This document shows positions 1-44,618 of a stretch of 44,618 nucleotides of DNA, piece by piece; positions within the stretch are counted from its first letter, which is position 1, and each line of letters opens with the position of its first letter. The translations under genes were made by a program, and so were the position numbers. A model generated the notes under the pieces. That model saw only the letters and a program-made list of their open reading frames with translations, was not told the DNA's origin and did not search any database. The stretch is from Methanobacteriota archaeon (GTDB lineage Archaea; Thermoplasmatota; Poseidoniia; Poseidoniales; Poseidoniaceae), in the NCBI GenBank assembly GCA_004195515.1, contig PSPR01000003.1, forward strand, positions 1 to 44,618, in the 5' to 3' direction.

Positions 1-2611
1 TAGTATCCATGCTATCACAACGTCCATCTTGATCGAAGTCACTTGGAGTGGATGAAGAATCCATAAGGTCAGTCCCACAGGAAATCTCCTTCATTCCTGT
101 CCAGCCGTCACCATCTGCATCAACATACAAACCAGCACCTACCACTACAGGGTTAGTTACCGCCCACAATTCTCCAGGGTTAACTAGGTGAAGTGATGTG
201 TAAACATATCCTGCGGAGTTGATCATCATACCGAATGAATCAGCAGCGCCAGGCCATGCCGATATTGCTTGGCCATCCCACTGTCCGTTATCTAAATCGA
301 ATAGAGTTGCACCGGTTGTGTTGTGTGTGAGTAGTACCCATGGTGTTCCATCAGCATCAATCTGTAAAGCAACTTCGCTAGCAGAATCATTCGTGATTAG
401 TGAAGTGGACCAAGAAGATGTTGATGTGCAACTTGCTGAACATGAAGAATAGTATGCTTGGTATGCATCATTTGTGTGGGCAATAGATATTGTACCATCA
501 GGGGCAATATCCATACTTGTTGCCATATATGCAGATGAAACATCTGTCGATACCAGAGTTGTTGCCCCTAGTGATTCCAAGTAATACAAGCCAGAGGAGG
601 TGACGTGAGTTGCGTGATCTCCAACAGAATCAACAACACTCGCACCAGAGGCGACTAGCGTGTTGCTATTTGACCAACTAGAAATGCTGTTACAACTGCC
701 TGAACATTCATATTCAACCAATTCAGTGGTTGTAAGTGTCAGAAGTCTTAGGTCCCCATCAGAGTCTATTGAGAGGGATAATTCTTCAGTACCATCAATT
801 CCAGTCAAGGTATTTTCAGTCCAAATACCGTTGATTTTCGTGGTGTAAGATACTCTGTCAGTGCCACTTGATGTCATGTGAACAATGTGAGGGTTACCAT
901 CGGAATCCATGACAATATCAACATCGATTACTCCCGAATCACTTCCTAAGGTTTCTACAGCCCACATTCCGTTATCGTATGCTGCGAACTTCACATTTTC
1001 ACTATCTGAATCATAGTATGCGATTGCAGGGCATCCTGTGGTAGGTATCTCTACCATCGAAATCAAGTCGCCAGTATCGCTTGAATCAGAATCGAGTCTT
1101 CTATCAAGTTCGTCTCTGTGTTCTGGCACTCCAAGGATGTTGCATGAATCTAACATGGCTTCGTCATTCAATCCTAATGCTAATTCGGTGGTAAACGGAA
1201 GGTCAGTCTGTCCATCTCCACGGTCTTCAGTATCACCATAGCCTAACTGGCCGATTCCATTAGATCCCCAGCAAATTACATCACCAATGTTCAGGATTAC
1301 ACAAGTTGTACCGGAACCTACTTCGATGTCTGTGGTGTCGACAACAAAATGGTTGGAAGAGGAAGTTAGTCTAACATATCCTAGGTTAGAACCCATTCCA
1401 CTTGTTGAACCAGGACCTGTACCTCTGGGGTCTTGGCTTCCATATCCGAGTCTACCATCTGCACCATTACCCCAACATTTTACTGGTGTCCAAGACGAAT
1501 AGATGATTATTGCACAGACATGGTCCTCACCAGCATCCAATGCCAAAATATCAGTCGCAGATAAGTCAGTTTCAGTGATTGAACTCATAGATGTTCCAGC
1601 ACCATCGCCTACACTCGTAGTAGACTCTACACCTAACTGCCCGTAGTCATTTAGACCCCAACAATAAACGCCTTTCGTACTAGTTTCTTGGAGTACTGCA
1701 CATGTGAAACCATCTCCTGAAGTAATCTGTGTTGCAGAGTAAGGTAGAGTAACAAATGCTAGATTGTCTCCCATTTCTCCTGAACCGTCTCCGATGGATG
1801 TAGTGGAATCAAGTCCTAATTGTCCGTTGTCATTTCCACCCCAGCAAGAAACGCTAGCGTTGTCCCAAATGGCACAAGTGTGGTCCCAGCCCAGTGCTAG
1901 GCTGTCGACAGTTCGTCCAGTTGGTACGCTGGTTACTGCGAAGTTCGTGCCTATTTCTCCAGCCGAGTCTCCTCTCTTGTCAGTGTCTCCTAGGCCAAGT
2001 TGGCCCTTGCTGTTATCTCCCCAGCAGATCAAATCGTTGTTGTCCATTACAGCACAAGTATGGCTCTTTCCAGCTTCAATCATAGTTGCTGTGCGGCCAG
2101 CAGGGAATTGAATGAATGGTAGTGTGTCGCCGGTTTCTAGGTATCCGTCACCGAATCCACCGTTGCTTGAAGAATAGCCTAATCCCAGTACGGAAGATTC
2201 TCCCCAACACTTGACTGAGCCGTTGGTGAATAGGGCGCATGAATGGCTTTCACCCATGACAATTTTGTCAACCGATGCGTTTGTTCCTAGGTTTACGAAC
2301 GGGAGGTTAGTGCCAGTTTCGTCGCTGCTATCTCCAATGTTCTGGGTATTTCCTAAGCCGAGTTGACCGTCACTACCGCCACCCCAGCACTTGATGTTGC
2401 CAGATGCGCCGATAGCACAACCTGATTGCAAACCAAATGCCAATGAATCGGCATTTCCAGTAGTGCCCGAACTCATGATGATTTCTTCATCGAGTGTTTC
2501 TTCGACTTGGTCACCAGATTTGAACTCTTGATCTGCAAACGGCGTCAAGGGCATTAAAACCATGATTAGCGTTAACATTAGGGCAGATGTGCGAAGAGCA
2601 ACTGGGTGCAT
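1..2611 (-). CDS. Secreted RCC1-repeat protein with C-terminal acidic (thrombospondin type-3-like) DxDxDG segment; partial, runs off the left edge
   Basis: Reverse strand from ATG at 2611 reads MHPVALRTSALMLTLIMVLMPLTPFADQ (signal-peptide-like), then repeated C-x-W-G-(D/E)-N-x-x-G-Q-L-G-L-G type RCC1 motifs. Codons next to the window edge (VDADGDGWTGMKEISCGTDLMDSSSTPSDFDQDGRCDSMDT) are in the same frame (2611-10 divisible by 3). Missing from the ORF track because it is open at the edge. Confidence 0.85.
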   Translation of the reverse strand, partial: MHPVALRTSALMLTLIMVLMPLTPFADQEFKSGDQVEETLDEEIIMSSGTTGNADSLAFGLQSGCAIGASGNIKCWGGGSDGQLGLGNTQNIGDSSDETGTNLPFVNLGTNASVDKIVMGESHSCALFTNGSVKCWGESSVLGLGYSSSNGGFGDGYLETGDTLPFIQFPAGRTATMIEAGKSHTCAVMDNNDLICWGDNSKGQLGLGDTDKRGDSAGEIGTNFAVTSVPTGRTVDSLALGWDHTCAIWDNASVSCWGGNDNGQLGLDSTTSIGDGSGEMGDNLAFVTLPYSATQITSGDGFTCAVLQETSTKGVYCWGLNDYGQLGVESTTSVGDGAGTSMSSITETDLSATDILALDAGEDHVCAIIIYSSWTPVKCWGNGADGRLGYGSQDPRGTGPGSTSGMGSNLGYVRLTSSSNHFVVDTTDIEVGSGTTCVILNIGDVICWGSNGIGQLGYGDTEDRGDGQTDLPFTTELALGLNDEAMLDSCNILGVPEHRDELDRRLDSDSSDTGDLISMVEIPTTGCPAIAYYDSDSENVKFAAYDNGMWAVETLGSDSGVIDVDIVMDSDGNPHIVHMTSSGTDRVSYTTKINGIWTENTLTGIDGTEELSLSIDSDGDLRLLTLTTTELVEYECSGSCNSISSWSNSNTLVASGASVVDSVGDHATHVTSSGLYYLESLGATTLVSTDVSSAYMATSMDIAPDGTISIAHTNDAYQAYYSSCSASCTSTSSWSTSLITNDSASEVALQIDADGTPWVLLTHNTTGATLFDLDNGQWDGQAISAWPGAADSFGMMINSAGYVYTSLHLVNPGELWAVTNPVVVGAGLYVDADGDGWTGMKEISCGTDLMDSSSTPSDFDQDGRCDSMDT

Positions 2612-2669
2612 ACCTCGCGTGTGCGCGGGTAACGCATAGGTTGATACCCAATCATGATAGGGTTCACTT

Positions 2670-3353
2670 TTAATTGCCTATGGAATTAATTATTTTCGCT
2701 TCTGCTGATTGAAGATGTTCACTAACGGTAGCCTGTTTTAGATTCATAACTTCAGCGATATCACGTTGAGTACATCCCCTTGGTCGGCTATAATATCCCA
2801 TTTCAATCGCTTTGTCAAGAACTATTCTTTGCTTACCTGGAAGCATATCGACAAACTCAGGACTGTGAAGTGATTCAGCTCCTATTTTGACGCTAAACCC
2901 ATTACCCATCAATTGAGAAAAGTCGTCACGGATTTTGCGTAATGCAAATCCAGTGCCTCGAATAGTTAGTGTCATTCCTTTGGAACTAAGGTGTGTTGGA
3001 TATACCCACCAAACATCATCAGTTCCTATGAACATTTTAGAAATTGGACCACTCATACTTGCTTTGACAAAAGCAGAGTTTTTTGTTTGCGATTTAATTT
3101 CTAAAATCTTCATTGTGGTATACTTTTTTGTGAGTGATTCAGCATTTTCAAACTCAAATTTCATGTAGCAAATAATGCCGTCATCATTTTTCTCAATCAA
3201 GTTGATGAATTCACTATAAGAAAACGATTCTAGTAATTCAACACCTGGCAAACTAGCTCCGGTTTGTAATGAAATATCTATTTGCATATATCGGAGGTCC
3301 AGATTGTCCACAATAGAGCCGTTTTCATCACCCATATTGTCACAACCGATCAA
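2670..3353 (-). CDS. Bacterio-opsin activator-type HTH_10 transcriptional regulator
   Basis: C-terminal LDKAIEMGYYSRPRGCTQRDIAEVMNLKQATVSEHLQSAEAKII matches the HTH_10 pattern; overlaps the MscS gene by 4 bp. Confidence 0.8.
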   Translation of the reverse strand: MIGCDNMGDENGSIVDNLDLRYMQIDISLQTGASLPGVELLESFSYSEFINLIEKNDDGIICYMKFEFENAESLTKKYTTMKILEIKSQTKNSAFVKASMSGPISKMFIGTDDVWWVYPTHLSSKGMTLTIRGTGFALRKIRDDFSQLMGNGFSVKIGAESLHSPEFVDMLPGKQRIVLDKAIEMGYYSRPRGCTQRDIAEVMNLKQATVSEHLQSAEAKIINSIGN

Positions 3354-4675
3354 TCATCTCTGCCTGCTTCGAACATACTCAGCATGCTGCTGAGTTCTTG
3401 CAGATCTTCTTCGAGCAAATTTCGTTCTTTCTTGTCCAAATCTGCTTCCTTTAATCTCTCATTGATGGCTTCAATTTCTTCTTTAGCAGCAACACGTTCT
3501 TTGTTCAGTTGCTTGTCTTCCTTAACCATCTGTAATCTTGCTTTACGTATGCTGGCAGTTTTGTGGCTCTTATTGGGTGTCGAACTCTGCTTACCAACGA
3601 TTTCAACTGCAGTAGGGAATGGTATTTCGATACTCTCTTCTCTGAATCGCTCATCTATATTTTTCAGTAACCAATCACGTGCAACGAATTCATCAGAGTA
3701 ATCTTCAACCCAGCCATACATTCTGAAGATTTTAGAGAAATCTCCTAGTTCGATAAGTAAAACTCTAGGTTCCGGATCGGATATTACATATGGACACTCA
3801 CGCATAAGTTGTAGCACTGTATACTTGACGTGGTCAATATCTTCTCCATATCCCACTCCGATGTCCAGGACTAGAGATATACGTCGTCCAACACCATCTC
3901 CTCCACCCCTTGCATGATTGATAACTGTAGAATTGACCAAACTATTGTTTGGAATAACAACTAGATTTTCTTCATGGGTAATAATCTTGGTAGAAAGAAT
4001 TCCAACCGAAACTACAGAACCAATCTTGCCTTCCACTTCGATTTTATCTCCAACTTCGAAAGGTTGGTCCAAGGCTAGCATAAATGAGTTGACAATGTTA
4101 CCAAGGGTTTGCTGCATTGCTAATCCAATGATTAGAGAGAACACCGCTAATGATGCTAGAACTCCAAACAATTCTATTCCTAGTTTAGATAGTGCAAGAT
4201 ACAGGCCACCAAACCAAACAGCTGCACGGAATATGAAGATGATTAGTGAATTACTTCCTGATACTGTGACGCTGGATGGATCTTCGAATCGGTCCATAAT
4301 TACTGGAACCATAGTCTTTAGAGCGACACTCAACAATGAGGTTGTAAGAATGATGTAAATTGCTTCGAGGAATGGTTCAACAGATATGACAAATGAATCG
4401 CCTTCACCCAAAACCCATGTCATGGTTAATTGCGTGCCTAAAAATACAATGAATAAGTAAAATCTCTTGCTTGCAGGAGCATACAACTTGTCATCCCAGT
4501 CAAAAGAAGTGCGCTTGACAAAATCCAGAACTACCTTTCTCATCAATAAGCGAGCAATGCCGAGAGTGAACAAAGTTGCAACTATGCCAAAGCCCCACTG
4601 CGCCCATGGTTCTAGGTCGTTCAACCTCTCCGTAACATCGTCGATTTGTGACACTATGCGCCCTCCCCTTACCAT
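3350..4675 (-). CDS. MscS-family mechanosensitive ion channel
   Basis: Multiple TM segments, then GLAMQQTLGNIVNSFMLALDQPFEVGDKIEVEGKIGSVVSVGILSTKIITHEENLVVIPNNSLVNSTVIN, the MscS beta-domain signature. Confidence 0.92.
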   Translation of the reverse strand: MVRGGRIVSQIDDVTERLNDLEPWAQWGFGIVATLFTLGIARLLMRKVVLDFVKRTSFDWDDKLYAPASKRFYLFIVFLGTQLTMTWVLGEGDSFVISVEPFLEAIYIILTTSLLSVALKTMVPVIMDRFEDPSSVTVSGSNSLIIFIFRAAVWFGGLYLALSKLGIELFGVLASLAVFSLIIGLAMQQTLGNIVNSFMLALDQPFEVGDKIEVEGKIGSVVSVGILSTKIITHEENLVVIPNNSLVNSTVINHARGGGDGVGRRISLVLDIGVGYGEDIDHVKYTVLQLMRECPYVISDPEPRVLLIELGDFSKIFRMYGWVEDYSDEFVARDWLLKNIDERFREESIEIPFPTAVEIVGKQSSTPNKSHKTASIRKARLQMVKEDKQLNKERVAAKEEIEAINERLKEADLDKKERNLLEEDLQELSSMLSMFEAGRDD

Positions 4676-4769
4676 TCATGAAAGGCGTCCCATTCATGAT
4701 AGTACCGGTGGGGGGATATAGGTTAAACAATTTCCATACCTATGTTGAACTGGAAATTAAGGCGCTGTT

Positions 4770-4865
4770 CTAGTCAAGAAGAACCACTTTGTTTCCATCC
4801 ATGGCAATTCTAACCAGACTATTCAGCGGCCAGTCACCATTACTTTTGAATTGAGTACCACTCAT
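4770..4865 (-). CDS. Possible 31-aa microprotein (MSGTQFKSNGDWPLNSLVRIAMDGNKVVLLD)
   Basis: Short reverse-strand ORF read by hand in the MscS/TauE gap; no clear Shine-Dalgarno and no family recognised. Confidence 0.2.
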   Translation of the reverse strand: MSGTQFKSNGDWPLNSLVRIAMDGNKVVLLD

Positions 4866-4894
4866 CAGATTTTAGAATCTGATTAATTCAGATT
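4864..4894 (-). terminator. Tandem overlapping hairpins at the end of tauE1 (candidate terminator/attenuator)
   Basis: ATCAGATT-TTAG-AATCTGAT (4864-4883, 8-bp perfect arms) overlaps AATCTGA-TTAAT-TCAGATT (4876-4894, 7-bp arms). The two are mutually exclusive and span the tauE1 stop codon. Confidence 0.4.
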
Positions 4895-5694
4895 ACAACG
4901 CCTATTATGTCCCATAAATATCGTGATAGACTTATACTAACTGCGACGATAAACACGGCTCGTATGATTTTTTCGGGGAGATATTTTATTGCAAATTTTG
5001 CTCCGATGAACGCGGATGCGAATGCGAGAAGTGGAAGGGTAATTGCGAGACCGACACCAGTGGTTTGAATTACTGCAGGGAGGGTTTGATCAAGAACAAT
5101 GTGGCTGATGAGTGCCATGGGTACGACAGCTGCGCCGATTAGATAAGATGTACCTGCCGCGGTTTTTGTGTCGAGTCCTGCGAGTCTGCGGTTGATTGTT
5201 ACAAAAATCGAACCACCACCGATTCCTAAGAGGCCGGCGGCTAGCCCGCCCAGGCCTGCAACTTTGCTATAGGTGGTCAAATCATCTGTTGATCCGGTGA
5301 TTGTGTCGGATGGTCGTAGATTTCGTTCGATGACATATACTAGAATCGCTGCAGCGAATATTTTGATGATGATGTCAGATATATATTCGAATGCTATCCA
5401 TGCGAGTAGTGTTCCAACGAATGCCATTGGTACCGCGGTAATTCTCCCCGCTCTGACCACTTTTGAATCCGAATAACCGCCCTTGCTGTGGGCAAAGCTA
5501 CTACCCAAGGCTACCATCCAAACCATCGATAAAGATCCGATTATTGCCTCTATTAATGGCCACCCATCGATATAATGTAAAATTGGAACAAATAAAACCC
5601 CACCGCCTAATCCTAAAGGGCTAAAGGTTAGAGCAACTAAGAGAATTAGGGTTATGACGATTAATTCGATATTATCACCTTCTTTTTCCTTCAA
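4888..5694 (-). CDS. TauE/SafE-family sulfite/organosulfonate exporter (copy 1)
   Basis: FSPLGLGGGVLFVPILHYIDG... and GLLGIGGGSIFVTI glycine-rich repeats with multiple TM helices, typical of TauE/SafE. Confidence 0.88.
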   Translation of the reverse strand: MKEKEGDNIELIVITLILLVALTFSPLGLGGGVLFVPILHYIDGWPLIEAIIGSLSMVWMVALGSSFAHSKGGYSDSKVVRAGRITAVPMAFVGTLLAWIAFEYISDIIIKIFAAAILVYVIERNLRPSDTITGSTDDLTTYSKVAGLGGLAAGLLGIGGGSIFVTINRRLAGLDTKTAAGTSYLIGAAVVPMALISHIVLDQTLPAVIQTTGVGLAITLPLLAFASAFIGAKFAIKYLPEKIIRAVFIVAVSISLSRYLWDIIGVVI

Positions 5695-5768
5695 TAATAA
5701 ATGTTGGTTTACTTCAAGTTTTTTGGCTAAGGGGATTAAGTCCTATAGGTGAGAACAGCCCATGAAAC

Positions 5769-8507
5769 TTATTCTTCCTCTTGATTCATATACCAATATT
5801 TCTTTTGCGGTGAAAGCGGCCGTTTCATCCAGAGTGGCCTACGTTCACCTCTCGGGTGGGTTTCTCTATCCTTGGCCATCTGGTTCCATTTTTTATAGTA
5901 TGCGAATGATTTCTCGGTATCGACCTCGACATCACCATATTCTTCTCCATCCTTTGGAGTTGAAAGCTTTACTTTTTGTAACCAACAATGATGCCCGCTG
6001 ATCGGGTCTGGCTGAACAGCATGAGTTATGTTTTGGTGGACTCCACCATCTCTCCAAAAAAGACGATTTGTGTCGGGGTCATCCGATTCGAATGGTTCGA
6101 TTCCAGCTACTGTTCGCATCCGCCATTTCCCATTCCCACGATTTTCAATCGAAACGGTATTCGTCATCATCCTATTTCCAGCATCTTGTTTGCGTCGCCA
6201 TCTACCAATATGGTGCGAACAGCCTACAACTCCAGGTTTGATGGCCTCGGTCACCCATACTTTATCTACAAACCAACCGATTTCGGTTTCGATTTTTAGT
6301 AATCCACCTTCCTCTACGCCTAGTTTATTTGCATCTTTTGGATGAATCCATATTGGATTTTTATGAGCTATTTCGACTAGCCATTTAGCATTTGCAGATC
6401 GCGAGTGTATGTGCATTGGTAGTCTAAAATTCGGGAGTAAACAAAACTCGTTTTCTCCTTGTAATTTGGACGGGTGAACCTGAGACATTACTCGGTAATG
6501 TGGTACAGCGTGTTCGGGGTAGCCGAATTCGATCATGGTGGGGGAATAGAATTCTTGTTTTCCAGAAGGTGTTGCCCAACCTTCTTTTTCATATTTTTTG
6601 TATGTCGCTTCTTCGATCAAGAATGCCCCGTGTTTCCTCATATAGCCCAGTGGATCGGTATCCTCGACCTCTGCTGCTTCAGGAAGTCCCGGCACTCTAT
6701 CGAAAATATAGCGATAATATTCGTCGATATTGATGGTTTCTCCTTCTCGATATGGGGACATGAAATGTTTCTTGATTCCCATCGAGCCATCCGGGTCAAT
6801 CTTCAAAGATAATTCGTTCCAGAATTCATCCTCTTCCCAAACCTCTCCCGGATTAACTTCGTGAGTAAACTCAACATCCTTGCCTTCTCGACGAGCAAAT
6901 TCTCGCAGAACTGGTTGTCGGAATGCGACCCACTTTCCTGATGATGTCGCATATGAATTGATGTCGTGGCGTTCGCTTGAATGCCCCATTGGGAGCACAT
7001 AGTCGGCGAAGAATGCGGTTTCGTTCCAAGTCGGTGTCATTGCGATGTGACACCCGACTTTTTCGGTATCATTGAGCATTTCAATCCAAGAGAATCCATC
7101 TGGGTATGTCCAAACCGGATTGAAAACACGGGTGAAATAAACATCCATCGATCCACGGCCATCTTTGATTAAATGTGGCAAGATATGGCTCATTTCAAAG
7201 TGGGACATAGTATATTCTGGTGGGAAATGTAATTCGTTCCAACCGGCAGGGTCAGGTGGGTTATCGAAAAATTCAGGTTTAAATTTCGACCATGAATTTG
7301 GAGAGGTGCCGCCTACAGTACCGACTGATCCAGTCAAGACATTCAAGAAGTGTAAGGAGCGGCTTACTTGCCATCCTCCGAGGTTTCCTATCGCTGCTGC
7401 ACGCCAAACATGAGTGCATAATTGAGTGCCGGAATTGGCGACGATTTCACCAACTTCGATAACTTGTTCCACAGGGATGCGGCATTCTTTTGCTGCAAAT
7501 TCGGGTGTATATTCTGCATATTCTTCTAGTAATAATTCAATGAATCTCTCAAAGGTTTGAGGTCCATCAGCATGTTCGATCTCAAGCCATTGTGCCCAAT
7601 TGACTTGGGTTTCCATAAATTCACGGTTATACAATCCCTTCTCGACGATCATCTTAGCCCAGCATAGGAATAATGCGGTTTCACTGCCAGGCCAAGTTGG
7701 AACCCAATGGTCTGCCATCGATGCGGTATTGGAAAGACGAGGGTCGATTACAATGAGTTTTGCTCCATCCATCATCCCCTCGAGGATTCTTTGTGCGTGT
7801 GGATTGAAATAGTGGCCGGTTTCAAGGTGAGAGGAACACAGAAGGATAACTTTTGCATTAGCATGGTCAGGGCTTGGCCTATCGTGGTGATGCCAAAGTG
7901 CGTATCCTAATCGCGCTCCAGCACTACAAATATTGGTATGCGAGTTGTGGCCATCTACTCCCCAAGCTTTGAGAACACGATTTGTGAAGCCTTCATGACC
8001 AGGTCGGCCGACGTGGTAGACGACTTTATCTCGGGCGCCAGTATTGAGGGAATCCCGAATTTTACTCGCAATCTCCTCCAAGGCTTGTGACCATGGAATT
8101 TGCTCCCATTTGCCATCTCCTCTTTTTCCAACCCTTTTCATCGGATGGAGGATGCGCTCGGTATCCTTGATCTGATTGATGGTTGCGGGTCCTTTTGCAC
8201 AATTTCTACCTCTGCTACCAGGATGGTGAGGGTTGCCTTCGAATCTGGCAACTTCTCCGCTTTCCTTGTCGACATATGCTAGCAGGCCACAAGCAGATTC
8301 ACAGTTAAAACAGGTTGTTGGGACTAGTGAGTAAATTTTCTCGACCTTTTTTGGCCAAGAATTTGCATCTAATTCAATATGGTTATTCCACTCTTCGAGC
8401 GATGGGTATTTCCTCAATGGCATCCGAGGGCCCTCGACTGGCTTTCGGTCGAGGTTGGGGATGATTCGGAGTTTTTGGGCGATGTTTTCAATGAATGTAT
8501 TTGCCAA
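5769..8507 (-). CDS. Molybdopterin oxidoreductase catalytic subunit (CISM/DMSO reductase superfamily; SoeA/PsrA-like)
   Basis: N-terminal TTCFNCESACGLL...GRNCAKG [4Fe-4S] motif; NICSAGARLGYALWHHHDRPSPDHANAKVILLCSS; C-terminal molydopterin dinucleotide-binding region. Likely TTG start at 8507 preceded by GAGGTGAT; the ORF-track start at 8573 overlaps the upstream gene. No twin-arginine motif at the N terminus. Confidence 0.9.
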   Translation of the reverse strand: MANTFIENIAQKLRIIPNLDRKPVEGPRMPLRKYPSLEEWNNHIELDANSWPKKVEKIYSLVPTTCFNCESACGLLAYVDKESGEVARFEGNPHHPGSRGRNCAKGPATINQIKDTERILHPMKRVGKRGDGKWEQIPWSQALEEIASKIRDSLNTGARDKVVYHVGRPGHEGFTNRVLKAWGVDGHNSHTNICSAGARLGYALWHHHDRPSPDHANAKVILLCSSHLETGHYFNPHAQRILEGMMDGAKLIVIDPRLSNTASMADHWVPTWPGSETALFLCWAKMIVEKGLYNREFMETQVNWAQWLEIEHADGPQTFERFIELLLEEYAEYTPEFAAKECRIPVEQVIEVGEIVANSGTQLCTHVWRAAAIGNLGGWQVSRSLHFLNVLTGSVGTVGGTSPNSWSKFKPEFFDNPPDPAGWNELHFPPEYTMSHFEMSHILPHLIKDGRGSMDVYFTRVFNPVWTYPDGFSWIEMLNDTEKVGCHIAMTPTWNETAFFADYVLPMGHSSERHDINSYATSSGKWVAFRQPVLREFARREGKDVEFTHEVNPGEVWEEDEFWNELSLKIDPDGSMGIKKHFMSPYREGETINIDEYYRYIFDRVPGLPEAAEVEDTDPLGYMRKHGAFLIEEATYKKYEKEGWATPSGKQEFYSPTMIEFGYPEHAVPHYRVMSQVHPSKLQGENEFCLLPNFRLPMHIHSRSANAKWLVEIAHKNPIWIHPKDANKLGVEEGGLLKIETEIGWFVDKVWVTEAIKPGVVGCSHHIGRWRRKQDAGNRMMTNTVSIENRGNGKWRMRTVAGIEPFESDDPDTNRLFWRDGGVHQNITHAVQPDPISGHHCWLQKVKLSTPKDGEEYGDVEVDTEKSFAYYKKWNQMAKDRETHPRGERRPLWMKRPLSPQKKYWYMNQEEE

Positions 8508-8517
8508 TTTAATCACC

Positions 8518-9924
8518 TCAAATAATTGATTCAATCTGCGGCTTTTGTACCACGTGATGGCCATGGTAGGCAAAAATTGCTAGGACTATTGCAGCAAATA
8601 GAATCATGATTGCATTGCCTATGAGAATCATCACAACGGCGCTGCCAATCGCTGTCGTTTCGAATAAGAACTTCCAAACTAACATTTTGTCTTTCGACCA
8701 AGAGCGGGCTTTGGCTTGTTGGAAAAGCCAAGCGGTGTAAATTCCGGTTAAGCACGCGAATGGAATTCCAATATATGCTAAATATATGAGTAGATTTTGG
8801 TCCAAATCAAAGATTAAAACCAATGTGGTTAGGGCTAAAATACCTCCAAAGCCAGAGATGATAACAGCGCCCTTAACCAACCATGAAGAGAAATTTGGTC
8901 TCAATAATACATAGAGGAATCTTTCAGGTCGGTCGAGATCTTTCACCAATAAGAGGCCGGTTAATGCGAGGAATCCGATTCCGATTCCAATTACTGGCCA
9001 CCATAGGTCGGCCATATCGAGATAACCGGCTAACCAAGCGATCATTGCGACCATGTAGGTGCCAGCGGCAACGGCTTTGGTCCAAATATAGGCACTAACT
9101 TCCCAGCCCCAAAGAATTCCTTTGGATGGCGCATCATAGGCTCTTTTTGCTTTTGGTGAAGTGTCTTGGAGTTTTTGTGCGACATCCCGAATGATAGCAG
9201 CATCTCGTGGTGCAGCATCCTTTGCCTTCATCTCCAATGCTAATTGAACCAACATTGAATGGCTATCAGATGCGCCAAGTCTTTGGTCAGCATATTTTGC
9301 AAAATGACCTACGCCGGCTGCTTGTTCGGACCACATATAGGATCCTGTGGCCTCGGTAGCGTTTGGATTTAGCATATCTTCTGAAGTATCTAAATAGTAA
9401 ACATTTGGAATTGTATTTGCCTCAGGTTTTCTTACTGTGGTTTCGTTTTCGGCTAATAAAACCGACAGATTTGATTCAGGGTCATGAAGATCGCCCGATA
9501 CGATTGCTTCAACCGGGCAAACGATAACACAAGCGGGCTCATATGAGTTCTCGATTCTGTGAGCACAATAATTACACTTTGCTGCTGTGCCATTGTTTGG
9601 GTCGATATATAGAGCGTCATACGGACACGCTTGCATGCAGGATTTACAACCGATGCAGCGCTCGTCATCGAAGTCGACAATTCCGTCGCTTCGGGTGTTG
9701 AGGGCACTGGTTGGGCAAATGGTAGTGCACGGGGCATCCTCACAATGGTTGCAGCGATGAACACTAAATTCACGGCTTGAATTGGGATAAACTCCAGTTT
9801 CGATATATTTGACGTGGGTTCGATTTACCCCTACAGGGACATCGTGTTCTGATTTACATGCGACGGTACAAGCATGGCAACCGATACATTTACGATTGTC
9901 TATTGCGAATCCGTAATTGACCAT
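8518..9924 (-). CDS. Fused 4Fe-4S electron-transfer subunit (DmsB/SoeB-like) plus NrfD/DmsC-like membrane anchor
   Basis: N-terminal CIGCHACTVACKSEHDVP, CNHCEDAPCTTICP, CIGCKSCMQACPYDA and CNYCAHRI...PACVIVCP cysteine clusters, followed by a hydrophobic C-terminal half starting WGWEVSAYIWTKAVAAGTYM. ATG at 9924 is preceded by GGTGAT; the track start at 9978 lies upstream. Confidence 0.88.
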   Translation of the reverse strand: MVNYGFAIDNRKCIGCHACTVACKSEHDVPVGVNRTHVKYIETGVYPNSSREFSVHRCNHCEDAPCTTICPTSALNTRSDGIVDFDDERCIGCKSCMQACPYDALYIDPNNGTAAKCNYCAHRIENSYEPACVIVCPVEAIVSGDLHDPESNLSVLLAENETTVRKPEANTIPNVYYLDTSEDMLNPNATEATGSYMWSEQAAGVGHFAKYADQRLGASDSHSMLVQLALEMKAKDAAPRDAAIIRDVAQKLQDTSPKAKRAYDAPSKGILWGWEVSAYIWTKAVAAGTYMVAMIAWLAGYLDMADLWWPVIGIGIGFLALTGLLLVKDLDRPERFLYVLLRPNFSSWLVKGAVIISGFGGILALTTLVLIFDLDQNLLIYLAYIGIPFACLTGIYTAWLFQQAKARSWSKDKMLVWKFLFETTAIGSAVVMILIGNAIMILFAAIVLAIFAYHGHHVVQKPQIESII

Positions 9925-9937
9925 ATCTATCACCGGT

Positions 9938-11062
9938 TTATTGTTGTGCAGCAGATGCTGCACATTGGTTTTTACCAATGTCCATTTCCTTTTGTTTACA
10001 CGAATCTGGGTTGATTACCCCAACATTCACCTTTCTAATTTCTGAATAAACATCTGGTTGAGGTTGCATATTATCTTTGATGAATTCGACAAAGGTGTTT
10101 TCATTATCGATTGAATAAATATTAGAATTTAATTCGATTATCTCTCCGAATGTTTTACCGATGACTCCATCGTTAAATTCCCGTTTCCAGCAAGAAAAAT
10201 GGCCAGGTAGAGTCATTAAATTATCGGGGAGGACAGTTATTTTTGTTTTCAAAGTATGATAGAGTTGTTTTGCCCATTCGACGACTTGTCCACCTAAATC
10301 AGGTCTGCCAATGCTCAAAATAAACACGGTATCTCCTGAGATCATCCATTTGTTATCGATGATAAATGTAGTTGAACCTGGTGTATGGCCCGGTGAGTGG
10401 ATTACTTGAACTTGATAGCCTCCACTCAATGTGAAAATCTCTTCATCGGCTAGTGAATAATATTCATATGCTGCCCATGAGAAATCTTCATCGTTAACAG
10501 CGTAAATAACATCTTCAAATTGTGGGCCGCCCGAGATGTAGTCGGCCTGAAGATGGGTCTCAAATACATGGGATATTTTCATCCCATTAGCGGCTGCGAA
10601 TTCATTATAAAACTCGACATTCCTTGAAGGGTCAAAGATGAACATCTCGTTTCCATGACCTAGAACATACGAACACGATCCTTTTGCAGGTCGGATAAAT
10701 TGCCATAAATTGTATCCATTTGAATGCAATCGGGTTGGCACCAATAGATCACCCCAAGTTTGGAAACCGTTTTCTAGATATGAAAGGTTTTGATAACCGT
10801 GGGATTCGAGGATAGTTGCTACGAAAACTGAAGATGATTCCTTTGCACAAATTATTTTCAATTCAATATCGGTGGGAACTTTTGCCAAACAGTTAGCTTC
10901 ATCCTCGATGAAATCAAAATATGGAATGTTAACAATTTCAAAATCACTCGGTCCTTCGACATGAGATTCATTAAAATCGGATTCGTTTCGAACATCGACA
11001 ACGAGAAAAACCTCGCCGTTCTTCATCGATTCAAACAATTCCAATGCGGTAAAACTCTCCAT
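9938..11062 (-). CDS. Rhodanese + metallo-beta-lactamase fusion, persulfide dioxygenase (ETHE1)-like
   Basis: N-terminal rhodanese-like domain with candidate active-site Cys (IICAKESSS). C-terminal MBL fold with ETHLQADYISGG, HSPGHTPGSTTFII, ISGDTVF and LPGHFSCWKREF. ATG preceded by GAGGT. Confidence 0.85.
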   Translation of the reverse strand: MESFTALELFESMKNGEVFLVVDVRNESDFNESHVEGPSDFEIVNIPYFDFIEDEANCLAKVPTDIELKIICAKESSSVFVATILESHGYQNLSYLENGFQTWGDLLVPTRLHSNGYNLWQFIRPAKGSCSYVLGHGNEMFIFDPSRNVEFYNEFAAANGMKISHVFETHLQADYISGGPQFEDVIYAVNDEDFSWAAYEYYSLADEEIFTLSGGYQVQVIHSPGHTPGSTTFIIDNKWMISGDTVFILSIGRPDLGGQVVEWAKQLYHTLKTKITVLPDNLMTLPGHFSCWKREFNDGVIGKTFGEIIELNSNIYSIDNENTFVEFIKDNMQPQPDVYSEIRKVNVGVINPDSCKQKEMDIGKNQCAASAAQQ

Positions 11063-11071
11063 AGATTTACC

Positions 11072-11587
11072 TCAGATGAATAATTGGATATCCGAATCTG
11101 CAGCAAAGTCAAGGAATGCTGCGGCACCACCATAACTAACGCCTTCTATGAATTCTTCTTTCTCAAATCCGAAAACATCCATTGTCATTTGGCAAGCGAT
11201 CAATTCGACGCCTAGCAGTTCACACATATCTCGCAATTCGGTTATAGTTGCAACGCCTTTGTTTTTGAAGGTCTTCTTCATCAAGCCGGTCGCGACACTC
11301 TCAAATCCAGGCATGTTTCCACTGATTGCATTCGGGATTGGCCAATTGATATTTTGGAAAAATTGTGGGCCAAACGGCATCTTCATCGGCATAGCCGGAT
11401 TTCCGGTAGGGGTGACTTTTGGATTGATTTTCTTTTTGAGAAGGGGGAGTCCGTAAAAGGTGAAGAATATCTTCACCTCCATATCCATAGCAGCGGCTGT
11501 AGAAGCGAGGATGAACGGGGGGTAAGCCCAATCAAGAGAGCCTTGGCTGGCTATAATTGCCATTTTCTTCTTTGGCTTTGCGACCAT
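11072..11587 (-). CDS. DsrE/DsrF-like (DsrE2-type) sulfur-relay protein
   Basis: KKKMAIIASQGSLDWAYPPFILASTAAAMDMEVKIFFTFYGLPLL ... LGVELIACQMTMDVFGFEKEEFIEGVSYGGAAAFLDFA, including the conserved C-terminal Cys. Start set at 11587, preceded by GAGGTGAG; the track ORF extends into tusA. Confidence 0.85.
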   Translation of the reverse strand: MVAKPKKKMAIIASQGSLDWAYPPFILASTAAAMDMEVKIFFTFYGLPLLKKKINPKVTPTGNPAMPMKMPFGPQFFQNINWPIPNAISGNMPGFESVATGLMKKTFKNKGVATITELRDMCELLGVELIACQMTMDVFGFEKEEFIEGVSYGGAAAFLDFAADSDIQLFI

Positions 11588-11588
11588 T

Positions 11589-11822
11589 TCACTCACCTCT
11601 TTCGATGTAGAAAAGGTACCCTTCATCTGTTTCTTCATTTGAAAGTAATTTATGGCCAACTCGTTCAGCCCAAGCAGGAATATCCTTGCAAGATCCAGGG
11701 TCGCTGGTAATTAATTTCAGAACTTTGCCAGCAGCCATAGTGTCAATTTTCATTTTTGTCTTCAAGACCGGCATTGGGCATTGCATGCCTTTGCAGTCAA
11801 TTGTTTCATCGTATAAAGTCAT
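11589..11822 (-). CDS. tusA: TusA-family sulfurtransferase
   Basis: DCKGMQCPMPVLKTKMKIDTMAAGKVLKLITSDPGSCKDIPAWAERVGHKLL: CPxP motif and typical length. Confidence 0.92.
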   Translation of the reverse strand: MTLYDETIDCKGMQCPMPVLKTKMKIDTMAAGKVLKLITSDPGSCKDIPAWAERVGHKLLSNEETDEGYLFYIERGE

Positions 11823-11823
11823 C

Positions 11824-12141
11824 TTAATCTCTCTCCTTCATTTCCTCTTGGGTTTTAACCAAGCAATCCAACATCTTGTGGACAAGTGGATTGGGTAGGG
11901 AATATTTCATCATATTTCCATCTCTTCGGCAACTCACAACTCCCTTGTCTTTCAAAAGGCGCAGGTGTTGTGAGGTAATCGGTTGAGTCAAATCGCACCA
12001 TTTGCTGATCTGGCCAACGTTTTTCTCGCCGTTTTGAATGTATTCTACAATAGCAATTCTATCAGCGTGTCCAAGTAATTTAATTATCTCGGAAACCTCT
12101 TTGACAAATTCTGGTTCAAGCCGATTTTGTACGTCTAACAT
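11824..12141 (-). CDS. ArsR-family winged-helix transcriptional regulator (copy 1)
   Basis: IIKLLGHADRIAIVEYIQNGEKNVGQISKWCDLTQPITSQHLRLLKDKGVVSCRRDGNMMKYSL. Confidence 0.9.
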   Translation of the reverse strand: MLDVQNRLEPEFVKEVSEIIKLLGHADRIAIVEYIQNGEKNVGQISKWCDLTQPITSQHLRLLKDKGVVSCRRDGNMMKYSLPNPLVHKMLDCLVKTQEEMKERD

Positions 12142-12165
12142 GTTCGTCCCCGCATCGGCTGTAAC

Positions 12166-12190
12166 TCAGGAATCATATAATGATTTCTGA
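12166..12190. promoter_or_regulatory. Candidate ArsR operator: 25-bp inverted repeat upstream of the sulfur operon
   Basis: TCAGgAATCATataATGATTtCTGA; 10 of 11 arm pairs match around a 3-nt centre. It lies 25-49 bp upstream of the arsR ATG and includes TATA-like sequence. Confidence 0.6.
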
Positions 12191-12215
12191 ATATCGCCAT
12201 TTAGCAATATGTGGT

Positions 12216-13055
12216 CTATCTCATCTTATCTGCCATACTTCCTCTAAAGGTTAGCAATTTCAGATGTGGCCCTTGAAGGTCGACGGTAATGGTTGCTCCG
12301 CGATTGAAATGGTATTCATCCCATCCATCCGGTACGACATAACCGCGGTGCATATCGCTGGTGATGACGGTCGTTTGGTCTGTCCACTCAAAATATGATT
12401 CATCGGTAATTGTAGGGTCCAAGTCTCTTGCAATTACCAAATAATGGGAATTCGACTGCTCAGCATTTCCACAATTGGTTTTCCTTGAAATTTGTTTAAA
12501 CCAAGCACCTTGGCCAAGCCAAGTTGAGAATAATAGCCCACTTGAATGCTGAGATATATCGAGCCCTCCTCGGCGCAGGTGGTATTTTGATGGTGCGTAT
12601 TGGTGGGTATTTGCAATAAGTAAATCGTTCATTGCAGGGTCAGAACGAATTCGATTTCCACTAGTTGTTTCAATCGTAGCTTGTAACCTCGGTAATTCAT
12701 TGATGATTGCCTTACCTGAGAGTGCGGCTTCTAAATCAGTAGAAAATGTTTCAACATCGCTATCCATGTAAAATCCAAACGAGCCCTCTGGATCTTCGCT
12801 TCTAGGGTGAGAATTTACGCCCATTACCGGCGTATTGGAATCGATATTATGTGATATTGAAGTCAAAGTTCCATCTCCTCCTAGAACGATAACCAAATCC
12901 CTGCCGATGAAGTCAGCCCGCCGAACTTGCTCACGAGCACGAACGTCTACACGAATCTCTCGGGCAGTATTTTCTAATACCTCTTTTACGGTTTGGAGTG
13001 AGAGGTCATGGACCGACTCGAAGTTCTTCTTGTAGACTAGGAGAACATCAGCCAT
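12216..13055 (-). CDS. NAD(+) kinase-like protein
   Basis: GRDLVIVLGGDGTLTSISHNI (GGDGT motif) and NDLLIANTH; likely start MADVLLVYKK at 13055. Confidence 0.75.
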   Translation of the reverse strand: MADVLLVYKKNFESVHDLSLQTVKEVLENTAREIRVDVRAREQVRRADFIGRDLVIVLGGDGTLTSISHNIDSNTPVMGVNSHPRSEDPEGSFGFYMDSDVETFSTDLEAALSGKAIINELPRLQATIETTSGNRIRSDPAMNDLLIANTHQYAPSKYHLRRGGLDISQHSSGLLFSTWLGQGAWFKQISRKTNCGNAEQSNSHYLVIARDLDPTITDESYFEWTDQTTVITSDMHRGYVVPDGWDEYHFNRGATITVDLQGPHLKLLTFRGSMADKMR

Positions 13056-13132
13056 GGCCGTTCCAGCAGTCACTACTTCTTGATGCTAGCCCAATAACAA
13101 GGTTGATTGGCTAAAGCCATCGGTCTGACTCC

Positions 13133-13696
13133 ATGCAGCCAGACCTACAAGGCCAACCGACCCAAGACCCATATGGGCAACCTCAACCAGTCATGATTGA
13201 CCCAGTAACTGGGATGCCTGCCAATGTCATAATGATTCAACCAAAATCCGGAGCACCTAAGGTGATTGGAATATTCATCATCATCTTTGCTGTGCTCAGT
13301 GGGCTGGCCTCTATTGCTAGCATCGGTGATGCTCTCGCAATTGGTGGATTATTCTTGGTTCTTCATTCAATCGGAATCTTAGTCTCTGTGGGAACAGGAG
13401 TTGGTGGTGCGATGATGGTTCAATATCAAAAGCGAGGTGTCCATCTGGTATTGGCAATGATTTTTATCGGTCTGATCATTGGTGTGGCAAATATGACTAT
13501 GTTTGATGATCTATTAGAGCAACAAGATGGCGATATGACCGTAGAAGAACAAGAATTTATGGATGCAAATTCGGGATTATTTGCGGGGATTGGAATGGCT
13601 GTGACAATAATTTGCCAAGGACTGTGCGGCTTGATCGTAGCGATTCCATTGATGGTCAGCAATAACGGCCTTGATGACTCAAAGTTATTTGGCTGA
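13133..13696 (+). CDS. Membrane protein with P/Q-rich N-terminus, function unknown
   Basis: MQPDLQGQPTQDPYGQPQP leader followed by several hydrophobic segments. Confidence 0.6.
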   Translation: MQPDLQGQPTQDPYGQPQPVMIDPVTGMPANVIMIQPKSGAPKVIGIFIIIFAVLSGLASIASIGDALAIGGLFLVLHSIGILVSVGTGVGGAMMVQYQKRGVHLVLAMIFIGLIIGVANMTMFDDLLEQQDGDMTVEEQEFMDANSGLFAGIGMAVTIICQGLCGLIVAIPLMVSNNGLDDSKLFG

Positions 13697-13714
13697 AACT
13701 ACGGGTTGGATTCC

Positions 13715-14176
13715 ATGGGCGAATTGATAACAGGCCAAGCGGCAACTTATGTCGAAGAGATATGGGTTGAAACCGCAAAGCGCTACGAAATTATTTGCAT
13801 CACAAGAGATGTGGAAAAAGTCGTAAAGGAAAGCGGGATCAAAGATGGGCTTGTCTTGGTCAATCCAATGCATATTACCGCTTCTTGCTATGTGAACGAC
13901 CTCGAATATGGCCTCCATCACGACATTATGCAATGGCTGGAAAAGATCGCTCCATATCATGGCCAAGATGGTAAATCAGGTGAGGAATATCATCATCACC
14001 GTACCGGGGAGGATAATGGTGATGCTCACCTCAAGCGTCAATTGATGGGTCAGCAAGTTACTATGGCTGTAAAAAATGGTCGTCTTCATCTGGGAAATTG
14101 GGAACAAATTCACTATGCTGAATTTGATGGAAAACGCCAAAAAAGAATCTTAATCAAAGTTGTAGGTGTTATTTGA
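13715..14176 (+). CDS. YjbQ / UPF0047-family protein
   Basis: [39 protein letters not shown]...[47 protein letters not shown]. Confidence 0.88.
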
Positions 14177-14592
14177 TGGTAGAATTATCACAACCTGGCC
14201 AGCTTAGTGGGATAGCAGTTCAAATTGGTATCGAGAGAGGAGAATGGGGGTCTGGAAAGGCTTCAGTTACCCTTGATATAGAATCGCGCCATTGCAATAA
14301 AGGTGGTGTGGCGCATGGTGGTTTGTACACCATGATGCTCGATATGGCACTTGGTGGAGGGCTTGTATCCATACTCCCAGTCAATGAATGGTGTGCTACA
14401 ACTCAACTCAATACCTCATTCATTAGTGCCGCAAGGCCAGGTGAAAAAATCTCAGCACGAGGTCATGTGGTCAAGCGTGGAAGAAATGTTGCTCATTTAG
14501 CTGGCGAAATCACATCTGAATCAGGACGAGTAATTGCGACGGCAACTGGAACCTGGGCGATTTGGGACCACAAACCCGCCAGCATGAAATAA
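14173..14592 (+). CDS. PaaI-like hotdog-fold thioesterase
   Basis: [23 protein letters not shown], typical HGG(x)xxxLxD pattern. Confidence 0.82.
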
Positions 14593-14626
14593 ATTGCATA
14601 CATTGATGTTCTAATGCTCATCCCCT

Positions 14627-15967
14627 TTGCTTATGCAACTGGATGAATTAGACTTGAATGGTGGCGCCTTTTCGATGACTTTGCCTTACCATTTTTGGGG
14701 CTGGGTCATATGGGCTATTGGATTGGTATTGATTCCAGTTGGCATTATTTTGACGGGTGACAATGGCCCAATCACGCTTGTATTCACTATGGTTGGTCTT
14801 TTGCTGATGGCATTTACAACACCGGGTTCATTTGAGGCATCTTTACACAAGGTTCGCCAAAATGCAATAGATCCTGCTGAATTGGAAGCAAAAGCCGAGG
14901 CAAGTGGACTTTCTATCGATAATTGGTGGTTACAACAAACCACCTATGTGCCAACAAACGACCCAAGTGATTGGATTTTGCCAGCACCTGGTCCGGCAAC
15001 ATGGGACGAAGAAAATCGATATGGTCCTCACGAAGATGGCTCGGCTCTACCGGAACATCCTGTCAAGGTAGGAACACCGATTCCTGCCTCGTTTACCTTA
15101 TTCAGCGTGTACTCGTTTGGTGCGATTGCTATAATACTCTATATTGGAGCAATCATCACTCCGACAGTCGAAAAGACATTCATACCACCATTGGTTATTG
15201 CCGCAATCGGCTTGATCGCAACTCTCATCGGATATTTTAGAGCAAAAATAATCCGTCAAATGATGGACACACCTACCTCCTTAATCCGCTCAATGGCAGT
15301 TGGAAATCCGGAATTGGTTGGGCAAGTCAGGCCTGCTCCAGAGGGTTGTTTGACCGTAGTTGTCGATGGAAATCAAAACATGACAACCCCAAATATGGTT
15401 GGCTATCGTTGGACCTATGAGCAATACCAATGCCGTACTACTACTGATTCAGATGGTAATCGCAAGGAAACTTGCAATTGGGTTACCGTCAGGTCAGATG
15501 ATGGTGGTTGTCCATTCGTACTTCATGATGGAACCGGAGGTGTGAGGGTAAACCTTCAATCATTCAAGCGAACCGATTGGGGCAAATATCTCAAGCGATG
15601 GGATGGGTCCTTTGCACAAACCCTTGGCAAGCAATTGATGGCATCTGCAGTAGCAGGGTTATTGGGTGGAGCAACAATCAAGAAACACCGTTGGACACTT
15701 TATGGTTTAAAACTAGGAAACCCCGTCTACTTATTGGGTCAAGCCAGCCCCCGCCCTCAGGAATCATTGGCAGCAGAGAACCTCGATGGTTCGCTTGCAA
15801 ATTCTCTTTTGGAAGTTTGGGGCCATGAAGATGCTCCTGGCATAAAGTGCACATTGCATCGGGGGACCGAGTTGTCAAATCTTGGCCGCTCTCGTTCTCC
15901 GCTCGAGATGGTGATGGTTCCGGCGATTTTGATGATTGGCGGATTAGCCCTTCTTGGAATTGCGTGA
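14627..15967 (+). CDS. Membrane protein with GIDE/BAM (MUL1-like)-type domain, function unknown
   Basis: TM segments; LVGQVRPAPEGCLTVVVDG...MVGYRWTYEQYQ...WVTVRSDDGGCPFVLHDGTGGVRVN...KKHRWTLYGLKLGNPVYLLGQA resembles the GIDE-domain layout. Confidence 0.55.
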   Translation: MLMQLDELDLNGGAFSMTLPYHFWGWVIWAIGLVLIPVGIILTGDNGPITLVFTMVGLLLMAFTTPGSFEASLHKVRQNAIDPAELEAKAEASGLSIDNWWLQQTTYVPTNDPSDWILPAPGPATWDEENRYGPHEDGSALPEHPVKVGTPIPASFTLFSVYSFGAIAIILYIGAIITPTVEKTFIPPLVIAAIGLIATLIGYFRAKIIRQMMDTPTSLIRSMAVGNPELVGQVRPAPEGCLTVVVDGNQNMTTPNMVGYRWTYEQYQCRTTTDSDGNRKETCNWVTVRSDDGGCPFVLHDGTGGVRVNLQSFKRTDWGKYLKRWDGSFAQTLGKQLMASAVAGLLGGATIKKHRWTLYGLKLGNPVYLLGQASPRPQESLAAENLDGSLANSLLEVWGHEDAPGIKCTLHRGTELSNLGRSRSPLEMVMVPAILMIGGLALLGIA

Positions 15968-16000
15968 AGGTTCTTCAATCAGAGCCTTTTGGCCAACAAT

Positions 16001-17221
16001 ATGGCAGAAGATGTTGTTATTGTTGGAGGGGCGCGTACCCCATTTTGTGAATGGCAAGGTGGCAAGCGTGGAGATGGCCAACCTGGCGGTTTACTCAAAG
16101 ACGTAAGCGCATTAAAATTGGGTGAAATCGCAATCACAGCTGCTTTGGAAAAGACCGGCACCGATCCTACAAAGGTCGACCATGTCGTAATGGGATATGC
16201 TCTTCAAACATGTGATCAAGCGATTTTCGGCGCTCGACACGCCGGTTTAGGTGCTGGCATTCCACAAGAAGTTCCAATGCTCACACTTTCAAGAATTTGC
16301 GGTAGTGGAGTTCAGTCGATTATTTCAGGAGCACAGATGATTATGCTTGGCGAAGCAAAAACAGTAGTTGCCGGTGGCATGGAAAATTTATCCCAAGCAC
16401 CGCACGTATTGCGTGGGATGCGAGACACCTACCGATTAGCTCGACCACCGAGAGCTGGTGTCGAATTAGAAAAAGATATGGAGGATTATTTATTCACCAA
16501 TTTATTGGATGGATTTTGTGGTTCATTTATGGCTCAAACCAGCGATGAAATTTGTAAACGAAAAGGTGTTACCAGAGAACAAACCGATGAATTTGCTGCA
16601 CTTTCACACTCTCGAACCGCATCCTCGATAGCCAACGATATTTGGGCTCAAGAAATTGTTGCGGTCGGAGATGTTGGCCACAAAGACGAGGACCACGTCG
16701 TCCTCGATTGTAGTGTGGAAACATTGGCAGGTCTACGAACTGCATTTGGCCCCGATAGCCTAGTCACCGCTGGAAATGCCAGCGGTGTGGTCGATGGGGC
16801 AGCAGCAGTTGTGATCAAGTCGGCATCTCAAGCCAAAGCCGATGGAGATTCTCCATTGGCTCGAATAGTGTCTTGGGGCATCGTCGGGCTCGAACCTGCT
16901 ATCATGGCATATGGGCCAGTTCCTAGTAGCCGTCTTGCTTTGGAGAGGGCAGGATTGAGCATCGGTGACATCGATCGTTGGGAGATTAACGAAGCATTCG
17001 CAGGTCAAGCTGTCGCTTGTATCAAAGATCTTGAACTCGACATTGCAAAAGTCAATGTCAACGGTGGGGCGGTTGGATTAGGTCATCCATTAGCCGCGAC
17101 TGGAACTCGATTGGTTCTAACCCTCGCACATGAATTACAACGGTGTGGCGGAAAATATGGCGTCGCAACCGCTTGTATCGGTGGCGGTCAAGGTATTGCA
17201 ATGGTTATAGAAGCCCTTTGA
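16001..17221 (+). CDS. Thiolase / acetyl-CoA C-acyltransferase
   Basis: MAEDVVIVGGARTPF, LSRICGSGVQSIISGAQMI (active-site Cys), NVNGGAVGLGHPLAATGTR, VATACIGGGQGIAMV. Confidence 0.94.
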   Translation: MAEDVVIVGGARTPFCEWQGGKRGDGQPGGLLKDVSALKLGEIAITAALEKTGTDPTKVDHVVMGYALQTCDQAIFGARHAGLGAGIPQEVPMLTLSRICGSGVQSIISGAQMIMLGEAKTVVAGGMENLSQAPHVLRGMRDTYRLARPPRAGVELEKDMEDYLFTNLLDGFCGSFMAQTSDEICKRKGVTREQTDEFAALSHSRTASSIANDIWAQEIVAVGDVGHKDEDHVVLDCSVETLAGLRTAFGPDSLVTAGNASGVVDGAAAVVIKSASQAKADGDSPLARIVSWGIVGLEPAIMAYGPVPSSRLALERAGLSIGDIDRWEINEAFAGQAVACIKDLELDIAKVNVNGGAVGLGHPLAATGTRLVLTLAHELQRCGGKYGVATACIGGGQGIAMVIEAL

Positions 17222-17222
17222 C

Positions 17223-17588
17223 TCAGTTCCTCTGAACTGGACCGCCACTACGTGACCAACCCGAAAAGCCGCCTTTGAGATTATAGAGTTTTTCTTGATC
17301 GAATCCAGCAGAAATCAAACTTTCCATTGCCATATTTGAACGCATACCGCCCATGCAAGTAATGAGGACATCTTGGTCTTGGGGTATTTTCTTCATAGCT
17401 TTTTTGATACTGGTATGAGGATGGATTAGGTCGGTACCTTTGATTACTCCAGTTTGATTGGTTTCACCATGACCTCTGACGTCGAGAATGAATGGTTCCC
17501 AACCATTATTCATCTTGCTGATTGCTTTAGTAGCGGTGATATCTTGGGGGCGTGCGAATGGATTCCACATGATTCCGGGGAGGAGCAA
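17223..17588 (-). CDS. Single-domain rhodanese-like sulfurtransferase
   Basis: FILDVRGHGETNQTGVIKGTDLIH...DQDVLITCMGGMRSNMAMESLISAGFDQEKLYNLKGGFSGWSRSG, with Cys loop CMGGMRS. Confidence 0.88.
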   Translation of the reverse strand: MLLPGIMWNPFARPQDITATKAISKMNNGWEPFILDVRGHGETNQTGVIKGTDLIHPHTSIKKAMKKIPQDQDVLITCMGGMRSNMAMESLISAGFDQEKLYNLKGGFSGWSRSGGPVQRN

Positions 17589-17599
17589 CCAATATATGA

Positions 17600-17637
17600 A
17601 TATAACGTTTTTAATATATTAAGAAACGCTTATATTA
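17600..17637. promoter_or_regulatory. Nested inverted repeat in the divergent rhodanese/arsR2 promoter
   Basis: AATATAA-CGTTT-[TTAATATATTAAg]-AAACG-c-TTATATT: a 12-bp outer repeat with one bulged base around a perfect 12-bp palindrome TTAATATATTAA (17612-17623). Confidence 0.6.
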
Positions 17638-17657
17638 ATTATGCTAGTGGGAGTGCT

Positions 17658-17957
17658 ATGGCCGAATTGCTAAAACCCGAGTTTCTCGATGAAGTTTGCC
17701 AAGTCGTAAAAATGTTAGGTCACCCTGCGCGAATTAAAATAATAGAACACTTGGAAAATGGTCCTGCAACAGTTGGCCAATTACAACAGACAATCGGTCT
17801 ATCACAGCCAGTAACAAGTCAACATCTACGATTGATGAAGGATAAAGGCATTCTATCTTCCCAACGTGACGGCAATATCATTAGGTATTCGGTCACAAAC
17901 CCAATCACTTTGAAATTTCTCAATTGTTTGAGAAATTCCCAATTACAACAGGACTGA
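17658..17957 (+). CDS. ArsR-family winged-helix transcriptional regulator (copy 2)
   Basis: VVKMLGHPARIKIIEHLENGPATVGQLQQTIGLSQPVTSQHLRLMKDKGILSSQRDGNIIRYSV; start set at MAELLKP (17658), since the track N-terminus is antisense to the rhodanese gene. Confidence 0.9.
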   Translation: MAELLKPEFLDEVCQVVKMLGHPARIKIIEHLENGPATVGQLQQTIGLSQPVTSQHLRLMKDKGILSSQRDGNIIRYSVTNPITLKFLNCLRNSQLQQD

Positions 17958-17962
17958 GGCAC

Positions 17963-18751
17963 ATGGATTTCATAACATTAGTAATAATAGCAGTACTTGT
18001 TTTTTTGACAGGTCTTTTATTCGCTCCATTAGGCTTGGGTGGTGGTCTTCTCTTCGTGCCAATTTTGCACTATGTAGGAGGTTTACCGATTAATTCCTCT
18101 ACTTTATTGATCTCTTTGAGTCTTACGACAATGACTTCATTTGGTTCGGGATTAGCTCATAAAAAATTAGGTCTTTGGAACGTTCCAACAATTAAAAAAG
18201 CACTGAGCGGAGCGGTTCCAGGCTCCATAGTTGGAGTCGGCATCGTCACATTAATGGGTAAATCACTAAATATTTGGTTCAAGGGTTTGGCAATGATATT
18301 GATTTTGTGGGCGATTTGGAAAATGAGTTTCAAAATTAGAGGTCTCAAAAGAGAAATGGGCGAAGTAAAACTCTCGGATCCGAAGTTAATATTTGGAGCA
18401 TCGATTGGAGGCATGCTTTCTGCAATACTCGCAATGGGTTCAGGTGCGATTTATGTGCCGATTTATCGCACTTATGCCGGCTTGGAGCATCGAATGGCAA
18501 TCGGTTCATCCTATGCTACAATGATGGTGGTGATTCCGGTGGCATTCATTACTCATTCAATGCTCCTTGATGGAGCATTTCCTGATTTACAATTGTTACT
18601 AATTCTACCTTTAAGTGTTCTAATTGGAGCCATGGTAGGCGCAAAAGTTGGAATGAAATTTAGTGAGAACACTTTGATGTGGGTTTTCGTTCTCGTATTA
18701 GGTTTCATCCTCTTACGTTATCTTGTTGACCTTGTTATAACTTTTAGTTGA
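17963..18751 (+). CDS. TauE/SafE-family sulfite/organosulfonate exporter (copy 2)
   Basis: FAPLGLGGGLLFVPILHYVGG...AMGSGAIYVPIYRTYAGLEHRMAIGSSYATMMVV; start ATG 17963 with upstream GACTGAGG. Confidence 0.88.
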   Translation: MDFITLVIIAVLVFLTGLLFAPLGLGGGLLFVPILHYVGGLPINSSTLLISLSLTTMTSFGSGLAHKKLGLWNVPTIKKALSGAVPGSIVGVGIVTLMGKSLNIWFKGLAMILILWAIWKMSFKIRGLKREMGEVKLSDPKLIFGASIGGMLSAILAMGSGAIYVPIYRTYAGLEHRMAIGSSYATMMVVIPVAFITHSMLLDGAFPDLQLLLILPLSVLIGAMVGAKVGMKFSENTLMWVFVLVLGFILLRYLVDLVITFS

Positions 18752-20189
18752 TGGTCGAAGGACCACCGGCTGCAATGGTTGGCAATTGTGTGATATTTCC
18801 ATAGAGCGAAGGCCCTGTAACCCAAGTTCCGACTATGCCATGCTGGCCCAATACGTTATGAGCAAGAGCGATCCATGGCCTGCCTTCATCATCTATTTCT
18901 ACATCGATGAAATCCCCGAATCCACCACATCGAACGTTTCCACAATCATCGGTTGTGTCGAGTGGGTCATTTGGAAGGTTTACTGCAACGGTTGTAATCA
19001 ATGGGTTTTCGGAAAAAGCATCGGTCATGACAGACATATATCCAGCCCATCCACCATTATCATCCATCTCTCCAATATAACCAACTACAACCCGTCCTTC
19101 ATCCCCAGCGAAAATCGTAGGGAAACCGGTTTCATTCACACCAGGTGGAGCGACCATCATTGGTTCGGACCAGGTATTTCCTTGGTCTCGTGAATAAGCC
19201 ATCCAAGGCATTTGGTCCATGCTAATCCAAGATGCGAAAACATTGCCCGCTTCATCAGTTCCGACTGCGACTTCGTGGCTATGCCATCCATCTTGCATTG
19301 GTACGTTAGTGGTTATCGTATGTTCGGTCCAAGTATAACCACCGTCGACGCTGCGATAAATCGCAGGTCCTTCACAGGAAGGATTTCCACGATAAATTGC
19401 CCCATCGTTTGAACCCGCAAGGTGACCATGTAATCCCGAGCATTGAGCGATTCCTACAGGGTAACCTGGTCTTTGTACATCCCAAGTGTGTCCGCCATCA
19501 AGGGAGCGCGAACATTGTGGGCCAAGGGCTGAAGAGCCGGTATTGATACAGAATACAGTTATTGTTTCATAAAATCCACCGCCATCGACATCTGGCATCG
19601 ATGCGATAGATTGGTGGTCTTGAGGGCTATAATATCCGTCTGCAGAGAATGGGATTGACCATGTTTGACCATCATCATCCGAATATTCAACAAACATTGC
19701 GGTCAATGCATGCATATCAAATTTGTAAACACGATCTGTCCACTTATCGACATAGATGTAAGGGTCGTTTGACGAAGGAACCTGGCCAATATCAGGGAGT
19801 ATCGGATTGAATGGACCCATGTTAGTCCAAGTTTGTCCTTGATCCATTGAGGTATAAACCATTGTTCCAGAGCCGGTGCCTCCATAAGATGAGAAATGTA
19901 TTCCACCGGTTGATGTCACTCCAATGGTTGGCTCAAATGTGGTCCCACCTATGCCATAATAGGTCCCAATCGCAGCATATGGAGTGTTATTTCCGGTTAA
20001 ATTATCGAATCCAATGTTGAGATCATTTGCATTAACTCCACCGGCATAATGGTACCAAGTAGTATTAGTAAGTAGGTCATCAATAGGATTGATGTCCTCG
20101 ATGATTTTTTCAGGTTCATCACCGCCGAAACAACCTGAGAGGATTTGCCCAGAAAGGAGGATGAGCATGAATAACACGCTGGTTCGCAT
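18744..20189 (-). CDS. Secreted lipoprotein with BNR/Asp-box repeats (sialidase-like beta-propeller)
   Basis: Signal peptide with LSGC lipobox-like motif; five S-x-D-x-G-x-T-W Asp boxes (SMDQGQTW, SDDDGQTW, SLDGGHTW, SVDGGYTW, SRDQGNTW). Confidence 0.8.
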   Translation of the reverse strand: MRTSVLFMLILLSGQILSGCFGGDEPEKIIEDINPIDDLLTNTTWYHYAGGVNANDLNIGFDNLTGNNTPYAAIGTYYGIGGTTFEPTIGVTSTGGIHFSSYGGTGSGTMVYTSMDQGQTWTNMGPFNPILPDIGQVPSSNDPYIYVDKWTDRVYKFDMHALTAMFVEYSDDDGQTWSIPFSADGYYSPQDHQSIASMPDVDGGGFYETITVFCINTGSSALGPQCSRSLDGGHTWDVQRPGYPVGIAQCSGLHGHLAGSNDGAIYRGNPSCEGPAIYRSVDGGYTWTEHTITTNVPMQDGWHSHEVAVGTDEAGNVFASWISMDQMPWMAYSRDQGNTWSEPMMVAPPGVNETGFPTIFAGDEGRVVVGYIGEMDDNGGWAGYMSVMTDAFSENPLITTVAVNLPNDPLDTTDDCGNVRCGGFGDFIDVEIDDEGRPWIALAHNVLGQHGIVGTWVTGPSLYGNITQLPTIAAGGPSTIN

Positions 20190-20274
20190 AATGGTGCCTC
20201 CAACCTATTGTTGAAGAATGCTTGCTTCAAACGATTGCGATGTCTTGAAGAACTAAAGCCCCTTCAGAACAAAT

Positions 20275-20850
20275 ATGGAGACAGGTCTAGTAATTGGAAT
20301 TATAGCCGGAGTAGCTGCGCTAATTATCTTAATTTGGTTTATCAGTACATGGAATCGATTGATTCGATTAGAAGAAAACGTTAACAAATCCTGGGCTGAT
20401 ATCGATGTACTGCTCAAGCAAAGATACGATATGATCCCAAATTTGGTTAATATCGTTAAGGGTTATGCAGATCATGAAAGAGAAATCTTTGAACAATTTG
20501 CCGTTGCTCGTCAAACCGCTGCTGGTGCACTTGCCCAAGGAGATGTAAAAGGAATTGGTGCAGCAGAGGGAATGCTTGCAGGCTTAATGCCAAGAATCAA
20601 TATGGTCGCAGAACAATATCCAGAACTTAAAGCCGACACATCATTCATCAATTTACAAAACCAGATGGTTTCCCTAGAAAACCAAGTTTCCGACCGCAGA
20701 GAGTTTTACAATGCATCTGCAACCAATTGGAACGCAGGCATTGCAATGATCCCAACCAATATCGTTGCAGGCATGAAGAGTGCAGTCCGCAGAGATTTGT
20801 TCGAGGTCACCGACCCTGTCCAAAGAGAAGCGGTCAAGATCGAGTTCTGA
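20275..20850 (+). CDS. LemA family protein
   Basis: N-terminal TM then NRLIRLEENVNKSWADIDVLLKQRYDMIPNLVNIVKGYADHEREIFE. Confidence 0.93.
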   Translation: METGLVIGIIAGVAALIILIWFISTWNRLIRLEENVNKSWADIDVLLKQRYDMIPNLVNIVKGYADHEREIFEQFAVARQTAAGALAQGDVKGIGAAEGMLAGLMPRINMVAEQYPELKADTSFINLQNQMVSLENQVSDRREFYNASATNWNAGIAMIPTNIVAGMKSAVRRDLFEVTDPVQREAVKIEF

Positions 20851-20881
20851 AAACTGGTTTAATTTGCCTCTTGGATGAGAA

Positions 20882-22045
20882 TCATGCCGCTAAGGCAATG
20901 ACTCCAAACGCCACCCAAGCCCCAGCCATCGAGCCTAGGTTTGTGAGTGCGGTTACCAATAATACTCGTCCTGCTCGATTGGTCCAGAATAACTTTATCG
21001 AATCCAATTTTAAGAAATCAGTTAATTCCTCAGCAGTGGGTTCTCGTAATTTCATTTGAGCATATCCAGCAAACCAACCTGCAGCTAATGCTGGATTCAA
21101 TGATGTGATCGGACTTGCGATGGCTGCGACCAATATTGCGATAGGATGGCCTCCGGCAACCGCACACAAAACCGCGGCTGCAATACAATTTCCAGCAATC
21201 CAATAGAATCCGTTCTCTTTGATAGATTCGATATCACCATTGTAAACAAACCAGCCCATCATCGATAGAATGGCAATCGGAATTGCCAAGCCGATAAACT
21301 TGAACACCTTTCCACTTTTTGGAATTATTGAGAGCTCGTCCATTCGGTTTTTATCTTCTTCAATATCCGAATTTAGATAGCTCGCAACACCCTCTAAATG
21401 TCCTGCACCAAGCACGGCTAGAACCTTTCCCTTCGAGCGAACTCCGGCGATTTTGTGAGCGATATATTCGTCTCTTTCATCGATTAAAACCGCGCCTGCT
21501 CCGGGGGATAATTCTCTTAACTCCTCCATCAATGAGCTGAGTAGGTCTTTGTCTGCAAGCATTTTTTCGAGATCTATCTCCTCATCCTCATCGTCTTCTT
21601 CGGCCATCAATGCCCACAATAAGCCGATTTTCTCTCGTAATTTCATGCGCTTCCATGCTCTGCGCAAGGTGGTTTGGATATCTCTATCGACCAATGCGAC
21701 CTCAAGATCTGCTTCTTCAGCGGCCTTGATCGCAGCGACTAATTCTGCACCTGGTTGTTGGCCTTCGTCCATCCCGAGGCGTCTTTGTTCGGCTGCGAGA
21801 AGTGATTGGATGAGAACAAGAGGCGCCTTGCCTTCTTTGATTACTTTGAGCAGCCCTTCTTTGTCGAGTCGACGGTCATTGGTTAGAGCGTCATGACGAG
21901 AATTGCATAATTCGACAGCGACGATATCGGGTGCCCAATCAGCGATTTGGGTTTGAACCGCTTCTACCGATGCGGTTGCAACATGAGCGGTTCCAAGCAA
22001 TCTCAAGTTTTCATCGATGTCGATTATCGGTGGATTTGTCATCAT
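20882..22045 (-). CDS. TraB/PrgY-family protein
   Basis: LLGTAHVATASVEAVQTQIADWAPDIVAVELCNSRHDAL ... VLGAGHLEGV, with C-terminal TM helices. Confidence 0.88.
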   Translation of the reverse strand: MMTNPPIIDIDENLRLLGTAHVATASVEAVQTQIADWAPDIVAVELCNSRHDALTNDRRLDKEGLLKVIKEGKAPLVLIQSLLAAEQRRLGMDEGQQPGAELVAAIKAAEEADLEVALVDRDIQTTLRRAWKRMKLREKIGLLWALMAEEDDEDEEIDLEKMLADKDLLSSLMEELRELSPGAGAVLIDERDEYIAHKIAGVRSKGKVLAVLGAGHLEGVASYLNSDIEEDKNRMDELSIIPKSGKVFKFIGLAIPIAILSMMGWFVYNGDIESIKENGFYWIAGNCIAAAVLCAVAGGHPIAILVAAIASPITSLNPALAAGWFAGYAQMKLREPTAEELTDFLKLDSIKLFWTNRAGRVLLVTALTNLGSMAGAWVAFGVIALAA

Positions 22046-23397
22046 TGTTCACCTCCAAATGCGCTGGAAAGGATTTGAGTGATACTTTTGATGGCGTCTA
22101 ATTCATTTTCCACTTCTAATTGTTCGAATGAAATCTGTCCGCCTGCTAATGCTTTGTGACCACCGGCGCTTCCGGTTTCGAATAAATTAGACAACGTTCG
22201 ACCGAGATGAATCGAATCATCGGTTGAACGAGCTGAAAGAATGACTTTTGACATTCTGACACCATAGGTGATTACGATATTTACCTCTTCTGTTGGCAAA
22301 AGGAAATCAGCGACCTGAGCGATTGCATCTCGGTCGGTCATTCCGGTGATAGGAACCAACATCAAACCATTCGAAATGGTGTAGTTATTCATGGCTTTAG
22401 TAAAGATTGACAGAACTTCTTGACTGCGAGGTGGGGCTTCGAATCGTCGCATTAAATCCCAATCTATCCACGCACCTAGCCATGAAAGTGCACGTAGGTC
22501 AACCGCATTGAACGAACGGGTAAATCCAAGTGTATCGGTCCTGATTCCGAATGCGAGTGCGGTGGCAACCTCGGTATTGATCTCAATTTCCGCATTCATT
22601 AGAACCGAGGCTACCAAAGAAGAGGTTGCGGCGAATTCGCTCCGAACCAAAATCACATCTCCCGCAGGGCGGTTTTCACTGGTATGATGGTCGATGACGA
22701 TATTTGGAACGCATGTTGGTGGAAGGAAATTATTCGCACCAGGGATTGAAAAATCGACACAAATTGTGAGGTCTGCCTGATTGAGAATATCCTCGACTTC
22801 CCAGTCTAGGATAATTCTTCTCAACTCTAAGTTTAGCAGATTGACCATCGCTCGATTTTGTTGATGCTCTATCATCCCGCCATGGAAAATATTTGCTTCA
22901 TGACCGAGATACTCACAAAGATGCTTCATAGCCATCGCACTAGCTATTGCATCAGGGTCCGGATTATCATGGCAGATTATCGCAACCTTTTGCTGTTCGA
23001 GTTCTTTCAATTTGCGCAACACTTCATCGGCTCCTTGGCGCCGGTCTATCGACCTCAAACGGTCTTGAATCGCTGCGACCGTCAGGTCTTCGACCGAGAT
23101 TGTTTCTGCTCCTTCGAGGTCGATGGTCGAAAGGATTGGAGAATTCGGCCAATGATTCCTCAATGCCTCGACTGGATTATCGTCGCAAATTATTTCTTCC
23201 AGCAGTAATATTGCGGTTGGAGAAACTTCTGGTAATGGCATTTCATCTAGATTCATCTCGGTTGGCAATGCTACCATTTCCACGCCTTCTACTCCGATCA
23301 TATGGTCTGCAAGTCCAATGATTCGTACCCGAGAACGAGCCGAAATCCATTGAGCTAATCTGATTGCTAAATGGTCACATCCAAAAATAAGAAACAT
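22042..23397 (-). CDS. DHH-family phosphoesterase with N-terminal TrkA-N-like domain
   Basis: N-terminal FLIFGCDHLAIRLAQWI; VAIICHDNPDPDAIASAMAM, ICVDFSIPGANN, VIDHHTSE, ATALAFGIRTDTLGF; C-terminal GSAGGHKALAGGQI. Confidence 0.88.
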   Translation of the reverse strand: MFLIFGCDHLAIRLAQWISARSRVRIIGLADHMIGVEGVEMVALPTEMNLDEMPLPEVSPTAILLLEEIICDDNPVEALRNHWPNSPILSTIDLEGAETISVEDLTVAAIQDRLRSIDRRQGADEVLRKLKELEQQKVAIICHDNPDPDAIASAMAMKHLCEYLGHEANIFHGGMIEHQQNRAMVNLLNLELRRIILDWEVEDILNQADLTICVDFSIPGANNFLPPTCVPNIVIDHHTSENRPAGDVILVRSEFAATSSLVASVLMNAEIEINTEVATALAFGIRTDTLGFTRSFNAVDLRALSWLGAWIDWDLMRRFEAPPRSQEVLSIFTKAMNNYTISNGLMLVPITGMTDRDAIAQVADFLLPTEEVNIVITYGVRMSKVILSARSTDDSIHLGRTLSNLFETGSAGGHKALAGGQISFEQLEVENELDAIKSITQILSSAFGGEQ

Positions 23398-23399
23398 GG

Positions 23400-24197
23400 T
23401 CAGGCCTCCATGGCATCGAGCACTTTGAACAGATCCATATGTTCATCAACATCGTGAACTCTGATAATGTCGATTTTGCTCGAATGTGCTAAAGCACCGA
23501 TTGCGAGGCTACCTGCCAAGCGTTCAGCAGAATCGGTTTTCCCGGTCAATTGGCCGATCATTGATTTTCGACTAACACCCCAAAGCACGGAATAAGGTCT
23601 AAGACTATCACTCGAATTTAGCAATTCAATATTGTGTTCTAGATTTTTCCCGAATCCAATTCCAGGGTCAAGATAAATATCGTCGATGCTGTGGCCTTTG
23701 TCGACCAACTCCCGCGCTTTATCGAGCAAATATCCATTCACTTGGGCGACGACATCAGTATATTCTGGGTTGGATTGCATAGATTGTGGCTCGCCTAACA
23801 TATGCATGATGCAGACCTTTGAGGCTGAATCGATCACCAAATCAACCATCGCTGGGTCTCTCAATCCACTAATATCGTTGATCATGGTTGCGCCTGCTTC
23901 CAATGCAGCCCGTGCGACCTCGACATTTCTTGTGTCGATCGAGACTTGGCAATGCGGGGCAATAGCCTTGACAATAGGTATAGTTCGAGCGAGTTCAACC
24001 GCTATAGAAACAGGAGTTGCGCCCGGTCGAGTCGATTCACCGCCAATATCGATCCAATCGGCTCCAGCTTTGATCATCTCCATAGCAGACTCGATTGAGC
24101 CCGCTCGTGAATCGGCATGAAAAGAATCGGGGGTGGCGTTGATAATGCCCATAATTTGGGTTTGGCAAGGTTGCCGACCCTCATAGACGCCCATCAT
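23400..24197 (-). CDS. folP: Dihydropteroate synthase
   Basis: IMGIINATPDSFHADSR, GADWIDIGGESTRPGATPV, SIDTRNVEVARAALEAGATMINDISG, YLDPGIGFGKNLEHN, GVSRKSMIG. Start set near MMGVYEG; the longer track N-terminus is antisense to the divergent gene. Confidence 0.93.
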   Translation of the reverse strand: MMGVYEGRQPCQTQIMGIINATPDSFHADSRAGSIESAMEMIKAGADWIDIGGESTRPGATPVSIAVELARTIPIVKAIAPHCQVSIDTRNVEVARAALEAGATMINDISGLRDPAMVDLVIDSASKVCIMHMLGEPQSMQSNPEYTDVVAQVNGYLLDKARELVDKGHSIDDIYLDPGIGFGKNLEHNIELLNSSDSLRPYSVLWGVSRKSMIGQLTGKTDSAERLAGSLAIGALAHSSKIDIIRVHDVDEHMDLFKVLDAMEA

Positions 24198-24249
24198 GGC
24201 GCGGCTGTGTGTGGCAGGCTTTATGAGATGTGATGCGAGAGGGGTGCGT

Positions 24250-24885
24250 ATGTCTGAGCCGGAGGCATCTACTGAGGAGGTTGAAACCTCTGTTGAAGCA
24301 GATGAGGAAATGATGCCGTCCGAGGAAATACTCGAGATGGCTGATAGGATAATTTCTCGATTAAATCCGCCGCACCGAGCGGCTATTTCCAAAATGATTC
24401 ACGCCAAGGCTAAGACCGTTGGTGGGATTTTTGCCGGATATGGTGTGTTTTGGTGGTTGACGGTTTTACAAGTCGAAGAAGCAGAATTTAACTCGATATT
24501 TTTCGGTCCAGAATTCATGACCATTACCATTATGGCTCCAGCGTTGATATTCATGGGTTCCTTGCTTTCTGATTTCAGCAGAGAATTAGGTCAATTATTC
24601 CCTGGATTGGTTAGCGGCGTTATGTTTGTCTTAGCGGTTCTCTACGTGTTTGAGCCGGCAATATTTGGATTGACTGGAGATATTGCAATGTCTAAAGCCC
24701 TGTGGATGAGCGGCCGATTAGCGATTCTTTGTGGAACGGTTTTGGTCGCAGCAAAATTATTGATCGACGCATGGTTATTGGGCTGGGTCAAGGCATTGAT
24801 GGAATCCTACCCCGATTTGGATTTCACCGACCAAGAGCACGAAGAACCGCTGATAGATGAAGCAATTATTGAAACCGAGGCTTGA
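24250..24885 (+). CDS. Membrane protein with acidic termini, function unknown
   Basis: Acidic N-terminus MSEPEASTEEVETSVEADEE followed by TM segments. Confidence 0.55.
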   Translation: MSEPEASTEEVETSVEADEEMMPSEEILEMADRIISRLNPPHRAAISKMIHAKAKTVGGIFAGYGVFWWLTVLQVEEAEFNSIFFGPEFMTITIMAPALIFMGSLLSDFSRELGQLFPGLVSGVMFVLAVLYVFEPAIFGLTGDIAMSKALWMSGRLAILCGTVLVAAKLLIDAWLLGWVKALMESYPDLDFTDQEHEEPLIDEAIIETEA

Positions 24886-24912
24886 AACCCTCCGCCCTCT
24901 GGGGTTCAATAT

Positions 24913-25449
24913 ATGACAGAGCGTCTCGATGTCTTACGATTGGGCTATCGCCTTGGGCGAGATCCTCGTATCACAACTCATTTGGCCTTGGTCGCTAGAG
25001 CTCTAGGTGCTGATGGTTTTCTATTAGCAGGCGATGAAGACAAAAAAATGTTTGAGAACTTACACTCGGTTTCCGAACGCTTCGGTGGCCGCTTGGAAAC
25101 CGAACACGTATCTGGATTAGGCCACCTTCGGCGCCATGTTGAAGCCGGTGGGGTTGCGGTTCACCTCACTATGTACGGCGAACCATTCCGTCAAGCAATT
25201 CCAAAGATTCGTCGAGACAAAAACGTATTGATAGTTGTCGGCGGGGCAAAAGTCCCCGGCGATGTGTACAAATTATGCCAATACAATGTTGCTGTCGGTA
25301 ATCAACCTCATTCTGAAGTTGCAGCATTAGCACTATTCATGGACGCATGGTTTGGCGAGGCTGGAAGCCAACGTCAATTCGAAGATGCTCGACTGGTTAT
25401 CGAAGGCGTAAACGGCGGAAAGGTAGTCCACGATAAATTAGAGGAATAA
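24913..25449 (+). CDS. trm56: tRNA (cytidine(56)-2'-O)-methyltransferase, archaeal Trm56
   Basis: VLRLGYRLGRDPRITTHLALVARALGADGFLLAG...HLTMYGEPF...VVGGAKVPGDVYKLCQYNVAVGNQPHSEVAALALF. Confidence 0.93.
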   Translation: MTERLDVLRLGYRLGRDPRITTHLALVARALGADGFLLAGDEDKKMFENLHSVSERFGGRLETEHVSGLGHLRRHVEAGGVAVHLTMYGEPFRQAIPKIRRDKNVLIVVGGAKVPGDVYKLCQYNVAVGNQPHSEVAALALFMDAWFGEAGSQRQFEDARLVIEGVNGGKVVHDKLEE

Positions 25450-25508
25450 AACTAAGTTGGCAAACCCTCACTTACTCTTAGTAGTCTATTCAATGCGATT
25501 TGGCCTAA

Positions 25509-26852
25509 ATGTTGGCCCAAACCGATTCTTTGCCAATGAATATAACCCCTATTCAAGCAGCAAATTTGATGTCGGGTGCATGGTCTCAAAAGGGCGATAC
25601 CTCGGCAGGGTTGCGTTTGCAATTAGCAGATGCTACCGACCTCCTCCAAAGTAGAAACTCGATTCCACAATCCGCCTCGGGAAAAGGGGTATTATTGCTG
25701 GCTGATGGTGGGCGGTTTATCGGGGAATTATTTGGTGCGCAAACATGGGGTGAAGGCGAGTTGGTCTTCACTACTGGGATGACTGGCTATCAGGAATCTT
25801 TGACCGACCCCTCATTTGCCGGACAGGTACTGACTTTCACATATCCGTTGATTGGAAATTACGGCATTCACGCTGGAATCAGCGAATCAGCTGGAATATG
25901 GCCAAGAGGAGTGGTAGTCCGACATGCGATGAAGAATCCAGACCATCGTGATTCAATCGCTTCGGTCAGCGATTTCCTCAGCGTTCATGGCGTTCCCGGT
26001 ATCGAGGGAGTCGATACCCGCGCAATTACCAAACGCGTGCGTGAGGATGGTTGTGTGCTCTGTGTTTTTGGTCCGATCGAGGATGAGAATCAACTCAAAG
26101 CACATCTTGACCAATTGGCGAGCCCAGAGTTGGAGGATTTGGTAGATCAGGTTTCAATCGACCAAGCGGTAATTCTAAACCAAGGCGCTGTCGATGGTTT
26201 GGGTAATGCTTTACCCCGTATTGCAGCACTCGACTGTGGGATAAAATACAATATATTGCGAAGCCTTTGTTGTAATTTTGAAGTGGTTTGGTGTCCACCT
26301 GATTTAGATTTTAAAACCATTCAAGGATACGGAATTACTGCTTTATTCTGCTCGAATGGACCAGGTGACCCTGCTCACCCTGGTAAAGCGACAGCAGCGA
26401 AAATAACCTTGGCTGCTGCGGTAAGGGCAAATCTTCCGGTGATGGGAATTTGCTTAGGCCATCAATTGCTTGGTTTAGCAAGTGGTCTTCAAACCTACAA
26501 AATGCGATATGGCCACCGTGGAGCTAACCAACCTTGTCTTGATTTGACAAATGGCAAGGTTTGGATCACCAGTCAAAATCACGGATTTGCAGTTGCGGAC
26601 CCTGAGGCTGGAATGCTTGCAGCACACCCTTCTGGGGCGTGTTCACCAATTGGAGAAAATCTGCACGGTGCTGAAGCAATAGTGCGTTTTGTCAATGCAA
26701 ATGATCGTACTGTCGAGGGATTGGATTTGGCCGGCCGGCCGGTTTTCACAGTCCAATTTCATCCAGAAGCTTGCCCAGGACCACACGATGCATATCCTCT
26801 GTTCAAGCGCTTTAGAGAAATGGTTGACTCCCATTATGGAGGTGGGATTTAA
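25509..26852 (+). CDS. carA: Carbamoyl-phosphate synthase small subunit
   Basis: LLLADGGRFIGELFGA...GELVFTTGMTGYQESLTDPSFAGQVLTFTYPLIGNYG; glutamine amidotransferase GICLGHQLLGLASG; HPEACPGPHDA. The exact start within the first ~50 codons is uncertain. Confidence 0.93.
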   Translation: MLAQTDSLPMNITPIQAANLMSGAWSQKGDTSAGLRLQLADATDLLQSRNSIPQSASGKGVLLLADGGRFIGELFGAQTWGEGELVFTTGMTGYQESLTDPSFAGQVLTFTYPLIGNYGIHAGISESAGIWPRGVVVRHAMKNPDHRDSIASVSDFLSVHGVPGIEGVDTRAITKRVREDGCVLCVFGPIEDENQLKAHLDQLASPELEDLVDQVSIDQAVILNQGAVDGLGNALPRIAALDCGIKYNILRSLCCNFEVVWCPPDLDFKTIQGYGITALFCSNGPGDPAHPGKATAAKITLAAAVRANLPVMGICLGHQLLGLASGLQTYKMRYGHRGANQPCLDLTNGKVWITSQNHGFAVADPEAGMLAAHPSGACSPIGENLHGAEAIVRFVNANDRTVEGLDLAGRPVFTVQFHPEACPGPHDAYPLFKRFREMVDSHYGGGI

Positions 26853-29800
26853 TGCCACGACGTGAGGATATCAAGTCGATTCTGGTTCTTGGAAGCGGTC
26901 CGATAAAAATCGGCCAAGCCGCAGAATTTGATTTCTCAGGTTCTCAAGCGGTCAGAGCCCTGCGCGAAGATGGTTACGAAGTTATCTTGGTCAACTCGAA
27001 TCCTGCAACCATCCAAAACGACCCAGAAATGGCCGATAAGGTCTACATCGAACCATTATTGCCTTCCGCTATCAAACGAATTCTCGAAATCGAACGACCA
27101 GATGCGATTTTGGCTGGAATGGGCGGCCAAACCGCTCTAAATATCGCCAGTGATTTAGCTCATGATGGAACCCTTGATGAATTGGGTGTCGAATTGATAG
27201 GTTCTGATTTAGAGGCGATCGATAAAGCCGAAGATAGAGATTTATTCAACAAGGTTTGTGAGTCTATTGGCTTGCCGATATCTAATGCAATCGCCTGTAA
27301 TTCGATGGAAGAGGTATTGGCTGCTTCCACCCAGATAGGAGTCTGGCCAATGTTGATTCGACCTGCATTCACTCTTGGCGGACTGGGAGGTGGTACTGCT
27401 TGGAATATCGGTCAATTGGTAGAAATTGCTACTTTAGGGCTGCGAAATTCACGAATTGGCCAAGTTTTAATCGAGGAGAGTATTCTCGGTTGGCAAGAAT
27501 ATGAGTACGAGGTCATGCGTGACCAGGCAGATAATTGCACGATCGTTTGTACGATGGAAAATATTGACCCGATGGGGGTTCACACCGGTGAATCAACCGT
27601 CGTCGCACCGGTTCAATCGCTTTCAGACCGCGACCACATGAGACTTCGAGACATGTCACTTTCACTGATTAGAGCACTCAATATCAAAGGCGGCTGCAAT
27701 GTGCAATTTGCGGTCAATCAATCGACTGGGGAGATCAGAGTCATCGAAGTCAACCCAAGAGTCTCACGTTCTTCGGCCTTGGCAAGCAAAGCAACAGGTT
27801 ATCCAATTGCGAGGATGGCTGCAAAAATTGCGGTGGGCTACACACTCGATGAATTGCCAAATCCGATAACTGGAGAAGGCACTACTGCAGCATTTGAGCC
27901 AACATTGGATTATTGTGTTGTGAAAATTCCACGTTGGCCTTTCGACAAATTCAGAACTGCAGATAGGACTTTGGGAACCTCGATGAAATCCACAGGCGAA
28001 GTTATGGCAGTCGGTCGTTGTTTTGAAGAAGCTTTTCTCAAAGCTTGGGCTAGCCTAGAACAGGGGAGTCCTCACCCTCGCCCATTGACTAGAGCCGATG
28101 AATCCGAAGGGGAAGGTATGGCTGCTCGAGCGCACCAACAATTACCAGATACAGTCTTGGTCGACTGGTTGGCGATTGCAACCGATCGCCGCATGAGTGC
28201 TGTGATCGAGGCCTTCCGCCGTGGTTGGACCATCGAGCGGGTTCATGAGATCACCCGAATAACTAGATGGTTCCTTTATGGATTCCAGAATTTGGCCAAT
28301 ACCGAAAACGAAATCAGTATACATGGCGGAATTCCTAGAGATGTTTCATTGGAACAGATGAGAGCTTGGAAAGCACTAGGATTCAGCGATGGGCACATCG
28401 CTGATGCGCTTGCAGGCTTCCCCTCTACCGGGTTAAAGGAATTGGATTCAGAAAGGTGTGAACAAGCGGTAATGGCTCGACGTCACTCATTAAATCTCCA
28501 CCCCTTATTCAGAATGGTTGATTCTTGTGCTGCGGAATTTGCTGCAAAAACCCCCTATTATTATTCGACTTATGAGCCGAATGGCTATGAGGGGATAGAC
28601 CCATTGCCAGAACTTGACAAGCGAACAAAAACCCGCCAGGTCGTCATAGGTTCTGGTCCGATTCGAATCGGGCAAGGAATCGAATTCGATTATGGCTGTG
28701 TCCATGCGGTGAAAGCGATTCGAGAAGCCGGGATGGATGCGGTTTTGATCAATAATAATCCCGAGACGGTCTCGACCGATTTCGATACAGCAGACCGTCT
28801 ATATTTCGAACCATTAACCCTCGAATACGTTGTGGAAGTTCTCTTGCGAGAGCAAGCCCATGGTATCCTGCTTCAATTTGGTGGTCAAACCGCAATCAAC
28901 CTTGCAGAGCCACTCGAAGCCCAACTTCTTCATCTTGATCTCACAATAAAAATAATCGGCACCAGTTGCGATGCTATCGATGAGGCAAGTAATCGCGAGA
29001 GATTCGAGGCATTCGCAAAGCGAATTGGCATTAAGATGCCGAGAGGAGCGACCGGGACATCAGCTGATGATGTCAGGGCTGCAGTAGAATTAATCGGATT
29101 CCCGGTGTTGATTCGTCCATCCTATGTTTTAGGCGGTCGAGGGATGGAGATTCTTGCTACCCAAAAACAACTCGACGCTTATCTCCAAGAGGCTTACCTG
29201 GCTCCCGACAAGCCATTATTGGTCGACGAATATTTGGGGCATGCCATCGAATTAGATGTCGATGCAGCGGCAGATGGAGAAGAGGTTTTGATAGGAGCGG
29301 TGATGGAGCATCTTGAGGAAGCAGGTATTCACTCGGGTGATTCAACTTGTTTCATCCCAACTCAAAATATCTCCGACTCGATGTTAGAAAGGGTGCGCCA
29401 GCAAACAATAGATATCGGTCTTGGACTCAAAATTCATGGTTGTTACAATATTCAATTCGCTATCCAAGGTGATGATCTCTATTGTTTGGAAGTCAATCCA
29501 CGAAGTAGTAGAACCGTTCCATTCGTAGCGAAGGCAACCGGTGTTCCAATGGCGAGAATCGCTGCTCGAATAACCTTAGGAATAAAATTAGCCGACCAAT
29601 CGATTCCAAGACCAACTACTGGGCATGTTGCGGTAAAAGCACCTGTTTTCCCATTCATCAAATTGAAGGGATTAGATCCCGCACCAGGGCCGGAGATGAA
29701 ATCAACCGGGGAGGTTTATGGTTCGGATCCACGGGCGGATATCGCCTATCTCAAAGCGAGGTTAGCAACAGAAATTCCGGTTGCGACCGAAGGTGGAGCA

Positions 29801-30202
29801 TATCTCACCGTTAGAGATGGGGATAAGGAGGGATTGATTCCAATCGCTCAGGAGTTGGAAAACTTAGGATTCACACTCTATGCAACCACCGGTACAGCCG
29901 ATGTATTGCGTCCACTTGGGCTCGCGGTTAAAACAGCCTATAGAATCGCTGAACGCAAGCATCCAGATGCTTTGGATCTGATGAGAAAAGGAGACGTTTC
30001 ATTCATTGTAAATGTTCCAACCATTTCAGGTGGGGCTGTGCGTGATGGAAATATGATGCGAAGGCTTGCGGTAGAGCTCAATATTCCCTTTGTAACCACT
30101 ATGTCCGGAGCAAAGATGGAAGTTGCTGCAATTAGGGCAAGGAAAGAACACGATATTGAGCCAATGCTACTTAAGGTCAATTATCTGAATGGTCAAAATT
30201 GA
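26852..30202 (+). CDS. carB: Carbamoyl-phosphate synthase large subunit
   Basis: Duplicated ATP-grasp halves (SILVLGSGPIKIGQAAEFDFSGSQAVRAL and QVVIGSGPIRIGQGIEFDYGCVHAVKAI) and a C-terminal MGS-like domain; overlaps carA by 1 bp. Confidence 0.97.
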   Translation: MPRREDIKSILVLGSGPIKIGQAAEFDFSGSQAVRALREDGYEVILVNSNPATIQNDPEMADKVYIEPLLPSAIKRILEIERPDAILAGMGGQTALNIASDLAHDGTLDELGVELIGSDLEAIDKAEDRDLFNKVCESIGLPISNAIACNSMEEVLAASTQIGVWPMLIRPAFTLGGLGGGTAWNIGQLVEIATLGLRNSRIGQVLIEESILGWQEYEYEVMRDQADNCTIVCTMENIDPMGVHTGESTVVAPVQSLSDRDHMRLRDMSLSLIRALNIKGGCNVQFAVNQSTGEIRVIEVNPRVSRSSALASKATGYPIARMAAKIAVGYTLDELPNPITGEGTTAAFEPTLDYCVVKIPRWPFDKFRTADRTLGTSMKSTGEVMAVGRCFEEAFLKAWASLEQGSPHPRPLTRADESEGEGMAARAHQQLPDTVLVDWLAIATDRRMSAVIEAFRRGWTIERVHEITRITRWFLYGFQNLANTENEISIHGGIPRDVSLEQMRAWKALGFSDGHIADALAGFPSTGLKELDSERCEQAVMARRHSLNLHPLFRMVDSCAAEFAAKTPYYYSTYEPNGYEGIDPLPELDKRTKTRQVVIGSGPIRIGQGIEFDYGCVHAVKAIREAGMDAVLINNNPETVSTDFDTADRLYFEPLTLEYVVEVLLREQAHGILLQFGGQTAINLAEPLEAQLLHLDLTIKIIGTSCDAIDEASNRERFEAFAKRIGIKMPRGATGTSADDVRAAVELIGFPVLIRPSYVLGGRGMEILATQKQLDAYLQEAYLAPDKPLLVDEYLGHAIELDVDAAADGEEVLIGAVMEHLEEAGIHSGDSTCFIPTQNISDSMLERVRQQTIDIGLGLKIHGCYNIQFAIQGDDLYCLEVNPRSSRTVPFVAKATGVPMARIAARITLGIKLADQSIPRPTTGHVAVKAPVFPFIKLKGLDPAPGPEMKSTGEVYGSDPRADIAYLKARLATEIPVATEGGAYLTVRDGDKEGLIPIAQELENLGFTLYATTGTADVLRPLGLAVKTAYRIAERKHPDALDLMRKGDVSFIVNVPTISGGAVRDGNMMRRLAVELNIPFVTTMSGAKMEVAAIRARKEHDIEPMLLKVNYLNGQN

Positions 30203-30220
30203 CACTACCGGCACTTTGCT

Positions 30221-31417
30221 TCAACAAGAATCGAAGGCTTCGATGATATATTTTGTGAGTGGACTTGTCCACGCTAATTCGCTGATACCATCTTCGCCGT
30301 CAGCCGCATATATCCGGACCACATCTTGAACCCTTACATTTCCTTCAGAAGACCTCGCAACGATTGATTTTGGTTTTGGGGTTTTTCCGGTACCGTGAGG
30401 GTCGTAAATTGTATCGAGGGCTTCTGCTAAAAACCAGTCGGCTTTGTCAGCAGGTTCGCCTTCAAAGGTTTTCTTCGGCCTTTTTGAACCGAATAATCCA
30501 CCTGCCTTCTTCTTTGGTGTGGATTTCTTTGCAGGGCTGGAGGTTTTCTTTGCTGTGCTCTCCTTTTTAGCAGCCGGTGCAGAATCGGATTTTGTGGCCA
30601 CGGCTCGACCTTCGAATTCTTTTTCCACCTCCTTGCGAATATCCTTCTCGAGTTTTTCTTTTATCGCATCCTCATCAACGGTTGCATCTCCGGATTTCAT
30701 ATTCTCGATGACGGTTAGATAATGTGATGCAACCTGAATTAAAGCTGTTTCCATCGATGCTTCCAATTGCATCGAAACAACATCGCCAGAAGAATCTCGC
30801 CATTTTCGCCATTGAAGCATGGTATTGGCTTGGATATCGGATCCACATTTTGGACAAAATGACCTCTTAGGTGGTTTTAGTACTGGGATAGAACGCATCG
30901 CATCTGGATCAATACCTTCGTGTTCACCACTCGAAACATCGTGAATGTGAGTGCTTGCATCCATCCCAAGATTCATCGCATCTCGGAATAGTCCTTCTTT
31001 TAGATCGAGTGTGCCCTTTTGGACCATTACCCATCCATCGGTTCCACGGACCGTTGCCCTTACAGCCGCTGAAGCTGCTGCGGATTCACCGAATTCATAA
31101 TTTTGAAATACGCTTGATTTTTTACTGTCTTCTTCGTCATCACCGGACTGGTCAACGACTTCATCCTCATCGCCATCTGCAGGAGCTGCGATGCCGAGTA
31201 AAATCGGATTAGAACCCTCTTCGACCTTGGCGATCATGTCGAATTTTTCAGCCATCGAGAGGTCGTCACGGAGCCTGATTACATCTTTGAGTTGTCCAAG
31301 GTCATGACCGGTCGAAGTGATTGGACCATGAATAGTCAAATCGTTTCCGCAAGAGAGACAGAACTTGGAAGCCGCTTCGACTCCAGCCTGACAACTTGGG
31401 CAAAAGACTCCCGCCAT
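30221..31417 (-). CDS. Double zinc-ribbon protein with basic Lys/Ala/Pro/Ser-rich linker, function unknown
   Basis: CPSCQAGVEAASKFCLSCG at the N terminus, a further CPKCG, and KKESTAKKTSSPAKKSTPKKKAGGLFGSKRPKK. Confidence 0.65.
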   Translation of the reverse strand: MAGVFCPSCQAGVEAASKFCLSCGNDLTIHGPITSTGHDLGQLKDVIRLRDDLSMAEKFDMIAKVEEGSNPILLGIAAPADGDEDEVVDQSGDDEEDSKKSSVFQNYEFGESAAASAAVRATVRGTDGWVMVQKGTLDLKEGLFRDAMNLGMDASTHIHDVSSGEHEGIDPDAMRSIPVLKPPKRSFCPKCGSDIQANTMLQWRKWRDSSGDVVSMQLEASMETALIQVASHYLTVIENMKSGDATVDEDAIKEKLEKDIRKEVEKEFEGRAVATKSDSAPAAKKESTAKKTSSPAKKSTPKKKAGGLFGSKRPKKTFEGEPADKADWFLAEALDTIYDPHGTGKTPKPKSIVARSSEGNVRVQDVVRIYAADGEDGISELAWTSPLTKYIIEAFDSC

Positions 31418-31495
31418 GGGTGGTAATGGAGACGATTTGCTTTCAAGTCCTTCGGTGTGATACCTTGTAGGACTGCTGGTTTAGAAGGTGTTTTT

Positions 31496-33001
31496 TCAAC
31501 CGAGGAGATGAATTACATGCTCACGTGCTAACTCAGCGAGAATGGGGGCTAGTCTAGGTCCTTTTTCTACTCCAAGTATTGCTAGATATAGAGTTTGATA
31601 ACCTTCTTTCATACCGATATCGTTTTCTTTGAATGCAGCGGTAATGCCCTTGGAAATGTCATCTTCAATCCAATCACATCTGCTCAATGAATTTACTAGT
31701 GATTTTTTAATCTCAATATTGAGCCCCTCCATCGGATATTGCAAAACCTCAATTTTCAATTCATTAGGGAAATGAGGTCCGTCGATCCAATTTCTCATCC
31801 GAGCCAAACGGCCTTCCATCTCACCTCCAATCATTTCAAGAATTTCATGATCGGTTTTTACTTGAGCCAACATGGCCAAATGACGAAAGCTGACAGGGCA
31901 GCGTATGTTTTGCCCGATTGAACTCATTGCCAATGCACCTTTTGCATCCTCGATAGCAACCTTTTGGCGTCGAGACAATTCTGGATTTGCAGCCTCGGTT
32001 ACTAAATCTCTTGCTACGAGTCTTTCGTATTCGTCTGCGAGTTCAACCAATGACATTCCAGCATCGAATTCGATGGCTTTTTTCGGTTTTGTCGAGGCGA
32101 TAAGGTATCGTAGAATTTCTGGTGGCACCAATTCGAGTGCTTCAAGCGGGCCAATCGTGTTGCCTGAAGATGATGACATGGCTCCTTGACCTTTGAGTGA
32201 AATCCATTCGTAAACCAATGGGTGAGGTGGCTCATCACCGAAAAGTTGTGAAATTTCTTTTCCGGTAGAATAAGATCCACCCGCAGCACCATGGTCTTTT
32301 CCAAATGGTTCGCAGGTGATACCGATCCAACCCCAGCGGGCAGGCCAATCTACTCTCCACGGAAGTTTTCCTTCTGCGAGACGAATATCAGATTGGCCTG
32401 GTTTTCCCTTTTGTTGCCAATATACATGAGGCCATTCAAAACCGGTTACGGTAACGTCATCAAGCGATCCATCGTGGCCGAACGGATTGTATGGAAACCA
32501 ATCATCTGCAAGTTCACGACCGCTTACTCGCTCGATAATTTCTCTAATTTCATCGGCCTTCGCACAAGCGATCCGAGTTCTTCCAGAAAAGTTCCCCTCA
32601 TTATAAGAGCAATAATTGTCGATGATTCGAGGACGAACATCGATTTGTTCTAATGCTTTCAAGAATGGATTAAGGAAATGTTCGGCATATGTCAATCCCG
32701 AATTGGATGGTTTGCCATTTTGATCTGGAGCAGGAATGGTCGCCAAGGGACAACCGATATATTGCTCATACTCGGGTGAAAGGAATGAGTAGACCTTTCG
32801 TAATGGGTCGGCTGAATCGACAATGAATACGAATTCTACATCCATTCCAGCGTTTTTACAAGCACGGGTTATCATATCGCCGGTTAGAATTTCTCGGAGG
32901 TGACCGATGTGAAATTCACCACTAGGGGTAATTCCACTAGCAATTACCTGACGGTCGCCCTTCTTGCTAAGGGTTTGCGCGACAAAGTCAGCCCAATGCA
33001 T
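31496..33001 (-). CDS. lysS: Lysyl-tRNA synthetase, class I
   Basis: GEFHIGHLREILTGDMI (HIGH), WPARWGWIGITCEPFGKDHGAAGGSY, GQGAMSSSSGNTIGP (KMSKS-like). Confidence 0.94.
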   Translation of the reverse strand: MHWADFVAQTLSKKGDRQVIASGITPSGEFHIGHLREILTGDMITRACKNAGMDVEFVFIVDSADPLRKVYSFLSPEYEQYIGCPLATIPAPDQNGKPSNSGLTYAEHFLNPFLKALEQIDVRPRIIDNYCSYNEGNFSGRTRIACAKADEIREIIERVSGRELADDWFPYNPFGHDGSLDDVTVTGFEWPHVYWQQKGKPGQSDIRLAEGKLPWRVDWPARWGWIGITCEPFGKDHGAAGGSYSTGKEISQLFGDEPPHPLVYEWISLKGQGAMSSSSGNTIGPLEALELVPPEILRYLIASTKPKKAIEFDAGMSLVELADEYERLVARDLVTEAANPELSRRQKVAIEDAKGALAMSSIGQNIRCPVSFRHLAMLAQVKTDHEILEMIGGEMEGRLARMRNWIDGPHFPNELKIEVLQYPMEGLNIEIKKSLVNSLSRCDWIEDDISKGITAAFKENDIGMKEGYQTLYLAILGVEKGPRLAPILAELAREHVIHLLG

Positions 33002-33014
33002 CGACTAAAACACC

Positions 33015-33623
33015 TCAGACAACCGCAGCACGAATGACACCACGAAGTGGAACGCCTTCGACTTCGTTTCGTACGGTCTTATTGACCAAAACCATGCAAA
33101 GAGCAACTTCAGCACCTGCTTCTCTCATCCATCCGATGGTTTTCTTCATCGTAGCTCCAGACGATAGCACGTCATCTACGATCAAAATTCGCTTGCCGGC
33201 TACCTGGCCGTACTTGTTCGAAAGAGAACCATGACCCGGCCCGCCATCGACATTTCGGTAGATCGAAACTTCACAATCGAGTTGACTTGCAACCTCGTTT
33301 GCAAATAATACGCCGTTGATAGAAATTCCAACAACGGTGTCGATGCGATCGCCACATTCTTCCAATGCTACATCGGCCATGATCGCACCGATTGCAGCGA
33401 CCCGGTTAGGGCGAACACCAATGGTTCGCCATCCAATGCGGACATCTTGGGGCTTATCGGTGGACTGAGTGCTGGTTAACAACCAGGTAATGGTGTCTTG
33501 AGAGAGTGATAATTCATCCGCAATTTGCTGAGCATTCAAACCCTCTTTACGCAAATTTGAGGCCAGTGCTCGCAACTCTTCTATGCTCATTTGGGTCTCC
33601 ATAAAGATACGGCGGGTGCTCAA
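33015..33623 (-). CDS. Orotate phosphoribosyltransferase-like regulator with N-terminal HTH (GfcR-like)
   Basis: ELRALASNLRKEGLNAQQIADELSLSQDTITWLL HTH, then a PRTase domain with GKRILIVDDVLSSGATMKKTI. Confidence 0.86.
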   Translation of the reverse strand: MSTRRIFMETQMSIEELRALASNLRKEGLNAQQIADELSLSQDTITWLLTSTQSTDKPQDVRIGWRTIGVRPNRVAAIGAIMADVALEECGDRIDTVVGISINGVLFANEVASQLDCEVSIYRNVDGGPGHGSLSNKYGQVAGKRILIVDDVLSSGATMKKTIGWMREAGAEVALCMVLVNKTVRNEVEGVPLRGVIRAAVV

Positions 33624-33659
33624 AGAACATCAAACCATCGTTCCTAACCTTAACAAAAG

Positions 33660-33674
33660 TGAGGGGAACCCTCA
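33660..33674. promoter_or_regulatory. Inverted repeat in the divergent GfcR-like/aIF2-beta intergenic region
   Basis: TGAGGG-GAA-CCCTCA, perfect 6-bp arms. Confidence 0.35.
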
Positions 33675-33700
33675 AATGAGTCGGGCTCGGGCCCCCATCA

Positions 33701-34111
33701 ATGGCAGAATTCGAATACGAGGATTTGCTCGACCGTGCTAGGTCAAACATCCCAGAGGAAATCTCCAGCAGAGCCCGTTGGACTCTGCCTGACCCTCAGA
33801 TTATGATCGAAGGAAGCAATACTATTTTCCGGAATTTCGTCGAGGTAGTTAATCATATGGAGCGAGATGATAATCACGTTTACCAATTCATTCTAAACGA
33901 ATTGGGAACCTCTGGCTCTAGAGATGGACCCAGAGCTCGTTTCAAAGGTAGAATTCCGCCGAAGAGAATTAAGAAGACCATCGTCAATTACGTCAATACA
34001 TTCATCAAATGTGGTCAATGTAAAGCACCCGATACCCATTTCATCAAACAAGATCGAACCACATTGTTGAAGTGCCAAGCTTGCGGTGCAACTCGACCGG
34101 TCAAACTTTGA
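33701..34111 (+). CDS. Translation initiation factor aIF2 subunit beta
   Basis: YEDLLDRARSNIPEEISSRARWTLPDPQIMIEGSNTIFRNFVEV ... zinc ribbon CGQCKAPDTHF...LLKCQACGATRPV. Confidence 0.95.
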   Translation: MAEFEYEDLLDRARSNIPEEISSRARWTLPDPQIMIEGSNTIFRNFVEVVNHMERDDNHVYQFILNELGTSGSRDGPRARFKGRIPPKRIKKTIVNYVNTFIKCGQCKAPDTHFIKQDRTTLLKCQACGATRPVKL

Positions 34112-34391
34112 GCCGGAATTGTTCTGGGAGTTTTCCTCCCTTTAGATATTCTAACATCTCAGGTAGTGCATCTTCAGTCAAACAAAACCATTGTCCTTGT
34201 GGATAAACTACACAGGTAGGTCCACTTTCACAATTGTCCAAACAACCCGATTTTTGCACTCGGACATCGTCGATGCCGGCTTCTCGAGCCATCCGCTTGA
34301 GTTTCATCATTAACTCAAGTGAATTTTTGCCATTGCATGAGCCGCGTTCAGAATCGCCAGGCCGGGAATGAGCACATACGAAAGCATGCAT
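34101..34391 (-). CDS. Thioredoxin-fold (2Fe-2S) ferredoxin-like protein
   Basis: MHAFVCAHSRPGDSERGSCNGKNSLELMMKLKRMAREAGIDDVRVQKSGCLDNCESGPTCVVYPQGQWF; start set at this Met. Confidence 0.78.
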   Translation of the reverse strand: MHAFVCAHSRPGDSERGSCNGKNSLELMMKLKRMAREAGIDDVRVQKSGCLDNCESGPTCVVYPQGQWFCLTEDALPEMLEYLKGGKLPEQFRLKV

Positions 34392-34408
34392 TCTATAACC
34401 TAAATTGC

Positions 34409-34645
34409 TCAAGAAAACACCTCGTCGATCGCTGAAATTAAGATGTGGTCTCTCGATGAGATTCCATCGATGTCGTGAGACCAAGTTTTGACTAGGACCG
34501 AACCCCAATTGAGAACGAATTCGGCATGATGATTTTGGCTCTCACATATTTCACCGCATCGATTCAAGAATTCCAATGCAGTCTTAAAATCCTCAAACTT
34601 GAATTTTTTTTCTAGATGGTGGTCATCGATGAGCACCCAAGACAT
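34409..34645 (-). CDS. Pterin-4a-carbinolamine dehydratase-like protein
   Basis: FKFEDFKTALEFLNRCGEICESQNHHAEFVLNWGSVLVKTWSHDIDGISSRDHILISAID, PCD signature (H-H-P/A-E...W). Confidence 0.85.
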   Translation of the reverse strand: MSWVLIDDHHLEKKFKFEDFKTALEFLNRCGEICESQNHHAEFVLNWGSVLVKTWSHDIDGISSRDHILISAIDEVFS

Positions 34646-34651
34646 TAGAGA

Positions 34652-35077
34652 TCATCCCCAAAGGTGGGAATCATTGCTGCCTTTGGTCTTATTCTCGACT
34701 TTTTCGTGAAGACTCGAGCGGCGCTTTTGGTCCTCACGTTCGAATTCAAGCAATTCTCTATCATCGATATAGGCTGGACGAGTATGTGCGACCAAAACTA
34801 CGCGGACAATGACATCACGAGCCAGATATATGTGGTCACCTGTGGTGGTCAACAATTCTATCGAAGTTTTACCAGAAGACAAAAGTCGGCCTCGAACCCA
34901 TGTTTCATCCTCATCTAAAAGCGCTCTAGCATCCAATTGAATTTCAACCAAATCATCTCGGCGTAATCCATGACGACGTTCCATTAAATCTCCGTTATGG
35001 ACGCTTTTCAAATCTTTTAACTCAGGAGATCCAATTTCTTCCCACATGCTCTTGGCCCAGTCGGGTAGGTCGGTCAT
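34652..35077 (-). CDS. Conserved-looking hypothetical protein
   Basis: 141-aa ORF starting MTDLPDWAKSMWEEIGSPELKDL and filling the gap on the operon strand. Confidence 0.55.
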   Translation of the reverse strand: MTDLPDWAKSMWEEIGSPELKDLKSVHNGDLMERRHGLRRDDLVEIQLDARALLDEDETWVRGRLLSSGKTSIELLTTTGDHIYLARDVIVRVVLVAHTRPAYIDDRELLEFEREDQKRRSSLHEKVENKTKGSNDSHLWG

Positions 35078-35188
35078 GGACCCTCCTTGAGGCTCATCCT
35101 TCTAAGGTCTGACGCCTATTTTATGTTTGGAACCATGCGACCAATTGAAGAAGGAAGGGCTCGCGCACGGCAATAGGAGGCATTGTCG

Positions 35189-36265
35189 ATGAAGGTAGTC
35201 TGGCGCGATTTAATCACGGTACTAACCGAAGGGGAAGTACTCGATAAAGGCTTCAGCCGAGGTAAAAAAGCCGCTGACAGAGTCGATGATAATGTCAAGG
35301 TATTCCGAGTGCGGAAGCAATTGAGCAGAATGGTTCAAACTTCTGCCGATGTTATGGCTCAATATTTGGAAGACACAGAAAAAGGCTGGCCAAGTCTCGA
35401 TAATCTTCCACTATTCGACAAAGCCATGGTAGAGGCATGTGTCGGTTGCGACGATTATCGACATAATCTATCAATGCTAGGATGGGGTGCAAAACAAATG
35501 CGCCGAATCGCTAAGCAGAATGCTATGAAAATTATCAGGACCGCTCGATTCGAAGTTATGCACGACGCCCGAAAGGAAGCCTATGGACGGCTTTCTTCAA
35601 TCATGCGCAGAATAGCACCAGCCTTGGATTGGCTTCACCAATCTAGATTGGTTCTGCGCCGATTACCTGTCATCGACCAATTGTGCCCAACAATTGTTGT
35701 TTGTGGAGCACCAAACGTTGGGAAGAGCGCATTTATCTCGGCGATTTCCAGCGGCAATATGGAAGTAAACCAATATCCGTTCACAACAAAACAACTCCAC
35801 GTTGGACATTTTATCCATCGAAGAGTCCCTCACCAATTGGTCGACACTCCAGGATTGCTCGACCGACCGATGATAGATAGGAATGCAATCGAGATGCAAG
35901 CTATCGCTGCGGTCGAACATATTGGGAAGCTGTGTATTTTCCTGATGGATATCACCGAAAAGTGTGGTGTCTCGGTTGAAGAGCAGAATAATTTATTATC
36001 AGAAGTCAAGGATTTATTGCCAGATATCGACATGATAGTTGTAGTCTCGAAGGCCGATCTGATGGAACCTCTCCCAGCAAATTGGGAAGAAGTTAAGCAA
36101 ATCGAAGCCGAATGGGATGGTGAAGGTGAGCCGGAATTACCGGTGCTAATCGATGAGGAAGGTTGTGTTACAATGTCTGCCATAGAAGATGTAGGGGTTC
36201 AGGCTTGTAAAGCAAATATGCCCACAGAACGAATGAGTCTTCCCGAAGGCTGGTATCGTACTTAG
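35189..36265 (+). CDS. Nog1-like GTP-binding protein
   Basis: VVCGAPNVGKSAFISAISSGNMEVNQYPFTTKQLHVGHF, VDTPGLLDRP, VVSKADLM. Confidence 0.9.
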   Translation: MKVVWRDLITVLTEGEVLDKGFSRGKKAADRVDDNVKVFRVRKQLSRMVQTSADVMAQYLEDTEKGWPSLDNLPLFDKAMVEACVGCDDYRHNLSMLGWGAKQMRRIAKQNAMKIIRTARFEVMHDARKEAYGRLSSIMRRIAPALDWLHQSRLVLRRLPVIDQLCPTIVVCGAPNVGKSAFISAISSGNMEVNQYPFTTKQLHVGHFIHRRVPHQLVDTPGLLDRPMIDRNAIEMQAIAAVEHIGKLCIFLMDITEKCGVSVEEQNNLLSEVKDLLPDIDMIVVVSKADLMEPLPANWEEVKQIEAEWDGEGEPELPVLIDEEGCVTMSAIEDVGVQACKANMPTERMSLPEGWYRT

Positions 36266-36306
36266 CGATATAGCCCTTTATTCAAAACCAACAGATGTTG
36301 GTTGTT

Positions 36307-36579
36307 TTATTGTAGGATTTTGGCGATAATCGGTAGTGCCACAAAGAACGCAAAAACGAAAAACATCATCCTCATCATCTTATCATTCTTGCCTTGGCGA
36401 GCCAATTTATCAATACATTCTTGTTCTTTACAAATCCTCGGATCTGCTTTCGAATCGACCATAACCCCACACATCTTACAATGTTTATGAGCGGTTATCT
36501 GGGACAATTTCGATCTACCCGCCGCGATTTTCTTTGCGGCTTTTTCCTTTATTGCTTTAGCATCAACCATTTTCTTCAC
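36307..36579 (-). CDS. Small zinc-ribbon membrane protein (DUF2116-like)
   Basis: HKHCKMCGVMVDSKADPRICKEQECIDKLARQGKNDKMMRMMFFVFAFFVALPIIAKIL. Confidence 0.65.
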   Translation of the reverse strand: MKKMVDAKAIKEKAAKKIAAGRSKLSQITAHKHCKMCGVMVDSKADPRICKEQECIDKLARQGKNDKMMRMMFFVFAFFVALPIIAKILQ

Positions 36580-37286
36580 TCCACTTTAACCAAAGTCCCG
36601 ACAAAGGGTTTCCCCTCAAGCGCATTTTCTAGAGTTTCGAGGTTGCGCCCATCCAAAACAGCCAATTTGAGAGCAGATTCTTGAGCCCATTTGACCGCGA
36701 TAGGGTCGACTGCAGCACTTTGTCCAGGCTCTAAAGCCTCAGTGCCGGTAATATTCGCCAATTCGGCCAAGGTCATCTCTTCGATTTGCTTTGCGTTTGG
36801 ATTGGTTCGAGGATCGCTATCGTAAACGTGGCTAACATTGGTTGCGATGACACAATACGGTGCGCCTGCATCGCGCGCGAATTTAACCGCAACCGCATCG
36901 GTGGTATGACCCGGTGTAGTTCCGCCCATGATGACGATGTGGTGCGAGGTCAGCAGTTCGACAGCTTGGGTGGTTGTAGTTGGGATAATTGGGCATACAT
37001 CACAGCCAATATCAATCAAGCTTTGCTGAAGTATTGTTGCGTTTAATCTGGTGGCTGCGATGCCGACCATATCTAGTCTATAGGAATTAGAAACGGTTGC
37101 TCGGGCTAACTCGATACCTTCTCTTGCCGGTAATCCACCGCCGACGACGATGCCGAGTCGTCGTCCATTCCCCTCCATGTGAACCGCTAATTGGCGTAAG
37201 CGACCGAACCAATCGGAGCGTTGGTCTGCCTCTTCAGGTCTCAGTAAAGACCCGCCAAGAGCAACGATATGGGTTGTCATCAACAT
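36576..37286 (-). CDS. pyrH: Archaeal-type UMP kinase
   Basis: HIVALGGSLLRPEEADQ..., GIVVGGGLPAREGIELARA, VIMGGTTPGHTTDAVAVKFARDAGAPYCVIATNVSHVYDSDPRTNPNAKQ. Confidence 0.9.
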   Translation of the reverse strand: MLMTTHIVALGGSLLRPEEADQRSDWFGRLRQLAVHMEGNGRRLGIVVGGGLPAREGIELARATVSNSYRLDMVGIAATRLNATILQQSLIDIGCDVCPIIPTTTTQAVELLTSHHIVIMGGTTPGHTTDAVAVKFARDAGAPYCVIATNVSHVYDSDPRTNPNAKQIEEMTLAELANITGTEALEPGQSAAVDPIAVKWAQESALKLAVLDGRNLETLENALEGKPFVGTLVKVE

Positions 37287-37371
37287 AGGCCATCAAGCGG
37301 CCATTGATGATGCTTGTCGTTGGGAAGGCTTAGATGTGTTCGCCTCGGCCCTTTTGATTGGGGCCGGCCGT

Positions 37372-38619
37372 ATGAGTGATGATGCTGAAGATGCAACTCG
37401 CCGCTTAAAGCTTAAATTGGCCCTTGAGGACCTGAGGGAAATGAAGGGGTCTGGGACCGAATTGGTCACGATAATTATTCCACCGGACCGACAGGTAAGC
37501 GATGCTCGCCAGATGTTGCAAAACGAACACGGTCAAGCCGCCAATATCAAATCGAAAGGGACCAGAAAAAATGTCCAGGCATCGATTGAATCAGCAATTT
37601 CAGCTCTTTCAAAATATCGGAGTGCTGGAGAAAGAGGCATCGCGTTATTTACTGGTGCAATCATTGTAGGCAATAACAAAACTCGCCATATGACGATGGT
37701 TATCGATGACCCGCCGAAGGAATTGCTATCCTTCCGCTATCGTTGCGATTCTGTCTTTGAGTTGACTCAACTAGAAGATATGTTGATCGATAAGAAATCG
37801 TACGGATTATTCGTCATCGATAGGGCAGAAGCCGCTTATGGCATCGCTTCTGGTAAACGCATTCACGTTCAAGAATTTCTGGTTTCAAACATCATGGGTA
37901 AACACCGCCAAGGTGGTCAATCAGCACAACGTTTCGAGCGATTGATCGAAGAGGCAGCACACAAGTTCTTCAAGCGGGCAACCGAGCACGCTTGTTCGTA
38001 TTGGTTGCCCGAATTAGAAAACATTCAGGCAATCATTATTGGCGGCCCAGGTGCGACCAAAGATTTCGTGGTTAAGAATGATTATTTCCATCATGAAATC
38101 GTCAAGAAAATCGCCTCCGTCACCTTTGACGTCGGCTATTCTAACGAGTCTGGTGTCAGAGAATTAGTTGATAATGCCGGCGGTTTAATGGGCGAAATCG
38201 AACTCGACGCAGAGCGAAAAGCCGTTACCGAATTTTTGGCAGAATTGATAAAACAATTCCCGAAAGCAACATACGGAGAGAAAATGATTCGCCAAGCGCT
38301 AGAGCAAGGAGCGGTATCAAAACTTCTCATCAGTGAAAGCATGCGCAAAAATGTGGTCGAGATCGAGTGTTCTTCTTGCAGCAATATCTGGAATGCTTCA
38401 ATCGGTAGAAGAGATGCCCTGCCTGCTTGCCCAAAGTGTAAAACCGATGGTGATGGCCTCAAGGAACTATCATCAAAATCCATCATTGACGAGTTCACCG
38501 AATTGGCGATGAAGTCCCGTTCAGATGTCCGTTTCATTTCGGTCGATTCCGAGGAAGGTGCGCAACTGAGCGCTGGATTTGGCGGCTTAGCAGCGGTGCT
38601 TCGCTATCCAATAATGTGA
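37372..38619 (+). CDS. prf1: Peptide chain release factor aRF1
   Basis: GQAANIKSKGTRKNVQASI (NIKS), MGKHRQGGQSAQRFERLIEEAAHKFFKRA (GGQ); start set at MSDDAEDATRR. Confidence 0.95.
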   Translation: MSDDAEDATRRLKLKLALEDLREMKGSGTELVTIIIPPDRQVSDARQMLQNEHGQAANIKSKGTRKNVQASIESAISALSKYRSAGERGIALFTGAIIVGNNKTRHMTMVIDDPPKELLSFRYRCDSVFELTQLEDMLIDKKSYGLFVIDRAEAAYGIASGKRIHVQEFLVSNIMGKHRQGGQSAQRFERLIEEAAHKFFKRATEHACSYWLPELENIQAIIIGGPGATKDFVVKNDYFHHEIVKKIASVTFDVGYSNESGVRELVDNAGGLMGEIELDAERKAVTEFLAELIKQFPKATYGEKMIRQALEQGAVSKLLISESMRKNVVEIECSSCSNIWNASIGRRDALPACPKCKTDGDGLKELSSKSIIDEFTELAMKSRSDVRFISVDSEEGAQLSAGFGGLAAVLRYPIM

Positions 38620-38629
38620 GGTTTTCAAC

Positions 38630-40339
38630 ATGAATATTCTTGGTGAAATCATCGAACCTTTATTGGAGTCAGCACTTACAGACTTAGGCGTAAAAGGCGA
38701 CTTTTGGAAACGTGCTCTCGGTTCGAGCCGGGAGCGCGATCAAGGTGATATGAGCCTACCATGTTTTCCATTCGCAAAACAGTTGGCAATGAATCCAAAC
38801 GATATTGCAGCAAATCTTGCCCAAGCCCTGTTTGGGAAAATCGATGTCGAAGCAGCGGGTGGCTATCTCAATTTCAAAGCAGATCCACATTGGCTTGCTC
38901 AAAAAGTGATGGCCGGAATTCCCAGCACTGGTAATAAATCAGTTTTGATTGAACATACCAGCGCAAATCCAAACGGTCCTTTTCATGTTGGCAGAGCCAG
39001 AAATGCCATCCTAGGTGATACGATGGTTCGATTGCACAGACTTCACGGGAATCAGGTCAGAGCAGAATATTATGTCGATGATATGGGCAAACAAGTTGCG
39101 GTATTAGCTTGGGCATTAGAGCACTTGAGCCGAGAGGATGTCGACAAAATTCTCGATGGCAGAGGTCAGGTTCATCCTCGTTGGGTTGGCAAGCACGACC
39201 ATGAAATCGTTCGCTGGTACCAGGCCGCTCAAGCGCTTAGAAAAGAAGGGGATGACGCTATAGAAGAGGAAATAGGTCGTCTTGTCCATGCGTCTGAAAA
39301 CGGTGATGATTCCGTTCTTCAGAGGTTTGAACAAGCGTATCAACCGGTTTTAGATGGTATGTTGGAAACCCTTGAGCGCTTAGGCATCGAATTTGATACC
39401 TTCACCAAAGAATCAAAATTCGTAGTCGATGGTTCGGTTTCTTCGTTGATGGAAACCCTCGAGGCATTAGAAATTCATGGTACTGCCGAAAATGGTGCCC
39501 ACTTCCTCGACCTTGGCCTGCGAGGCCTAAAAGGCAAGACCGAGTTCTTTTATCGCCGTGGCGATGGCTCCTCACTTTATGCAACTCGTGATATCGCTTA
39601 CCATATTTGGAAATGGCAGCAATCGGATATTTTGATCAACATTCTGGGCGAGGACCATAAATTGCAAGCAAAACAAGTAGGCATGACTTTGGAGGAATTG
39701 GGTCATAAAGTTCCTGATGTGATGTTTTATGCCTTCATCAAATTACCTGAGGGTAAAATGAGTACCCGCAGAGGCAATGTTGTCTTTATGGACGATCTCC
39801 TTGAGGAAGCTCAAGCTCATGCAGCCCAAGTTGTCAAACAATTACGACCAAATTATCACTCTGGAAAAGTTGCATCGATCGCAGAGGCTGTCGGAGTTTC
39901 CGCGGTTCGATTCAATATCATTAAGGTCAATCCGGACAAAGGCTTCACATTCAAATGGGAAGAAGCATTATCATTTGAAGGAGAATCGGCTCCGTTTGTT
40001 ATGTATTCACACACTAGAGCCTGCTCGATTGCAGCCAAGATTGGGCGTCCAGTTGGAGAGTATGAAATCGGAGATATCCCAGATGCGATGTACCAATTGA
40101 TGCGGGTTATGGCGTGCAATAACGACCGTTTGGGATTGGCGGTAAATGAACATAAACCTCATCTTTTCGCAAATCAAATGTTGGATTTAGCAACTGCCTA
40201 TAATTCGTTCTATAGGGATTGCCACGTATTGAATGACGGTGAGGTAAACGAATTTTACTATGCGGTATCACAACGGGCAAAACATATGTTGAATCAAGGG
40301 ATGAGTGCTCTGGGCCTCATTCCTTTGGAATCGATGTGA
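38630..40339 (+). CDS. argS: Arginyl-tRNA synthetase
   Basis: IEHTSANPNGPFHVGRARNAILGDTMVRLHRLHG; YATRDIAYH; GKMSTRRGNVVFMDDLL. Confidence 0.96.
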   Translation: MNILGEIIEPLLESALTDLGVKGDFWKRALGSSRERDQGDMSLPCFPFAKQLAMNPNDIAANLAQALFGKIDVEAAGGYLNFKADPHWLAQKVMAGIPSTGNKSVLIEHTSANPNGPFHVGRARNAILGDTMVRLHRLHGNQVRAEYYVDDMGKQVAVLAWALEHLSREDVDKILDGRGQVHPRWVGKHDHEIVRWYQAAQALRKEGDDAIEEEIGRLVHASENGDDSVLQRFEQAYQPVLDGMLETLERLGIEFDTFTKESKFVVDGSVSSLMETLEALEIHGTAENGAHFLDLGLRGLKGKTEFFYRRGDGSSLYATRDIAYHIWKWQQSDILINILGEDHKLQAKQVGMTLEELGHKVPDVMFYAFIKLPEGKMSTRRGNVVFMDDLLEEAQAHAAQVVKQLRPNYHSGKVASIAEAVGVSAVRFNIIKVNPDKGFTFKWEEALSFEGESAPFVMYSHTRACSIAAKIGRPVGEYEIGDIPDAMYQLMRVMACNNDRLGLAVNEHKPHLFANQMLDLATAYNSFYRDCHVLNDGEVNEFYYAVSQRAKHMLNQGMSALGLIPLESM

Positions 40340-40802
40340 TCGCTTGTCCGGGTGTTGTACCAGCAGCTTCAATTTCAGCACCGAGTATTCTTAGGTCGAC
40401 TAGGGCTTCTTCTACGCTTTGACATTGTTTCAAGAATCGTGTTGGCGGCCAACCAAAATCAATTTTTCCAGGCTCGATGGTCGATTCTTCGATCCATGCC
40501 TCACAAGAAGTTCCACTGCACTTTGCACTAAAATGTTCAAGGTCGACCCAAAATGTTCGCCGCTTACACACAGGACAATCTCGGCAATGCATCGAGGAGA
40601 GTGTGGTCATGCCTTCGTTACCAACCACGTCAACATCCCATACCACGATGCTCGATCGAGTGAGTTCCATCAAATGCGACTTACGTAAAAAAGCCCGCAA
40701 AACTGACCATGCGGTCTCTTCTGAAGAAAACACTCCAAGCCCAATGGAAGTCCCTGAATCCTCGGATACCGAGGGCACAAATACACGGCTCGCCTCTGAC
40801 AT
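40317..40802 (-). CDS. Zinc-ribbon-containing protein of unknown function
   Basis: CRDCPVCKRRTFWVDLEHFSAKCSGTSCEAW; convergent with argS, ends overlap. Confidence 0.55.
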   Translation of the reverse strand: MSEASRVFVPSVSEDSGTSIGLGVFSSEETAWSVLRAFLRKSHLMELTRSSIVVWDVDVVGNEGMTTLSSMHCRDCPVCKRRTFWVDLEHFSAKCSGTSCEAWIEESTIEPGKIDFGWPPTRFLKQCQSVEEALVDLRILGAEIEAAGTTPGQAITSIPKE

Positions 40803-40829
40803 CTAGCAATGCTAACACGGTTGAGCCCT

Positions 40830-41189
40830 TCAATGCCTCGTCCAAGTTCGCTCAACGACGGCTAATCCGCCAGGGTGAGGCAAAGGTGCATCAGGTTTCT
40901 CGATTCTAACCTCTATTCCTGAGATTAACTTATTTTCCTTTAGCGACCTAATCAGTTGGTCACAAAGTGTTTCCATCAATCTAACCGGCGCCGAATCGAC
41001 TACGACATGGTCGATCGCTTGTTGAAGATCAGCATAATTCAGGGTTTTACCAAGATCATCATCTAGAACATCGCTACCCAGAGTTGCCCAAATAGAAATT
41101 ATGAATGGCTGTTCTTTCTCATGTTCAAAATCAAAAGCACCATGGCGAGCTATAACGGCATAAGCCTCCAAACCAACCCGGGTCGTCAT
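40830..41189 (-). CDS. folB: Dihydroneopterin aldolase family protein
   Basis: VGLEAYAVIARHGAFDFEHEKEQPFIISIWATLG...TLNYADLQQAIDHVVVDSAPVRLMETLCDQLIRSL...IRIEKPDAPL-type layout. Confidence 0.85.
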   Translation of the reverse strand: MTTRVGLEAYAVIARHGAFDFEHEKEQPFIISIWATLGSDVLDDDLGKTLNYADLQQAIDHVVVDSAPVRLMETLCDQLIRSLKENKLISGIEVRIEKPDAPLPHPGGLAVVERTWTRH

Positions 41190-41192
41190 CGC

Positions 41193-41480
41193 TTATTCCT
41201 CACGTTCGTGAACCCAGATCAAATGGTAACCAAATTGGGTTTTGACCGGAATGGAAACCGTGTTGAGAGGTAATTCCCACACAACTTGGTCGAATGCAGG
41301 TACCATCTGTCCTTTTCGGAACCAGCCGAGGTCTCCACCCTTTTGGCAAGATGGGCAATCGGATTTTTTCCGAGCGAATTTTTGAAAATCCTTGAATTTG
41401 TTAATATTTGCAGCCATTTGAGTAGCTTCCCCTTTCGATTTCACCAAAATATGGCTTGCATGTGCGCTTGGTTGTACCAT
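41193..41480 (-). CDS. Parvulin-type peptidyl-prolyl cis-trans isomerase
   Basis: ASHILVKSKGEATQMAANINKFKDFQKFARKKSDCPSCQKGGDLGWFRKGQMVPAFDQVVWELPLNTVSIPVKTQFGYHLIWV; start set at MVQPSAH (41480). Confidence 0.92.
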   Translation of the reverse strand: MVQPSAHASHILVKSKGEATQMAANINKFKDFQKFARKKSDCPSCQKGGDLGWFRKGQMVPAFDQVVWELPLNTVSIPVKTQFGYHLIWVHEREE

Positions 41481-41490
41481 TATATTCACC

Positions 41491-43104
41491 TCATGCATTG
41501 ATTGAATATGCCAAATAATTAACATATGTTCCATATATTGTAATCGATAATCCAAGGCTTTCCTCATTAAATCTACTCATATCATCAAGATAGGTATGAT
41601 ATTCTGAGCTGCCACTACCGTAACAAACGACTGCTCTGCCATCTTCTTTGGTTCCACGATCATAGACAAATGGTCCATGGTCCGAATTATACGGCATGCC
41701 ATCAGGCTCACCTTTTGCCCCAGCATAGAGCGCTAAGCGAATATCGTAACGGTTCGCCATTTCCGAATTTTCTTTTTCATATTGGCTGGTAATCGCAGTA
41801 ATATATTGTAAATCAACTTCATTATTAGTGAAAAGAGTGACACTATTCCCTCTTGTTTCATAATCGATATCGACGTGGTTCATATCGAGATTAACATAAA
41901 GTCTCAAATTCTCACCCAGATAAGCCTTATTTTGCTCAACATATGCTTTTGAGCCCCAAAGACCTTCTTCTTCTCCACCCCATGTACAGAACTTAACAGT
42001 TCTATCAGGTTGGCCTTTCGATTCGAAAATCGTTGCCATTTGAGCTGCCATTTCAAGTACACTTGCGCTTCCAGATGTATCATCTATAGCGCCGGGTCCA
42101 TTGTAAACAGTATCGTGGTGGCCACCGATAATGACCACTTCATCGCTCTTGCCTTGCATTGTTCCACATGGAACATTGATGGTCAATTTTTCATCATTCG
42201 TTACATCGATCAACATCTCGAGGCGGCCACTACCATTGATGACTTCTAGTTCGAGTATTTCGCCAGCATCTTTTGACATTGCGATGAAAGCCATTTGAGT
42301 AGGAGCAGATCCTCCATTCGCACTTACCATGTCATCATAGCCAGTCCCTTTGAAGATCGGTACGCAGTCCTCGCCTTCGATGGTTCCACAGCCCCTGTCT
42401 TTATTGACTCTAATAATCGAAGAAAGGTCATTTTCAATCGCTTTCACCATTATCTGGGTATTCGAACCAACAGTACCACCACTAACGATATAACCGATTT
42501 TTCCAGCAGCTGATTCCCACAATGCATCATCTGAGCCATTACCGAGATGGACGATTTCAGCATTATTCTGAAATCGGAAATTAGATTCTCCAGAAAAACC
42601 TTGAATTACATAATCGATGCGGTGTGAAAATTCATATTCAGAAGCGGTTAAATCCGCGGTCGAACATACTCCCGGACCGGTGACAATTAGACCAGGTGTG
42701 CATATTTTTAATGATGGCTCGCTGTTAATTCTATGCATTGGAACTTGATATTGATTCAATTCGGTCTGATAACCAAGCTCAGCAAGTTTTGCTTCTACAT
42801 ATTGCGCAGCAGCGAGTTCTTCAGCGGTGCCGCTCATGCGACCTTTCCAGTCTTCGTGGCCAAGATCAACCAAATCTTGAGCGAATCCTCTGGCTCTTGT
42901 CTCATCGAAGTCGATCAACTCATATTCGATAGCAGGGCTGAAATCAACGAAGATAACAACCAAGGTCGATGAGACGAAAACGACCACCAAAACCGATGCG
43001 AGAATCGCTGGTTTCATAATTACATCGCGTACGATAATGGCTTGCGATTTGAATTTTGAGTTGGGGTAAACCATCTCTGCTTCAAGGACCTCATCAACCA
43101 CCAT
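41491..43104 (-). CDS. M28-family zinc metallopeptidase, membrane-anchored/secreted
   Basis: N-terminal TM; VIIGGHHDTVYNGPGAIDDTSGSASVLEMA ... FCTWGGEEEGLWGSKAYV ... NLDMNHVD. Confidence 0.9.
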   Translation of the reverse strand: MVVDEVLEAEMVYPNSKFKSQAIIVRDVIMKPAILASVLVVVFVSSTLVVIFVDFSPAIEYELIDFDETRARGFAQDLVDLGHEDWKGRMSGTAEELAAAQYVEAKLAELGYQTELNQYQVPMHRINSEPSLKICTPGLIVTGPGVCSTADLTASEYEFSHRIDYVIQGFSGESNFRFQNNAEIVHLGNGSDDALWESAAGKIGYIVSGGTVGSNTQIMVKAIENDLSSIIRVNKDRGCGTIEGEDCVPIFKGTGYDDMVSANGGSAPTQMAFIAMSKDAGEILELEVINGSGRLEMLIDVTNDEKLTINVPCGTMQGKSDEVVIIGGHHDTVYNGPGAIDDTSGSASVLEMAAQMATIFESKGQPDRTVKFCTWGGEEEGLWGSKAYVEQNKAYLGENLRLYVNLDMNHVDIDYETRGNSVTLFTNNEVDLQYITAITSQYEKENSEMANRYDIRLALYAGAKGEPDGMPYNSDHGPFVYDRGTKEDGRAVVCYGSGSSEYHTYLDDMSRFNEESLGLSITIYGTYVNYLAYSINA

Positions 43105-43130
43105 GCCCTAAGGGGCATGTGCATCACTTT

Positions 43131-43712
43131 TCAACCCTCGTTAGATAATTCAGTACCGGTCCAGCGATGGTCGAGAATTCTTGAGACCACAAAGTCGATG
43201 AGGTCTTCTTTGGTTTCAGGCAGATTATAGAATCCGGGTGAGGCCGGCATCACGATTACTCCCCAGCCCGAAAGTTTAGCCATATTTTCTAAATGAACGG
43301 TTGCATAAGGGGTCTCTCTAGGCACTATTATCAGTTTCCGTCGCTCTTTCATTGCGACTATCCCCGAACGAGTTGCTAAATTATCACCTATTCCAGCAGC
43401 GAGTTTGCCAAGAGTAGTTCCGCTACAAGGGCAGATGACCACCGCATCGATAGCAGCCGAACCAGATGCTGATTTAGCAGCGATATTGGAATTGTCTTCG
43501 AGGGTTGATCCACATTGTTCAGCCAATTTCTCCGGGGTGAGGCCTTGACACTCATGTGCTAAGGTTAAACGGCCAGCATCGGTTATTACTAGCCGAGCGT
43601 CTTTGCCAAGAATCTCGGCCAATCGGACTCCATATGCAGCACCTGAGGCGCCGGATATGACCAGAACTATTTCGCCCATCAAATACAATGTGGGAGGTGA
43701 CTGTGGTATCAA
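43131..43712 (-). CDS. ubiX: UbiX-family flavin prenyltransferase
   Basis: VLVISGASGAAYGVRLAEIL, VVICPCSGTTLGKLAAGIGDNLATR, KLIIVPRETPYATVHLENM, VMPASPGFYN. Confidence 0.94.
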   Translation of the reverse strand: MIPQSPPTLYLMGEIVLVISGASGAAYGVRLAEILGKDARLVITDAGRLTLAHECQGLTPEKLAEQCGSTLEDNSNIAAKSASGSAAIDAVVICPCSGTTLGKLAAGIGDNLATRSGIVAMKERRKLIIVPRETPYATVHLENMAKLSGWGVIVMPASPGFYNLPETKEDLIDFVVSRILDHRWTGTELSNEG

Positions 43713-44618
43713 CCTTGTTTTCGGGCAATGTTGATGACTTTCTCCAAAACCAGAATTGCTTCAGCAAAGGCATCTTCATCGATCGACCAGGCGACCCGCA
43801 ACCACTCGCTAAGCCCAGGACCAAACATACAACCGGGAACCGCCAATAGCCCGTGTTCTTTTCCGATGGTATCGATCATTTCTTTTGTGTCGATTCCGGG
43901 TATTTTGAACGCTCCAAATATGCCGAAAGCAGGCGGCTTCCATTCGATATCCAATCGCGCCAACATCGCCACCAAGAGGGGTAAATTGGCTGCTCTATAT
44001 TTTTCAATCAACTCGACCGGCTCATCCAATCTTCCCGCAATATGTTCGACAATTCTAATTGTTGGCGATGGCATCTCACCCGCCAAATTATGAAAGATAT
44101 CAGCAATTATTGAAATGTAGTCTTCACTTGCAATTAACCAACCATACCTCAATACCCCCAAACCGTGCACTTTGGTGAAGGAGGATAAAGTGATGCAGTT
44201 TGCCCCCTCAAGGAAAAACGGTTTCCATTGAGGATCCGAATCGGCATATACCTCGTCGCTGATGATAATTACTCCAAGTTCAAAGCAGGTATCAATCAAC
44301 CATTGCCGGTCTTCAACCGTATATGTCCAGCCGACAGGATTCAATTGTGGTGTAATTATCACCATGTCCACATCCGAGAGTTTTTCTTTCCATTCGCGTC
44401 TATCTATTAGCCAAGGCCCATCAGCAGGCTTGCGATGAACAGCTACCGTATCCAAGCCCAATAAGCGTGCGGTTTGACTTACCGGGCCATATGATGGCAT
44501 CTCTACCGCGACCTTCCCACCTTTAGAAGCTGCAAGAATTCCAAGGGTAATTCCTTGGGTGGCTCCTAAGCAAAGGTGGACCATATTTTCTTTTACGCCA
44601 TATCTTTTAGCAATTAAT
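43709..44618 (-). CDS. Class I/II PLP-dependent aminotransferase, partial (runs off the right edge)
   Basis: ATQGITLGILAASKGGKVAVEMPSYGPV, QLNPVGWTYT, IISDEVYAD, SSFTKVHGLGVLRYGW. The frame stays open past the track start to the edge (LIAKRYGVKENMVHL). Confidence 0.9.
   Translation of the reverse strand, partial: LIAKRYGVKENMVHLCLGATQGITLGILAASKGGKVAVEMPSYGPVSQTARLLGLDTVAVHRKPADGPWLIDRREWKEKLSDVDMVIITPQLNPVGWTYTVEDRQWLIDTCFELGVIIISDEVYADSDPQWKPFFLEGANCITLSSFTKVHGLGVLRYGWLIASEDYISIIADIFHNLAGEMPSPTIRIVEHIAGRLDEPVELIEKYRAANLPLLVAMLARLDIEWKPPAFGIFGAFKIPGIDTKEMIDTIGKEHGLLAVPGCMFGPGLSEWLRVAWSIDEDAFAEAILVLEKVINIARKQG

Follow-up and report, generated by a model that had tools for sequence, protein, structure and literature searches.

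What role would an operon for sulfur carriers, a rhodanese-MBL fusion, a membrane-bound molybdenum (Mo) enzyme and a permease have in an archaeon of the order Poseidoniales? Published work portrays MGII archaea as photoheterotrophs that reduce sulfite for assimilation (PMC6336850) and notes that they have a complete molybdenum-cofactor pathway (PMC6461757). No earlier report of this operon in Poseidoniales/MGII was found in the literature.

Organization of the operon

All seven genes lie on the minus strand, between positions 4888 and 12141 of the window, which is the whole stretch of 44,618 nucleotides that was analysed (Table 1). With the most likely starts (ATG 11587 for DsrE2, ATG 9924 for FeS/NrfD, TTG 8507 for the Mo subunit), the intergenic gaps are 1 bp from ArsR to TusA, 1 bp from TusA to DsrE2, 9 bp from DsrE2 to rhodanese-MBL, 13 bp from there to FeS/NrfD, 10 bp from FeS/NrfD to the Mo gene, and 74 bp from the Mo gene to TauE. 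An earlier sequence-only reading of this DNA had described seven minus-strand genes, the first six some 1–13 bp apart with TauE following after about 75 bp, and this is the arrangement seen here. Its domain calls also agree with the Pfam and NCBIfam profiles by which the genes were assigned (ArsR HTH_5, TusA, DsrE2, rhodanese and MBL, Fer4 and NrfD, MopB Mo enzyme, TauE). The mechanical open reading frame of DsrE2 starts at 11659, as against the preferred ATG.

Table 1. Genes of the operon and the repeat upstream of it, in window coordinates
Feature	Position	Strand	Evidence
ArsR-family winged-helix regulator, 105 aa	11824..12141	-	PF01022 40.5 bits; NF033788 70.3 bits, cut-off 55
TusA sulfur carrier, 77 aa, CPMP active-site motif	11589..11822	-	PF01206 90.8 bits; CPxP conserved
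DsrE2 sulfur carrier, 171 aa from ATG 11587	11072..11587	-	NF047629 212.5 bits, cut-off 210; PF13686 172.6 bits
Rhodanese-MBL fusion, 374 aa, candidate persulfide dioxygenase	9938..11062	-	PF00581 + PF00753
Fused four-cluster FeS (PsrB-like) + NrfD-type anchor, 468 aa	8518..9924	-	PF13247, PF03916
Mo-bisPGD catalytic subunit, SoeA/PSRLC3-like, 912 aa from TTG 8507	5769..8507	-	PF04879, PF00384, PF01568; tree
TauE/SafE permease, 268 aa, candidate transporter of sulfite/other sulfur oxyanion	4888..5694	-	PF01925 85.8 bits
Inverted repeat, candidate ArsR operator	12166..12190		TCAGAAATCAT-TAT-ATGATTCCTGA, just upstream of arsR

Conservation of the operon

Of 293 genomes of the order, 20 have DsrE2 and 80 the Mo subunit. 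Each of the 20 DsrE2 loci is of this operon type, one of them (G168) breaking off before the Mo genes. There is no DsrE2 match in 62 of the 80 Mo-positive genomes, where many of the loci consist of FeS/NrfD and Mo genes alone, with or without TauE, which would suggest that the Mo enzyme also handles sulfite of other origin; this was counted against the pathway proposed below. The gene order ArsR-TusA-DsrE2-rhodanese-MBL-FeS/NrfD-Mo recurs in relatives from two families, and the genes occur together far more often than expected in the 293 genomes (p~2e-9 for DsrE2 with Mo and p~8e-21 for rhodanese-MBL with DsrE2, values not corrected for relatedness), so that the arrangement is not one of chance. 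A gene set that was not shared by relatives had been named as evidence against the sequence-only reading; the set is in fact co-conserved.

The operon had also been called archaeal, but the order TusA-DsrE2-rhodanese-MBL-FeS/NrfD-Mo is present in a Chloroflexota MAG (L102) as well and is therefore not archaeal in particular. Haloarchaeal loci carry rhodanese-MBL, TauE and Mo genes. In many relatives TauE adjoins the Mo gene or sits elsewhere in the locus, and in two haloarchaea it is just upstream of the FeS/NrfD gene. Molybdenum-cofactor genes were uninformative as a marker of the Mo enzyme, because MoaA is near-universal in the order (56/61).

The Mo subunit and its membrane anchor

In the tree, the Mo subunit groups in a bacterial and haloarchaeal clade at about 53–63% identity, including Chlorobium homologues at 58–59%, and it is outside the PsrA/PhsA clade (about 23% identity to PhsA) and the TtrA clade. 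This tree was built without the SoeA of A. vinosum or Aquifex (A. aeolicus), its nearest outgroups being proteins of Sulfurovum and Azoarcus. On this basis, formate dehydrogenase, the DMSO, tetrathionate and thiosulfate reductases (DmsA, TtrA, PsrA/PhsA) and the arsenate reductase ArrA were rejected as identities; a grouping with formate dehydrogenases or DMSO/tetrathionate reductases, which would have spoken against the sequence-only reading, is not seen. The [4Fe-4S] cysteines 66, 69, 73 and 103 are invariant in 30 of 30 Mo subunits, as is Cys194, which from its position and from knowledge of the family we take to be the Mo ligand. SoeA is a cytoplasmic protein with Cys-ligated Mo (PMC10100899), and the invariance of these residues supports a SoeA-like Mo subunit.

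FeS and NrfD domains form one fused protein, the FeS part of which was modelled by AlphaFold at low confidence (shallow alignment), and only the membrane part of the model was used. This has six confident C-terminal helices, not the eight of an NrfD-type anchor. Homologues from bacteria are longer and have about eight; most of them occupy 66 C-terminal alignment columns in which the window anchor has no residues. The second NrfD bundle has been proposed as part of an ion path, and an anchor without much of it tests whether that bundle is needed in quinone reduction.

No Tat-like N-terminus or signal peptide was seen on the Mo subunit, though the genome has TatC, and thus there is no sign here of the Tat-exported catalytic subunit of PsrABC, PhsABC or TtrABC. 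The anchor is positively charged on the FeS side (mean K+R 2.7/3.7/1.9 vs 0.3/0.1), opposite to E. coli DmsC. Together these features predict that the catalytic subunits face the cytoplasm, as had been expected of a Soe-like enzyme lacking a Tat motif.

The rhodanese-MBL protein

The best PDB relatives of this protein are CstB-like 3r2u and ETHE1 4chl. It shares with them the MBL domain, CstB also having rhodanese domains, and differs in that the rhodanese domain comes first and the MBL second, instead of the rhodanese being last, and in its MBL motif, THLQADY (HxQxDY) instead of THxHADH (HxHxDH). HxQxDY is invariant in every copy examined within the order, and neither HxHxDH nor the HxHxDF of CstB is found in these. 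The TH, PGHTPG and SGD motifs are kept, so that the mononuclear Fe ligands His, His and Asp, roles that we assign from knowledge of ETHE1, would be retained. Persulfide dioxygenases need O2. The departure from canonical HxHxDH was counted against the oxidation of sulfane sulfur by this operon.

Sulfur carriers, ArsR and the candidate operator

DsrE2 passes an equivalog cut-off, has a conserved cysteine in ACQMTM, and is 73–77% identical to the DsrE2 near Mo genes in Chlorobium-group loci. The inverted repeat upstream of arsR has 11-bp arms with 1 mismatch and a 3-bp spacer, and overlaps a TATA-like stretch; when the 200 bp upstream were shuffled 500 times, 4 of the shuffled versions held a repeat as good. 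It is a weak candidate for the ArsR operator. Its sequence is not kept in the nearest relative, G455, and a conserved operator was rejected. One cysteine in the last helix is invariant in 18 aligned ArsRs; the two-cysteine sensing pair of the BigR/SqrR/sHdrR type is not conserved in them, and the score against NF040642 is 48.3 bits, below the cut-off of 155, so ArsR was rejected as a two-cysteine sulfur sensor. The ArsR control that had been proposed thus stands as far as the presence of the regulator in the operon, while a sulfur signal as its trigger is conjectural.

Exchange of the proposed sulfite-making module

In two relatives, G060 and G351, a complete sHdr-LbpA cluster (DsrE3, LbpA, HdrC1-B1-A-Hyp-HdrCB2, EtfBA, HdrD/EtfQO) lies between DsrE2 and FeS/NrfD-Mo, at the position of rhodanese-MBL, and in G441 the start of such a cluster (DsrE2-DsrE3-LbpA) is at this position at a contig end. 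It would appear that one and the same Mo enzyme receives sulfite from either of two unrelated modules, and this is the strongest evidence for a pathway through sulfite. Among surveyed cultured sulfur oxidisers, hdr clusters of the sHdr type always occur with soeABC (PMC6397845). The exchange is strong genomic evidence for the role of the PSRLC3-type enzyme in archaea and many bacterial phyla, and its occurrence in related archaea makes the function of the operon unusually easy to read and test.

Proposed pathway and alternatives

Judged from the genes, the operon probably encodes the cytoplasmic oxidation of sulfane sulfur to sulfite and of sulfite to sulfate, with electrons passing to respiration. 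TusA and DsrE2 would, like other members of their families, carry persulfide sulfur, which the rhodanese cysteine of the rhodanese-MBL protein would take up and O2 would oxidise to sulfite; in some relatives sHdr-LbpA, in the same place, would make sulfite without O2. The FeS/NrfD and Mo pair, its anatomy and clade being observed and its orientation predicted, would then oxidise sulfite at the cytoplasmic side of the membrane, yielding sulfate, and its FeS clusters would hand the electrons on to quinone at the anchor. TauE may export surplus sulfite or another sulfur oxyanion, and ArsR might perhaps repress the operon until thiol-reactive sulfur species are present. The route from persulfide carrier to sulfite, and on to sulfate or export, in the sequence-only reading is therefore favoured by the tree, the co-conservation, the sHdr-LbpA exchange and the charge bias; its novelty of kind, archaeal specificity and ArsR sulfur-signal control are not.

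Most of this mechanism is common to detoxification, which differs in role. The same chemistry would then rid the cell of sulfane sulfur and sulfite that arise from cysteine, from sulfonate or under sulfide stress; little energy would be gained, and sulfite would be disposed of in two ways, by TauE and by the Mo enzyme. This is a real possibility, if somewhat short of an even one. It would account for a TauE and an ArsR-type regulator in the operon, for the many relatives whose FeS/NrfD-Mo loci lack carrier genes, in some cases with TauE present, and for the haloarchaeal loci, and it suits the description of MGII as heterotrophs with assimilatory sulfite reduction. A quinone-linked NrfD anchor, however, recovers electrons, which is more than simple sulfite disposal, and the full sHdr-LbpA of relatives is dissimilatory in known organisms (PMC10332631). 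The balance tips slightly towards some of the Poseidoniales/MGII, archaea that are plentiful in the plankton of the surface ocean, being facultative sulfur oxidisers, in which either an O2-dependent rhodanese-MBL or a complete sHdr-LbpA links the TusA-DsrE2 carriers to a minimal sulfite:quinone oxidoreductase with six helices. The operon offers a likely client for the molybdenum cofactor of MGII and a means of drawing additional electrons for respiration from reduced sulfur.

The nearest solved structures to the Mo subunit include ArrA, ranked first, and the polysulfide reductase PsrA, and reactions of either kind have to be weighed against sulfite oxidation. It is unlikely that the complex is a cytoplasmic polysulfide/sulfur reductase with sulfur delivered by TusA/DsrE2. 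Bacterial SreA, which is cytoplasmic, shares one lineage with SoeA and is a sulfur reductase (PMC10100899), so that the reaction cannot be read from orientation alone; but the clade is outside PsrA/PhsA, the neighbouring genes should encode the formation of sulfite from sulfane sulfur (an O2-needing persulfide dioxygenase, an oxidative sHdr), and many relatives belong to mostly aerobic groups, Saprospiraceae and haloarchaea among them. Action on arsenic or selenium oxyanions, which the name of the ArsR family might also bring to mind, is very improbable: ArrA is outside the clade, no arsenic genes were seen in the operon or the loci of relatives, and ArsR-family proteins, among them sHdrR and SoxR, also regulate sulfur oxidation (PMC12423496, PMC10451225).

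Comparison with known systems

The two-gene FeS/NrfD-Mo enzyme is widespread in bacteria and matches PSRLC3 (polysulfide-reductase-like complex 3), which in green sulfur bacteria has two genes (PMC5473276) and is regarded as an alternative system of sulfite oxidation (PMC6338057), so the undescribed system that had been suggested is not borne out. In the Chlorobium loci compared, the genes of which are presumably the published PSRLC3, an FeS/NrfD fusion is likewise beside the Mo gene, with DsrE2 and TusA close by; the archaeal version differs in its six-helix anchor, as against eight helices, and in that its genes follow ArsR-TusA-DsrE2-rhodanese-MBL in one tight operon. By anatomy, SoeABC of Allochromatium and Aquifex also has a Cys-ligated Mo subunit, a four-cluster FeS part, an NrfD-type anchor and a cytoplasmic catalytic side, but SoeB and SoeC are separate proteins, SoeC with eight helices (PMC8076601), whereas the window protein is fused and has six.

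As in the sHdr-LbpA pathway, TusA-DsrE carriers would bring sulfane sulfur, with sulfite as the product and a Soe-type enzyme downstream; the window has the rhodanese-MBL protein in place of the Hdr-like complex. The pRHL3 cluster of Rhodococcus jostii RHA1 includes ArsR, rhodanese-MBL, DsrE2, TusA, an FeS/NrfD fusion and a Mo subunit, but is divergently transcribed, has extra Mrp ATPase, MBL and DUF202 genes, an eight-helix anchor and canonical HxHxDH. The central enzyme would thus appear to be of the known, little-studied PSRLC3/SoeABC-like type, with the six-helix anchor and the HxQxDY motif of the MBL as new details.

Operon layout

The source genome is 1.92 Mb and 85% complete, the window being contig 71 of this genome. 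With the likely starts, the gaps between the genes of the operon, from ArsR to TauE, are 1, 1, 9, 13, 10, and 74 bp. The operon is preceded by an NAD-kinase-like gene and followed by genes for an MscS channel and an HTH_10 regulator; these flanking genes differ in the loci of relatives and are therefore left out of the system. The gene set and order, its conservation, the clade of the Mo subunit, the cysteines, and the motif change are observations; the six helices and the orientation of the complex are predictions made from models or charge, and all reactions, the regulation, and the direction of transport are inferred.

Location of the operon and of features in related loci
Feature	Locus	Coordinates	Strand	Remark
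ArsR, TusA, DsrE2, rhodanese-MBL fusion, FeS-NrfD fusion, Mo subunit, TauE	window	4888-12141	minus	domain searches
sHdr-LbpA cluster, complete	L185 (G060:C9)	3301-14438		directly upstream of Mo enzyme
sHdr-LbpA cluster, complete	L228 (G351:C15)	2395-13434		directly upstream of Mo enzyme
sHdr-LbpA cluster, first part only	L237 (G441:C111)	1-1771		
TusA and DsrE2 fragments	L024 (G054:C7)	12168-12406		
TusA to Mo genes	L102 (Chloroflexota MAG)	5745-12823		
Radical-SAM gene	L046 (G063)	4324-5463		
Mo-subunit homologue	L056 (Sulfurovum mangrovi plasmid)	10001-13139		

Two modules upstream of one Mo enzyme

In relative G060 the order is ArsR-TusA-DsrE2-DsrE3-LbpA-Trx-HdrC1-HdrB1-HdrA-Hyp-HdrCB2-EtfB-EtfA-HdrD/EtfQO-FeS/NrfD-Mo-TauE, where the GcvH-like, DsrE, HdrA, HdrB, and HdrC proteins are supported by Pfam/NCBIfam and EtfA and EtfB were assigned by eye. 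This is an sHdr-LbpA sulfur-oxidising system, and in the relatives it occupies the exact position of the rhodanese-MBL of the window. The order in G351 matches as far as the Mo gene, while G441 has ArsR-TusA-DsrE2-DsrE3-LbpA and then the contig ends. In a search of genomes of the order, a close rhodanese-MBL orthologue was absent from G060 and G351; a high-identity HdrB1 is found in G060 alone among 61 relatives. Operation of sHdr-LbpA leads to sulfite (PMC10332631), and in the surveyed cultured sulfur oxidisers with sHdr, soeABC is always alongside (PMC6397845). Two unrelated modules, each expected to convert sulfane sulfur to sulfite, are therefore flanked by identical neighbours, the carriers on one side and the Mo enzyme on the other, and it is chiefly for this reason that the latter is called a sulfite oxidiser.

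In G063, of the same class but the other family, a radical-SAM gene lies immediately downstream of the Mo gene and, judged by eye, may be LipS1-like. The sHdr lipoate protein is served elsewhere by LipS1/S2.

Paper searches found no earlier report of sHdr-LbpA clusters in this archaeal group, and openly searchable, non-subscription papers gave no description of SoeA, sulfite oxidation, or sHdr in Poseidoniales/MGII. In one MGII genome survey assimilatory sulfite reduction alone is mentioned (PMC6336850), and the word sulfur is absent from a second (PMC6461757).

The rhodanese-MBL protein and ArsR

The nearest solved structures to the rhodanese-MBL are CstB-like 3r2u and ETHE1. The domain order of CstB is the reverse, the rhodanese being first here. 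The motif THLQADY is present in all copies examined from the order, and TH.HADH in the Rhodococcus, haloarchaeal, and Chloroflexota homologues. Going by ETHE1, we take the three iron ligands to be kept and the residues of the second metal site to be lost, a pattern that would be more in keeping with a dioxygenase of the mononuclear type than with a binuclear hydrolase. Every homologue aligned has the rhodanese cysteine and, near the C-terminus, an NxCA cysteine, and the latter may, in the window (9938-11062) and in relatives, be a persulfide-carrying arm.

Both sHdr and Sox genes are known to have ArsR-type repressors that respond to sulfane sulfur (PMC12423496, PMC10451225). The ArsR of the operon has one invariant cysteine, in the last helix, and so does not follow the two-cysteine rule of these sensors.

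Distribution across the order

About 20 of the 61 relatives searched gave a Mo subunit, at 74-82% identity. They belong to both families of the order but include just one other of the 26 same-genus genomes, a patchy distribution of the kind expected when a gene is frequently lost or moved. Across 293 genomes drawn evenly from the order, Mo was found in 80, DsrE2 in 20 (representing 10 of 22 genera), and rhodanese-MBL in 18. At a strict cut-off, 18 of the 20 DsrE2 genomes have the Mo gene; G391, a DsrE2 genome, has a Mo fragment at a contig end, and in G168 the contig end cuts into a rhodanese-MBL fragment, with the Mo genes beyond view. By search, 16 genomes have both rhodanese-MBL and DsrE2, or 17 counting the G168 fragment. 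Fisher tests on the 293 genomes, with relatedness ignored, give p~2e-9 for DsrE2 with Mo and p~8e-21 for rhodanese-MBL with DsrE2.

In G054 only fragments of TusA (4-54) and DsrE2 (150-195) are left at the usual place in an otherwise complete operon, which looks like gene decay and loss in progress. The order TusA-DsrE2-RhoMBL-FeS/NrfD-Mo is also present in a bacterium, the Chloroflexota MAG, which would suggest that the operon or parts of it have probably moved between domains.

Orientation and membrane anchor

No Tat motif was found at the N-terminus of the Mo subunit; TatC is present in the source genome. Mean Lys+Arg is 2.7, 3.7, and 1.9 in the FeS-side loops of the anchor and 0.3 and 0.1 in those of the other side, a pattern that is reversed in E. 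coli DmsC and TtrC. Together these predict a cytoplasmic catalytic side, which is also the proposal for SoeABC (PMC8076601). In the structure model six helices make up the archaeal anchor, whereas the longer bacterial and haloarchaeal FeS/NrfD fusions have about eight and NrfD proteins are described with 8-10 in two bundles (PMC8076601). On this model, the archaeal anchor keeps the first NrfD bundle. The quinone site in other NrfD members lies in the first bundle.

Relatives of the Mo enzyme

In plasmid searches, homologues from haloarchaea, Rhodococcus jostii, and Thermomicrobium are 45-53% identical to the Mo subunit, against about 23-27% for PhsA, TtrA, and DmsA. The genome scan gave >550 relatives, the best 80 being from Chloroflexota, Bacteroidota, Chlorobiota, Acidobacteriota, Planctomycetota, and others, with 53-63% identity to the window protein where aligned. 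Among these 80, many on short contigs, the FeS-NrfD protein adjoins Mo in 70, DsrE2 is nearby in 9, and 30 have a match to the MBL-rhodanese query. The FeS cysteines and the Mo-ligand cysteine are invariant in the aligned subunits, and the structure model (pLDDT 80) best resembles ArrA and PsrA.

In a tree made by a quick method with SH-aLRT support, in which several outgroup branches are long, archaeal sequences from the window's class form one group (support 100) nested in the clade of the relatives (98, or 99 with Sulfurovum). PsrA/PhsA, ArrA, TtrA, DmsA/TorA, NapA, and formate dehydrogenase all fall outside this clade. The Sulfurovum mangrovi homologue, just outside it, is split across two frames and is unannotated as a gene.

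In a survey of the MopB superfamily, SoeA and bacterial SreA together form a large radiation of their own, and just 5 of the members counted there are archaeal (PMC10100899). In green sulfur bacteria, polysulfide-reductase-like complex 3 (PSRLC3) is encoded by two genes (PMC5473276) and, because of the same two-gene architecture, the Chlorobium loci found here appear to be this published complex, which has been termed an alternative sulfite-oxidising system (PMC6338057).
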